Virus record (IMG/VR): IMGVR_UViG_3300042691_015253
Coordinates: 1-35,003 of that record
Strand: one strand, 5' to 3'
Length of the DNA: 35,003 nucleotides
From: a virus
This document shows, piece by piece, positions 1 to 35,003 of the stretch. A model generated the notes under the pieces. The model was not told where the DNA came from. It did no database searches and saw only the letters and a program-made list of their open reading frames with translations. Numbering within the stretch: position 1 is the stretch's first letter; each line of letters opens with the position of its first letter. Position numbers and translations under genes: made by a program.

Positions 1-187
1 CAGGGTTGTACGTGCGGGCAGCCCGGCACATAGCCAGGTACCCCTCCCCCTCCAGGTCCGGGATGAGCGCGCTTCGCTGCCAAGCCGGCCGGCTCTGGAC
101 GAAGTAGTGGGCCGCCGTCGCGACCAGATCGTAGTACTCAGTGACGAGCTGCTGTTGCCGCTTGGAGAGCTTGGATTGCCTGCTCAT
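1..187 (-). CDS. RNA polymerase sigma-70 region 2-like protein, partial (3' end outside window)
   Basis: From ATG at 187 the frame stays open to the edge, giving 62 codons of an incomplete gene. After a basic start (MSRQSKLSKRQQQ) comes a helix with LVTEYYDLVATAAHYFV, then a DLEGEGYLAMCRAARTYNP segment. This matches the pattern of sigma-70 region 2, in which a helix binding the RNA polymerase clamp is followed by D-L-x-Q-E-G-x-x-A-L-x-x-A-x-x-x-Y-D-P. A phage sigma factor would direct host RNA polymerase to phage promoters, often late ones. It overlaps the preceding gene by 50 nt and has only a weak ribosome binding site. Only region 2 is visible, so regions 3/4 are untested. The family call is a motif judgement. 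Confidence 0.6.
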   Translation of the reverse strand, partial: MSRQSKLSKRQQQLVTEYYDLVATAAHYFVQSRPAWQRSALIPDLEGEGYLAMCRAARTYNP

Positions 188-338
188 GGTGGTCCAGTCT
201 GGCCTGAGTCTTGCTAACAAACTCAGGCATGCCCTCCATGGCGTGCGCGATGAGCGCCACCTTGGCGTGGATCGACATGGCCCAGGGCACCACGGCGATC
301 AGGACTGTCAATGCGATCAACATCTCGTCAGCACTCAT
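138..338 (-). CDS. Small membrane-anchored coiled-coil protein (holin/XhlA-like candidate)
   Basis: 66 residues from ATG at 338, chosen because GGAGG lies about 9 nt upstream; in-frame GTG and TTG codons further up lack this. Residues about 6-24 (LIALTVLIAVVPWAMSI) form one hydrophobic helix. The rest is a charged, heptad-like helix rich in A, Q and H (QARLDHHEQAIQALQAA). One membrane helix plus a coiled coil in a small phage protein near lysis genes resembles XhlA-type haemolysin/holin accessory proteins, although those usually place the coiled coil first. Its stop lies inside the sigma-like gene. The function is inferred from topology and position only. Confidence 0.6.
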   Translation of the reverse strand: MSADEMLIALTVLIAVVPWAMSIHAKVALIAHAMEGMPEFVSKTQARLDHHEQAIQALQAATAARH

Positions 339-504
339 CCTCAACACCCTCCGCTATCATCTCCAGCATCCCTCCGGCCGCCTCGTCAGGCAGCTTCCCC
401 TTCCGCGTGTCTGACATGATCCTGCGGACCGCGTCCGGCCACTCCTCCGGAGGAAACTGGTAGACCCACGCTTCCTCCAGGCCAAACGCGATCAGCCTAA
501 TCAC
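328..504 (-). CDS. Small hypothetical protein
   Basis: 58 residues if translation starts at the GTG overlapping the upstream stop (GTGA at 504). GTG at 519, just after a GGATGG, is an alternative start adding five residues. The protein is mixed helical with an aromatic/acidic middle (EEAWVYQFPPEEWPDAV) and an acidic C-terminus (EGVEDEC). No family is recognised. It overlaps the downstream coiled-coil gene by 11 nt, so it belongs to the same translationally coupled run. The N-terminal residues are uncertain. Confidence 0.5.
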   Translation of the reverse strand: MIRLIAFGLEEAWVYQFPPEEWPDAVRRIMSDTRKGKLPDEAAGGMLEMIAEGVEDEC

Positions 505-734
505 CGTTTTGGCGGACACTTTCCATCCGGGCAATCGTCCGCGACCCTCTCTGTGCATGGGCAGTTCGTCCAGTTCTGGTTGTCCCCGGTCCTCACCTTT
601 CCAGTGCCCTTGCAGAGACTGCAGTTCTTCAGCGGCGGCTTGGGGGCGGGCTTGGCTTCTTCCATCTGCGCGACGATGGCGGCCTGGACGGCGACGAGCG
701 CCACGTAATCCGGCGTGTAGTCATCGATGAACAT
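501..734 (-). CDS. Small zinc-ribbon protein (DnaJ-like CxxCxGxG motif)
   Basis: 77 residues. ATG overlaps the protease stop as TGATG. The N-terminal half is helical and hydrophobic/acidic, followed by a proline/lysine linker. Then comes CSLCKGTGKV and, about a dozen residues later, CPC, with more cysteines at the end. CxxCxGTG is typical of DnaJ-type zinc-binding repeats and many small phage zinc ribbons, so a bound zinc ion and a nucleic-acid or protein contact are likely. It sits downstream of the papain-like protease. No specific function can be assigned. Confidence 0.6.
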   Translation of the reverse strand: MFIDDYTPDYVALVAVQAAIVAQMEEAKPAPKPPLKNCSLCKGTGKVRTGDNQNWTNCPCTERVADDCPDGKCPPKR

Positions 735-1684
735 CAGATCCTCCCTATGGTGCCTAGGTCCGGGAGCCCCTGCGGTGGATAGCCCTGAACGTCTGAATAC
801 GCCCAGGCATCCTCCGACTCAATGCACGTGGCGTACCCGGCATCGTCTGTGACGATCATGCCCGGCACCTGAGGCGGGTAGTCTGCCGGCCAGTTGGGGA
901 CGGGCGTGTTCCACGCCGCCCAGCTATTGGCTATGAACCAGACGCGGAAAGGCCAGAAGGTATGCGTGTCGTCATACCCTACCGTGGCCATGTCATGCGC
1001 CCACCCCGGCGAAGAGCGAGGGTGGATGTTCTTACTCCCCGGCTTGCTGCTCCACGCAGCCATCTGCCCGGAGTGGATGCCGTACCCGTTGTACAGGGCG
1101 TCCATCGCATCATCCAGGCTCTTGACGAGAGCGATGGTGCCAACCTTGTTCCTGTTGCACAGCGACTGGACGTCCGGCGGAACACCGCCGTTTCGGCCCC
1201 AACGGGTTCCGATCTGCCCGTCATACTTCGTCAGGTCAACCACGCCAGGGAAGTTGTCCCGTGGCATGAACCCAACGTCACGCTCAAACCTGCTGGCCCT
1301 CGCTGGGCTCATGCCCTCGCCGCCGTGACCGCGGGCACCGTACGTGGGCTCCGTTGCGGTCCGCTTGAACCAGGAGAACGGGGCGCCGTGTACCAAAAGT
1401 GATACAGCCCGCGTGCAGTCCCTGGCGTTCCGGCTACCGTGGGACACACAGTCTCCAACAGTTTGCCTTTCGGTAAAGGCAGTTGGGTCCAGCTTGAGGA
1501 CATAGCCCCACAGCATGGCCCGCTTGCCTTTGCCTGAGTTGGTGGTGGAGAAATACCGGACCGGATTGGTGGCAAGGAAGTCATCCTTGTCCTTCATCGA
1601 CGGGAGGTATCCCGCAAACCCGCCTGCTTCGTACGCCCTTACCAGTTCGGCAGAGCTGTTGAACAGGTCCTCATCTTGCGGCAT
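734..1684 (-). CDS. Papain-like cysteine peptidase (C1-type fold)
   Basis: 316 residues from ATG at 1684. GGAGGAGG lies about 9 nt upstream; an in-frame TTG at 1693 is too close to that site. The papain-type catalytic set appears in order: RQTVGDCVSHG with Gln about 74 and Cys about 79, GWAHDMATVGYDD with His about 230, and IANSWAAWN with Asn about 253, matching papain's Q...C, H and N-S-W. There is no signal peptide and no propeptide typical of secreted papains. The gene lies between a two-helix membrane protein and small proteins, in the same run as a subtilase. A role in lysis, wall degradation or virion protein processing is inferred. The family is fairly secure; the role is not. Confidence 0.75.
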   Translation of the reverse strand: MPQDEDLFNSSAELVRAYEAGGFAGYLPSMKDKDDFLATNPVRYFSTTNSGKGKRAMLWGYVLKLDPTAFTERQTVGDCVSHGSRNARDCTRAVSLLVHGAPFSWFKRTATEPTYGARGHGGEGMSPARASRFERDVGFMPRDNFPGVVDLTKYDGQIGTRWGRNGGVPPDVQSLCNRNKVGTIALVKSLDDAMDALYNGYGIHSGQMAAWSSKPGSKNIHPRSSPGWAHDMATVGYDDTHTFWPFRVWFIANSWAAWNTPVPNWPADYPPQVPGMIVTDDAGYATCIESEDAWAYSDVQGYPPQGLPDLGTIGRI

Positions 1685-2177
1685 CTGCGGCAACCTCCTC
1701 CAGTGCCCTGACCAGGGCGGCCCGCTTGTCAGCCGTCAGCGCCACATCGTCCTTGCCAATCGCCTTGACCAGGACGTCTTCGATGGCCACATCCAGGCCG
1801 GCGTACTTGCCCGGCAGATCGGTTCCCTTGAACGCCAGGTCCAGTGCGTTGGCGTTCGTCGTCCGGAACTTCCCCACGGTGGTGATGATGCTGTCGTCCC
1901 GCTTGACCACATCCGCAAGCGACGCGTAGTACGCGCGGACGCGAGCCTTGTCCTGTTTGCTCGCTGACTTAAGCACAGCGGTCACCTTGCTCTGCTCCAC
2001 CACCGGCACGTTGACCGAGGCGGTGGGGATAAACGCCGCCAGCAGCAGGCCCACGGCGACCACGCCGAGCAGGTTCTTGCCGATGGCGGCGGGAGTCATC
2101 TTGCTGATCAATGGCCAGGCATACACCAGGGCCACACATGCGGAAACGATCACGGCTGCTACTTGGTAGGGGGTCAT
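1671..2177 (-). CDS. Two-helix membrane protein with soluble helical domain
   Basis: 168 residues. ATG overlaps the subtilase stop (ATGA). Two hydrophobic segments at about 5-23 (VAAVIVSACVALVYAW) and 35-52 (NLLGVVAVGLLLAAFIP) form a hairpin. A roughly 115-residue charged, mainly helical domain follows, ending in ALVRALEEVAADAAR. A small inner-membrane protein between two peptidase genes suggests a holin, anchor or spanin-like role. There is no lipobox or other diagnostic motif, so the holin idea rests on topology and context. It overlaps the papain-like gene by 14 nt. Confidence 0.6.
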   Translation of the reverse strand: MTPYQVAAVIVSACVALVYAWPLISKMTPAAIGKNLLGVVAVGLLLAAFIPTASVNVPVVEQSKVTAVLKSASKQDKARVRAYYASLADVVKRDDSIITTVGKFRTTNANALDLAFKGTDLPGKYAGLDVAIEDVLVKAIGKDDVALTADKRAALVRALEEVAADAAR

Positions 2178-3058
2178 ACGATTGCCTTGTTTGAATGCTC
2201 CAGTGCGGTGGACGGATTGATCAGCCCCCAGCCATACAGGTGGTCATGGCCGGGATCCCCAGCATCGACGCTGGTGTTCTTGATGACGGCACGTGCCTTG
2301 CCGGACCGCGGCGGCGGCATCTGCGGGACCGCGAGGGCCAGGACGCCGGCAACAAACGGCGCCGCCATGCTTGTGCCAGAGAGAGTGGCGTACCCACCAC
2401 CGAGCCAGCAGGATGTGATCTCTTCCCCGGGGGCAGCGACGTCGATCTCGCGGCCACGGCAGGAGAACTCGCACACCGCCCCGTCTCGGCTGACGGCACC
2501 GACGGCTATCGTCTCTTCGTACGCTGCCGGGTATGACACCATCCCGCCGTCATTGCCGGCGGCGCAGACCATGATCATCCCAGCCTCATGGGCAGCACGC
2601 ACGGCATCCGTCATGTCGGAGGTGCGGACAGGAGCCCCAAGGCTCATCACGCAGATGTCGCACTTGGCCTCCACGGCGAAGAGGACTGCTCTGGCGACAG
2701 ACTCCAGCGACCCGGCGCCGTTGTTGTTCAGCACCTTGCAGCTGATGATCTCGGCCTGCGGGGCGACCCCTGTCATGGGCCCGCGGGCAGCGATGATTCC
2801 AGCCACGTGGGTCCCGTGGCCGTTGGTGTCCGACGCCGAGCAGTCCTTCGTAAAGTTGCGATGATCCTTGACAACGCCCGCCAGGGCTGGGTGGGTGTCG
2901 TCCACCCCGGTATCTAGCACGGCCACCCGCACGCCGGCCCCCTGGTGACGACTCCAGAGGGCCGGCAGACCGTACGCGGAAATGGACCAGTCAAGGCCTG
3001 AGGAGGGCAAGGCCTTTGCGACTGCTTCTACGCGGTACGGCGGCAGGTGAACAAGCAT
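2174..3058 (-). CDS. Subtilisin-like serine protease (S8 family)
   Basis: 294 residues from the ATG at 3058 (TGATG overlap); GTG at 3061 is also possible. The full S8 triad is present: Asp about 49 in AVLDTGVDDTHP, His about 81 in NGHGTHVAG, and Ser about 230 in LSGTSMAAPFVAG. The oxyanion Asn is about 169 in CAAGNDGG. The length fits one catalytic domain. There is no signal peptide and only a short N-terminal extension, so this resembles an intracellular subtilisin that would need a holin or lysis to reach the envelope. About seven cysteines are scattered through it. Neighbours are a hydrophobic protein upstream and a two-helix membrane protein downstream. Possible roles are host lysis, capsid/tail processing or host protein attack. 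Confidence 0.93.
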   Translation of the reverse strand: MLVHLPPYRVEAVAKALPSSGLDWSISAYGLPALWSRHQGAGVRVAVLDTGVDDTHPALAGVVKDHRNFTKDCSASDTNGHGTHVAGIIAARGPMTGVAPQAEIISCKVLNNNGAGSLESVARAVLFAVEAKCDICVMSLGAPVRTSDMTDAVRAAHEAGMIMVCAAGNDGGMVSYPAAYEETIAVGAVSRDGAVCEFSCRGREIDVAAPGEEITSCWLGGGYATLSGTSMAAPFVAGVLALAVPQMPPPRSGKARAVIKNTSVDAGDPGHDHLYGWGLINPSTALEHSNKAIV

Positions 3059-3378
3059 CACTCATCCCTGGACACAAGGACACGGATGAGTGATGTGACA
3101 ATCGGAGCCACCACGTTCAGGAGGATCGGCAAGGCGATCCCCAGGCTCTGGATCTTGGCCAGGTCTTCCTGAGCCTCCTCCTCCGTGATGGCCTGGGCTT
3201 GGGCCTGGAACAGCGGGAAGGTTTCGATGATCGGCAGCAGTGCCTTGGCTACCAGGTAGACGATCTCCAGCTTCTCGGCCAGGTTTGCCTCCGCCCACTT
3301 GGCGACGATGGCACTGACCTCCCGCAGGACGCTCACGTTCTGCAGCAACCAGCGGACGACAACGAACTTATCGACCAT
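3058..3378 (-). CDS. Small hydrophobic/amphipathic protein (possible holin-like)
   Basis: 106 residues starting MVDKF at 3378, preceded by an excellent GAGGAGG site 4-5 nt upstream. Mostly helical: KLEIVYLVAKALLPIIETF is a moderately hydrophobic helix, then an acidic/Gln-rich stretch (QAITEEEAQEDLAKI), then LGIALPILLNVVAPIVTSL near the C-terminus, which could span a membrane. It overlaps the MazG-like gene by 11 nt and is coupled to the subtilase. No family is recognised. A membrane role beside a leaderless protease is plausible but unproven. Confidence 0.6.
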   Translation of the reverse strand: MVDKFVVVRWLLQNVSVLREVSAIVAKWAEANLAEKLEIVYLVAKALLPIIETFPLFQAQAQAITEEEAQEDLAKIQSLGIALPILLNVVAPIVTSLIRVLVSRDE

Positions 3379-3742
3379 GCTTCCTCCTCTCGCAGGCAAT
3401 GGCCACAATGGCGTGGCCGGCAATGTCCATCAGGGTCTTCTGCCTAGTAATTGTCTCCAAAGGCCCCCTGAGCCGACGGGATTTCTCTCCGATCCGGGCC
3501 GCCTGGTACCGCCAGGCTTCGATGCCGTCCTGCTCCACGCCCAGGGCGTTCTCCAGGGGGTCCTCGCCGCACCCGTAGTAGTCCCGCTTCCTGGTCAGCA
3601 GGAGGTACAGCTCGTCACACAGGTCCCGGTAGGGGTCACCAGTGGACGTCTCGGCTGGCGCTGACGATCCGGCCGTACTCGGCCCAGAAACTAGCGGTAT
3701 GCGGGTCTTCGTCGTCGGTGCAAAGGTACGCAGTTCTGGCAT
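3368..3742 (-). CDS. MazG/DUF1599-like helical protein, start uncertain
   Basis: The C-terminal 90 residues look like a MazG-type or DUF1599 phage protein: CDELYLLLTRKRDYYG, then DPLENALGV, RIGEKSRRL and TLMDIAGHAIVAI. That is the helical layout K..DYG, I..K..RL, D...Y/H of these families, which include nucleotide pyrophosphohydrolases. Clear coding begins near 3640, where this frame has no start codon. The nearest is ATG at 3742, 7 nt after GGAG, which adds a Pro/Thr-rich 35-residue head and overlaps the upstream gene by 107 nt. Either the overlap is real or an indel has altered the start region. Catalytic activity is not shown. Confidence 0.6.
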   Translation of the reverse strand: MPELRTFAPTTKTRIPLVSGPSTAGSSAPAETSTGDPYRDLCDELYLLLTRKRDYYGCGEDPLENALGVEQDGIEAWRYQAARIGEKSRRLRGPLETITRQKTLMDIAGHAIVAIACERRKHGR

Positions 3743-3974
3743 GGGCCCACTCCTCACAACAGGTGTCGATGAAACTGTCAGCTCCGCACGTATTGGCAAT
3801 GCAGATGACGCCACGGTTTTCCTCCTCGTCAAACGAAAAGTACCCCAGCATGTCAGGCATGCTTCGCGGGTTCCTCAGGTAGCACCTCAGTGGGAACGGC
3901 ACCGGAAACTTCCGCTGCGCCCACCTCCGAAACCGCCTGAGCAGCAGCCTCCTCCAGTCGCTGGATAAACTCAT
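3636..3974 (-). CDS. Conserved phage protein with EEWAH motif (SprT-like peptidase candidate)
   Basis: 112 residues from ATG at 3974, with GGAG 7 nt upstream. A basic N-terminal helix (WRRLLLRRFRRWAQR) and PVPFPLRCYL lead to LGYFSFDEEENRGVICIA, then DTCCEEWAHARTAYL and SFWAEYGRI near the end. I recall an environmental-phage family with this E-E-W-x-H plus F-W-A-x-Y-G layout. The EEWAH resembles a variant of the HExxH zinc-peptidase helix, so an SprT-like fold is suspected. The first 122 nt overlap the resolvase gene in another frame, and third-position GC favours this frame there. Activity is unproven. Confidence 0.62.
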   Translation of the reverse strand: MSLSSDWRRLLLRRFRRWAQRKFPVPFPLRCYLRNPRSMPDMLGYFSFDEEENRGVICIANTCGADSFIDTCCEEWAHARTAYLCTDDEDPHTASFWAEYGRIVSASRDVHW

Positions 3975-4275
3975 AAAGTCGCTCCGCCGGCAGGGTTACT
4001 AACCACGGCGCCCGGCTCTTCCTGTGCAGCACCACTGGGACCGCTGAGCCGGCGTCTTCCTGGGCCTGCTGCATCCAGGCGCGGACGGACTCCCGCTCCA
4101 CAAACTTGACCTCCCAGTGAATGCCCTCAATGTCCACGCGGATATCCGCGGAGTCCTTCCCGCCCTGGTATTGGACGCCCCTGCGTGCAGGTTTTGTCAG
4201 CCGAAGCGCCGCCGTCAGGGCCTTGGCTGCGTCCCGCTCGCCGCGCTTGCCTTTCTCACGCTGGCTGCGGCTCAC
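3853..4275 (-). CDS. Hjc-like Holliday junction resolvase / PD-(D/E)XK nuclease
   Basis: 140 residues from GTG at 4275 (GTGA overlap). The N-terminal SQREKGKRGERDAAKAL has the basic helix and acidic residue (Glu about 13) of Hjc-type nucleases. QYQGGKDSADIRV gives the catalytic Asp (about 44), and IHWEVKFVER gives the E-x-K pair (55/57). A RAWMQQAQEDAG helix and PVVLHRKSRAPWLVTL follow, as in this family. Such enzymes cut branched DNA before packaging. The C-terminal 30 residues are a low-complexity A/E/V/P tail overlapping the next gene. It would work with the ERF/exonuclease module. Confidence 0.8.
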   Translation of the reverse strand: MSRSQREKGKRGERDAAKALTAALRLTKPARRGVQYQGGKDSADIRVDIEGIHWEVKFVERESVRAWMQQAQEDAGSAVPVVLHRKSRAPWLVTLPAERLYEFIQRLEEAAAQAVSEVGAAEVSGAVPTEVLPEEPAKHA

Positions 4276-4535
4276 TTGAGCCTCACAAACAGGGGGCCGT
4301 TCTCCCCCACGTAAGCGCCAAGGGTATTAAACGACAGATATTCCTCCGCCTCCTCCTGGGTCATTCCTGACGCCACCAGGATCTCCTCGCACTTGGCCAG
4401 GTCATACACCGCCACAACCGGGTGGTGGTGATTGGCAGTGCGGCCGATATAGGCATCCTCAAGCCCGTCCGCCAGGAGGGCGTCAGGGTTCTCGTCCGCC
4501 AGGTCCCAGTCATCTTCGTTGCGGGTCGCGATCAT
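4272..4535 (-). CDS. Conserved small phage protein
   Basis: 87 residues; ATG overlaps the HNH gene stop (ATGA). Acidic N-terminus, LEDAYIGRTANHHHPVVAVYD, then KCEEILVASGMTQEEAEEYL and SFNTLGAYVGENGPLFV. I recognise this layout (ALIG, VYDY/VYDL, GM-x-x-EEA, FNT-x-GA-x-x-G) as a small phage family of unknown function, common beside resolvase and HNH genes. There is no catalytic motif. It is translationally coupled on both sides. Confidence 0.7.
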   Translation of the reverse strand: MIATRNEDDWDLADENPDALLADGLEDAYIGRTANHHHPVVAVYDLAKCEEILVASGMTQEEAEEYLSFNTLGAYVGENGPLFVRLK

Positions 4536-4933
4536 GGCTTCCTTGCCCAGCTGAGGTTCGCCTGCCTCTCGTCCATGTAAAACGCATGAGGCTCCTCAGG
4601 CTCGTAGCCCAAGTGCTTCTTGTGTCTCAGTGACGCCAGGTAGGACGGGTCATAGTTATCCGGATCCGACTGCTGCTTCGCCCACAGCATTGTACCTTTG
4701 TACAGTGGTGGGTAGTTTCCCGCAAGTTGTCCATCATGGAGAACGTCATGGCACCTGCCGCAGGTTCTGAGGTAATTCCTGATGTCATGCTTGCGGCCAG
4801 CGCCTCCCTGTAGGTGATGCACCTCCAGGCTTCTCCTTCCGTCTGACTCCGGCCACCAGCACACCGCACAGCAGCGGTGCATCTGGATCCACTTCTCCAG
4901 CGCCGCCTTCTCCGACCTTGTCATCCGTGCCAT
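4532..4933 (-). CDS. HNH-type endonuclease-like protein
   Basis: 133 residues from ATG at 4933 (TGATG); GTG at 4936 is possible. A zinc-binding CAVC (about 22-25) is followed by LEVHHLQGG (His 39/40), NYLRTCGRCHDVLH (Asn about 53, C58-x-x-C61-H62, His 66). This is the C..C / HH / N / C..CH..H pattern of HNH nucleases with a structural zinc. The C-terminal half is charged and aromatic. Free-standing phage HNH proteins serve in packaging, homing or repair. The distance from the terminase-proximal end argues for homing or repair rather than packaging, but this is not decided by sequence. Confidence 0.8.
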   Translation of the reverse strand: MARMTRSEKAALEKWIQMHRCCAVCWWPESDGRRSLEVHHLQGGAGRKHDIRNYLRTCGRCHDVLHDGQLAGNYPPLYKGTMLWAKQQSDPDNYDPSYLASLRHKKHLGYEPEEPHAFYMDERQANLSWARKP

Positions 4934-5280
4934 CACTCATCCCACGGGCAGGACGCATCAGATCCACCGCCTGCTAGCCATTCGGCCCTGCGTTCTGCGT
5001 ACTGATCACCAACCCGCTCGCCGGCATGCGTTGCTGTAGACGCAGCCTTGCGGTTCCGCAGCTTCTTTGCCGCCTTCCTGCGGCCCTTGAATGCCAGGCC
5101 ACTCAGTGCGGCCTGTGCGGCCACTCCGTCCCGGCTGCCGTAACGCCCGGCCCTGCGGCGAAGCTCGTCTACAACGCACGCTGGGGGGCTTGCCATCGAT
5201 TCCATGGCCCAGACCAGATACCGCAGCGGGACGTCGCACGCTGGGTCGCCACGGTGACGGCCGAAAGTCATCACATCCAT
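4933..5280 (-). CDS. DUF3820-like small protein with basic tail
   Basis: 115 residues from ATG at 5280, with GGAGG 8 nt upstream. The first 45 residues, MTFGRHRGDPACDVPLRYL, VWAMESM and VVDELRRRAG, follow the DUF3820-like pattern (F-G-K-x-K-G, D-I-P-x-x-Y-L-x-W, helix) found alone or at the ends of phage exonucleases and helicases. The middle is very basic (FKGRRKAAKKLRNRKAA) and probably binds nucleic acid; the end is acidic. It is the first gene after a 285-bp non-coding gap with a predicted structured leader, so its expression may be controlled there. A degenerate copy of the motif is at the C-terminus of the SF2 helicase. Confidence 0.65.
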   Translation of the reverse strand: MDVMTFGRHRGDPACDVPLRYLVWAMESMASPPACVVDELRRRAGRYGSRDGVAAQAALSGLAFKGRRKAAKKLRNRKAASTATHAGERVGDQYAERRAEWLAGGGSDASCPWDE

Positions 5281-5304
5281 GCGATTTTCCTCCGTATTTA
5301 CATA

Positions 5305-5360
5305 GCCCGGCTTAAATGAGAGGTAGGGAAACCCCTCATTGGCACCTGAGTGCCGCGGGC
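5305..5360 (-). promoter_or_regulatory. Predicted three-way-junction 5' leader RNA
   Basis: Three nested helices can be drawn by eye. The closing helix is GCCCG (5305-5309) with CGGGC (5356-5360). One arm is AATGAG (5315-5320) with CTCATT (5335-5340), containing an inner GGG/CCC pair. The other arm is GGCAC (5341-5345) with GTGCC (5350-5354) around a 4-nt loop. On the transcribed minus strand the structure ends about 10 nt before GGAGG of the DUF3820-like gene, the position of a cis-regulatory leader. It does not match hammerhead or glnA consensus as I know them. No homologue alignment was possible. Confidence 0.45.
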
Positions 5361-5458
5361 CACCTCGCCGCTTATCGTTTACCTCATTGCCAGCGCTCGC
5401 CGGGGGGAGCTACTGGACCTTCGTCAGCTGGTGGACTGCCTTGTGCGGACTAGCCGCT

Positions 5459-5474
5459 CCTGCCATAGGGCAGG
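5459..5474. repeat. Perfect 6-bp hairpin in the gap
   Basis: CCTGCC and GGCAGG flank a 4-nt loop (ATAG). Read on the plus strand it is followed by GTTTGTTT, a weak T-rich tail, which would make a poor rho-independent terminator for rightward transcription. On the minus strand there is no T-run. It could equally be an operator half-site or part of a larger fold with the neighbouring leader. Confidence 0.4.
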
Positions 5475-5565
5475 CGTTTGTTTATGCTCGCGCTTTTGGT
5501 TAACTGCCGGCGGGTGCTGCGAGAAAATGAACCGCCTCATGCGTCTCTGTATCACCGTGGTGCGG

Positions 5566-5781
5566 TCACGCAAGCGAACTTTCCAGTTCACCCACTCTTG
5601 CCCGCAAAGAAGCCACTTGGGCCTTCTGCTCAGCCACGGAGTCCTCCAGCTCGCGGATGCGAAACTGGGCCTCGCCAAGGGCCCCGGCCGCTATCTTGAG
5701 CAGGCTGCGCGGGTCATGGTCTGAGGCGAACGGATCGTTGTAGCACTTGAGCAGTGTGGTAATAAGCATCTCGGTGGTCAT
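5566..5781 (-). CDS. Small coiled-coil protein
   Basis: 71 residues from the ATG that overlaps the upstream stop (ATGA at 5781). An N-terminal helical part (MLITTLLKCYNDPF) is followed by a long heptad helix: FRIRELEDSVAEQKAQVASL and RVGELESSLA. It probably dimerises. No family is assigned. It is the last gene before the 285-bp gap, so it ends a coupled run of three genes. Confidence 0.6.
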   Translation of the reverse strand: MTTEMLITTLLKCYNDPFASDHDPRSLLKIAAGALGEAQFRIRELEDSVAEQKAQVASLRARVGELESSLA

Positions 5782-5999
5782 ATGCACCTTTCCACTGGCA
5801 CCTCAGGGTGCGGTATGTCGTACATCTCGTTGCCCATGACGCGGATCTCGGCCGCATCGACATGCACCACCTGGCCGTCGGCGAAATGATGCACAACCCA
5901 CACGCTGTTAAGGTGGGGGCCGTAGTCAATCACCAGCAGGGCAAAGCCCTCACCCAGCGGTGTTGCTACCCAGATTGGCGGGTTGAGTTGCAGCATCAT
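5778..5999 (-). CDS. Conserved small beta-rich phage protein
   Basis: 73 residues from ATG at 5999 (a second ATG follows directly). NPPIWVATPLGEGFALLVID, YGPHLNSVWVV, GQVVHVDAAEIRV and YDIPHP form short beta strands. I recall this layout (PPIWV-x-T-P, ALLLIDYG, NSVWVV, H-F-D-S-N-x-V) as a common small phage protein of unknown function. Its 5' part overlaps the preceding gene by 50 nt. Confidence 0.65.
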   Translation of the reverse strand: MMLQLNPPIWVATPLGEGFALLVIDYGPHLNSVWVVHHFADGQVVHVDAAEIRVMGNEMYDIPHPEVPVERCI

Positions 6000-6183
6000 C
6001 CTTGACGCCCCTAAGCATTGCTAGTTCACGGCACGCTGCAGCTGACGAGGCTGCGTAACAGTCGATAACTATGTGCAGCCGCTCAATCTCAGCAGCCGCC
6101 TCGTCCATCAGGTCGCTGACGGGAACTGCGTCCACTGCATGCACCCAGGTGCGAAGTCGCCTGACAAGGTCTTCCCTACTCAT
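5950..6183 (-). CDS. Small helical phage protein
   Basis: 77 residues from ATG at 6183; TTG at 6189 is in frame but less likely. The pattern MSREDLVRRLRTW, PVSDLMDEAAAEIERLH and a Cys/Ala helix is typical of small phage proteins with an R-L-R...DLMDEAA-x-EIERL motif, of unknown function. No ribosome binding site is evident although this gene follows an A+T-rich intergenic region and may head a transcript. The last 17 codons overlap the next gene. Confidence 0.6.
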   Translation of the reverse strand: MSREDLVRRLRTWVHAVDAVPVSDLMDEAAAEIERLHIVIDCYAASSAAACRELAMLRGVKDDAATQPANLGSNTAG

Positions 6184-6295
6184 ATGCAAAACTGTCGCTT
6201 TTTTGTCGGTTTTGACATACGTTTAGGGAACATGTAACAGTATGCAACATAAATGCTAAGGCGTGTTACGCGGCAGCTGGCTGCATAATTGCTGG
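6184..6295 (-). promoter_or_regulatory. A+T-rich intergenic region, promoter candidate
   Basis: 112 bp without a gene, clearly richer in A+T than the surroundings, with tracts such as AAAAAAG, TTTTG and ATTTATG. It lies between the XF1762-like gene and a gene without an obvious ribosome binding site. I see only weak hexamers (for example TTAGCA, 17 nt, TACATG on the minus strand), so it is a region where a promoter is likely rather than a mapped promoter. A plus-strand TTGACA near 6212 lacks a good -10. Confidence 0.35.
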
Positions 6296-6814
6296 TTAGC
6301 CTGCTTCCCAAAGTAGCTTCTGCCCCTGGAGCAAAACGTCGGTGTCCACCCGTGGCCGCGACTTCACGTTCCAGTTCCCGCCGCCGCGTTCCCCGATGCA
6401 CTTCCACCCAGCTCCGCGAAGGCTCGCCCCGCCTTCAGCCGGCAGCGTGTAGGTGATGAGCTTCCGGTAGCCGAGAGCCTTCGCCACTTGCCACGCCTTG
6501 CCGTAGAGCATTGAGCAGCCGTTGCGAACCCCGTCAGTGCAGCAGCGGTTCACTTCTAGCGTCCAGCCGTCGTCAAGCATCCGAGCCACCGGGCGGCCCA
6601 CAATCGCCACGCCGCGAATGGTGTCTGTCTCGTCTGCGATGGCGAGGCTGAACTTGTGGCCCACGGTTGGCTTGTGATGCCGGTGGTGCTTCTGGACGAA
6701 GGCGTTCGCTCGTTTGTGGTCGATTGGCACAATCCGCAGGCTAACCACGCGATGGAGCAGACCCGCGTCAGCGTCCTTCATGGTGGCGTCGTCCTGTGGC
6801 TGCGGGCTGCTCAT
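6296..6814 (-). CDS. XF1762-like protein (acetyltransferase-like fold)
   Basis: 172 residues. After a 25-residue variable head: LRIVPIDHKRANAFVQKHHR, HKPTVGHKFSLAIAD, GVAIVGRPVARMLDDGWTLE and CTDGVRNGCSMLYGKA. The end carries ALGYRKLITYTLPAEGGASL, GWKCIGERGGGNW and LW. This is the sequence pattern of the phage protein family named after XF1762, related to GNAT-like folds; its substrate is unknown. The upstream ribosome binding site is weak. It sits next to the DUF551-like gene, a frequent partner. Confidence 0.8.
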   Translation of the reverse strand: MSSPQPQDDATMKDADAGLLHRVVSLRIVPIDHKRANAFVQKHHRHHKPTVGHKFSLAIADETDTIRGVAIVGRPVARMLDDGWTLEVNRCCTDGVRNGCSMLYGKAWQVAKALGYRKLITYTLPAEGGASLRGAGWKCIGERGGGNWNVKSRPRVDTDVLLQGQKLLWEAG

Positions 6815-6830
6815 CTTTGGCGTTCTGTGG

Positions 6831-7097
6831 CTACTTGTTGTCCGATGGTGGTGCTGGGCAAGGCTTCCAGTGCGTCGGGTCGTTTAGTTCCTCGTAGTCG
6901 TCGCCGTCCCAATGATGGTATTCGCCAGTGATTTGTCGGCTTCCAAAGCAAACCCATTCATCGGCCGCATTGCCCAAAAGCACGCGCTCGTCAAGTTCTG
7001 GCAGCCGATCCGTCACCGAAATCCAACTATTCGGAATAGCCGAATTGTTCGCCAAAGAACCACGCGATGGAATGGACTGCTCGGCGTTGTCTTTCAT
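6831..7097 (-). CDS. DUF551-like small protein
   Basis: 88 residues from ATG at 7097 with GGAG about 9 nt upstream. The domain signature is complete: SWISVTDRLPELDERVLL near residue 24, a middle beta strand with a GEYHHWDGD insertion, then THWKPCPAPPSD at the end (W-x-S-V-x-D-R-L-P ... H-W-x-P-x-P-x-P-P). DUF551 proteins are small, common in phages and of unknown function. Confidence 0.8.
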   Translation of the reverse strand: MKDNAEQSIPSRGSLANNSAIPNSWISVTDRLPELDERVLLGNAADEWVCFGSRQITGEYHHWDGDDYEELNDPTHWKPCPAPPSDNK

Positions 7098-7140
7098 GGG
7101 TGCTGTCTCCGTTGCTCGCTGCCATTCATCTCTGTCGTTC

Positions 7141-7596
7141 TCAGCCTAGCCGCTCCAGCAGTCCTCGCAGCGTGGAGGCGAACAGCCCGTCGCGTCCATA
7201 CCCTGCGTACCACTCAATCGCCTCCCGCTCCTCGTCGGTGAGCGTGAACGGCGTCAGCGTGCAGTAGCGCGTGACGGTGCCAGTGATGTGCGGGCATGTG
7301 TAGCCAGATGGAACATGCTCACCATGGTCCTGCGTCACGTTTTGTGACGAAAAAAGGTGCCCCCGCCCACCCGGTGCGCTACCCATTGTCCGGACGCAGT
7401 CGTCTAGGGGCTCGCCTCCACCGCACTCGCCGGCCGGTGACTGCCGCTCCGCGACGGAGCCGGGTGGAGACGTTGTTGCAAGGCGTGCGGCCAGCGAGCG
7501 CAGGGAGACGATCTCATCCGCGGCTCGCTCGCTGAGCGTGTCCACGGATTTGCCGGCGTATGCACGGTCGCGAAGCTGTTCAACGATGTCGATCAC
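7141..7596 (-). CDS. Small phage protein with C-terminal LTDEEREAIEW helix
   Basis: 151 residues from GTG at 7596, overlapping the upstream stop as GTGA; the longer upstream frame reads as a shadow. The N-terminal IDIVEQLRDRAYAG, ERAADEIVSLRSLAARL is a helix common in small phage proteins. A Gly/Pro/Cys-rich low-complexity middle follows. The C-terminus FTLTDEEREAIEWYAGY and ASTLRGLLERLG is the LT-x-EEREAL-x-W ... TLR-x-LLERL module seen alone or as a tail in other phage proteins. Function unknown. Confidence 0.6.
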   Translation of the reverse strand: MIDIVEQLRDRAYAGKSVDTLSERAADEIVSLRSLAARLATTSPPGSVAERQSPAGECGGGEPLDDCVRTMGSAPGGRGHLFSSQNVTQDHGEHVPSGYTCPHITGTVTRYCTLTPFTLTDEEREAIEWYAGYGRDGLFASTLRGLLERLG

Positions 7597-7802
7597 AGGC
7601 GGCTCTCCAGGAGCTGGTCTGGGATCATGTTGCGAATGGCCTCGGCAAGTTCGATGGCCTCGTCTCCAGCATCTCCGTGCTTGATCAGTCCGCGGCATCG
7701 CTGATCGATGTCCCACAATGCCCGGAGAGCCTCCTGGCCAGACAGCGCTGCGTGGAACTCATAGTCATCGTCCGGCAGGTTGAAGTTTAGCGAGGCGCGC
7801 AT
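7593..7802 (-). CDS. Conserved small phage protein (RASLNFNLPDDDYEF family)
   Basis: 69 residues from ATG at 7802, with GGAG 6 nt upstream; an in-frame TTG at 7814 is less likely. MRASLNFNLPDDDYEFHAAL, ALWDIDQRCRGLIKHGD and a helical end fit a widely spread phage family (A-x-L-x-F-N-L-P-x-x-x-x-x-F ... L-W-D-x-D-x-x-x-R-x-x-I-K-Y/H). I know of no established function. It is coupled to the downstream gene by GTGA. Confidence 0.7.
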   Translation of the reverse strand: MRASLNFNLPDDDYEFHAALSGQEALRALWDIDQRCRGLIKHGDAGDEAIELAEAIRNMIPDQLLESRL

Positions 7803-7888
7803 GGAGGGCTCCAACAGCTGATGAGGAGTAACAGCAAGGCGATAGCTCCGTAGAACAACAGGTCAGGCATGGCGTCGATGTAGGTCAT
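7787..7888 (-). CDS. 33-residue single-helix membrane peptide
   Basis: ATG at 7888 overlaps the stop of the upstream gene as ATGA, the habit of this genome, and the ORF ends with TAA at 7787. After a short head (MTYIDAMPD) there is one strong hydrophobic stretch, LLFYGAIALLLLLISCW, then a short SPPCAPR tail. It overlaps the next gene by 16 nt. It fills what would otherwise be a gap of about 80 bp. The topology would suit a tiny holin, antiholin or lysis regulator. It could still be chance, but the exact coupling argues for a gene. Confidence 0.5.
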   Translation of the reverse strand: MTYIDAMPDLLFYGAIALLLLLISCWSPPCAPR

Positions 7889-8151
7889 GGCCAGTTTGGG
7901 TACAGCAGAACGCCGCACCGCGTCTCCGGGTCCAGCACTTCCACTGCAGCAGTGCGTGGGAATGTCGCACTTACAAGGGCACAGATTTCGTCATACGGCA
8001 GAGCATCCAGGATCTCTGCATGCTCATCCGCCCATGTCTGCACGGCAGCGTGATCGCAGGCAAACCCTGGGTCTTCGTCGCCGCAGTTGATCCACAGCCG
8101 CATGTCGAACCGCGGCTGGCGGACCATGACCATGTTCTCCCTAACTACCAT
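7885..8151 (-). CDS. Small acidic hypothetical protein
   Basis: 88 residues from ATG at 8151, preceded by AAGGAGG at a 6-nt spacing, a strong site inside the upstream gene's last codons. MVVRENMVMVRQPRFDMRLW, INCGDEDPGFACDHAAV, an acidic helix (TWADEHAEILDALPYDEIC) and a C-terminal beta strand (CGVLLYPNWP). No family is recognised. It overlaps the upstream gene by 11 nt and is coupled to the membrane peptide downstream. Confidence 0.6.
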   Translation of the reverse strand: MVVRENMVMVRQPRFDMRLWINCGDEDPGFACDHAAVQTWADEHAEILDALPYDEICALVSATFPRTAAVEVLDPETRCGVLLYPNWP

Positions 8152-8314
8152 GGTGGACCTCCTTGGTGTCCTTGCAGTAGTAACCATCTCCCGGGACCTC
8201 TCCCCAGGAATCAACCAGGATCTTTCGGAGCCTTGCGACCTCTGCCTCTAGGGCTCGGATCACACCTGTCATCGCTGCCGCCCGCTTCTCCGAACGCTCC
8301 AGACGCTCCGTCAA
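8141..8314 (-). CDS. Small coiled-coil protein, start uncertain
   Basis: About 57 residues if started at TTG 8314; ATG at 8272 is the next option, and neither has a good ribosome binding site. TERLERSEKRAAAM and ALEAEVARLRKIL form a heptad helix, then GEVPGDGYYCKDTKEV. Third-position GC shows this frame is the coding one from about 8320 onward. The upstream gene's frame remains open over the same DNA to 8211. Either the two overlap by about 104 nt or a one-base shift (for example in GGG at 8315-8317) joins them into one protein. Confidence 0.45.
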   Translation of the reverse strand: MTERLERSEKRAAAMTGVIRALEAEVARLRKILVDSWGEVPGDGYYCKDTKEVHHGS

Positions 8315-8873
8315 CCCACTGCAGGCTTGCTGTTGGGAACAGCAGCTCGCAGAGCTGAGAGGCTGGCCGGAGGAACTTGGAGGGGGCGACGAGGGTTGGC
8401 ATGCTGAACCCGCGCATTCCGTCAAAGACGACACGCTCCTCCCAAGATCCGTCGCGGTCGATTGCGCAGAGCCACACCCAGTGACCCGTGACTTGCGACA
8501 CGTAGACCCAGGCGAACGGCTGCTCGCCTCGCCTGAGGCCGGCGACGTCATCGACAAAGACTGTGTCATAGGGGAAGTCGTCTGGGCTGGTGAACTCAAG
8601 GTTTCGGAGCTTTATTTCGATGGCCACCGTCGCGACGGCGTCCGGGGTTGGACAGAAGTCCGCTCTTGGATTGTGGTCCGGGAGGACGAGCTTGACCCCG
8701 TTTGCGACAGCGCGACCGTGGATCGTCCGCATCTCGTCTACCCACTTGCTCTCTGCCTTGTGGGCCTTGCCCAGGACCGCCAGGAACTTCTCCTTGGACC
8801 ATCCGTTCGATGTTGATTTGCCGTACCCTGGCCGCCCTCCTGGCGATCTCCGCGGGGCTGATCTCTTTGGCAT
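8211..8873 (-). CDS. Unknown conserved-looking domain, possibly PD-(D/E)XK-like
   Basis: 220 residues from ATG at 8873, which has GGGAGG 6 nt upstream although it lies inside the previous gene. The head to about residue 24 is basic and S/P/G-rich. Natural-looking coding begins at GWSKEKFLAVLGKAHKAESK, then VLPDHNPRADFCPTPDAVAT, VAIEIKLRNLEFTSPDDFPY, DTVFVDDVAGL and FAWVYVSQVTGHWVWLC. The D...E-x-K order with following strands resembles a restriction-endonuclease-like core, but I cannot assign it. The last 36 residues overlap the coiled-coil frame and read like a shadow tail. Confidence 0.5.
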   Translation of the reverse strand: MPKRSAPRRSPGGRPGYGKSTSNGWSKEKFLAVLGKAHKAESKWVDEMRTIHGRAVANGVKLVLPDHNPRADFCPTPDAVATVAIEIKLRNLEFTSPDDFPYDTVFVDDVAGLRRGEQPFAWVYVSQVTGHWVWLCAIDRDGSWEERVVFDGMRGFSMPTLVAPSKFLRPASQLCELLFPTASLQWVDGASGAFGEAGGSDDRCDPSPRGRGRKAPKDPG

Positions 8874-9231
8874 CGATGTCCTCCCATAGCTCCGTGCTAA
8901 GCGGCTCTGCCCTGCGGATGTCCGGCGACCTCCGCTCGCAATCCGCAACCTGGTCCACCGTGACCCTGAACGCACGTGCTATGTCAGCGTGGGTACGATC
9001 CGGATAGCCAAGACTCAGGACGATGAGTCGATCCCGGCTCGGCAGGCGATGCCTCCGCAGCAGGGCGACCATCTTCTTGCCGACGTCCGGGCTCAGCTCC
9101 AGGGATTCCCAGACCTTGCGGGCCGGCTCCCGGTTGACGAACACCCGCCTCCAGATGTCCGGCGCTACCGCGAGGGGCACGCCCAAAGAACCAATCCTTA
9201 ACTCTTGTCCACAGCGAACGCCTTGGCTCAT
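8596..9231 (-). CDS. HTH-like regulatory protein, boundaries uncertain
   Basis: 211 residues from ATG at 9231, immediately after AGGAGGAGG. An in-frame ATG at 9294 overlaps the helicase stop (ATGA) but its first 21 codons read like a shadow. Good coding runs from about VPLAVAPDIWRRVFVNREPA to EIARRAARVRQINIERM. It contains RDRLIVLSLGYPDRTHADIA and RAFRVTVDQVADC, a sigma-region-4/HTH-like pair of helices, then EPLSTELWEDID. The final roughly 70 residues (Gly/Arg/Pro-rich) overlap the next gene and look out of frame. A DNA-binding role is inferred. Confidence 0.5.
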   Translation of the reverse strand: MSQGVRCGQELRIGSLGVPLAVAPDIWRRVFVNREPARKVWESLELSPDVGKKMVALLRRHRLPSRDRLIVLSLGYPDRTHADIARAFRVTVDQVADCERRSPDIRRAEPLSTELWEDIDAKEISPAEIARRAARVRQINIERMVQGEVPGGPGQGPQGREQVGRRDADDPRSRCRKRGQARPPGPQSKSGLLSNPGRRRDGGHRNKAPKP

Positions 9232-9334
9232 AGTCCTCCTCCTGAGGAGCGAAAGGGAAAGCCTCGTCAATCCTGAATACCGCTGCGATCTCATCGACCG
9301 TGTCCTGCAACAGAGCGTCTGCGCGCCTTTTCAC
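8984..9334 (-). CDS. Probable N-terminal part of the next gene, frame-displaced
   Basis: From GTG at 9334 (or ATG at 9400 after GGAG) this frame reads ADALLQDTVDEIAAVFRIDE, FPFAPQEEDYEPRRSLWTRV and KDWFFGRA, a natural acidic then amphipathic sequence. It then turns into a Gly/Pro/Arg-rich shadow to the stop. Coding moves by +1 into the next frame near the GGGG at 9174-9177. Removing one base there would give a smooth RRSLWTRV...DWFFGRA-LAVAPDIWRRVF protein. So this is either a short overlapping gene or the front of a frameshifted one. It overlaps the helicase end by 44 nt. Confidence 0.35.
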   Translation of the reverse strand: MKRRADALLQDTVDEIAAVFRIDEAFPFAPQEEDYEPRRSLWTRVKDWFFGRAPRGSAGHLEAGVRQPGAGPQGLGIPGAEPGRRQEDGRPAAEASPAEPGSTHRPESWLSGSYPR

Positions 9335-10826
9335 GCTGGAAGAATGACTTCTGCCATCCCTTGATGTTGGGCTGCCGTAGCGCCCAGTCGATGTATCCAT
9401 CGTCAAGTTCTCCCATGGTGCGACCCGCCATCCGCCCACGCAGCGGGCAGCGGTACGTTGAGATGCACTTCTTTGTGCCCAGCTCCACATCCCTGCCGTG
9501 GAGCCTTCCCGTGGCCTGCCCGTGCATGCCCTGAAGGCCGGCTTCGATCAGCTTGGCTTTCCTCAGGTCCTCGGCGGCCTGGGCCAGGAGGTCCTCAGGG
9601 TTCTCGCCGTCTCCCTCTTCGCCCTTCTTACGGGCACCGCGGATGACGGCCTTGTCCTCGTCGTCCTTGGCGAACATGTCCACGGACGTCTGTATGGAGT
9701 GGTCCTCCGTAGACCCAAGCAGGTCAACGATCTTGAACCATGGCTTGTCGCCGCTGGCAATCGACAACAGCCTCGCCGCCACACCCTCAATGCCTGGCGC
9801 CGAAAGCTCTTCGCGGCCGTCAACATCACCTGGGGCAGGGCGGGTGGCCCGGCCGATAACCTGCTGGAACAACACCCTGGAGCGGGTGGGCCGGAACATG
9901 AAGATCGTCCGCGTTATTGGGGCATCGAACCCCATGGTGGCGATCTGGCAGTTGCACAGCAGGTCGATCTCGCCGTTACGGTACCTGTTGATGATCAGGT
10001 TTCGCTCGTCGTCAGGTTGGATGCGGCTATCGCCAACGATGTACTCAGCCGTAAGCCCATAGCTCCTGGCCAGCGTTGCGAGCGACATGGCCGTCTTGAT
10101 CCCAGGCAGGAACGCCAGGGCGGACCCCACTCGCTCCCTCTGGACGATCAGGGCCATCTGGTGCAACGGGCGAGTGGCGCCCAGCACCAGGTCCAGGTCG
10201 GACGCCGACAGGTCGCCGCCGCTCACCTTGACCTGGCGGGTGTCCAGGTCCTCAACGCGGACGATCTTGGCACGTGGCGACAGGCACCAGCCGTCGTCAA
10301 TGCCGCGTTTCAGGCCGTAGTCAAACGCCACGGTTTCGTAGAAATCCATGAGCCGCTGGCCGTCCATGCGGAACGGAGTGGCAGTGAACCCAATGATGAC
10401 CCCGCCATGCTCCTGGAACTCGCGGAGCATCCGGAGAACGGCCGGCGAGTACTGCGTGTGAGCCTCGTCAACGATGATGATGCGTGTCCCTAGGAACCGC
10501 TTGTATCGCGGCGTCTTCCCTGAGAGCAGGGTCTGCCGGCTCGCGATGGTGACTCGCCCGCGGTAGCAGTTCGCCCACTGGTCGCTCATCTCAAGCTGCG
10601 CAGACTCGCCAGTGATCATGTCGGCGGTGTTCGCACACTGCCACACAAGCTCACGCATCGGTGCGATGACCAGCACCTTGCTGTTGCTGCACATCCGTGC
10701 CAGCAGGCTGAACACAACGGTCTTCCCTGCGCCCGTAAACAGGACGGCCAGGATTGCCTTGGCCCCCTGCGCAATCGCTGCAAGGATCCGCTCGCAGCAC
10801 TCTTCCTGATAGTCTCTCGCCTTCAT
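9291..10826 (-). CDS. SF2 DNA/RNA helicase (DEAD/DEAH, RecQ/UvsW-like)
   Basis: 511 residues from ATG at 10826, preceded by GGAGGG 5 nt upstream. Motifs in order: Q-like YQEECC at the start, Walker A TGAGKT (31-36), motif Ia VIAPMRELVWQ, Walker B IIIVDEAH (116-123), motif III GFTATP (146-151), motif V-like ATMGFDAP and motif VI QQVIGRATRP (321-330). Phage members unwind or anneal DNA during replication, recombination and repair. After an acidic/basic linker (about 395-430) the C-terminus has two cysteines and GRTMGELDDGYIDWALRQ, a degenerate version of the DUF3820-like motif in the 115-residue protein. It lies downstream of ssb across a 90-bp gap. Confidence 0.92.
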   Translation of the reverse strand: MKARDYQEECCERILAAIAQGAKAILAVLFTGAGKTVVFSLLARMCSNSKVLVIAPMRELVWQCANTADMITGESAQLEMSDQWANCYRGRVTIASRQTLLSGKTPRYKRFLGTRIIIVDEAHTQYSPAVLRMLREFQEHGGVIIGFTATPFRMDGQRLMDFYETVAFDYGLKRGIDDGWCLSPRAKIVRVEDLDTRQVKVSGGDLSASDLDLVLGATRPLHQMALIVQRERVGSALAFLPGIKTAMSLATLARSYGLTAEYIVGDSRIQPDDERNLIINRYRNGEIDLLCNCQIATMGFDAPITRTIFMFRPTRSRVLFQQVIGRATRPAPGDVDGREELSAPGIEGVAARLLSIASGDKPWFKIVDLLGSTEDHSIQTSVDMFAKDDEDKAVIRGARKKGEEGDGENPEDLLAQAAEDLRKAKLIEAGLQGMHGQATGRLHGRDVELGTKKCISTYRCPLRGRMAGRTMGELDDGYIDWALRQPNIKGWQKSFFQREKARRRSVAGHGR

Positions 10827-10847
10827 GTCGCCCTCCTCGTTGGCGGT

Positions 10848-10876
10848 GGCGCCGGGGGCATCCCGCCCCCAGCGCC
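10848..10876 (-). repeat. Strong GC hairpin between ssb and the helicase gene
   Basis: Two 12-nt arms, GGCGCCGGGGGC (10848-10859) and GCCCCCAGCGCC (10865-10876), pair fully apart from one wobble around a 5-nt loop. It sits about 20 nt before the helicase start codon and about 40 nt after the ssb stop. The minus strand shows no T-run after it, so it is not a classical terminator. It could set different expression of ssb and helicase through RNA processing, attenuation or stability. Confidence 0.55.
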
Positions 10877-10916
10877 GTACTCCGTTCGCCAGCCGGCCTC
10901 ATGCCAGCACAGTGCC

Positions 10917-11252
10917 CTAGAACGCAGGCTCCTCCTGCCGCTCGCGGGCACCACCCAGCAGCGTCAGCTCGCGGACCTGAAGGCCCACGTGCGTCCTCTT
11001 CTGGCCATCCTTCTCGTAGGTGCGGCTCTTCAGCGAGCCGATCACGCAGATCGTCTTGCCACGGGTCAGGTACTCAGACACCTGGCCCGGCCGCCAATAG
11101 TCGCAGTCAAGAAACAGCACCTCGCCGTCCTTGCGGCCGTTGACCGCAATGGCGAACGAGGCGACCTCGTTCTCACCGACCATCTTGACCTCGGCATCCC
11201 GCGTGAGATTGCCGACAAACGTGCAGTTGTTGACTCCGCTAGCCATCGTCAT
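10917..11252 (-). CDS. ssb: Single-stranded DNA-binding protein (SSB, OB fold)
   Basis: 111 residues from ATG at 11252 (ATGA overlap). Shows the OB-fold SSB pattern: NNCTFVGNLTRDAEVK at the start, VASFAIAVNGRK, LFLDCDYWRPGQVSEYLTRG, KTICVIGSLKSRTYEKDGQK and VGLQVRELTLLG. It is short, ending soon after the fold with ARERQEEPAF, so it lacks the long linker, but the last residue is Phe as in the SSB tip that recruits partners. It covers single-stranded DNA during phage replication and annealing and lies in the ERF/exonuclease/helicase run. Confidence 0.92.
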   Translation of the reverse strand: MTMASGVNNCTFVGNLTRDAEVKMVGENEVASFAIAVNGRKDGEVLFLDCDYWRPGQVSEYLTRGKTICVIGSLKSRTYEKDGQKRTHVGLQVRELTLLGGARERQEEPAF

Positions 11253-11896
11253 GCCTCCTGGAAACGTGTGGAAACCAACTCACTCATCCGGTCGAACACG
11301 GCGGGATCGCACACACGCTCGCTGACGCGGAGCTTGATGCGGTCCAAAGTCTTCTGGGCATCAGCCATGGTCTTGGCCTTGTCGATCTCGCCCTTTGCCA
11401 GGGCTTCGATCTGCAGGCTCTTGTCCGTCCGTTGCGGAGCCTTGGCCTTGGCCTGCGGCATCGCCTTCTGAGCGTCGTCGTCGTCCTCGGCCCACGCACC
11501 AACCAGGCCAAGCAGCAGGTACTTCTTGGCGTAGGTGTAGGCGGAGCCAAGGGACTGCATGTCCTTGCGCTCCTGGCCTTCCTTGTCCACGCCCAGGTAC
11601 ACCGGGCACAGACTTGTGACGAACTCGCCGCTGCTGTGCCGCAGCGTGCCCACGGCAATCCACTCGCCTCCGACACGCGTCAGGCACACCTGCGGGAGGA
11701 TGAACCCTTCCTTGTTCAGAGGCTCACGCAGGGCCTCGCAGATGTCGCTGTACCGCATGTACTTGTAGCGACCGAACGTGTTGTTGCCGCCCTTCTCAAC
11801 GGCCGGGAATGCGGCCTGAGCGCGGCACAGTGACGCCACCAACTTCCCTGTCTCAGGGCTCGTTGTGAGCCCAGGCAATCCATGGTCAACGATCAT
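11249..11896 (-). CDS. ERF-family single-strand annealing protein
   Basis: 215 residues from ATG at 11896 (ATGA overlap with the exonuclease). ERF pattern: LVASLCRAQAAFPAVEKGGN, FGRYKYMRYSDICEALREPL, NKEGFILPQ and, after a beta sheet, MQSLGSAYTYAKKYLLLGLV followed by WAEDDDD (about residues 113-141). These proteins form rings that anneal complementary single strands. The C-terminal half is a charged helical tail typical of partner binding. Directly downstream of a PD-(D/E)XK exonuclease and upstream of ssb, it completes a Red/RecET-type recombination set. Confidence 0.88.
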   Translation of the reverse strand: MIVDHGLPGLTTSPETGKLVASLCRAQAAFPAVEKGGNNTFGRYKYMRYSDICEALREPLNKEGFILPQVCLTRVGGEWIAVGTLRHSSGEFVTSLCPVYLGVDKEGQERKDMQSLGSAYTYAKKYLLLGLVGAWAEDDDDAQKAMPQAKAKAPQRTDKSLQIEALAKGEIDKAKTMADAQKTLDRIKLRVSERVCDPAVFDRMSELVSTRFQEA

Positions 11897-12768
11897 CGCC
11901 TTCCTCCTGTGAAAAACGCTGGGAACTCCAGCTCCGTCTCCTCGTCGTCCTCAGGCGTCCTGTACTCGCCCAGCTGTCGTCGCAGCCGGATCTGGTCCAG
12001 GGTCACTCTGATCTGCTCGCGAGCCTCCTCCACCAGCTCTTCTGGGAGGGTCAGCACTCGCACCCTGTGGGGCTTATGCGTCTGGGCGAAGATGAACCGC
12101 AGCTGGTGGTAATCCCAGCCGCATGCCACCGCCGCATCCACGTACCACGCGGCTTGCCACAGGTAGCCGTAGAGGTCGCATGACCTCCACAGGTCATTCC
12201 AGTCTGAGGATGTGGTCTTGTAGTCCCACAGGAATCCCTCGGTCACACCGTCAGCCAACGCCTTGCGCTTGTGGCCGTGCGAGTCCTCATGGCGGAACGT
12301 GGCCTGCATGTCCTTGGTGGCCTCAAGGATCTCGCGGGCACGCCGGTTCTTCAGCGTGTTCTCAACGATCCGGTTGAGCTTCCACCAGTCTCCGGCCGAC
12401 ACCTCCATGCGGCCCTGGTTCTGCTCCTTCCAGTCCGTGTACGCCTTGCCGCGGCGGGCCCCGTTCGACAGGACCTCGTCCGGCGGGATCACGTAGCGGT
12501 CCTCCAGCCGGACGCCGGCCACCACCATGGGGATAGCACGGTCCACCATCGATCCGAAGTCCGTGCCAGCGTTTCCGCTGAACAGACGTTCCCCATTGTC
12601 CAGGGCCTCCTGGGCGAGCCCGCCGCCCTTAAAGACGGAGTGAGCGAACGAACGCGTCAGGTACCCGTCGTCCACCCGGTACGCCGCGTCTATGGCGTCC
12701 TGGTCCAGGAGTTTGCCGTTTGTGGAATCCAGGCAACCTGGGGTGTAGGATCCAAATGCGACGGTCAT
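11893..12768 (-). CDS. RecB-like PD-(D/E)XK exonuclease (RecE/exonuclease VIII type)
   Basis: 291 residues from ATG at 12768 (ATGA overlap with the small membrane gene). Core motifs: FGSMVDRAI, KRKALADGVTEGFLWDYKTT (Asp about 172/182, Lys about 184), and YLWQAAWYVDAA (Gln about 205, Tyr about 209), the D-x-K and Q-x-x-x-Y arrangement of phage PDDEXK exonucleases. A helical region with RRGKAYTDWKEQNQ precedes it. It resects double-stranded ends to make single strands for the ERF protein. The C-terminus is helical and acidic. Confidence 0.85.
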   Translation of the reverse strand: MTVAFGSYTPGCLDSTNGKLLDQDAIDAAYRVDDGYLTRSFAHSVFKGGGLAQEALDNGERLFSGNAGTDFGSMVDRAIPMVVAGVRLEDRYVIPPDEVLSNGARRGKAYTDWKEQNQGRMEVSAGDWWKLNRIVENTLKNRRAREILEATKDMQATFRHEDSHGHKRKALADGVTEGFLWDYKTTSSDWNDLWRSCDLYGYLWQAAWYVDAAVACGWDYHQLRFIFAQTHKPHRVRVLTLPEELVEEAREQIRVTLDQIRLRRQLGEYRTPEDDEETELEFPAFFTGGRR

Positions 12769-12959
12769 CGGACCACCTCCCTCAGGCAGACGAACGCCTG
12801 ACGAGGGAAGCCGATGACTAGCAGCGTGAGAGCTGCGCCGCAGAGGATGGACACAGAGGCGGCTAGAATGCCAAGCCTCAGAGCAGTGCTAGCCAACTGA
12901 GCTAGTTGCCCTGGGTGCTTGACAGAGCCGCAAATTGCGGAACTGTCAGGTATCGTCAT
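12765..12959 (-). CDS. Small one-helix membrane protein divergent from the recombinase
   Basis: 64 residues from ATG at 12959, whose start shares CATG with the recombinase ATG on the other strand. An in-frame TTG at 12896 is an alternative that would clear the palindrome. A hydrophobic helix (RLGILAASVSILCGAALTLL VIGF, about residues 28-51) is followed by PRQAFVCLREVVR. Its stop overlaps the exonuclease start as ATGA, which supports a real gene. No family is recognised. The 29-bp palindrome occupies its first codons. Confidence 0.55.
   Translation of the reverse strand: MTIPDSSAICGSVKHPGQLAQLASTALRLGILAASVSILCGAALTLLVIGFPRQAFVCLREVVR
12920..12948. promoter_or_regulatory. 29-bp interrupted palindrome before the recombinase
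   Basis: Centred on A at 12934, outer arms TGACAG (12920-12925) and CTGTCA (12943-12948) and inner arms CCGCAA (12928-12933) and TTGCGG (12935-12940) are perfect inverted repeats; only the 2-nt spacers AG/AA fail to pair, so 12 of 14 positions match. It ends 9 nt before the recombinase ATG and lies within the 5' end of the divergent gene. It could be an operator, a recombinase-binding site or a hairpin near the recombinase ribosome binding site. Confidence 0.6.
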
Positions 12960-13776
12960 GCTACTCTCCGACTACGCTTCCCGCTACGCCAACCGAATTG
13001 GTGCTTCTCCCGGCTATTTGGAGCAGCTTTTGGTCTTCACCAAGCGGCTGCCCTGGCACGTGGAGGAGATCACCACCGACATGGTGGACTCCTACCTCAC
13101 GGATGCCCTCACCCATTTGAGGGCCCAGACAGTCGCTAACCACCGCAGGCTCCTCACAACCCTCATGCGTGATGCAGCCCGCAACGGACTGAACACGTGT
13201 ATAGCACGTGGATTCCGACGCGTCAAGGTACCCAGGCCGGTGCCAAGGGCGCTTTCCAAGGAGGAGATCCGTGCGGCTGTCGAAGCTGCTCGCAAGACCA
13301 AGGGTCATTTCCGTGACCTCCGAAAGTCCGACTTCCTTGTCGCCTGGTTCCTGACCGCCTACTGCACCGGCTTGCGTGCCGGCGACCTCATGGAGGTGAG
13401 GTGGGATCAAGTTCGCGGCCGACGAATGTATGTACGCCAATCCAAGACGTCAACACCCCACGTAGCGGTTTTTACCGACGAGGCGTTGGACGCGTGCAAG
13501 GCCCTTCCTCGGAAGCAGAGGATCTTTGGAGACTTCGCTGCGATGAACACCATCCAGCAATGGGTCAAGGCATGCATGCTGTCGGCTGGCCTGGATGCTA
13601 GCACTAAGTTCCTGCGGCGCTCTGCCGCAACTTATGCCAAGGTCCAGGGCAAAAATCCCAAGCACGTTCTCGGACACCTGACCGATGGCCTCGCGGAGCG
13701 GCACTACGTCGATCAGCTTCTATATGAGGAAGAGGCCGGCATCAACGGCGAGCCGCTACCGTCGGTGCTGGGCTAG
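12958..13776 (+). CDS. int: Tyrosine recombinase / integrase
   Basis: 272 residues from ATG at 12958; TTG at 12919 would add 13 residues through the palindrome and is less likely. The N-terminal core-binding domain (about 1-90) includes WHVEEITTDMVDSYL and LRAQTVANHRRLL. The catalytic domain has Arg 140 (CTGLRAGDLMEVRWD), Lys 163 (VRQSKTS), KFLRRSAATY with Arg 220, LGH with His 240, and nucleophile Tyr 250 (ERHYVD). The first His of the usual H-x-x-R box is Lys here, as I recall from some planctomycete and phage enzymes. It is the only plus-strand gene and points towards the virion genes. Integration or genome resolution is the likely role. Confidence 0.9.
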   Translation: MLLSDYASRYANRIGASPGYLEQLLVFTKRLPWHVEEITTDMVDSYLTDALTHLRAQTVANHRRLLTTLMRDAARNGLNTCIARGFRRVKVPRPVPRALSKEEIRAAVEAARKTKGHFRDLRKSDFLVAWFLTAYCTGLRAGDLMEVRWDQVRGRRMYVRQSKTSTPHVAVFTDEALDACKALPRKQRIFGDFAAMNTIQQWVKACMLSAGLDASTKFLRRSAATYAKVQGKNPKHVLGHLTDGLAERHYVDQLLYEEEAGINGEPLPSVLG

Positions 13777-14054
13777 GTGTCGTTCTTGTACCCCGGTCTG
13801 TCGGAGATGCGGCCGACCCTATAGGTGGGCCGAATCAGGTCTGGCTTGGTCTTCGCGTTGCTCATGGCCGGGTTGCTGATGTTTCCCGGACGACGCTCGC
13901 CCTCGCCCTTGCGCCACACGCCAACCTCTTTGCCGCGCCGGTACTCCTCCAGCGAGATGCCCATCCGCTTTGCCTCGGCCTCGTCCATGTACTGGGCGAA
14001 CAGGTTCTCGTCTGGCCGGCGAAGCCTGCGGATATTGTCTTCGGCGTTAGGCAT
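13773..14054 (-). CDS. Small basic hypothetical protein at end of the virion run
   Basis: 93 residues from ATG at 14054, overlapping the large protein's stop by 8 nt. Hydrophilic: RRLRRPDENLFAQYMDEAEA, MGISLEEYRRGKEVGVWRKG, then a basic Ser/Pro/Arg tail ending GYKNDT. No family. Its TAG stop and the recombinase TAG stop overlap within one CTAG, so the two converge with no spacer. Being last after the internal-protein genes it may be a minor virion component. Confidence 0.6.
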   Translation of the reverse strand: MPNAEDNIRRLRRPDENLFAQYMDEAEAKRMGISLEEYRRGKEVGVWRKGEGERRPGNISNPAMSNAKTKPDLIRPTYRVGRISDRPGYKNDT

Positions 14055-17000
14055 TCTGCACCCCCAGGATCGCCAGCGGGTCGTTCTCCATCTTCTTCCG
14101 CTCGCGGGCCTTCTTCGCGGCCTCAGACTGGAGGACCCGGTACAAGAGATACTGCCGCTGCTCCTGCGGCGATAGCTTCACCAGGTCCTCTGGCTTGATG
14201 AACAGGTTTTCGTAGCTGCTCATGCCCTTGGCCTGGTCTAACAACTGGTTCAGGGTGGTGCGGGCCGCAAGCCGGGCGGTCCGCTCCTGGTCAACGTCCT
14301 GCACCTTCACGCCCGTCAGCGTGTTGACCAGGAACTTGGCGGCACGCTCCTGCGGGCTGATGCGCGTGTCGAATAGCTGCCGTCCGGCACCAAAGACCCG
14401 CGAGCCGCCGGGGAAGTTAAACATGACCTGGTCCCAGAGCCGGCCTCCCGGGAGATCAAGCTGCTCCGCCAGCGAGTACAGGTCAGACAACTGCCGGCCG
14501 CTGTAGAACTGACGGTTGGTAAAGAACTCTAGCGGCGCCTTGAACAACGGGTTCGTCTGGCCAAGCAGGTTCTGCCCGGTCTTGGTCAGCATGTCGATTG
14601 CCTGGCCTGTGAGCGTGTTGCCAACACCCGGCGTCAGGAGGTTCAGCAGGCCTTCATGTGGCAGGTCGATGTTTGTGAGAACACGCGTGATGCCAGGAGT
14701 GTTGACGCCAAGCAGCGGGAACGCGGGGTCGATAGGAATCGCCGCGGACTGTCGCAGGTACTCCGGGGTAAACCGATCCTCCGACGGCTCGGAGAGGCGA
14801 TTGATCCCGCGGATGCTCTGGCCCATGATGCCGGACGGGTTGTTGATCAGCTCCTGGGCGACGAGCGGAGAGATGCCCTTGGTGTAGGAGTAGAACGGAA
14901 TGATCCGCTTCAGGATGTCGCGCTCAAAAGCGGTGAACGCCTCCGGGCGGTAGTTCACCTGCGTCAGGTCAGCGACGGCCTTGGCTGCGGCCGGCGCGTC
15001 GCCCTTGCGGACGCGGGTGAGGTAGGTGCCGATGCGGTTGAACGCATCGCTGCCCTCCGCAGCCCGGTCGCCAAGCTCAAGCAGCCAGTTCTTGTTGCCC
15101 TCGGAGTTTCGCAGCGACCACAACAGGTCGTACGGGATGGGACGGCGCCGGATCCGCTCGCCCATGCCCTGGAAGATCGGCCCAGCACCGCCGGGGAACG
15201 TCTCGTTGTACGTGAGATTGCTGGCCTGTCGCCCCAGGTCATCCGACACAGATCCGAACGTGAGCCCCTCGCCGGCAGCCTCCGTGAGGAACTTGCGGAC
15301 CCGGGCCTCGGCAAGCTGCTCGGCCGAAGGCGCTGGGCCGACAGGGAACAGGTCGTCTATCTGATACCCAGGCGCACGCTCAAGCTGCTTGGCGAGCGGG
15401 CCGTAGTTGCCACCACGTACACCCACAGCCGCCGCGGCGTCAAACGGATTGAACCCGCCCTGAGTAGCCCCCGCGAATGCACCGGAATACATGTCACGCA
15501 CGTAACGGGCGGGCCACAAAAGCGCGAGCGACTTGAATTGCTGGGTGTACGCGTCAATCGCCTTGAACAGGCCCTGCGCCTCACGCGGCGCCCTCGCACT
15601 AGTGAGGTTGGTGTTGAGCCTGTCAACCAGATCACGCGAGAACGAGCGCTTGCCAAGCAGCTCCTCTGGGCTTACCCCCATGCGGCGAGCCAGCGCCAAC
15701 ACGCCAGCGTCGTCCTCCTTGGTGGCCATGAACCCAAGCTCGCGGAGCGCTTCAAGCGGCGTGTACACAGCCCCGCCGGGTACGTCGTCCGCCGCCTGGA
15801 GCAGGGCGTTGGACGAAAGCTCATCAAGTAGGACGTCGGCCGTCGCTTCTCGCCTGGCGCTGTGGCGCACGTAGCTGGAGAGGTCGTTGAGCGAGTTGCC
15901 GTATAGCGGGATGCCTTCGTTGGCACGTTGCAGCGGCGTGCGGCGGAGGCTGTCGGCCAGGTCCTCATAGGCCTGCTGCTGCCGGCGAGCGACCTCAGCG
16001 GCCCTCTCCATGGCCTCGTCGCTGAGGTCCTTGGGGTCAAGGCCTTTAGCCATGTAGTCAAACGGCATTCCGCCGTTGCGGATCGGCTGGAACTCCGAAG
16101 CGTTGGCGGTCAGCCAATCGTCCAGGATTAGGCGAGCCTCGGTGTTGGGGGCGTTCCTGAGCGCGGCCTGGAGGTCCGCGTCCTGGTACATCTTGTTGAG
16201 GACCCACCGCGGGAATGCCTCGGTGTACCCACGGCGAGACGAGCGGGTGCCGTCGTTGATCGACGCCACCGCACGGTCACGCAGTGGGATGGCCTTGGTG
16301 CCCTGGAACCTCGGATCGTACGTGGCAGCAGGGATGTCGGTGGCCTGCCGCGTGAAGTACCGGATGAAGTTGGGCAGTTCCTTGTGCTTGAGCGGAATGC
16401 CGAGACGCTCGGCCCTTGCCAGCGCATCCCTCTGCTCGTCAATGGCAAACCGAACGGCCTGCCGGATGTTGGGGTCGCGGAACAGCCCTCGCATCTCAGG
16501 AGGAAGCTGTCGGAACTGCTTCTCCATGACGTCGCCAAACGCCCTGGCAAACTCCTGCGACCGGACGATCTCCTCTCCGGACAAGCCTGCTAGCGTGGTG
16601 CCGGCAAAAGCATTTGGGTTTGTCTCTGCGTACCTGCCAACGTCCTGCATGAGCTGAACATGCATCTGCGCAAGACGGCGGTTTACATCCCGCATCGCCG
16701 TCTGCTCAGCACTCGTCACTCGCCGGCCGAACATCTGGCCAGCCTCGTCGTCAAACCCCTTGACACGGCTGTCGAACAGCGCCTGCGCGCCACGCAGCAC
16801 TGGGCCGATGACTGGCGTGGCACGGGCGTTGGTCTGCAGCCAGTCGCTGCCGCGGGCGAGGTAGTCGCCAACGGTGGACCCGTACATGTCGAACGCGTCG
16901 TCAACGAGGTACGGAACTTTGAGGTAGTTGCTTCTGGCAAGCGGCTGAGTCCACTGTTCTGCGGTGCCTCCGACCTGCTCAAACGCACGCTGGGCGTCCA

Positions 17001-17658
17001 GCAGCGACTGCTGGCGGGCGGCATCCTCCGCAAGTGTGCGGACGGCAACGTCATCGATGTCACGCCCAGCCCGTGTTGCGGCCTGCTCGGCCAGGTCGTC
17101 AGCAAGGTAGGATGGCGTGGCGTTGCGAAGGAACGTCGCTGGACCAGTGTTGGGCAGCGCCCCAGTCTCGGCGGCGCGGGCGGCGCGCAGCACCAGGTCG
17201 TCGCCGGCCGTACCCATGAGCCCGGCACGCGTTGCGGCCTTGGCGGCGGCCGTCTTGGCGCCTGTTCCCAGGAGTGCCGTTAACCCAAAAGAGGCGTAGG
17301 TTAGCGGGTCCAGAAGGATCTCGGCACCAAGCCCGCCTGCGAAGTTTCCCCAGTTGTCTTCTGACCCAACCAAGCCGTATTGCCGCAGCAGCTCGCGGCC
17401 GGTAACGCGCTCGTCTGAGGTGCCAAACACAGACAGTGGATCGCCGGCCAGGATGCCGCGGACGAGAGCGCCAGGCGTGTCCAGTGCGTAGCCAAATGCC
17501 GACAGTCCAGATGAGCCCTGGTTGGCAAGCTCGCGGAGGAGCGAGCCCTTCTCCTCCTCCGGCATGAGGTCGGCTAGGGTGCGTCGCTTCCTGAGTGGCA
17601 CAATCCCAATCGGATCGATGTCGTCACTGTAGATATCAAACAGCGGTGACTGGGACAT
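14047..17658 (-). CDS. Large internal virion / DNA-ejection protein candidate
   Basis: 1203 residues from ATG at 17658 (MSQSPLFDIY), 4 nt after the previous stop; the frame extends upstream but overlaps that gene. Ala/Leu/Arg-rich and mostly helical. A glycine/alanine stretch near the start (NFAGGLGAEILLDPLTYASF, about residue 110) could touch membranes. Near 905-930 is FERDILKRIIPFYSYTKG, a motif (F-E-x-x-x-x-K-R-x-x-P-F-Y-x-x-x) I recall from very large environmental-phage structural proteins. In size and position it parallels T7 gp16, which enters the host envelope. No transglycosylase motif was seen. Confidence 0.6.
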   Translation of the reverse strand: MSQSPLFDIYSDDIDPIGIVPLRKRRTLADLMPEEEKGSLLRELANQGSSGLSAFGYALDTPGALVRGILAGDPLSVFGTSDERVTGRELLRQYGLVGSEDNWGNFAGGLGAEILLDPLTYASFGLTALLGTGAKTAAAKAATRAGLMGTAGDDLVLRAARAAETGALPNTGPATFLRNATPSYLADDLAEQAATRAGRDIDDVAVRTLAEDAARQQSLLDAQRAFEQVGGTAEQWTQPLARSNYLKVPYLVDDAFDMYGSTVGDYLARGSDWLQTNARATPVIGPVLRGAQALFDSRVKGFDDEAGQMFGRRVTSAEQTAMRDVNRRLAQMHVQLMQDVGRYAETNPNAFAGTTLAGLSGEEIVRSQEFARAFGDVMEKQFRQLPPEMRGLFRDPNIRQAVRFAIDEQRDALARAERLGIPLKHKELPNFIRYFTRQATDIPAATYDPRFQGTKAIPLRDRAVASINDGTRSSRRGYTEAFPRWVLNKMYQDADLQAALRNAPNTEARLILDDWLTANASEFQPIRNGGMPFDYMAKGLDPKDLSDEAMERAAEVARRQQQAYEDLADSLRRTPLQRANEGIPLYGNSLNDLSSYVRHSARREATADVLLDELSSNALLQAADDVPGGAVYTPLEALRELGFMATKEDDAGVLALARRMGVSPEELLGKRSFSRDLVDRLNTNLTSARAPREAQGLFKAIDAYTQQFKSLALLWPARYVRDMYSGAFAGATQGGFNPFDAAAAVGVRGGNYGPLAKQLERAPGYQIDDLFPVGPAPSAEQLAEARVRKFLTEAAGEGLTFGSVSDDLGRQASNLTYNETFPGGAGPIFQGMGERIRRRPIPYDLLWSLRNSEGNKNWLLELGDRAAEGSDAFNRIGTYLTRVRKGDAPAAAKAVADLTQVNYRPEAFTAFERDILKRIIPFYSYTKGISPLVAQELINNPSGIMGQSIRGINRLSEPSEDRFTPEYLRQSAAIPIDPAFPLLGVNTPGITRVLTNIDLPHEGLLNLLTPGVGNTLTGQAIDMLTKTGQNLLGQTNPLFKAPLEFFTNRQFYSGRQLSDLYSLAEQLDLPGGRLWDQVMFNFPGGSRVFGAGRQLFDTRISPQERAAKFLVNTLTGVKVQDVDQERTARLAARTTLNQLLDQAKGMSSYENLFIKPEDLVKLSPQEQRQYLLYRVLQSEAAKKARERKKMENDPLAILGVQNA

Positions 17659-17662
17659 TGCG

Positions 17663-19621
17663 CTATCCAGTCCATCCGCCGTCGGCGCCGCCAGCTGCAG
17701 GACCCGTTGCGCCAGATGGCGGCATGACAGGCGAAGGCGCAGCTCCGGACGTATCGCCAAGAATCATTTCGATTTCTTCCTGGCTGTACCCATCAGGACT
17801 ATCGACAAGCGCGGCCCTGGCGCGGCGCTCGGCCGACACCCCATCGGCGGCGCCCTTGCGCGCTTGGTTGGCAGTGGCGCGGCCTCGTCTCATGCGCTCT
17901 TCTTGCCGCAGCCGCTCTTGGTATTGCAAAACGGCCATATCCTGCCCACCCTGAGCAAACCCGGCGCCCTGAGCGACATTCAAACCAAGCCGCGTCATTA
18001 CCTGGTTGTGCGCGGCCTGAACATCGTTTGGCGTAGCTCCGCCGATGTCGCCTCCGGACAGGCGGTTGGCCAGGACCTGGTTCTGCCACTCCGGCGGCAG
18101 CATCCCCAGTCCTGCAGAGAACGCTCGCGTGCCACCAGGCCCGCTGGTTGGCTGGCCTCCGGCAAGCATGGCAGCCTGGCGGGCGGCCTTGATGCGATCT
18201 AGGCGGTCGCGGTCGCGGTTCGTCTGTGCCTGGTCGCGGGCACGGTCATACATCGCGTGCGAGCCTGGAGCAGGAGCGGGCTTTCCGGCATCGCGAGCAG
18301 CCCGAGCCTCCGCCTCTGCCTGCGACACAAGCCCCTCGGCCTCGGTATACGTCATGCCGCCGCTTTCCGCGATGGCCTTGATGCGGGCCCTGCGGGCGCG
18401 TGGGGACCCTGGGGCGAATCCTCCGAACCCCTGCGGGACCTCGTTGTACGCCTTCGCGGCTCCGCGGCCAGTGTACTTGTAGACCCGCCTCTTCGCGCCA
18501 GTGATGTCGCGCTCGGTATCTACTATCTCATACCCATGCTCTTCCAGGTCCGGCCGCATTCCAGGAACGCCATCGCGGCCGACCTGGTCCGGGTGGTACT
18601 CCGCACTCACCATGTACCGCACGCCATCCGGTGTCTGGATGGGCACCATCCCGCGTGCCGCCATGTCCATGTCGCGGTTGGAAAAGTCGTACCCCCCAGA
18701 GCCAGAGGGGGCGCGGTAGTTGTACTGGTACTGCTCTTCAGGACTCATCTCGCGGGACACGGACGTCGGCACGCCCGTCGGATCGTTTGGCCCTGGCACC
18801 CTGCGTCCTGGTGTCTGCAGCTCAGAAGACCTGCCGCCGGCCAGGCGAGAGTCAAGCTCTGCATGCGTGCTGGTGGTGCCCTCCTTGCCTCGGCGAGAGG
18901 CCTCCACCTGGGCTGCCTGCCAAGCGTCGTTGGGCGACATTTTCTTGTTCTTAACAAGGTGCGTGGCAACCCTCCGTACAAGGCTGATGTCGGCACCCTC
19001 AAACGCCTCCCAACCCTGCCACATGTCGTCTTGCTCAGACGGCGCAGGCTTCGACGCGGGCTTAGATCCGAACTGCACTTCGCCGTCCGCGGGCAGGGGC
19101 AGACTGGCCCCTGCATTGCGGCTGTAGCTTTCAAGCGGCGGGAGCTGCGACGCTGGCTTGCGCGCAGGAGTGCGCTGGGGAGCAGTTTGGGATCGCGCAG
19201 CCTTTCCGCGCTGCCGATACGCGTCCTCTGCATTCATAACAGCAAGTTCGCGAGCATCGCCTGGGTCCATTCCGCGGCGAATGTACTCTTGCTCCATGTC
19301 CACAATGATTTTTTCGCTGAGTGTGTACTGCGGCACCTCCTTCTCTGCTATTTCAGTCGCCATCTCAGGCGAGTAGACGCCTGGATTCTCCACCATGATT
19401 TGATTGGCCCGGCTCCGCACAGACTCAACGCGGTCCCAAACAGGGTAACCTGAAAAGTTGAGCGGATTGTCGTTGGGCTGCATCCACTCGTCAGCGCCAA
19501 GCGCGCCCTGAGGAATGTCAGGGAGCGGATAGTCCCGGCCCCAGAGCTTTTGAGACGTCCGCCGCAGATCATCAGCCTGCCGCTGCCGCCAGGTCGCTTC
19601 GTCCATCCAGCCGGTAGGCAT
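17663..19621 (-). CDS. Internal virion protein candidate
   Basis: 652 residues from ATG at 19621, 2 nt after the upstream stop. Hydrophilic and helical, with Arg/Ala/Gln/Gly-rich low complexity (AYRQRGKAARSQTAPQRTP, GKPAPAPGSHAMYDRARDQ). There is one compact aromatic/beta region (GGYDFSNRDMDMAARGMVPI to VYKYTGRGAAKAY, about 310-400). The end is Gly/Ser/Pro-rich (PPSGATGPAAGGADGGWTG). No known family. It is placed between two similar genes in the run after the nozzle and collagen-like proteins, so a virion core or ejection role is inferred. Confidence 0.55.
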   Translation of the reverse strand: MPTGWMDEATWRQRQADDLRRTSQKLWGRDYPLPDIPQGALGADEWMQPNDNPLNFSGYPVWDRVESVRSRANQIMVENPGVYSPEMATEIAEKEVPQYTLSEKIIVDMEQEYIRRGMDPGDARELAVMNAEDAYRQRGKAARSQTAPQRTPARKPASQLPPLESYSRNAGASLPLPADGEVQFGSKPASKPAPSEQDDMWQGWEAFEGADISLVRRVATHLVKNKKMSPNDAWQAAQVEASRRGKEGTTSTHAELDSRLAGGRSSELQTPGRRVPGPNDPTGVPTSVSREMSPEEQYQYNYRAPSGSGGYDFSNRDMDMAARGMVPIQTPDGVRYMVSAEYHPDQVGRDGVPGMRPDLEEHGYEIVDTERDITGAKRRVYKYTGRGAAKAYNEVPQGFGGFAPGSPRARRARIKAIAESGGMTYTEAEGLVSQAEAEARAARDAGKPAPAPGSHAMYDRARDQAQTNRDRDRLDRIKAARQAAMLAGGQPTSGPGGTRAFSAGLGMLPPEWQNQVLANRLSGGDIGGATPNDVQAAHNQVMTRLGLNVAQGAGFAQGGQDMAVLQYQERLRQEERMRRGRATANQARKGAADGVSAERRARAALVDSPDGYSQEEIEMILGDTSGAAPSPVMPPSGATGPAAGGADGGWTG

Positions 19622-19623
19622 AA

Positions 19624-20511
19624 CTATCTCCCGTATCGCTGCAGCAGAATCCGACTGATGGCCTCAGACGGGCTCTCGTTGTCGAAAGAAATCGCCGGGT
19701 CTTCTGTAAAAATGTCCGGTGCGAGGTCGTCCATGCTCGGAACCTTCACGCGAGCGAGGCCCGCAGCGGCATTCTCAATCGATGGAACTCCAGAGTCGAA
19801 GACAATGTCCTGGCCCATGTCGTCCATAGCGTCCATCAGGTCGGCGCTGTTGCGCTCGCGAACTGCACGGCGAAATGCCAGGCGGTCCATGTAGTCCTTG
19901 TCGTCAGCGGCCCGCTGTTGCGACTTGCCGGCGACGTCATATGCGCCGTAGCCAAGCGCCCCAACGGCAGCACCCGGCACGCCGTACCGCAGTGCCGCCT
20001 TTCCCATGGCTTCCGTAGCTGCCTTGGTCTGAACCCGGCGGCGCTCTGAGGCAGCAGCCCGTTGAATGGCCGCAGCACGGGCGTCGTCCTGAGCCTGGAA
20101 CGCAACGGCCGCCATGGACTGCGCACGCTGCTCCGGGCTCAGCCGATCCAGGCGGGAACGCATCAAGGCGTTGCTGCGAACCGCATCGATGGCGGCATTG
20201 GACGGCGAGTCTGCGTTCTCCAGGGCCGCCTCGCCGGCCGACTGCATGACGCGGCGCTCTGCCCAGGAGCGGGGCCCACCCACGGCAGCGTATTCCACGG
20301 ACACGGGGTCAAGCACTGGCCCTGGAACTTCGACCCGCACCTCAGGCGCCTCCATGGCAGAGAGTTTGCGGGCCAGGTCATCGATCACATCCTGCGACCG
20401 GCCGAAGTAGATGGCGTCGTTCAGGGCCGTCCGCGCAAGATTCCGGACGACGTCCGCCTTGCGGGCCTCGTCGGCCATCTCGGTCAACGCACGCCGGATA
20501 AGCTCACTCAT
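19624..20511 (-). CDS. Helical virion-associated protein candidate
   Basis: 295 residues from ATG at 20511 (ATGA overlap). Long charged helices (SELIRRALTEMADEARKADV, RSRLDRLSPEQRAQSMAAVA, AAIQRAAASERRRVQTKAAT) are followed by a short Gly/Ala-rich hydrophobic stretch, YGVPGAAVGALGYGAYDVAG (about 173-192). The C-terminus is acidic and ends ISRILLQRYGR. No family. Short glycine-rich hydrophobic segments in helical internal proteins can mark membrane insertion during ejection, but that is speculation here. Confidence 0.5.
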   Translation of the reverse strand: MSELIRRALTEMADEARKADVVRNLARTALNDAIYFGRSQDVIDDLARKLSAMEAPEVRVEVPGPVLDPVSVEYAAVGGPRSWAERRVMQSAGEAALENADSPSNAAIDAVRSNALMRSRLDRLSPEQRAQSMAAVAFQAQDDARAAAIQRAAASERRRVQTKAATEAMGKAALRYGVPGAAVGALGYGAYDVAGKSQQRAADDKDYMDRLAFRRAVRERNSADLMDAMDDMGQDIVFDSGVPSIENAAAGLARVKVPSMDDLAPDIFTEDPAISFDNESPSEAISRILLQRYGR

Positions 20512-20750
20512 GCCCGCTTGCCCTTCTTCGGCTCTTCGTCGTCCACGGCGATCTTGCTCACTGCGCCACGCTTCTCCTCATGGAGATCAGCGAGGTCGTT
20601 TGATTCCTTGTGGGCCTGCTCCAGCTGGTCCAGGACCTCTTGCTCCTCGTCGCCGTCGGACGCGGCCATGAGCTGCTGGATAATGCGTGCCATGGCAGAC
20701 TTGGTGAGGTCGCCTGGAATCGCAACGCTGACTGACTTCTTCGCGGCCAT
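20508..20750 (-). CDS. Small charged helical protein
   Basis: 80 residues from ATG at 20750, 2 nt after the preceding stop. Starts MAAKKSVSVAIPGDLTKSAM, then an acidic helix (ASDGDEEQEVLDQLEQAHKE) and a basic end (KKGKRA). The charge pattern resembles small scaffold- or chaperone-like phage proteins, but no family is recognised. It is coupled to the 295-residue protein by ATGA. Confidence 0.55.
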   Translation of the reverse strand: MAAKKSVSVAIPGDLTKSAMARIIQQLMAASDGDEEQEVLDQLEQAHKESNDLADLHEEKRGAVSKIAVDDEEPKKGKRA

Positions 20751-20752
20751 GG

Positions 20753-21172
20753 TTACCTCAGTAGTCCCCCAAGAATGTTGCTGGCAATACCCATCATCGC
20801 TCCCTGACGCTGCAAGGCGTCCGACTGCTGCCCGTATGCGTTCTGCTGCTGAAGGCCACCAAGCGCCTGGGCGTACTGCTCATTGGCCTGCTGGCCCTGC
20901 AACTGCACGCCAGCGTTGTAGGCACCCTGCTGGAGATTCTGCGAGTAAGCGTCAGCGATGGCGTTGGCCATCTCGCTGGCTCCCTGGATGCCAGCCTGGT
21001 TCATCTGGGCCCGGCCAACGGAAATGCCAGGGCGAATCAGGTTGCCACGCTTGAGCGCGCCACGCGGATCCCCAATCGCCAGGGCCTGTGCTTGCGAGGT
21101 GTTGAACAGCGCCGCTACTTGTGGGTCACCAATACCGGCAGGCGCGGGCGTGTAGACGTTGACGTTATTCAA
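20753..21172 (-). CDS. Gln/Ala-rich small virion protein candidate
   Basis: 139 residues from TTG at 21172, overlapping the upstream stop (TTGA). VYTPAPAGIGDPQVAAL is followed by a Gln/Ala/Asn-rich helix (QNLQQGAYNAGVQLQGQQAN, EQYAQALGGLQQQNAYG) and a glycine-rich hydrophobic end (MMGIASNILGGLL). Composition and repeats resemble the two genes before it, suggesting a related family by duplication. No known domain. Confidence 0.5.
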   Translation of the reverse strand: MNNVNVYTPAPAGIGDPQVAALFNTSQAQALAIGDPRGALKRGNLIRPGISVGRAQMNQAGIQGASEMANAIADAYSQNLQQGAYNAGVQLQGQQANEQYAQALGGLQQQNAYGQQSDALQRQGAMMGIASNILGGLLR

Positions 21173-21516
21173 GAGAACAGCCCCTGGAGGAGCGGGCTCA
21201 CCACCCCAAGCCGCGACGACGCCAGCTTGCGCTGCTGGTCCTCTGCCTGCGACATTTGCTGTAGGCCGGACAATGCCAGCGCTTGCTTGGCTTGCAGCTG
21301 TTGCAGTTCAGCGTCAGAGTTTGCCTTGCTGGCAGCGGCGTCGAAGCCGGCGGCGTTGATGCTGCCGGCGGAGTCCAAGATGTCCTGCTGGTTCTGGCCG
21401 TACGCTGCGTATGGCGACCGCATCCGCAGCCCGGCAAGAGCGTCGGCACGCTGCTGCTGGGAGTAAGGGAGCGGCGGATTAAACGACGAGTCGTACGTGA
21501 TCACTGTGTCACCCAC
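21169..21516 (-). CDS. Gln/Ala-rich small virion protein candidate
   Basis: About 115 residues from GTG at 21516, which overlaps the upstream stop by 8 nt; TTG at 21558 gives 129 residues but no better ribosome binding site. Starts VGDTVITYDSSFNPPLPYSQ, then a Gln/Ala/Ser helix (NSDAELQQLQAKQALALSGL, QQMSQAEDQQRKLASSRLG) ending PLLQGLFS. The ending resembles the next gene's GGLL end, so both may bind the same particle surface. Function unknown. Confidence 0.5.
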   Translation of the reverse strand: MGDTVITYDSSFNPPLPYSQQQRADALAGLRMRSPYAAYGQNQQDILDSAGSINAAGFDAAASKANSDAELQQLQAKQALALSGLQQMSQAEDQQRKLASSRLGVVSPLLQGLFS

Positions 21517-23398
21517 GCGCTGGACGACGGACCGGCTGCGGCCTGTTGTAGGAGGCAAGCATCTGGCTATTCCATAACGCTCGCTGATCCCGCGAACGCT
21601 GGTCGCTGGCGTCCTGGATCGCCCACTTCTCTTGCATGTCAGCCATGTTGGGGTTGTTGGTCATGTTGCGAGCGATGCGGCCGGAGTCGTTGCGGAAGTT
21701 GTCGTACATCCCCATAACGCCCCTAGACGCCCGGTCCATTCCGCCGCTGATCCCACCAATGGTCTGGTTAAATCCAGACCCAAGCTGGCTCATCGCCGCG
21801 CCGTAGCCACTGCCAAGCCGGTTCCCCGTGGAGTTGAACCCGGCGCCCATAGTGTTCGCGAACGATCCAAGCTGGGCCTGGGTATCCCGGTTTCCGGCGC
21901 TCATGTCGCGAGCCGTGTTGCGGTAGCTGGTGCCCATGTCCCGGGCCGCCGAGGCGATCTGTGGCTGCAGGCCGGCATACGCCTGTCCCATCATGGCGGA
22001 CGTTCCGATCAGCCCCTCGCCCATGCCGCCAGCAAAGCCGCCAAGCTGTGACTGGGCTCCTGCATAGCCAGACGTCAGCGCGTCCAGGATGGCGGACTGA
22101 TTGGTGCCGCCTCGCCCCTGCGCCGCATAGAACTGGTCCATCCCTCGCCCAGCGGTGCCGTAAGCATCTCCAGCCAGACCACGCAGCCCCATGAGCGACT
22201 CCTGGAGCATCGCCGCAGGCTGGCCGCGAGACGACATGTGCTGCGAGTTGAGTGATCCAAGGCCGTTCGCGTAGTTGGACGACAGACCGTCAGAGACGTC
22301 CCGCTCCATCAGGTTGGACTGCAGGCGTCCCAGCCCGCCGAACGTCGGCCCGGCAAACTGCTCAGGCCGTCCGCCAGACTGCTTAGTAGCCTGCAGTCCC
22401 ATTCCGCCGGCCGATCCAGATCCGCCGTAAGTGCCGCTCGCCAGCGGGCCGCTTACGCCAGTGGCGTTAAACGCCGCCGAACCAGCTCCAGAGCCACCGT
22501 CAGACATGGAGGCGCTGGTGTCGGAGTACATGCTGGCATCCGCGAGGCCCTTGCCGGCAGCGGCATAAGCGCCGCCCAGGTTGCCAAGCGCGGCGCTGCG
22601 GTTGGCGCCATAAGCAGAGAGGGCCTGCTGGTTGGCAGACGTCATGTCTGCAAGTGCGGAGTTGTACGCCGTCTGGTTTGCTCCCCACGCACCAAGCGCA
22701 GAGTTCGCTGCGCTACCATATGCCCCCAGTGCGGCAGCGCCGATGTTGCCCATCGCGCCCTGCCGGGCCGCCTCGGCCATGGCGTTGGCGCCGTACAGGT
22801 TGGACCGCTCATTCGCCGCAGCGGTTGCGGCGTTTCCGAGCCCGGTCGCATAAGCGCCATAGGCGTTGGCGGCGCTGTTGCCCAGGGCGCCCATGCCCTG
22901 GGCGTATCCGGTGTAGGCGTTGCCAAGGTTTCCCGTGTACGCAGACGCGGCGTTAGCGGACGTATTCACAAGGCCGCCAAGGCCCTGCATGTAGCCGCCG
23001 AACGCATTGCCAAGACCGCCCATGTATGCGGCGTTGGACGCGGCGGAGCTAGAGCCCAGCGATCCCAGCCCTTGGGTATAGGCGCCGTACGAATCTCCCA
23101 GGCCCTGCGAGTACGCGCCATAGCCCGCACCTACGCCGCCGGCCAGGGAGTTGTAGGCACTAGCCAGTGAAGGCGCTGCAGCACCGTACATTCCACCGAC
23201 GGTGTTGGCGAACGACGCCGGCTGCGTCAGCAGCGTCGAAAGGATGTTCGCCTGCGCCGCCGGCACGGACTGGTTGGCAGCAGCCTGGGCGCGGCCCGCG
23301 GCCTCAGCCTGCGTAGCACGCACCATCGAATCGTTCTGGTGCGCCTTGGTCGCTGCAAGCTGACCAAGCGGATCGCCAAAAAACTGGTACTGGGCCAC
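21509..23398 (-). CDS. Repetitive Gly/Ala/Tyr-rich virion protein
   Basis: 629 residues from GTG at 23398, with AGGAGA 7 nt upstream. After a short helical start, residues about 60-300 are imperfect repeats of Y-x-x-G-L-G-x-x-x type (SYGAYTQGLGSLG, NAFGGYMQGLGGL, NAYTGYAQGMGALG, NAYGAYATGLGNA). Residues 420-560 are similar but Gln/Arg-richer (LGSFANTMGAGFNSTGNRLG). The end is charged (WAIQDASDQRSRDQRALW). The composition is that of a flexible fibrous or membrane-active particle protein. It opens the post-nozzle cluster and its third-codon repeats are not tandemly exact, so duplication is old. Confidence 0.6.
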   Translation of the reverse strand: MAQYQFFGDPLGQLAATKAHQNDSMVRATQAEAAGRAQAAANQSVPAAQANILSTLLTQPASFANTVGGMYGAAAPSLASAYNSLAGGVGAGYGAYSQGLGDSYGAYTQGLGSLGSSSAASNAAYMGGLGNAFGGYMQGLGGLVNTSANAASAYTGNLGNAYTGYAQGMGALGNSAANAYGAYATGLGNAATAAANERSNLYGANAMAEAARQGAMGNIGAAALGAYGSAANSALGAWGANQTAYNSALADMTSANQQALSAYGANRSAALGNLGGAYAAAGKGLADASMYSDTSASMSDGGSGAGSAAFNATGVSGPLASGTYGGSGSAGGMGLQATKQSGGRPEQFAGPTFGGLGRLQSNLMERDVSDGLSSNYANGLGSLNSQHMSSRGQPAAMLQESLMGLRGLAGDAYGTAGRGMDQFYAAQGRGGTNQSAILDALTSGYAGAQSQLGGFAGGMGEGLIGTSAMMGQAYAGLQPQIASAARDMGTSYRNTARDMSAGNRDTQAQLGSFANTMGAGFNSTGNRLGSGYGAAMSQLGSGFNQTIGGISGGMDRASRGVMGMYDNFRNDSGRIARNMTNNPNMADMQEKWAIQDASDQRSRDQRALWNSQMLASYNRPQPVRRPARG

Positions 23399-23431
23399 GT
23401 GAATGTCTCCTACTACCTAATGTCTCGTTGC

Positions 23432-24385
23432 CTAGCAATACACCACAGGTACTGCTTGGGTGACCGTTTCTTTTGGCTTGATCTCGCAGTTTTCGTCCAG
23501 ATAAAACTCTGGGATTTCGGCGTATCCGTTCTCACCGTCGTTCCCCGGCGGCCCCGGCGGCCCGGGGCGACCAGGCAGCGTCAGGATGGTGGTCACTCCG
23601 TCCTTCCCGTTTCGGCCATCCCTTCCGTTGCGGCCGTCTCGGCCCCAAACGCCGTCGAACCCGTCTCGCCCATCGATGCCATTCCATCCGTTGATGCCGG
23701 CATCTCCAGGAGCGCCAGCTGGCCCAGCGGCTCCGTCGAATCCGCTGGTCCCGTTGAGGCCAGGGATTCCAGCGGCGCCGGGGCTTCCGGCAGGTCCCGC
23801 TGGACCGGCGAAACCAGGCGTTCCCGGGGCCGGGTAGTTGTTGATTGTGGTGGTGTTGACGTTATTTGTGGTGAACGAGTTGCTGTAGGCGTTGTTAAAT
23901 ACCGTATCGCCAGCCACGTTAAACGTGGGCCCACCATAGGTTGGGTAGGTATTGAACGCCTGCGAGAGCGGGAAGTTAAATGTGTCGCCGCCGTAGTTGT
24001 AAACACTCGTTGTGCTGCCTGGCTGGCCAGGGATCTCAATGATTCCTGTCAGGCCGTTCTGCCCGTCAAAGCCATCAAAGCCATTGAGCCCATCCCGCCC
24101 GTCCTGGCCAGGAAACAACGGCCCCAGGGGGATCGGATCCCACGGAGGATCGCCGCCGCCGCCAGGCCCGTACCCGCCAGGCAGGTAACCACCACCAGGG
24201 CCTGCTCCGTATACGCCATTGCGTTGAAATGGCGAAAGGCTGGGCTGGATGCTGACGTTGCCGCGGTGCGTGATTGGCTGCGCGCAGTTGCCGAACACCT
24301 GCATCAGCGATTGCGCCATCTGCGGCGTCAGCTGAGTGCCGGCCAGACGGGCCAGCGCCGGCATGTTCTGGGTGTCAAACGCCAT
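23432..24385 (-). CDS. Collagen-like virion protein
   Basis: 317 residues; ATG overlaps the upstream stop (TGATG). An N-terminal helical head (1-45) and a Gly/Pro linker lead to two Gly-X-Y tracts, about 93-126 (GQDGRDGLNGFDGFDGQNG) and 188-287 (GTPGFAGPAGPAGSPGAAG, GRDGRNGRDGRNGKDG, GRPGPPGPPGNDGENG). They are separated by an Asn/Thr/Tyr beta-like block (FTTNNVNTTTINNY). The second tract is followed by a short Cys-containing tip (CEIKPKETVTQAVPVVYC). Such triple helices form trimeric tail-fibre shafts or collars. A distinct trimerisation tip is not recognised. Confidence 0.85.
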   Translation of the reverse strand: MAFDTQNMPALARLAGTQLTPQMAQSLMQVFGNCAQPITHRGNVSIQPSLSPFQRNGVYGAGPGGGYLPGGYGPGGGGDPPWDPIPLGPLFPGQDGRDGLNGFDGFDGQNGLTGIIEIPGQPGSTTSVYNYGGDTFNFPLSQAFNTYPTYGGPTFNVAGDTVFNNAYSNSFTTNNVNTTTINNYPAPGTPGFAGPAGPAGSPGAAGIPGLNGTSGFDGAAGPAGAPGDAGINGWNGIDGRDGFDGVWGRDGRNGRDGRNGKDGVTTILTLPGRPGPPGPPGNDGENGYAEIPEFYLDENCEIKPKETVTQAVPVVYC

Positions 24386-27300
24386 CAGCCAACACCCTCA
24401 ATGTTGATGGCTCGCAGCACAACCGGCTCTGAGGCGGTTCCGGAGAACATCGCAGCCATATGCCTGTCTCCGCCAGACGAACTGACGTCAGGGCTGCGGC
24501 CAGAGTAGCTGGCCCTTGCAACGCCGCTTGAGTCGCCCAGAGCGGACCTGGTGAGCTTCATGTTGAGCGTGGACGCTCCCCCATCGGCTGCGACGAACCC
24601 GCTCCCCCTGTCGCTGAACACTGCGTTTGCACGCGGCGTGGCAGAGTTGTTGTACGCCAGCTGGAGCGAGAGCGTGGAGTCGTTGGTTGTGGGCTTGTAC
24701 AGGACCGTGATCGACCGGCTCCCGTTGTCGTTGGTGAGCGGGAGTTCTGCGGTGCGGTACGAATACGGGATGGCAGACCCACTGTCGGATGACCCGGATG
24801 ACTTGAGAATCGACCCGGAACCACCGCCATACAGCGGCACCTTCCGTCCGGAAATCTCCACGTAGCATCCCGCGGTAACGGGGGAAGCAAACGTCTCTTC
24901 CCACCACGCCTTGGTAGAAACGCAGTAGCACAGAGCGCGGCTTGTCCCGGAGTCGCCGGCCCGGCGGTAGAAGAACCGCACAACCCTCGCGGCGGTGTCA
25001 GCCTGCACGTGGAAGGTGCTAGCGGCACTGAAGTCGATCAGCCCGTCTCGCCAGTAGTTATCGACTGGGACAGAGACGGCATCTTCTGACTGGCCGTCAT
25101 ATGCGTACATGCCGAACGAGTCCACCAGGAACGCGACGCCGCCAAGCACGCACCAGCAGCGATTGTTGAGCGCGCCGCGGTAGGCGCCGAGGACGATGGC
25201 CGCATCAATGGCCGGTTGAGCCACGTACGAAAGACGGTATAAGTGCGACGTTTGCACCAAAAGCAGCGACGGGCCCAGTGGAACCATGGCCACAAGTTTG
25301 TCCGGTTCCCCGGTGTTCTCTTGGATGACCAGCTCGTTGTCGGCTGGAACGGACTCAGGCTCGTCAATCTCCGAGAACATCACGGCGTTCTGCCGTTCTC
25401 CAGTGCTGTCCACGCCGTACCACGCCCGGTCCTGGAACATGCAGGCCACCTGGAACTCAGGCGGCGGCACTGCAAACCGGCGAGCGTTGACCTGGCCGGA
25501 CGGCAGGGTGATAGGCATAAGCCCATACCCAGGCCGAACTGCACTGGTCAGCGAGGAGTCGCTGAGCGTGTCCACGTACGGAGCAAGGCCAGAGATCGCA
25601 AGCGTGGCCACGCGGAACAGGACGACGGACTGGTCTGCCGTGGTGCGCCACAGCTCCACGTGCGTAGCACGGGCGTCTGCGTGGGATGTGTCGATGGTCC
25701 ACGTGATAGACCCCGCACCGCTGGGGACGTTGACCTCTGTCATGTCAGAGATCACGGAAGGAATCGGACCGCCGTTCTCTGGCGATGTGGCGTCCAGGTA
25801 GCGGAAGCAGCACTTGTACTTGCCGCGGAGTGTCGCCTGCATCGTCGCAGACACCCGCGACGAGGTGTCAAGGACTGTCGCCGTCGGAGGCACGGAGTAC
25901 GCGCCGCCTGCCAGCACCGTTACGCCTGTGATAGACCCGGTGGAATCGACACTGCACGTTAATGCAGCCCCGCCGCCGAGGCCGTCTGTCTTGTCAGGGA
26001 GAACCGAGATGATCGGTGGGGTCATGTAGCCAGTTCCGCCGCTGGCCGCAGACACTGATGCCACCGAAAAGAACTGGTCCACCTCAAAGATCCGCAGCGC
26101 CGTCGCCCCCTTGAGCGATGCGGTGACACCAGACTGCGTGCATCCAGTGCCGGACGAAGAGACAACGACGCCTTCGATCCGTCCGTTGCCGGCAATCACA
26201 AGCCTGGCGTTCTGGCCGGTCAGGCCGTTGGTGTTGTGCCACTGGATCGCGGCACCAGACGTCACAGTTCCACCAAGCACAGCGGTGGCAATGGCGGAAG
26301 CAGAGGGAGAACCCCCGGAAAGCGAAACGGTCGGCGCCGCGGTGTATCCAGACCCGGAGTTGGTGACGAGGATGCTCGCAATGCGCGTGTCCATCACTGC
26401 CGTGGCGGATGCGCCGGAACCACCACCCCCGGAGAACGACACGGCCGGAGAGGTGGTGTACCCGGATCCAACGGCAGACACGTACAGCGTCCCCACCGCC
26501 GTGCCGGCCAGCTCGCAGGTTGCCGCTGCGCCTGTCCCGCCGCCGCCGGAAAACGAAATCGTTGGGGCGACCGTATATCCCGTGCCGCCAGCCGCCAAAG
26601 ACAATGCACTGACAACCTTGTGCGTGACCGCCGAGGCTGATGCCCCGGTGCCACCGCCGCCAGAGAACGAAACAGTCGGAGTGCTGGCGTACCCGGAGCC
26701 GCCGTTTGGAACACTGACGACGGCCACCTGGTCGGCGCCGGACGAAATGACGCGGACTCGGCTGATGCCGCCAACCACATTGAGGGTGAACGCCGCAGAA
26801 GAGCCGATGCCAGACGCGAGCGACACCGCAGGCGTTGACTGATATCCCTCGCCTGGGTCTTCCACAACAACTGTGGATACCCGTCCGTTGGCAATCTGTG
26901 CCCTTGCTTGGGCGGCGCGTGTCGGAGAGCCTCCCGTGAACGTCACGGACGGCGGGTTGTTGTACCCAGCCCCTGCGTTGACGATCTGGACGGCCTTAAC
27001 CTCATATCTCGCAGACGTCCCTGTAGCGATGGCTGGCCCAACGCACGGCGGAGCAACGCCAATCGGCTGGGCAGACGCCGCCACGCCGTCCCAGCGAAGG
27101 CCACGCCCCATGCCGTCCACGCCGTATACATCACCGTTGCGACCGCGGAAGAACGTCAGGTATTTCTGGCCGGATTGCACGTAAGCTGTCGCCGCCGCTC
27201 CCGTCCCGCCACCGCCTGAGAACGTAAGCGACGGAGCCGCCGTGAATCCGGTCCCCTGCGACTTGACCAGGAGGTCGGCAACGCGGGTGCCGGCCATTAC

Positions 27301-27432
27301 AGCGACAACCGTAGCTCCAGTTCCGCCGCCTCCGCTGATCGCAATAGCCGGAGGGGAGGTGTAGCCAGAGCCGCCTGATGCGACCTGGACCTTGACGATC
27401 CCGCCGGACGAGCGGTTGTAGATGACGGTCAC
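24385..27432 (-). CDS. Tail nozzle / beta-propeller protein with inserted SGYT repeats
   Basis: 1015 residues from GTG at 27432 (GTGA overlap). Residues about 537-1015 show the layout of P22 gp10/T7 gp12-like nozzle proteins: RYLDATSPENGGPIPSVISD, VMFSEIDEPESVPADNELVI, LGPSLLLVQTSHLYRLSY, VLGGVAFLVDSFGMYAYDGQ and WWEETF. A piece of the same type, YLTFFRGRNGDVYGVDGMGR with LRWDG, lies at 90-115. About eleven copies of a roughly 39-residue repeat, GGSGYTSPPAIAISGGGGTG-like, occupy 12-88 and 148-537. The missing N-terminus seems to be the preceding 88-residue ORF. It closes the DNA exit of the tail. Confidence 0.7.
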   Translation of the reverse strand: MTVIYNRSSGGIVKVQVASGGSGYTSPPAIAISGGGGTGATVVAVMAGTRVADLLVKSQGTGFTAAPSLTFSGGGGTGAAATAYVQSGQKYLTFFRGRNGDVYGVDGMGRGLRWDGVAASAQPIGVAPPCVGPAIATGTSARYEVKAVQIVNAGAGYNNPPSVTFTGGSPTRAAQARAQIANGRVSTVVVEDPGEGYQSTPAVSLASGIGSSAAFTLNVVGGISRVRVISSGADQVAVVSVPNGGSGYASTPTVSFSGGGGTGASASAVTHKVVSALSLAAGGTGYTVAPTISFSGGGGTGAAATCELAGTAVGTLYVSAVGSGYTTSPAVSFSGGGGSGASATAVMDTRIASILVTNSGSGYTAAPTVSLSGGSPSASAIATAVLGGTVTSGAAIQWHNTNGLTGQNARLVIAGNGRIEGVVVSSSGTGCTQSGVTASLKGATALRIFEVDQFFSVASVSAASGGTGYMTPPIISVLPDKTDGLGGGAALTCSVDSTGSITGVTVLAGGAYSVPPTATVLDTSSRVSATMQATLRGKYKCCFRYLDATSPENGGPIPSVISDMTEVNVPSGAGSITWTIDTSHADARATHVELWRTTADQSVVLFRVATLAISGLAPYVDTLSDSSLTSAVRPGYGLMPITLPSGQVNARRFAVPPPEFQVACMFQDRAWYGVDSTGERQNAVMFSEIDEPESVPADNELVIQENTGEPDKLVAMVPLGPSLLLVQTSHLYRLSYVAQPAIDAAIVLGAYRGALNNRCWCVLGGVAFLVDSFGMYAYDGQSEDAVSVPVDNYWRDGLIDFSAASTFHVQADTAARVVRFFYRRAGDSGTSRALCYCVSTKAWWEETFASPVTAGCYVEISGRKVPLYGGGSGSILKSSGSSDSGSAIPYSYRTAELPLTNDNGSRSITVLYKPTTNDSTLSLQLAYNNSATPRANAVFSDRGSGFVAADGGASTLNMKLTRSALGDSSGVARASYSGRSPDVSSSGGDRHMAAMFSGTASEPVVLRAINIEGVG
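25822..27399 (-). repeat. About eleven SGYT/SGGGGTGA protein repeats
   Basis: The encoded unit is about 39 residues (117 nt): V-x-x-G-G-S-G-Y-T-x-x-P-x-V-x-F-S-G-G-G-G-T-G-A-x-A-x-A-x-V, then 8-10 variable residues. Two copies precede and nine follow a nozzle-like segment at 27018-27168. Units 5-8 are the most alike; 4 and 9-11 are degenerate. The DNA copies are diverged, so this is not recent slippage. The repeats keep long antisense frames open, which produces false plus-strand ORFs. Confidence 0.8.
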
Positions 27433-27695
27433 TGCGGCCCCCTGGCTATGCGGACACTCCCATCTGCACCCTGGTACACAACAGCGTCAGGCGAGCCAGG
27501 GAGACGCATCATTCGCACCACCGCCGCTGTGCTGCCTGTGTGCGACGTAAACGTGACCGCCGATGTGCCAGGGCGAAGCGATATCTGCCCGGGTGCGATG
27601 ACCTGCAGGTTGACCTGCGTGACCGCGGCACCGGGAGGTATGGCATAGGGGCTGGCGTTCGTTACCAGCCCAGCCCACTTGTCGATGACGATCAT
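27429..27695 (-). CDS. N-terminal piece of the tail nozzle protein
   Basis: 88 residues from ATG at 27695 (ATGA). DKWAGLVTNASPYAIPPGAA, VTQVNLQVIAPGQISLRPGT and VVYQGADGS match how gp10/nozzle-type proteins begin (G-L-x-T-x-x-x-P-x-x-I-P-P-G-A, N-x-x, G-x-L-x-x-R-P-G). It ends ARGPQ at a TGA overlapping the GTG of the next ORF. Either the nozzle is made as two coupled polypeptides or the +1/-1 overlap reflects a split that occurred when repeats were inserted. Confidence 0.6.
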   Translation of the reverse strand: MIVIDKWAGLVTNASPYAIPPGAAVTQVNLQVIAPGQISLRPGTSAVTFTSHTGSTAAVVRMMRLPGSPDAVVYQGADGSVRIARGPQ

Positions 27696-28822
27696 CCTCT
27701 GTCCGCCTGGAGAGGCGACCTCCAGCCACCGTCATGCCACACCGCTCGCGACCGGCCTGACAGTGGCGCCAGTTGGTCCATCTCCATGGCAAGTCGCAGG
27801 TCGCGCTGGTACAGGCCGAACGCCGCGTCTGGCTTCTGGCCGCGGATCCGCGCCAGGTGGTAGTCGCACGCGGAGTCCATCACCCCGTACATGTGCGATG
27901 GGATGTCGATGGGGTCGGTGACAAGCCCACCAACGCCAGAGAACGTGGCAGGATCTGGGCTGACACTGACCGACGAAGCGGACGAGAAGGCCGTGATTGC
28001 CATTTCCTGCGCATATGGATAGAGCGACTCAATCGGACCTGGAATTTCGTCCGCGGCCGAGGAGATACGCAATACGCTGCCTACCATAGACTGAGCGAAG
28101 GCGCCACCAGACGCATACACGGTCCTTTCGGCGGACCGCGAGAGCGCGGAGAACCGTGCCTCTGACTCATGGCCGCTCAGGCGGATCGGCCTTGCTGTCC
28201 GGCGGTACGTGAAGTCAATCGTCTCCACCTTGTCCGGGTAGCCAATGAGCTTGATGGCCCAGCCTGCAGAGTCTGGATCCTTGATGATGGTCCAGTGGTA
28301 TGGCTCACCGGACGAGCTGTTGACCCGCTCCACCTTCATCGCCTCGTCAGGCGTGAGGTACATTCCGCTCCACCAGTTGTATTCGTCCGACGGCTCGTCC
28401 ATGTTCCGGAAGTCGGTCGGCAGCGGATAGACAGTGCGGTACAGCGTGTAAGAGGCCCCGGTGACGTTGGCCTTAAGCGACAACGTGGCGTCCAGGAAGA
28501 CAACGCTTCCACTGGACCTGGAGGCCACCCGGCAAATCTCTTCGCCAACCTTGATGTACGCCCCGGTGCCGGCCCATGACGGCCACGTGCCGCCGGTCAG
28601 CGTGACGGTCGCTCCGGAAGAAGTGATTGTTCCCGTGCCGTACGGGGCCGAGGTGATGACCCGGCCATGAACGTGGTAGTAGGACCAGTCCTTGAGCGTC
28701 GTCAGCTCGTTGTACGCCCGGTGGATTGCCGTGCGGATGTCTCTCTGCTCCGCGTCCTGCGGGCCGCCGTAGGACGAGGTGATCAGGGATTCGACAAGAT
28801 CGAAGTATGTTAGGTATGGCAC
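27692..28822 (-). CDS. Head-tail adaptor candidate (gp11/gp4-like)
   Basis: 376 residues from GTG at 28822, which shares a base with the upstream TAG stop (TAGTG). YLTYFDLVESLITSSYGGPQ and IRTAIHRAYNELTTLKDWSY give the helical start of tail adaptors, followed by an inserted beta domain (GRVITSAPYGTGTITSSGAT to GEEICRVASR). Then come TVYPLPTDFRNMDEPSDEYN and VETIDFTYRRTARPI and a helical C-terminus. T7 gp11 and P22 gp4 have the same helical scaffold with beta insert, and the nozzle follows directly downstream as in those phages. Family confidence is moderate. Confidence 0.55.
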   Translation of the reverse strand: MPYLTYFDLVESLITSSYGGPQDAEQRDIRTAIHRAYNELTTLKDWSYYHVHGRVITSAPYGTGTITSSGATVTLTGGTWPSWAGTGAYIKVGEEICRVASRSSGSVVFLDATLSLKANVTGASYTLYRTVYPLPTDFRNMDEPSDEYNWWSGMYLTPDEAMKVERVNSSSGEPYHWTIIKDPDSAGWAIKLIGYPDKVETIDFTYRRTARPIRLSGHESEARFSALSRSAERTVYASGGAFAQSMVGSVLRISSAADEIPGPIESLYPYAQEMAITAFSSASSVSVSPDPATFSGVGGLVTDPIDIPSHMYGVMDSACDYHLARIRGQKPDAAFGLYQRDLRLAMEMDQLAPLSGRSRAVWHDGGWRSPLQADRG

Positions 28823-29133
28823 TACGCGGACTCCTGCGGCAGCATGCCAACCGCCCACTCCAGCGGCACAACCTCCACCTGCGCCATCAGCTCAGGGGTG
28901 ATATGCGAAAACGCCCCAACCAGCAGGCCGTCGTCGCCTACCTCGCTGAGAACATCCCCGCACAGCATCCACGTGCCATCGGTAAGCTGCCGGCCGACTG
29001 GCACATGCCGTGGGTCGCCAAAGGATTCCTGAATGCCGTAGAGCGTCACGGCGATTTCGTAACTGTAGACCAGCGCCAGCTGCCGCGAGTCTTCGTATGT
29101 CATCGGAAGCGTTAGATCAGCGAGCGTGGTCAT
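28822..29133 (-). CDS. Small hypothetical protein between adhesin and adaptor
   Basis: 103 residues from ATG at 29133 (ATGA). TYEDSRQLALVYSYEIAVTL, GDPRHVPVGRQLTDG, TWMLCGDVLSEVGDDG and LLVGAFSHITPELMAQ. Mixed alpha/beta and acidic, with no recognised motif. Position suggests a tail or connector accessory protein, or a chaperone for the adhesin. Confidence 0.55.
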   Translation of the reverse strand: MTTLADLTLPMTYEDSRQLALVYSYEIAVTLYGIQESFGDPRHVPVGRQLTDGTWMLCGDVLSEVGDDGLLVGAFSHITPELMAQVEVVPLEWAVGMLPQESA

Positions 29134-32100
29134 ACGGCCCTCCCCAGTGCGCGCTGGAAGTCCTGCATCGCGGTGTTAAACGCCGCCGCCTCCGCGTCCG
29201 TCAAGCCGGAGCCGATGCTGTATCCGCGAAGACGCTCTGCGGTGAACCCTTGCGCGTAGTCACTTCCGCCGGAGGTGGCACCGTCATTGAACGCAAACAC
29301 AAACACAGGCAGATTCAGAAGGGTTGACGAGGTTGCTGCGGCGGTTGCCTTCTGCGCACCGTTTTCGTAGATGGCCTGCGTGGAAGATACGCGCGACCCA
29401 AGCACAAATCCGCCAGATGCTGTGGGGCTGTAAGACGCTGGCGAGTCCACACCTCCGCCACCGAAGGCGTAATACGCACCGCCGTAAAACTGGTGAGACG
29501 AAGACACCCTGGTCAGATAAAACCTGTCCGCGGGATCGCCGGAGACAACATCAGCGCTGGTCATGCCGATGCGCGCGCGACTGCCTGAATATGCCGCGAC
29601 ATACGCGGATAGGTGCCTGTCAGTTGCCGACAGCACGTTGCCGGCAAGGCCGGTGTTTAGGTACTTGCTAGTTCCGTTGCCAAGAAGACCGCCGCTCGCC
29701 CCCGTTTCTGCGTAGTCTCCGCTGACGAATGGGCCGTTGTTGGTGTCCAGCGCATTGCCATACTGTGTTCCGCCAAGCGAAGGCCCCCTGTACAGAGGGA
29801 CAAGGCAACTGTTCAGGCCCGCAGCCGAGCCGTTGGAGCCGCCGCAGAAAAGGTTGAGCCTGTAAAACTTTGAGCGGAGGCCCGCGGCGTCGATTGCATT
29901 GCAAAAGCGGTTCACTGCTTCGGCAGTGCTGGCGCTTACGAACCCGCCGTTGTCATACACCCGGTCCACCCAACCGGCGGCATCGGCGTTGGACGCGCTT
30001 GGCGCAGTCGTTGGGAACGGCGCTGCTGGCGGAGTGAAGCCTGCGACATATCTCGCCACGCCGCGAGTAACGCGCACCTCGTCATAGTGATGGCCGGGGT
30101 TGTCAGGCCGGATGCGATAAGTGAGGTCTTTAGGCAGATTGGCCGTCGAAGTGCCGCTTCCCACCTGCACGCCGTCGCGGAATATGCGGAACGTGGAGCC
30201 TCCAGACCTTGTGATGGCGATGTGATACCACTGATTCAAGTTCCATGTCAGGGCCGCCGAAGCGGCGAACTCAAGCCCGTACCTTGCCGCGACGATTCTG
30301 TTGTCGCTCTGGACATAAGCGATCAAGTACTGCGAACCAACGCCATGATTTACTGGCGACCAAAATGTCACGCCGCCAGCGCTAACAGGGAAGCTGTTGG
30401 TCGTCCTCATGTACCAGAGTTCGATGGTGAAGTCGCCTGTTGAAAAACCAAACGGGAACCCAGCGAACGACAAGAAGTCGCTTGTGGAGGCTGCTCCGTT
30501 GAGCGCCTGACCAAACTTCCCTACAGACGATGTGACTGCCGCAGCCCCGTTCGCTGTGACTGTGCGTGCGTGCCGCGAAGTATCCGGAAACGAGGTGCTG
30601 CCGTTGGCGCCGTCCATCGACAACAACAGCGCCGTGCTAGCGAAGAACGGATCGGACGAGCCGGCGTCTTGGAACGGGGCAGTCAGCGCCGTGAACGTCG
30701 CCGTGTAGCGGGCGATGCCGCGAGTCACGCGGAACTCGTCTATGTTCCCTGTGAAATAGCCTTCGCTGCCTGCGTATGCCATGGCGCCCACGCGCACAAC
30801 GGCTGTGGAGTTCTGTATGGTGGCAACCGCAGATCCACTGCCCAGCAGAACCCCATCAACAAAATGCAGCACTGTAGTGCCGACGCGGGTGACGGCGAGG
30901 TGATACCAAGTGTTCAGCGACGGCGTCCACGCAGAGGTGGCCGTTGCAAACACTGAATCGCTGGAGAACGTAATAAGCTGCAGGCCGGTTCCAGCGCTGT
31001 ACCGCCACTGGAAGCCGCGGCCGGCTGTGCCGTTGAAGTCCTTGCCACACAACTGGATGATCCCGGTTGCATCAGAGAACCGGAACCAGCCCTCAAGGGT
31101 GAAGTCGCCGGCGCCAAACTCAAAGACTTCATTGTCGGCCACTTCTAGATAGTCGCCGTTGCCGTCAAGCAACAGGCTGGCCCCACCAAATCGACTGTGC
31201 GCAGTGCTGATCTGTGAGTTGCCGGCAGCGCTGACAGGGAGCGCGAGCGGCGACGAGTCGGTGAATGTGGTGCTGCCGTTGAGGCCGTTCATGTGCAACA
31301 GCAGCGAGACGCTGGTCAGGTACGGGTCGTCTACCGCAGAAGGCTCAACTGGCGTTACTGCCGCCGAAGCCGACGAGTAGTCGCCCTGCCCAGCCGCGCT
31401 TACCGCCGCCACGCGAAACACATACGCAGTGCCGTTGGTTAAGCCAGTAACGGTTGCGGTCGTCGCCGTCGATGTGCCGTCGCTGAAGGTCGTCCAAGTG
31501 GACCCGGAGTCGTTGCTGTACTGGATCACATAGTCGGTGATGCTATTGCCGTTGTTCGCCTGCGGCGTCCATGACAGGGAAACAGACAGGTTGCCGGCCA
31601 CGCCAGATACGCCAGTGGGAGCAGACGGCGGAAGCGACGGCGTGATCGAAGCTGAATCGGTGGAGTAGGCACCAATACCGGAAACGCCAACCGCCGCCAC
31701 CCGGAAGATATGTGCGGTTCCGTTCGTCAGCCCGGTGATGGTGGCGGATGTGGAGGTGGATACGCCGTCATAAACCACAGCCCAGCTCGCACCTCCGGTG
31801 GTGCTGGCCTGCACAACGTAGTCGGTGATCGTCGCACCGTTGCTGGCCGGCGCGGACCAAGACAGAGAAACCTGCGAGTCGCTTGGCGTACCCGTCAGGC
31901 CGGTGGGGGCGTTTGGGACGGGCTGCGGAGTGACAGACGCCGACGAGTCCGAGTACGGACCTGTGCCGCCCGCATTGGTCGCCGCCACCTGCAGCACATA
32001 TGCAGTGCCGTTGACCAATCCTGGAACGATTGCAAACGTCGATACGCGGCTGTCAGGGAACCTAGTCGCACGCGGGGCGAACGACGACGAATACCTCGCC

Positions 32101-32960
32101 ACGCCAGAGGTGATCCTTACCTCGTCTATGTTTCCCGCGAATGGGTACACCTGCGTTGACACCGCCCCGGCGCCGATCCGCAGCGGAGCGGTGGAGTTAG
32201 CAAGCGTCCCCATGGTCGAATGCGTCGATTCGCCAATAAGAACGCCGTCAACAAACGACGAGAAGGTGGTGCCAACGCGGCAGAGCGCGATGTGATACCA
32301 AGTGTTGATCTCTGGCGTCCAACGGTCGGCCTTGGTGGAAAAGCCGCCGACGGAGTTGAACATCAGGAAGTCAAGGCGAGGCGACGTTGTGCCTGCGTAT
32401 CGCAACGCCCACCCGCGTGAGCCTGTCGAATCCTTGCTGATTATGTTCTGAGGCGATGTCCCCAGCGACGAGAACCGCACCCACGCCTCAAGCGTGAAGT
32501 CGGAAGTGCCGAAGTCGAAGAGCGCGTTGTCGGCAAGCTCCAGATATGAGGTGCTGCCGTCCAGGTACAGGCTGGATCCGCCAAACTTGCTCTGCGAAGA
32601 ACTGGAAGCAGCCGCACCGGCAGCAGTGGCAGTGAGCCCATTCGCAGACGAGTCTGTAAGCGCACCGTCGAAGTGCATGAGCAGCGAGACGTTTGAGAAG
32701 TACGGGTCCGTCTCTTGGGCGCCAGCCAGCGTTGTCCAAGCCCCGCCGGCGCTTGGGCGGTACTGCACCGAATACCCGGTGATCGGAGAGCCATTGTCCG
32801 CGGGGGCAGCCCACTCAGCGATGACTTGCGAGTCACGGGCGTAAACATCTGGCCCAAAAGGGGGCGGCGCTTGCGTGCCAGACGGCGCATCCGGAAGTGG
32901 GATGAACGTCGCGGAGGACGTCTCCGGTATAGGGCGCAGCAGGCGAGGGGAGAGCGGCAT
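29130..32960 (-). CDS. Large adhesin / tail fibre with FnIII and LamG-like domains
   Basis: 1276 residues from ATG at 32960, 1 nt after the previous stop. Layout: FnIII-1 split at 26-83 and 306-345; LamG-1 at 84-305 inside it; FnIII-2 at 348-441; FnIII-3 at 446-537; LamG-2 at 544-766; LamG-3 at 768-983; C-terminal domain about 990-1276. FnIII marks are SDSQVSLSWSAPASNG and GLTNGTAYVFRVAAV. LamG marks are FTLEAWVRF, NTWYHIALCRVGTT, FVDGV and DEVRITSGVARY. The tip has YRLNLFCGG, CLVPLYRGPS and FQRALGRAV, a domain I recall from environmental phage proteins. It probably binds host surface glycans. It precedes the adaptor and nozzle rather than following the tail genes. Confidence 0.85.
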   Translation of the reverse strand: MPLSPRLLRPIPETSSATFIPLPDAPSGTQAPPPFGPDVYARDSQVIAEWAAPADNGSPITGYSVQYRPSAGGAWTTLAGAQETDPYFSNVSLLMHFDGALTDSSANGLTATAAGAAASSSSQSKFGGSSLYLDGSTSYLELADNALFDFGTSDFTLEAWVRFSSLGTSPQNIISKDSTGSRGWALRYAGTTSPRLDFLMFNSVGGFSTKADRWTPEINTWYHIALCRVGTTFSSFVDGVLIGESTHSTMGTLANSTAPLRIGAGAVSTQVYPFAGNIDEVRITSGVARYSSSFAPRATRFPDSRVSTFAIVPGLVNGTAYVLQVAATNAGGTGPYSDSSASVTPQPVPNAPTGLTGTPSDSQVSLSWSAPASNGATITDYVVQASTTGGASWAVVYDGVSTSTSATITGLTNGTAHIFRVAAVGVSGIGAYSTDSASITPSLPPSAPTGVSGVAGNLSVSLSWTPQANNGNSITDYVIQYSNDSGSTWTTFSDGTSTATTATVTGLTNGTAYVFRVAAVSAAGQGDYSSASAAVTPVEPSAVDDPYLTSVSLLLHMNGLNGSTTFTDSSPLALPVSAAGNSQISTAHSRFGGASLLLDGNGDYLEVADNEVFEFGAGDFTLEGWFRFSDATGIIQLCGKDFNGTAGRGFQWRYSAGTGLQLITFSSDSVFATATSAWTPSLNTWYHLAVTRVGTTVLHFVDGVLLGSGSAVATIQNSTAVVRVGAMAYAGSEGYFTGNIDEFRVTRGIARYTATFTALTAPFQDAGSSDPFFASTALLLSMDGANGSTSFPDTSRHARTVTANGAAAVTSSVGKFGQALNGAASTSDFLSFAGFPFGFSTGDFTIELWYMRTTNSFPVSAGGVTFWSPVNHGVGSQYLIAYVQSDNRIVAARYGLEFAASAALTWNLNQWYHIAITRSGGSTFRIFRDGVQVGSGTSTANLPKDLTYRIRPDNPGHHYDEVRVTRGVARYVAGFTPPAAPFPTTAPSASNADAAGWVDRVYDNGGFVSASTAEAVNRFCNAIDAAGLRSKFYRLNLFCGGSNGSAAGLNSCLVPLYRGPSLGGTQYGNALDTNNGPFVSGDYAETGASGGLLGNGTSKYLNTGLAGNVLSATDRHLSAYVAAYSGSRARIGMTSADVVSGDPADRFYLTRVSSSHQFYGGAYYAFGGGGVDSPASYSPTASGGFVLGSRVSSTQAIYENGAQKATAAATSSTLLNLPVFVFAFNDGATSGGSDYAQGFTAERLRGYSIGSGLTDAEAAAFNTAMQDFQRALGRAV

Positions 32961-32961
32961 G

Positions 32962-33288
32962 TTAGCCCTTGAGCAGTACGGTCATACCGCAGGTGGTGCC
33001 GCCTGAGACGACGGGGGAGACGAACGGCAGCGCAAAGCAGGCGTCCGGGATTGCATGCGCGCCAACCGTGACGGCGGTCGTCACGGCGTTGCCACCGGAG
33101 TACACCTGCACCGGCGTGTCCGACGGGCCGGCGGCCCCGTACCAGCCGATTTGCGTGCAACCGTTGGTGGCGGCAATGACCACGCACCCGCCGGCAAACG
33201 GGCCAAAGGCAATGCGGTTGGACGTCGTTCCAGCAGAGCTGTTCGCCGTGATGGTGACCGTATCTCGGAACCGGGTGATCTCGTTCAT
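32962..33288 (-). CDS. Small beta-rich virion protein candidate
   Basis: 108 residues from ATG at 33288 (ATGA overlap); an upstream in-frame extension is out of frame with the real neighbour. Threonine/alanine/glycine-rich with short strands: DTVTITANSSAGTTSNRIAF, GPFAGGCVVIAATNGCTQIG, VGAHAIPDACFALPF and GGTTCGMTVLLKG. Small all-beta proteins near portal genes often decorate the head, but the sequence shows no family. Four cysteines are present. It is too small for a major capsid protein. Confidence 0.55.
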   Translation of the reverse strand: MNEITRFRDTVTITANSSAGTTSNRIAFGPFAGGCVVIAATNGCTQIGWYGAAGPSDTPVQVYSGGNAVTTAVTVGAHAIPDACFALPFVSPVVSGGTTCGMTVLLKG

Positions 33289-33809
33289 TTCTTCCTCTTC
33301 AGGGCGTGCTTGGTGAGAACCATTTCCCGCAGCTCCGCGGTCTTCTTCCCCGGGTGCAGCTTGCGATAGTGCCGGATGTCTTCTTGGATGATGCGCTCGC
33401 TCAGGGCTGGTGGCTTCTGGGGGATCTGGGTGCCTTTGTGGTTGACGATCCCTTCCACGGTGAGGTTCCGTTTCTTGGCGACACGCAGAACGTCCGCTGT
33501 TGAGTCCACCCACGCCTCCGGGTCCCGGTGGGCCCTGAGGTCCGCCAGTCCGCCAACGTAAGTCTTCCCATGAGGATTAATGCCCGCCGCACGGGCCTCG
33601 CGGAGAATCCTTTGGGCCTGGCGCTTTGGCATGTCGTCCAGCCACTGGTCGTTCAGGCGGCCCTCCATGAACGCCCGGTCCGTTCCGCGGGTGCCTGGCG
33701 GAGTCTGCGTTGCCACCATGAGGGCCCACCGCTCGCCGTAGGGCAGGGCACGGGTGTAGGTTTCCACGGCGGCAGAGCCGAGGTCACTGACTTCCTGGGG
33801 GACCTGCAT
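33285..33809 (-). CDS. Hypothetical protein next to the portal
   Basis: 174 residues from ATG at 33809, overlapping the portal gene by 26 nt; GGAG is about 10 nt upstream. QVPQEVSDLGSAAVETYTRA and RLNDQWLDDMPKRQAQRIL at the start, then INPHGKTYVGGLADLRAHRD, AKKRNLTVEGIV and a basic end (LKRKK). Helical and charged. I know similar proteins beside environmental-phage portals but no function; scaffold or small-terminase-like roles are possible guesses. It is coupled to the beta-rich gene. Confidence 0.5.
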   Translation of the reverse strand: MQVPQEVSDLGSAAVETYTRALPYGERWALMVATQTPPGTRGTDRAFMEGRLNDQWLDDMPKRQAQRILREARAAGINPHGKTYVGGLADLRAHRDPEAWVDSTADVLRVAKKRNLTVEGIVNHKGTQIPQKPPALSERIIQEDIRHYRKLHPGKKTAELREMVLTKHALKRKK

Positions 33810-35003
33810 TGGGTGCCGGCTCCTGTTGTGGCGGTGGTGGAGGCGGAATCAGGTACTTGGTGACGTCGATGTCCATGGCTCGCCCCCAGTCCTCCAGGAG
33901 GGCGTTCATCAGGCCCGGCTGACCGGCCTGGAGCAGGCCCTGAGCGATGGGCGCCATGATCTGGAGGGCCTGGTTGATCTGCTCCACCTTGGTGCCCTTG
34001 TTGGGCTTCCGGGCGGAACCGGCCTCAACGCGGAAGTCGAACTCCCGCAGGACCTCGTCTGGGTTCATGGCCTGGACATGCATCTGCCACGCCTGGGCAG
34101 CCATCGGCCCCAGGAGCGGCGCGACGTCTTCAGGGTTGACCAGCCACCTGGCCAGGAACGCTTCCTTCCTGGCGAGAGACGACAAGGCGTCTTCCAGAGT
34201 GTTGGCCATGTCGTCTGGCCGCACAGAGATTTGCTCAGCCTTAGTGACTGCCTCTGCAGCACTCCTAAACTGGTTCCTGGACATACCATAAACCAGCTCT
34301 GTCAAACCCACTCGCCGGTCAAACAGCTCCGTAACCGCGGCGATGATGTTCCACATGTCGGACGAAACGCCCGGCAGATTGAACACCGAGATGATGTCGT
34401 TGACATTCCGGCCGATGGCCTCGCTGATCTCAACGATCTTGAACCCGGATTCGTCAGAGTCCAGGATCTTTGCCTTGAGGTCGTTGTCCGCGGCCTTGGC
34501 TACACCAATCATGGTGCTTGCGGAGGTGGCGATCTTGGTCGCCATGAAGCTCATCGCGTAGTTGATGAACCGCAGCTCGCCAATGCCGGGCTTGATGAGC
34601 GAGATGGGGTACGAATACCCCGGCTTGCCGTGCCACTGGAGGACGGTGCAGGGCCATCCCTCTGGCTCGGCCCAGAACGGCACGGGCCACTGAGCGGCCT
34701 GGAAGAGCGACGGCGGGATGCCGCTTTCGTCCACTTCCTCCTGGAGGATCTGCGGCGGAATGTTCAGCGGGTACTCAACGCCCTCGCAGACCACCAGATA
34801 GCAGTACGCGCCAAGGGCATCGAACTTGCCCCGCAGCTCTTTGTCGCTGTCCTTGAGGCGGTCGCCAAACCCTACCTTGCTGTAGACCTCCCAGTAGGTG
34901 ACGAGGTCCATGGACTTGCCGTTTCGGCGGCGAGTCTTGTAGCCCTGCTCGTCAGCCTTGCTGCGGGACTCATAGCTCTCAGAGGAGCCCTTAAGGTCTT
35001 CGA
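33784..35003 (-). CDS. Portal protein, C-terminal part (5' end outside window)
   Basis: 405 residues are visible; the frame is open to the edge, and a Met codon at 34911 is internal. Segments MDLVTYWEVYSKVGFGDRLK, AAQWPVPFWAEPEGWPCTVL, YPISLIKPGIGELRFINYAM, EISEAIGRNVNDIISVFNLP, GLTELVYGMSRNQFRSAAEA and the helical barrel with a Pro/Gln-rich end match podovirus-like head-tail connector (portal) proteins. Portals form a dodecameric DNA channel and start assembly. The terminase genes should lie just beyond the right edge. Confidence 0.72.
   Translation of the reverse strand, partial: EDLKGSSESYESRSKADEQGYKTRRRNGKSMDLVTYWEVYSKVGFGDRLKDSDKELRGKFDALGAYCYLVVCEGVEYPLNIPPQILQEEVDESGIPPSLFQAAQWPVPFWAEPEGWPCTVLQWHGKPGYSYPISLIKPGIGELRFINYAMSFMATKIATSASTMIGVAKAADNDLKAKILDSDESGFKIVEISEAIGRNVNDIISVFNLPGVSSDMWNIIAAVTELFDRRVGLTELVYGMSRNQFRSAAEAVTKAEQISVRPDDMANTLEDALSSLARKEAFLARWLVNPEDVAPLLGPMAAQAWQMHVQAMNPDEVLREFDFRVEAGSARKPNKGTKVEQINQALQIMAPIAQGLLQAGQPGLMNALLEDWGRAMDIDVTKYLIPPPPPPQQEPAPNAGPPGSQ

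Follow-up and report, generated by a model that had tools for sequence, protein, structure and literature searches.

Lysis genes of phages are commonly grouped in holin-endolysin-spanin cassettes, in which endolysins exist either as cytosolic enzymes or in a tethered form, the signal-anchor-release endolysins. Phage proteases, for their part, often mature heads, and head proteases usually sit between portal and capsid genes. Among the cellular proteases relevant here, papain has a spacing of six between its catalytic Gln and Cys, and the LIPY-like N-terminus of intracellular serine proteases (ISPs) is inhibitory.

For Planctomycetota, a proteinaceous wall has long been proposed, as stated in one report (PMC3422733), and cultured planctomycetes have lysozyme-sensitive peptidoglycan, according to another (PMC4432640). 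Our search of the open-licence literature returned no paper about a phage of planctomycetes. In this context, we analysed a linear IMG/VR fragment of 35,003 bases (the window, i.e., the whole stretch of DNA studied), which covers 35 kb out of a phage genome of 56-61 kb, and we propose, with a probability of roughly 0.5, that its protease cassette represents this lineage's version of an envelope-attack module that is widespread among Planctomycetota phages.

Organization of the locus

The module genes are all located on the minus strand in a single run, as follows:

3058-3378, minus strand: TM106, small protein with hydrophobic stretches near its C-terminus, resembling holins in shape alone (hydrophobicity, homologues)
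2174-3061, minus strand: S8 subtilase, probably of the intracellular-serine-protease type, 295 aa (PF00082, PDB matches)
1671-2177, minus strand: TM168, two predicted N-terminal hydrophobic helices followed by a soluble domain
734-1684, minus strand: predicted C1A papain-like protease, 316 aa from the ATG at 1684, the ORF being open to a TTG at 1693 (AlphaFold, Foldseek)
501-734, minus strand: 77-aa protein with a CxxCxGxG-type motif
328-558, minus strand: 76-aa module protein, role not assigned, present in part of the lineage
138-347, minus strand: TM69, one hydrophobic helix then a polar tail, resembling holins in shape alone
2-220, minus strand: first part of a sigma-factor-like gene truncated at the contig end, module boundary (PHROG 351, E 0.0024; Sigma70_r2, E 0.045, below cut-off)

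Successive overlaps among the TM106, S8, TM168 and papain-like genes are 4, 4 and 14 bases, and the papain-like gene shares 1 base with the gene at 501-734, so the run is coupled; for the last two module genes (328-558 and 138-347), overlaps are 58 and 20 bases with the start codons chosen here. A preliminary description of this DNA had reported an S8-triad protein, a two-helix membrane protein, a papain-like protein and small hydrophobic proteins in one coupled run at 734-3378. ORFs, overlaps and profiles confirm this arrangement and the core run is real, but the coordinates given did not include the last module genes, and the cassette extends down to about position 138. In the window lineage, the module lies far from the head genes and adjoins HNH, nuclease and sigma-like genes.

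The S8 subtilase

The S8 protein matches PF00082 (E 1.7e-58; 198.7 bits against a cut-off of 21.8) and PHROG 3677 "protease" (E 3.5e-76), and Asp50, His82, Ser231 and Asn170 are invariant in the six sequences compared. By profile and Asp/His/Ser triad, it is assigned to the S8A subtilases. In the PDB, it is matched best by intracellular serine proteases, with alignments beginning at residue 3-7, and its N-terminal HLPPYRV can be aligned with RLIPYEV/RLIPFKI at the N-terminus of solved ISPs; no signal peptide was seen in the sequence. S8 genes are also carried by large Bacillus phages. Within the present set, only the window lineage showed S8. Contigs M023-M026 have the papain family but no S8 (tblastn, E 1e-3), and for this reason the subtilase was rejected as part of the module core.

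The papain-like protease

The label "papain-like", given earlier, is correct: the predicted fold is C1A, although 0 Pfam and 0 PHROG families matched at E 0.1. A model built from six sequences was poor (pLDDT 32), and a 20-sequence alignment was used instead, giving an AlphaFold model with pLDDT 75 and pTM 0.82. The best Foldseek match of this model was xylellain (3ois; E 3.6e-7), with a VIA Z of 18.1 and an rmsd of 2.9 over 226 residues, and the 50 best structural matches listed are C1-type proteases. The best match in a PDB sequence search reached only E 0.69, to a dihydrofolate reductase. The protein was also considered as an NlpC/P60 or CHAP endolysin, a candidate rejected for want of a Pfam profile match at E 0.1.

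Active-site residues in the window protein are Q74, C79, H230 and N253. Across the aligned family, the Gln and Cys are conserved in 118/118 sequences and the His in 117/117, and the Asn position holds Asn in 112/117 and Gln in the other 5. The N-terminus is propeptide-like. Overall, the model points to a C1A peptidase with putative proteolytic activity. The window protein has no N-terminal hydrophobic segment; such a segment is found in 56 of 75 IMG/VR relatives and in 7 of 11 homologues from planctomycete genomes.

TM168 and the small membrane proteins

TM168 corresponds to TM-a plus TM-b, each of which has a gene of its own in several relatives (G004, G007, G013 and G019 among them), where the two genes overlap. 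TM-b, the partner gene directly upstream of the papain gene in 108/117 loci, encodes an anchored protein, which in L126 and L130 has a lipobox-like motif; it matched no spanin family, and a TM-b model run against control proteomes matched these partner genes only. Matches of TM168 to DUF998 (E 0.0021) and Anthrone_oxy (E 0.0069) in Pfam were weak and below cut-offs.

Several small hydrophobic proteins occur in the module, none of them matching a known holin family in Pfam or PHROG, and proteins with hydrophobic segments account for 58/188 within 2.6 kb of the papain gene vs. 57/1153 elsewhere. Homologues of TM106 were detected in 14 of 15 scanned related genomes and in the 15th, G004, by tblastn. 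A relationship between TM106 and a 123-aa protein of the IMG/VR relatives found no support (hhalign probability 0.1). The 77-aa CxxCxGxG-type protein has a counterpart downstream of the papain gene in many other loci, and one locus (L123) has a small holin-shaped protein. Thioredoxin-like secreted proteins adjoin the module in three chromosomal loci (L120-L122).

Distribution and genomic context

The papain, TM168 and S8 genes are common to all 16 phage records compared, the window included; with the conserved Gln, Cys and His of the 118 papain-like sequences, this sets the cassette apart from a chance arrangement. Beyond this lineage, the papain gene and its anchored partner, without S8, form the core of a widespread module, which is shared by phages of unrelated backbone and by chromosomal prophages. 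The papain family has at least 584 confirmed stretches in IMG/VR, and a search of the phages collection gave 0 matches in 50,697 records; a portal search of the same collection gave one weak match, in a Microcystis phage. Two distant relatives from the same host family, G778:C100 and G024:C50, whose portal is 31-34% identical, are without papain, TM-b and S8, which speaks against the proposal.

The context of the module bears on two other explanations. It is unlikely that the papain-like protease, together with S8, processes virion or capsid proteins and that the adjoining membrane proteins are unrelated small genes. Head maturation by phage proteases is common, and in HK97-like relatives the module sits between clusters named by eye as portal-like (23/80 loci, median -3.5 kb) and capsid-like (21/80 loci, median +1.7 kb), a layout that makes capsid processing possible in these relatives, whereas the head genes of the window lineage are remote from it, and the N-terminal hydrophobic segment of most papain relatives would be odd for a head protease. 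Moreover, protease families of the Clp/S49 type exist around the planctomycete-genome loci (two members, given for the set rather than for exact loci). In a local search for a separate prohead protease in the HK97-like loci, the motif search was empty and 2 seed matches were obtained.

Still less probable is a role in lysogenic conversion, superinfection exclusion or host takeover, by envelope or cytosolic proteolysis with no link to lysis. The occurrence of the module inside large chromosomal contigs, the resemblance of S8 to cytosolic enzymes and the S8 genes of large Bacillus phages are consistent with it. Against it, the module is near terminase-, portal- or capsid-like genes in many relatives, including several prophages with terminase- or portal-like neighbors, and the core pair is almost constant across unrelated backbones.

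Hosts and cell wall

Five of six genome matches belonged to Planctomycetota, in which at least 11 of 392 genomes carry it, vs. 1 of 292 genomes in a comparison phylum (that of a cyanobacterial MAG), where the match was a 3.6-kb contig. Where firmly known, the hosts of the module are Planctomycetota. For the window lineage, the host assignment comes from MAG binning (M022, plus a further contig in G022), and one contig of the lineage (M021) was binned with a cyanobacterium.

Three peptidoglycan-synthesis markers, MurG, MraY and transpeptidase, are present in 9 of 15 carrier genomes and missing together in the same other 6. The suggestion that the host envelope is mainly protein agrees with the phylum and with those six carriers, but not with the nine that have the markers.

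Search for muralytic enzymes

No muralytic Pfam family was found in 41 window proteins (10 searched at E 0.1; 31 at E 0.005, best 25 of 26 families), a scan that left out a few small or doubtful ORFs and the sigma-like gene past the window edge. For these 41 proteins, the preliminary statement that 35 kb hold no lysin of the usual families stands, with a weak match of TM168 to PHROG 14614 "endolysin" (E 0.09, 14 bits) as the opposing observation. The PHROG search of window genes covers the best 25 of 57 families and thus excludes no lysin in the window.

A lysin beyond the window, previously regarded as the main alternative, was sought in relatives and not found. The missing 25 kb, as represented in the closest relative (G001), yielded no muralytic Pfam family in 47 proteins (22 + 25). 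Likewise, the 15 families matched by 140 of 307 cluster representatives drawn from 14 other viral relatives and M022, a complete list, include no muralytic one, the 167 short representatives being left out of the Pfam scan. Amidase_2 was found in 0/20 related records, and M025 showed no muralytic family in ten chosen proteins. For the planctomycete prophages, the Pfam results comprise the best 25 of 61 and 25 of 86 families, so the claim of absence is restricted to the window lineage. In the 11 planctomycete genomes searched, Amidase_2 and CHAP matches were either remote from the modules or located on different contigs.

Lysis might nevertheless depend on an enzyme that cleaves peptidoglycan and belongs to an unrecognised family, the papain module acting only as an accessory, spanin-like or S-layer-removing, that strips envelope proteins. 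We give this explanation a low probability. It agrees with the peptidoglycan that planctomycetes possess (PMC4432640), with the nine carriers that have synthesis markers, with the many phage proteins here lacking any Pfam match, which could conceal such an enzyme, and with the S-layer-associated protease Cwp84 among the papain fold matches (Z 16.0). It is opposed by the lack of any recognised muralytic candidate among the scanned lineage proteins and by the six carriers entirely without MurG, MraY and transpeptidase.

Discussion

From the computed folds, catalytic residues, gene pairing and host phylum of the module, and since no known wall-cutting enzyme was found in the window lineage, hosts may be opened by digestion of envelope proteins; the module probably supplies late proteases that attack the planctomycete envelope for lysis. 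We infer timing, membrane breach, substrates and lysis as follows. The core consists of a predicted C1A papain-like protease encoded right behind the membrane- or lipid-anchored TM-b, plus small membrane proteins, to which the window lineage adds a subtilase, probably of intracellular type. Late in infection, the proteases would gather in the cytosol in the window lineage, where no export signal was seen, while in many relatives the protease would be tethered to the membrane by its N-terminal hydrophobic segment. The membrane proteins could then make a breach in the inner membrane or depolarise it, and the papain-like enzyme, kept in place by its anchored partner, would digest envelope proteins until the cell bursts.

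The earlier proposal of protease-based lysis is thus retained in part: it accords with the muralytic searches and with Planctomycetota hosts, but S8 falls outside the widespread module core. Furthermore, lysozyme-sensitive peptidoglycan in cultured planctomycetes (PMC4432640) means that a protease alone may not suffice, and together with the peptidoglycan genes of nine carriers and the position of the module among head genes in many relatives it keeps the assigned function predictive. A stronger version, which we regard as possible but doubtful, is that the C1A protease and its anchored partner (with the subtilase in the window lineage) replace the endolysin and dissolve a protein-based envelope, which would be enough where peptidoglycan synthesis has been lost; the thioredoxin-like proteins of L120-L122 would then reduce envelope disulphides.

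If true, envelope attack by this module would represent phage lysis that dispenses with peptidoglycan hydrolases, in a phylum about whose wall opinions have differed for decades. In metagenomes, the module may serve as a marker of Planctomycetota phages, and it supplies proteases and membrane proteins for trial on planctomycete envelopes; the question of what holds planctomycete cells together becomes testable from the phage side.

Comparison with described systems

Bacillus ISPs (family S8A) are the closest solved sequences to the phage S8 protein, whose N-terminal motif resembles the ISP propeptide. Unlike them, the S8 enzyme is phage-encoded, inside a run of membrane proteins, and its catalytic His motif is split by an intein in one relative. 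The papain-like protein has the predicted fold, the propeptide-like N-terminus and the Q/C/H/N site in common with C1A peptidases such as xylellain (3ois), pro-Der p 1 and procathepsins, and differs from them in its low identity (10-16% among the matches listed), the lack of a Pfam match, a Q-to-C spacing of 5 instead of the 6 of papain, and the replacement of Asn by Gln in part of the family. The C1A fold is also common to Cwp84 (4ci7), a cysteine protease of the bacterial surface layer according to the entry title, which is a bacterial enzyme with a lectin-like domain and not a phage gene.

In its layout, the module resembles holin-endolysin-spanin cassettes: both are compact runs that combine small membrane proteins with a single hydrolase, soluble or tethered to the membrane, and the two protease forms of the module parallel the cytosolic and signal-anchor-release endolysins. 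The difference lies in the hydrolase, which is here a predicted C1A protease (accompanied by S8 in the window lineage) in place of a recognised muralytic family among the scanned lineage proteins, and for which a role in lysis is predicted.

Gene order and the S8 protease

The window is a complete linear IMG/VR record of 35,003 bases with genes mostly on the minus strand, running from portal and tail genes through recombination genes (ERF, SSB, helicase, exonuclease) to the following run:

3058-3378, minus strand: TM106, small protein with hydrophobic segments
2174-3061, minus strand: S8 subtilase (PF00082, E 1.7e-58)
1671-2177, minus strand: TM168, small protein with hydrophobic segments
734-1684, minus strand: papain-like protein
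501-734, minus strand: CxxCxGxG-type protein
328-558, minus strand: 76-aa protein
138-347, minus strand: TM69, small protein with hydrophobic segments
at the contig edge, minus strand: sigma-like gene, start only

By its PF00082 profile, the product of 2174-3061 is certainly an S8 protease. Its best matches among solved structures were intracellular serine proteases (ISPs), and the alignment with them starts at residue 5, so that it includes the N-terminal motif; in ISPs this motif is inhibitory. In one related phage record (G012, locus L073, about 14.9-17.1 kb), an in-frame intein with LAGLIDADG-like segments interrupts the catalytic GHGTH motif of S8, and no intein of this kind occurred in the other S8 sequences inspected. 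S8 is probably an accessory of the window lineage, acting either as a second envelope protease or as a late cytosolic one.

Elsewhere in the window, a collagen-like repeat protein lies amid the tail genes (23432-24385; repeats visible, PF01391 in the window Pfam set), and a variable, fibre-like protein of 1276 aa (29130-32960) probably accounts for the fn3, lectin-like and F5/8 type C families of that set. A small conserved protein (3636-3974), also present in relatives, carries a CCEEWAHAR motif that recalls the metal-binding HExxH motif, but lacks its first His.

The papain-like protease

At E 0.1 the papain-like protein matched no Pfam or PHROG family; PDB sequences yielded no useful match, and the phages collection no matching record. 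When its structure model (20-sequence alignment; pLDDT 75, pTM 0.82) was compared by Foldseek and VIA-align, the matches listed were C1-type proteases, among them xylellain (Z 18.1), pro-Der p 1 (Z 17.5) and procathepsins (Z near 16-17); the surface-layer-associated protease Cwp84 scored 16.0. The best viral structure matches include C1-type proteins as well as two entries bearing the names 'Peptidoglycan binding-like' and 'N acetylmuramidase (Fragment)'. Furthermore, Q74 and C79 were identical in 118/118 aligned sequences and H230 in 117/117, while N253 was Asn in 112/117 and Gln in 5/117. The C1-type matches and the conserved Q, C and H bear out the papain-like label of the preliminary description, and the protein is predicted, very probably, to be an active protease. 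An N-terminal hydrophobic segment was present on the papain protein in 56/75 IMG/VR relatives and 7/11 planctomycete genome loci (L120-L130), and none was found on the window protein.

Distribution of the protease module

The module, a papain gene with the anchored partner TM-b directly upstream (TM168 in the window being equivalent to TM-a plus TM-b), extends wider than the window phage. Each of the 16 phage records compared (the window among them) has papain, TM168 and S8, and so do M022 (55-kb contig, Pirellulaceae MAG) and M021 (3.6 kb, Synechococcaceae MAG). With phmmer, TM106 homologues were recovered from 14 of the 15 relatives scanned, and tblastn added the one in G004. In two planctomycete MAG contigs (M023, M024) a pair of anchored proteins is followed by papain and then by a CxxC protein, with no S8; M025 has papain behind a longer TM-b-like protein with no adjoining CxxC protein, and M026, a 4.4-kb fragment, holds the anchored pair and the start of papain. 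Other phage backbones (lambda-type portal, terminase) surround these four modules.

At least 584 of 600 candidate IMG/VR stretches were confirmed as carrying the papain family. At least 11 of 392 Planctomycetota genomes have a homologue (at least 10 besides G022), and G021 was the sole match among 292 genomes of its own phylum. The contigs that hold eight of the 11 loci L120-L130 measure 0.88 to 7.3 Mb.

With a model built iteratively on the same loci that it scored, a TM-b homologue was placed directly upstream of papain at 108/117 loci (window lineage 20/20, MAG loci 6/6, L120-L130 5/11, IMG/VR 77/80), and in control proteomes it matched papain partner genes only. Hydrophobic-segment proteins made up 58/188 within 2.6 kb of papain vs 57/1153 elsewhere (odds ratio 8.6), on a simple scale that picks up certain soluble proteins too, S8 for example, and with a Fisher p (4e-23) that is too small because the genomes are related. 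The Pfam set around the planctomycete-genome loci has three thioredoxin-like members, and a secreted thioredoxin-like protein adjoins the module in the chromosomal loci L120 (8714-9274), L121 (10660-11184) and L122 (10654-11181), whose genomes all lack MurG, MraY and transpeptidase over cut-off.

Hosts and cell walls

A planctomycete host is firmly supported for the module; for the window lineage the support is weaker, two lineage portals in a single Pirellulaceae MAG standing against one cyanobacterial MAG contig. The planctomycete wall is described as proteinaceous and SDS-resistant in PMC3422733; according to PMC4432640, planctomycetes in culture possess a peptidoglycan that is sensitive to lysozyme. 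MurG, MraY over cut-off and transpeptidase were found in nine of 15 carrier genomes, the same nine for all three, with MurG over cut-off in seven and at 236 and 156 bits in two. The other six (G022, G024, G365, G147, G359, G403) had no transpeptidase, an MraY score of 81 bits at most, which is below cut-off, and either no MurG or one scoring no more than 32 bits. Since G365 is essentially one 6.43-Mb contig, incompleteness is unlikely to explain its result. These gene absences hint at a wall that lacks peptidoglycan but do not prove it.

Search for muralytic enzymes

Papain-like relatives are present in 20 IMG/VR records. The larger related records measure 56-61 kb, with a gene order circularly permuted against the window in the cases compared (five carry end repeats, 69 to 127 bases long), and therefore the window represents about 35 of about 60 kb. 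We read the missing 25 kb from the related record G001 (22 + 25 proteins; Pfam, PHROGs) and found no muralytic family. Among 397 further clusters non-homologous to G001 or the window, 307 had representatives of at least 75 aa, and the Pfam scan of the 140 longest of these gave 15 families, none muralytic. Amidase_2 was absent from all 20 related records. The window scan, which comprised the best 25 of 26 Pfam families and the sigma-like gene as far as the contig edge, showed no muralytic family; TM168 matched a PHROG named endolysin weakly (E 0.09). This search, which the preliminary description had called for across the whole genome and which was made here through relatives, revealed no recognised muralytic family among the scanned proteins and speaks against a lysin beyond the window, then the main alternative; such scans detect recognised families only, and an unrecognised enzyme would escape them.

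Proposed function and relation to known lysis systems

We consider a late envelope-attack module, most likely serving lysis, the best supported reading, with a probability of roughly one half, because the pairing of protease and anchored partner is near-constant, several small membrane proteins are present, relatives place the module near terminase, portal and capsid genes, the enzyme exists in untethered and tethered forms, and no recognised muralytic enzyme was found among the scanned proteins of the lineage. Against it, nine hosts retain peptidoglycan genes and two distant relatives (G778:C100, G024:C50) lack the module. A role in head maturation would also fit, as part of the relatives carry the module between portal- and capsid-like genes.

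Search listings on planctomycete phages gave nothing on point. An overview of papain-like proteinases mentions phage CHAP lysins, and the term 'planctomycet' does not occur in its available text (PMC10318531). If it serves lysis, the envelope-attack module would add a novel version to the known lysis cassettes; if proteolysis replaces muralysis, it would come close to a new kind of lysis system.

Follow-up and report, generated by a model that had tools for sequence, protein, structure and literature searches.

The window analyzed here is the whole 35,003-nucleotide stretch of IMG/VR virus record IMGVR_UViG_3300042691_015253. One of its ORFs encodes a protein of 1015 residues in which glycine-rich SGYT repeats are interleaved with a segment of the tail nozzle type, and the gene directly upstream encodes only 88 residues. 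The locus thereby raises the question of how these repeats and the small gene relate to a nozzle. Our main reading, to which we assign a probability of about three in four, is that an uncultured short-tailed phage completes its nozzle in trans from two overlapping genes, those of an N-chain and a C-chain, with the repeats attached outside the propeller.

Table 1 Features of the putative two-chain nozzle locus. Positions refer to the window, residues to the C-chain.
Feature	Position	Strand	Basis
Nozzle N-chain gene, 88 aa	27429..27695	(-)	Separate ORF conserved in 83 distinct relatives
AGGGGG, Shine-Dalgarno-like sequence 5 nt before the GTG start	27438..27443	(-)	Predicted anti-SD duplex -9.4 kcal/mol
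GTGA overlap of the N-chain TGA stop with the C-chain GTG start	27429..27432	(-)	
Nozzle C-chain gene (long ORF), 1015 aa, GTG start	24385..27432	(-)	
SGYT repeats 1-2 at the C-chain N-terminus, residues 11-46 and 50-85	27178..27402	(-)	Repeat HMM
Propeller blade segment, residues 92-132	27037..27159	(-)	Profile matches P22 gp10 90-124 (14.6 bits, 0/2000 shuffles)
SGYT repeats 3-4, residues 145-179 and 184-219	26776..27000	(-)	Repeat HMM
Four extra SGYT repeats, residues 235-385	26278..26730	(-)	Present only in the window, L001, L002 and L003; low model confidence
Degenerate or weaker repeats near residues 418-444, 457-495 and 500-533	25834..26188	(-)	HMM for 457-495, weak for 418-444, by eye for 500-533
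Putative Ig/FN3-like β domain closing the insertion, residues 534-645	25498..25833	(-)	Seven strands in the model
Rest of the propeller and C-terminal platform, residues 649-1013	24394..25488	(-)	VIA-align Z 14-18

The initial annotation had named the long ORF as a tail nozzle protein, and this identity holds. No Pfam family matches the long ORF. AlphaFold2, run with 25 aligned sequences, yielded a model of the window protein with a pLDDT of 68 and a pTM of 0.34, poor for the four extra repeats; predicted from the long ORF alone, it contains a nozzle-type propeller core at residues 649-1013. In a Foldseek search of this model against the PDB, the top 21 matches were all tail nozzles of short-tailed phages, among them those of SU10, Pa223, the cyanophages A4, Pan3 and Pam1, and those of VP1, phicrAss001, P22, T7 and others. 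When the core was superposed with VIA-align, Z scores ranged from 14 to 18 (VP1 included), with 17.9 for residues 109-506 of the Pa223 nozzle, 16-17 for SU10 and 14 for P22 gp10. The rmsd over the full span was mostly ~14 Å, presumably because the relative orientation of the domains differs, whereas 225 residues of SU10 superposed at 2.8 Å. Furthermore, 21 of the 25 family members match PHROG 3287 (best 2e-11), the family that the SU10 nozzle gp17 matches at 8e-116. Searches of PDB sequences with the long and short profiles returned a weak match to the Pa223 nozzle and otherwise unrelated proteins such as aspartokinase. Taken together, the Foldseek, VIA-align and PHROG 3287 results make the assignment of the long ORF as a podovirus-type tail nozzle well supported by model and profile.

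Parts of the protein outside the core also resemble nozzles. In a model of the relative L004, the stretch that separates repeats 2 and 3 gives matches to individual propeller blades, and Vibrio phage nozzles align with the long ORF from near the start of the region at residues 534-645 onwards. The Pa223 nozzle (PDB 9nwi), the best VIA-align match of the core and aligned from its residue 109, differs in being one chain of ~513 residues. P22 gp10 (head closure Hc3, PHROG 578) shares the core fold, and its blade at residues 90-124 matches the blade of the long ORF by sequence, but it is a single chain of 472 residues without SGYT repeats. The SU10 nozzle gp17 (Kuravirus; PDB 7z47, 7z4b and 7z4f) has, in addition to the propeller core and PHROG 3287, extra tail-tip β domains placed between its early blades (PMC9509320). 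Unlike the protein described here, it is made as one polypeptide, and its inserts are Ig-like, not SGYT.

The SGYT repeats had been described as two units on one side of the nozzle segment and nine on the other, and both their number and their placement proved real. The YLTFFRGRNGDVYGVDGMGR segment occupies residues 91-110. A repeat HMM, seeded from the window and iterated over the relatives, identified two units before it (11-46 and 50-85) and seven after it (145-179, 184-219, 235-269, 274-306, 315-347, 350-385 and 457-495) at a cut-off of i-E < 0.01. A weak unit lies near 418-444 and a degenerate one, recognized by eye, near 500-533, giving a total of ~11 repeats, or 2 + 9, two of the nine being degenerate. 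The unit measures 36-39 residues. None of 200 shuffled copies gave a match to the HMM, and within the window the SGYT repeat is confined to this ORF. A tandem repeat search of the DNA over the same region detected nothing, which indicates that the repeats are conserved as protein and are not recent DNA duplications.

The initial annotation had proposed a profile search for the 39-residue unit as a check. In profile comparison the repeat matched PHROGs 701, 19630, 708 and 460 (E 4e-57 to 2e-33), the values for PHROGs 701/19630/708 including 4.4e-57 and 1e-43. The same repeat thus occurs in SGYT proteins of T4-like cyanophages and is widespread in cyanophage tail proteins. There, however, the carriers belong to cyanomyophages, as baseplate proteins or other structural components, and are not nozzles of podoviruses.

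To describe the fold of the repeats, we used the model of the repeat region of L004, whose protein is 62% identical to that of the window in the best segment. This model has a pLDDT of 88 and shows three strands per repeat, of uneven length. Against the PDB it gave no significant match of any kind (best E 0.23), and no solved β-solenoid was recognized among the PDB matches listed. Its best local VIA-align match was to the T4 sheath protein gp18, where a compact domain covers two repeats, at a Z of 6.7, which is below the meaningful level. Among predicted viral structures, it matched cyanophage proteins and two deposited proteins of uncultured phages that carry the name P22 Gp10. The model therefore suggests a string of small β domains, perhaps of two repeats each, and does not support a β-solenoid. 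A reading of the repeats as the propeller blades themselves found no support in the fold matches of the L004 model either; the repeats sit outside the core. The statement that known nozzles lack such repeats is correct for SGYT in the nozzle sequences checked here, but it is too broad, since SU10 and T7 carry added domains of their own and the predicted repeat fold matches the deposits named P22 Gp10.

Domains inserted into nozzles are an already known theme, in which the SGYT repeats fit. SU10 has four Ig-like nozzle domains between blades 2 and 3, which straighten to extend the tail (PMC9509320), and in T7 a tip domain grows from a loop of blade 3, while the first propeller strand closes blade 1 (PMC6702177). 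The main SGYT array occupies the site of the SU10 nozzle domains, and it is therefore most likely that the repeats make up the distal nozzle or extend it. By analogy, and with blade numbers assigned by comparison, the main array would be the nozzle domain of this phage family.

The standard architecture among the relatives places two repeats ahead of the blade and about six behind it, to which the window and L001, L002 and L003 add about four more after the blade. In L005, L014 and L032, an unrelated insert replaces the extra SGYT repeats after repeat 4. A further insert, of different sequence, lies between repeat 2 and the blade segment in L023, L033, L037, L042 and L043.

What the repeats do can only be approached through these comparisons. 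They may be passive spacers that lengthen or stiffen the nozzle, a serious possibility somewhat short of an even chance and one compatible with the two-gene reading. The change in copy number while the core stays unchanged and the mechanical role of the SU10 nozzle domains (PMC9509320) point in this direction, although the strongly conserved glycine-rich turns could mean more than spacing. The initial annotation had instead favored β-solenoid or blade extensions projecting from the tail tip, perhaps as an adhesin. The position it gave them survives, as the repeats lie outside the propeller core with the main array at an SU10-like projecting site, in a loop expected to extend at the tip; the FN3-rich arrays on the nozzles of relatives and the variable copy number would also suit adhesion. 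The solenoid itself finds no support, given the confident L004 model without a solenoid match, its strands of uneven length and a best local match to a compact domain over two repeats, and we consider a solenoid or blade-like adhesin unlikely.

We then turn to the junction of the two genes. The IMG/VR loci provided 83 distinct junctions, none of which (0/83) contains a fused short and long ORF. Stop and start overlap at 82 of them, as NTGA (34), TAATG (33) or TGATG (15), and the remaining one, TGA-C-ATG in L224, leaves a 1-nt gap and sets the long ORF in the other frame. The predicted anti-SD duplex averages -5.7 kcal/mol at the C-chain start across the family, compared with -2.9 inside the ORF. 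Since 4-nt overlaps are common in the operon (5 of 14 neighboring gene pairs), the overlap of the nozzle genes is in itself ordinary and reflects the usual packing of the phage. The unusual feature is that such an overlap runs through a nozzle.

Programmed -1 frameshifting could in principle fuse both ORFs, the 88-residue product being the unshifted form, and the long ORF indeed lies in the -1 frame at 82 of the 83 junctions. However, any stop/start overlap forces this frame, and L224 is in the other. Moreover, 75 of the 83 loci have no slippery heptamer in the last 60 nt, and most of those found are one motif, GGGCCCG; the two frames overlap by only 13 nt in several relatives; a start codon and an SD signal are kept at the junction; and the short ORF of four relatives is extended by ~1,100 residues. 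The lack of any fusion, the SD signal and the few slippery heptamers make separate translation much likelier, and we regard frameshifting as very improbable.

The short ORF had been taken as a detached piece to be joined to the long one; it is instead conserved as a gene of its own in all the relatives examined. The short-ORF profile matched the Zobellviridae nozzles T4S1 and 521E56 at residues 15-57 and T2S1 ORF30 at residues 15-84, each with 0/2000 shuffles reaching the score. The T4S1 nozzle, a single chain of 896 residues, additionally matches the long-ORF core at its residues 467-603, and the two matches follow each other in the expected order. These proteins (T4S1-k141_776450 ORF57 and that of Vibrio phage 521E56-1) are annotated as tubular protein B, are encoded just after tubular protein A or a head completion adaptor, and differ from the pair described here in being one chain of ~900 residues without SGYT repeats. 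A tblastn search with the short chain of one family member, covering 50,697 phage records and 2.3 Gb of phage DNA, gave weak matches (E 0.1 to 10), the majority of them in genes annotated as tubular protein B, head-closure protein or tail appendage. In the three loci that we opened, the match was N-terminal in a gene following tubular protein A or a head completion adaptor, with one small ORF intervening in two of the three. In P22 gp10, 89 residues precede the blade-matching region at 90-124, close to the 88 residues of the short chain. When the joined profile was compared with P22, its match at 57-124 proved to depend on the blade half. The P22 gp10 relatives retrieved for a deeper profile were all at least 94% identical and of no use. 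From these sequence matches, the short ORF corresponds to the N-terminus of single-chain nozzles. That the 88-residue protein is instead a separate small tail component outside the nozzle fold, as its always being its own gene and the failure of its profile alone to rise above shuffles against the P22, T7 and SU10 nozzles might suggest, is likewise a very improbable reading, given its match to the N-terminus of Zobellviridae single-chain nozzles, with the long-ORF core matched in one of them as well, and given that the length absent from the C-chain equals its own.

In the two-chain reading that we prefer, the 88-residue N-chain would supply the N-terminus of a one-chain nozzle, probably the first platform strands and blade 1, and the 1015-residue C-chain the remaining blades and the C-terminal platform, with the break falling just before the second blade. 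Translation of the C-chain would start at the overlapping stop/start from its own Shine-Dalgarno sequence. Both chains would thus be made side by side and assemble non-covalently, closing the propeller in trans, presumably within a hexamer. For the strands that close blade 1 (the velcro strands), the observation is the sequence homology of the short chain to nozzle N-termini. The SGYT repeats would form small three-stranded β units outside the propeller. Two of them would sit on the N-terminus that the break gives the C-chain, and about nine would separate the blade from the Ig-like domain.

The tree of the relatives gives a view of how this arrangement may have arisen. All 54 rows are split, while the first two repeats are present in only part of them; they are absent from 14 rows (two deep clades and L028), all of which are still split. 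The tree needs two changes. If the tree is rooted at its midpoint, a root that serves only for display, the split predates the first two repeats, and L028 lost them later. Extended N-chains, with ~1,100 further residues, occur at L196:5001-8699, L224:1514-5086, L260:1057-4725 and L261:1048-4725, and are FN3-rich (Pfam run on three of the four). With SGYT repeats on the start of the C-chain and FN3 domains on the end of the N-chain, the break offers two free ends on which different phages hang different domains. The best reading is that surface domains came to be attached at the chain ends created by the break. This would outline a route of domain gain at tail tips, in which a new pair of chain ends appears and then acquires SGYT repeats on one end and FN3-rich arrays on the other. 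A scan of genome contigs for the locus returned one relative, L127:5700-8900, a frame-broken copy on the Pirellulaceae-binned contig JAGYIQ010000016.1 that looks like the product of sequencing errors.

In solved phages the nozzle is one chain, whereas the uncultured short-tailed phages of this large group appear to build it from two. The new element is this division of a nozzle between two genes throughout a phage group; literature searches for a split nozzle found none, which does not prove that none has been described. Pressurized DNA is retained by the nozzle, which acts as its gate, and the way this gate opens has yet to be settled; for T7, local movements of loops are thought to be insufficient (PMC6702177). 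A two-chain nozzle with its break near the closing blade of solved propellers offers a natural test of whether this closure must be covalent. One could speculate further that the velcro blade is provided in trans, that the non-covalent seam acts as a release latch for DNA ejection and that the chain ends serve as sockets for swapping adhesive or extending domains, a combination that we consider unlikely. For annotation, an "88-aa hypothetical protein" and a "virion structural protein" in these genomes would together be one nozzle.

A nozzle that apparently consists of two genes was also seen in the Zobellviridae phage T2S1-k141_477764 (L368:2559-4876), where ORFs of 371 and 397 residues are separated by a clear AGGAGG followed by an ATG. 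This is possibly an independent nozzle split at a different position, or else an assembly error.

Finally, we inspected the genes around the nozzle in the window. A portal is encoded at 33784-34911 (E 5.5e-5), and a 388-residue ORF upstream of the nozzle, placed as an adaptor would be, had no adaptor match. The ORF at 29130-32960 (-) encodes 1276 residues with LamG and FN3 domains and resembles the arrays fused to the N-chains of relatives. Directly after the nozzle, at a TGATG junction, lies a collagen-like ORF (23432-24385, (-)) that is likely a fibre, and at 21509-23398 (-) a Gly/Ala/Ser-rich ORF of the virion operon encodes 629 residues with repeated GLG-type motifs.
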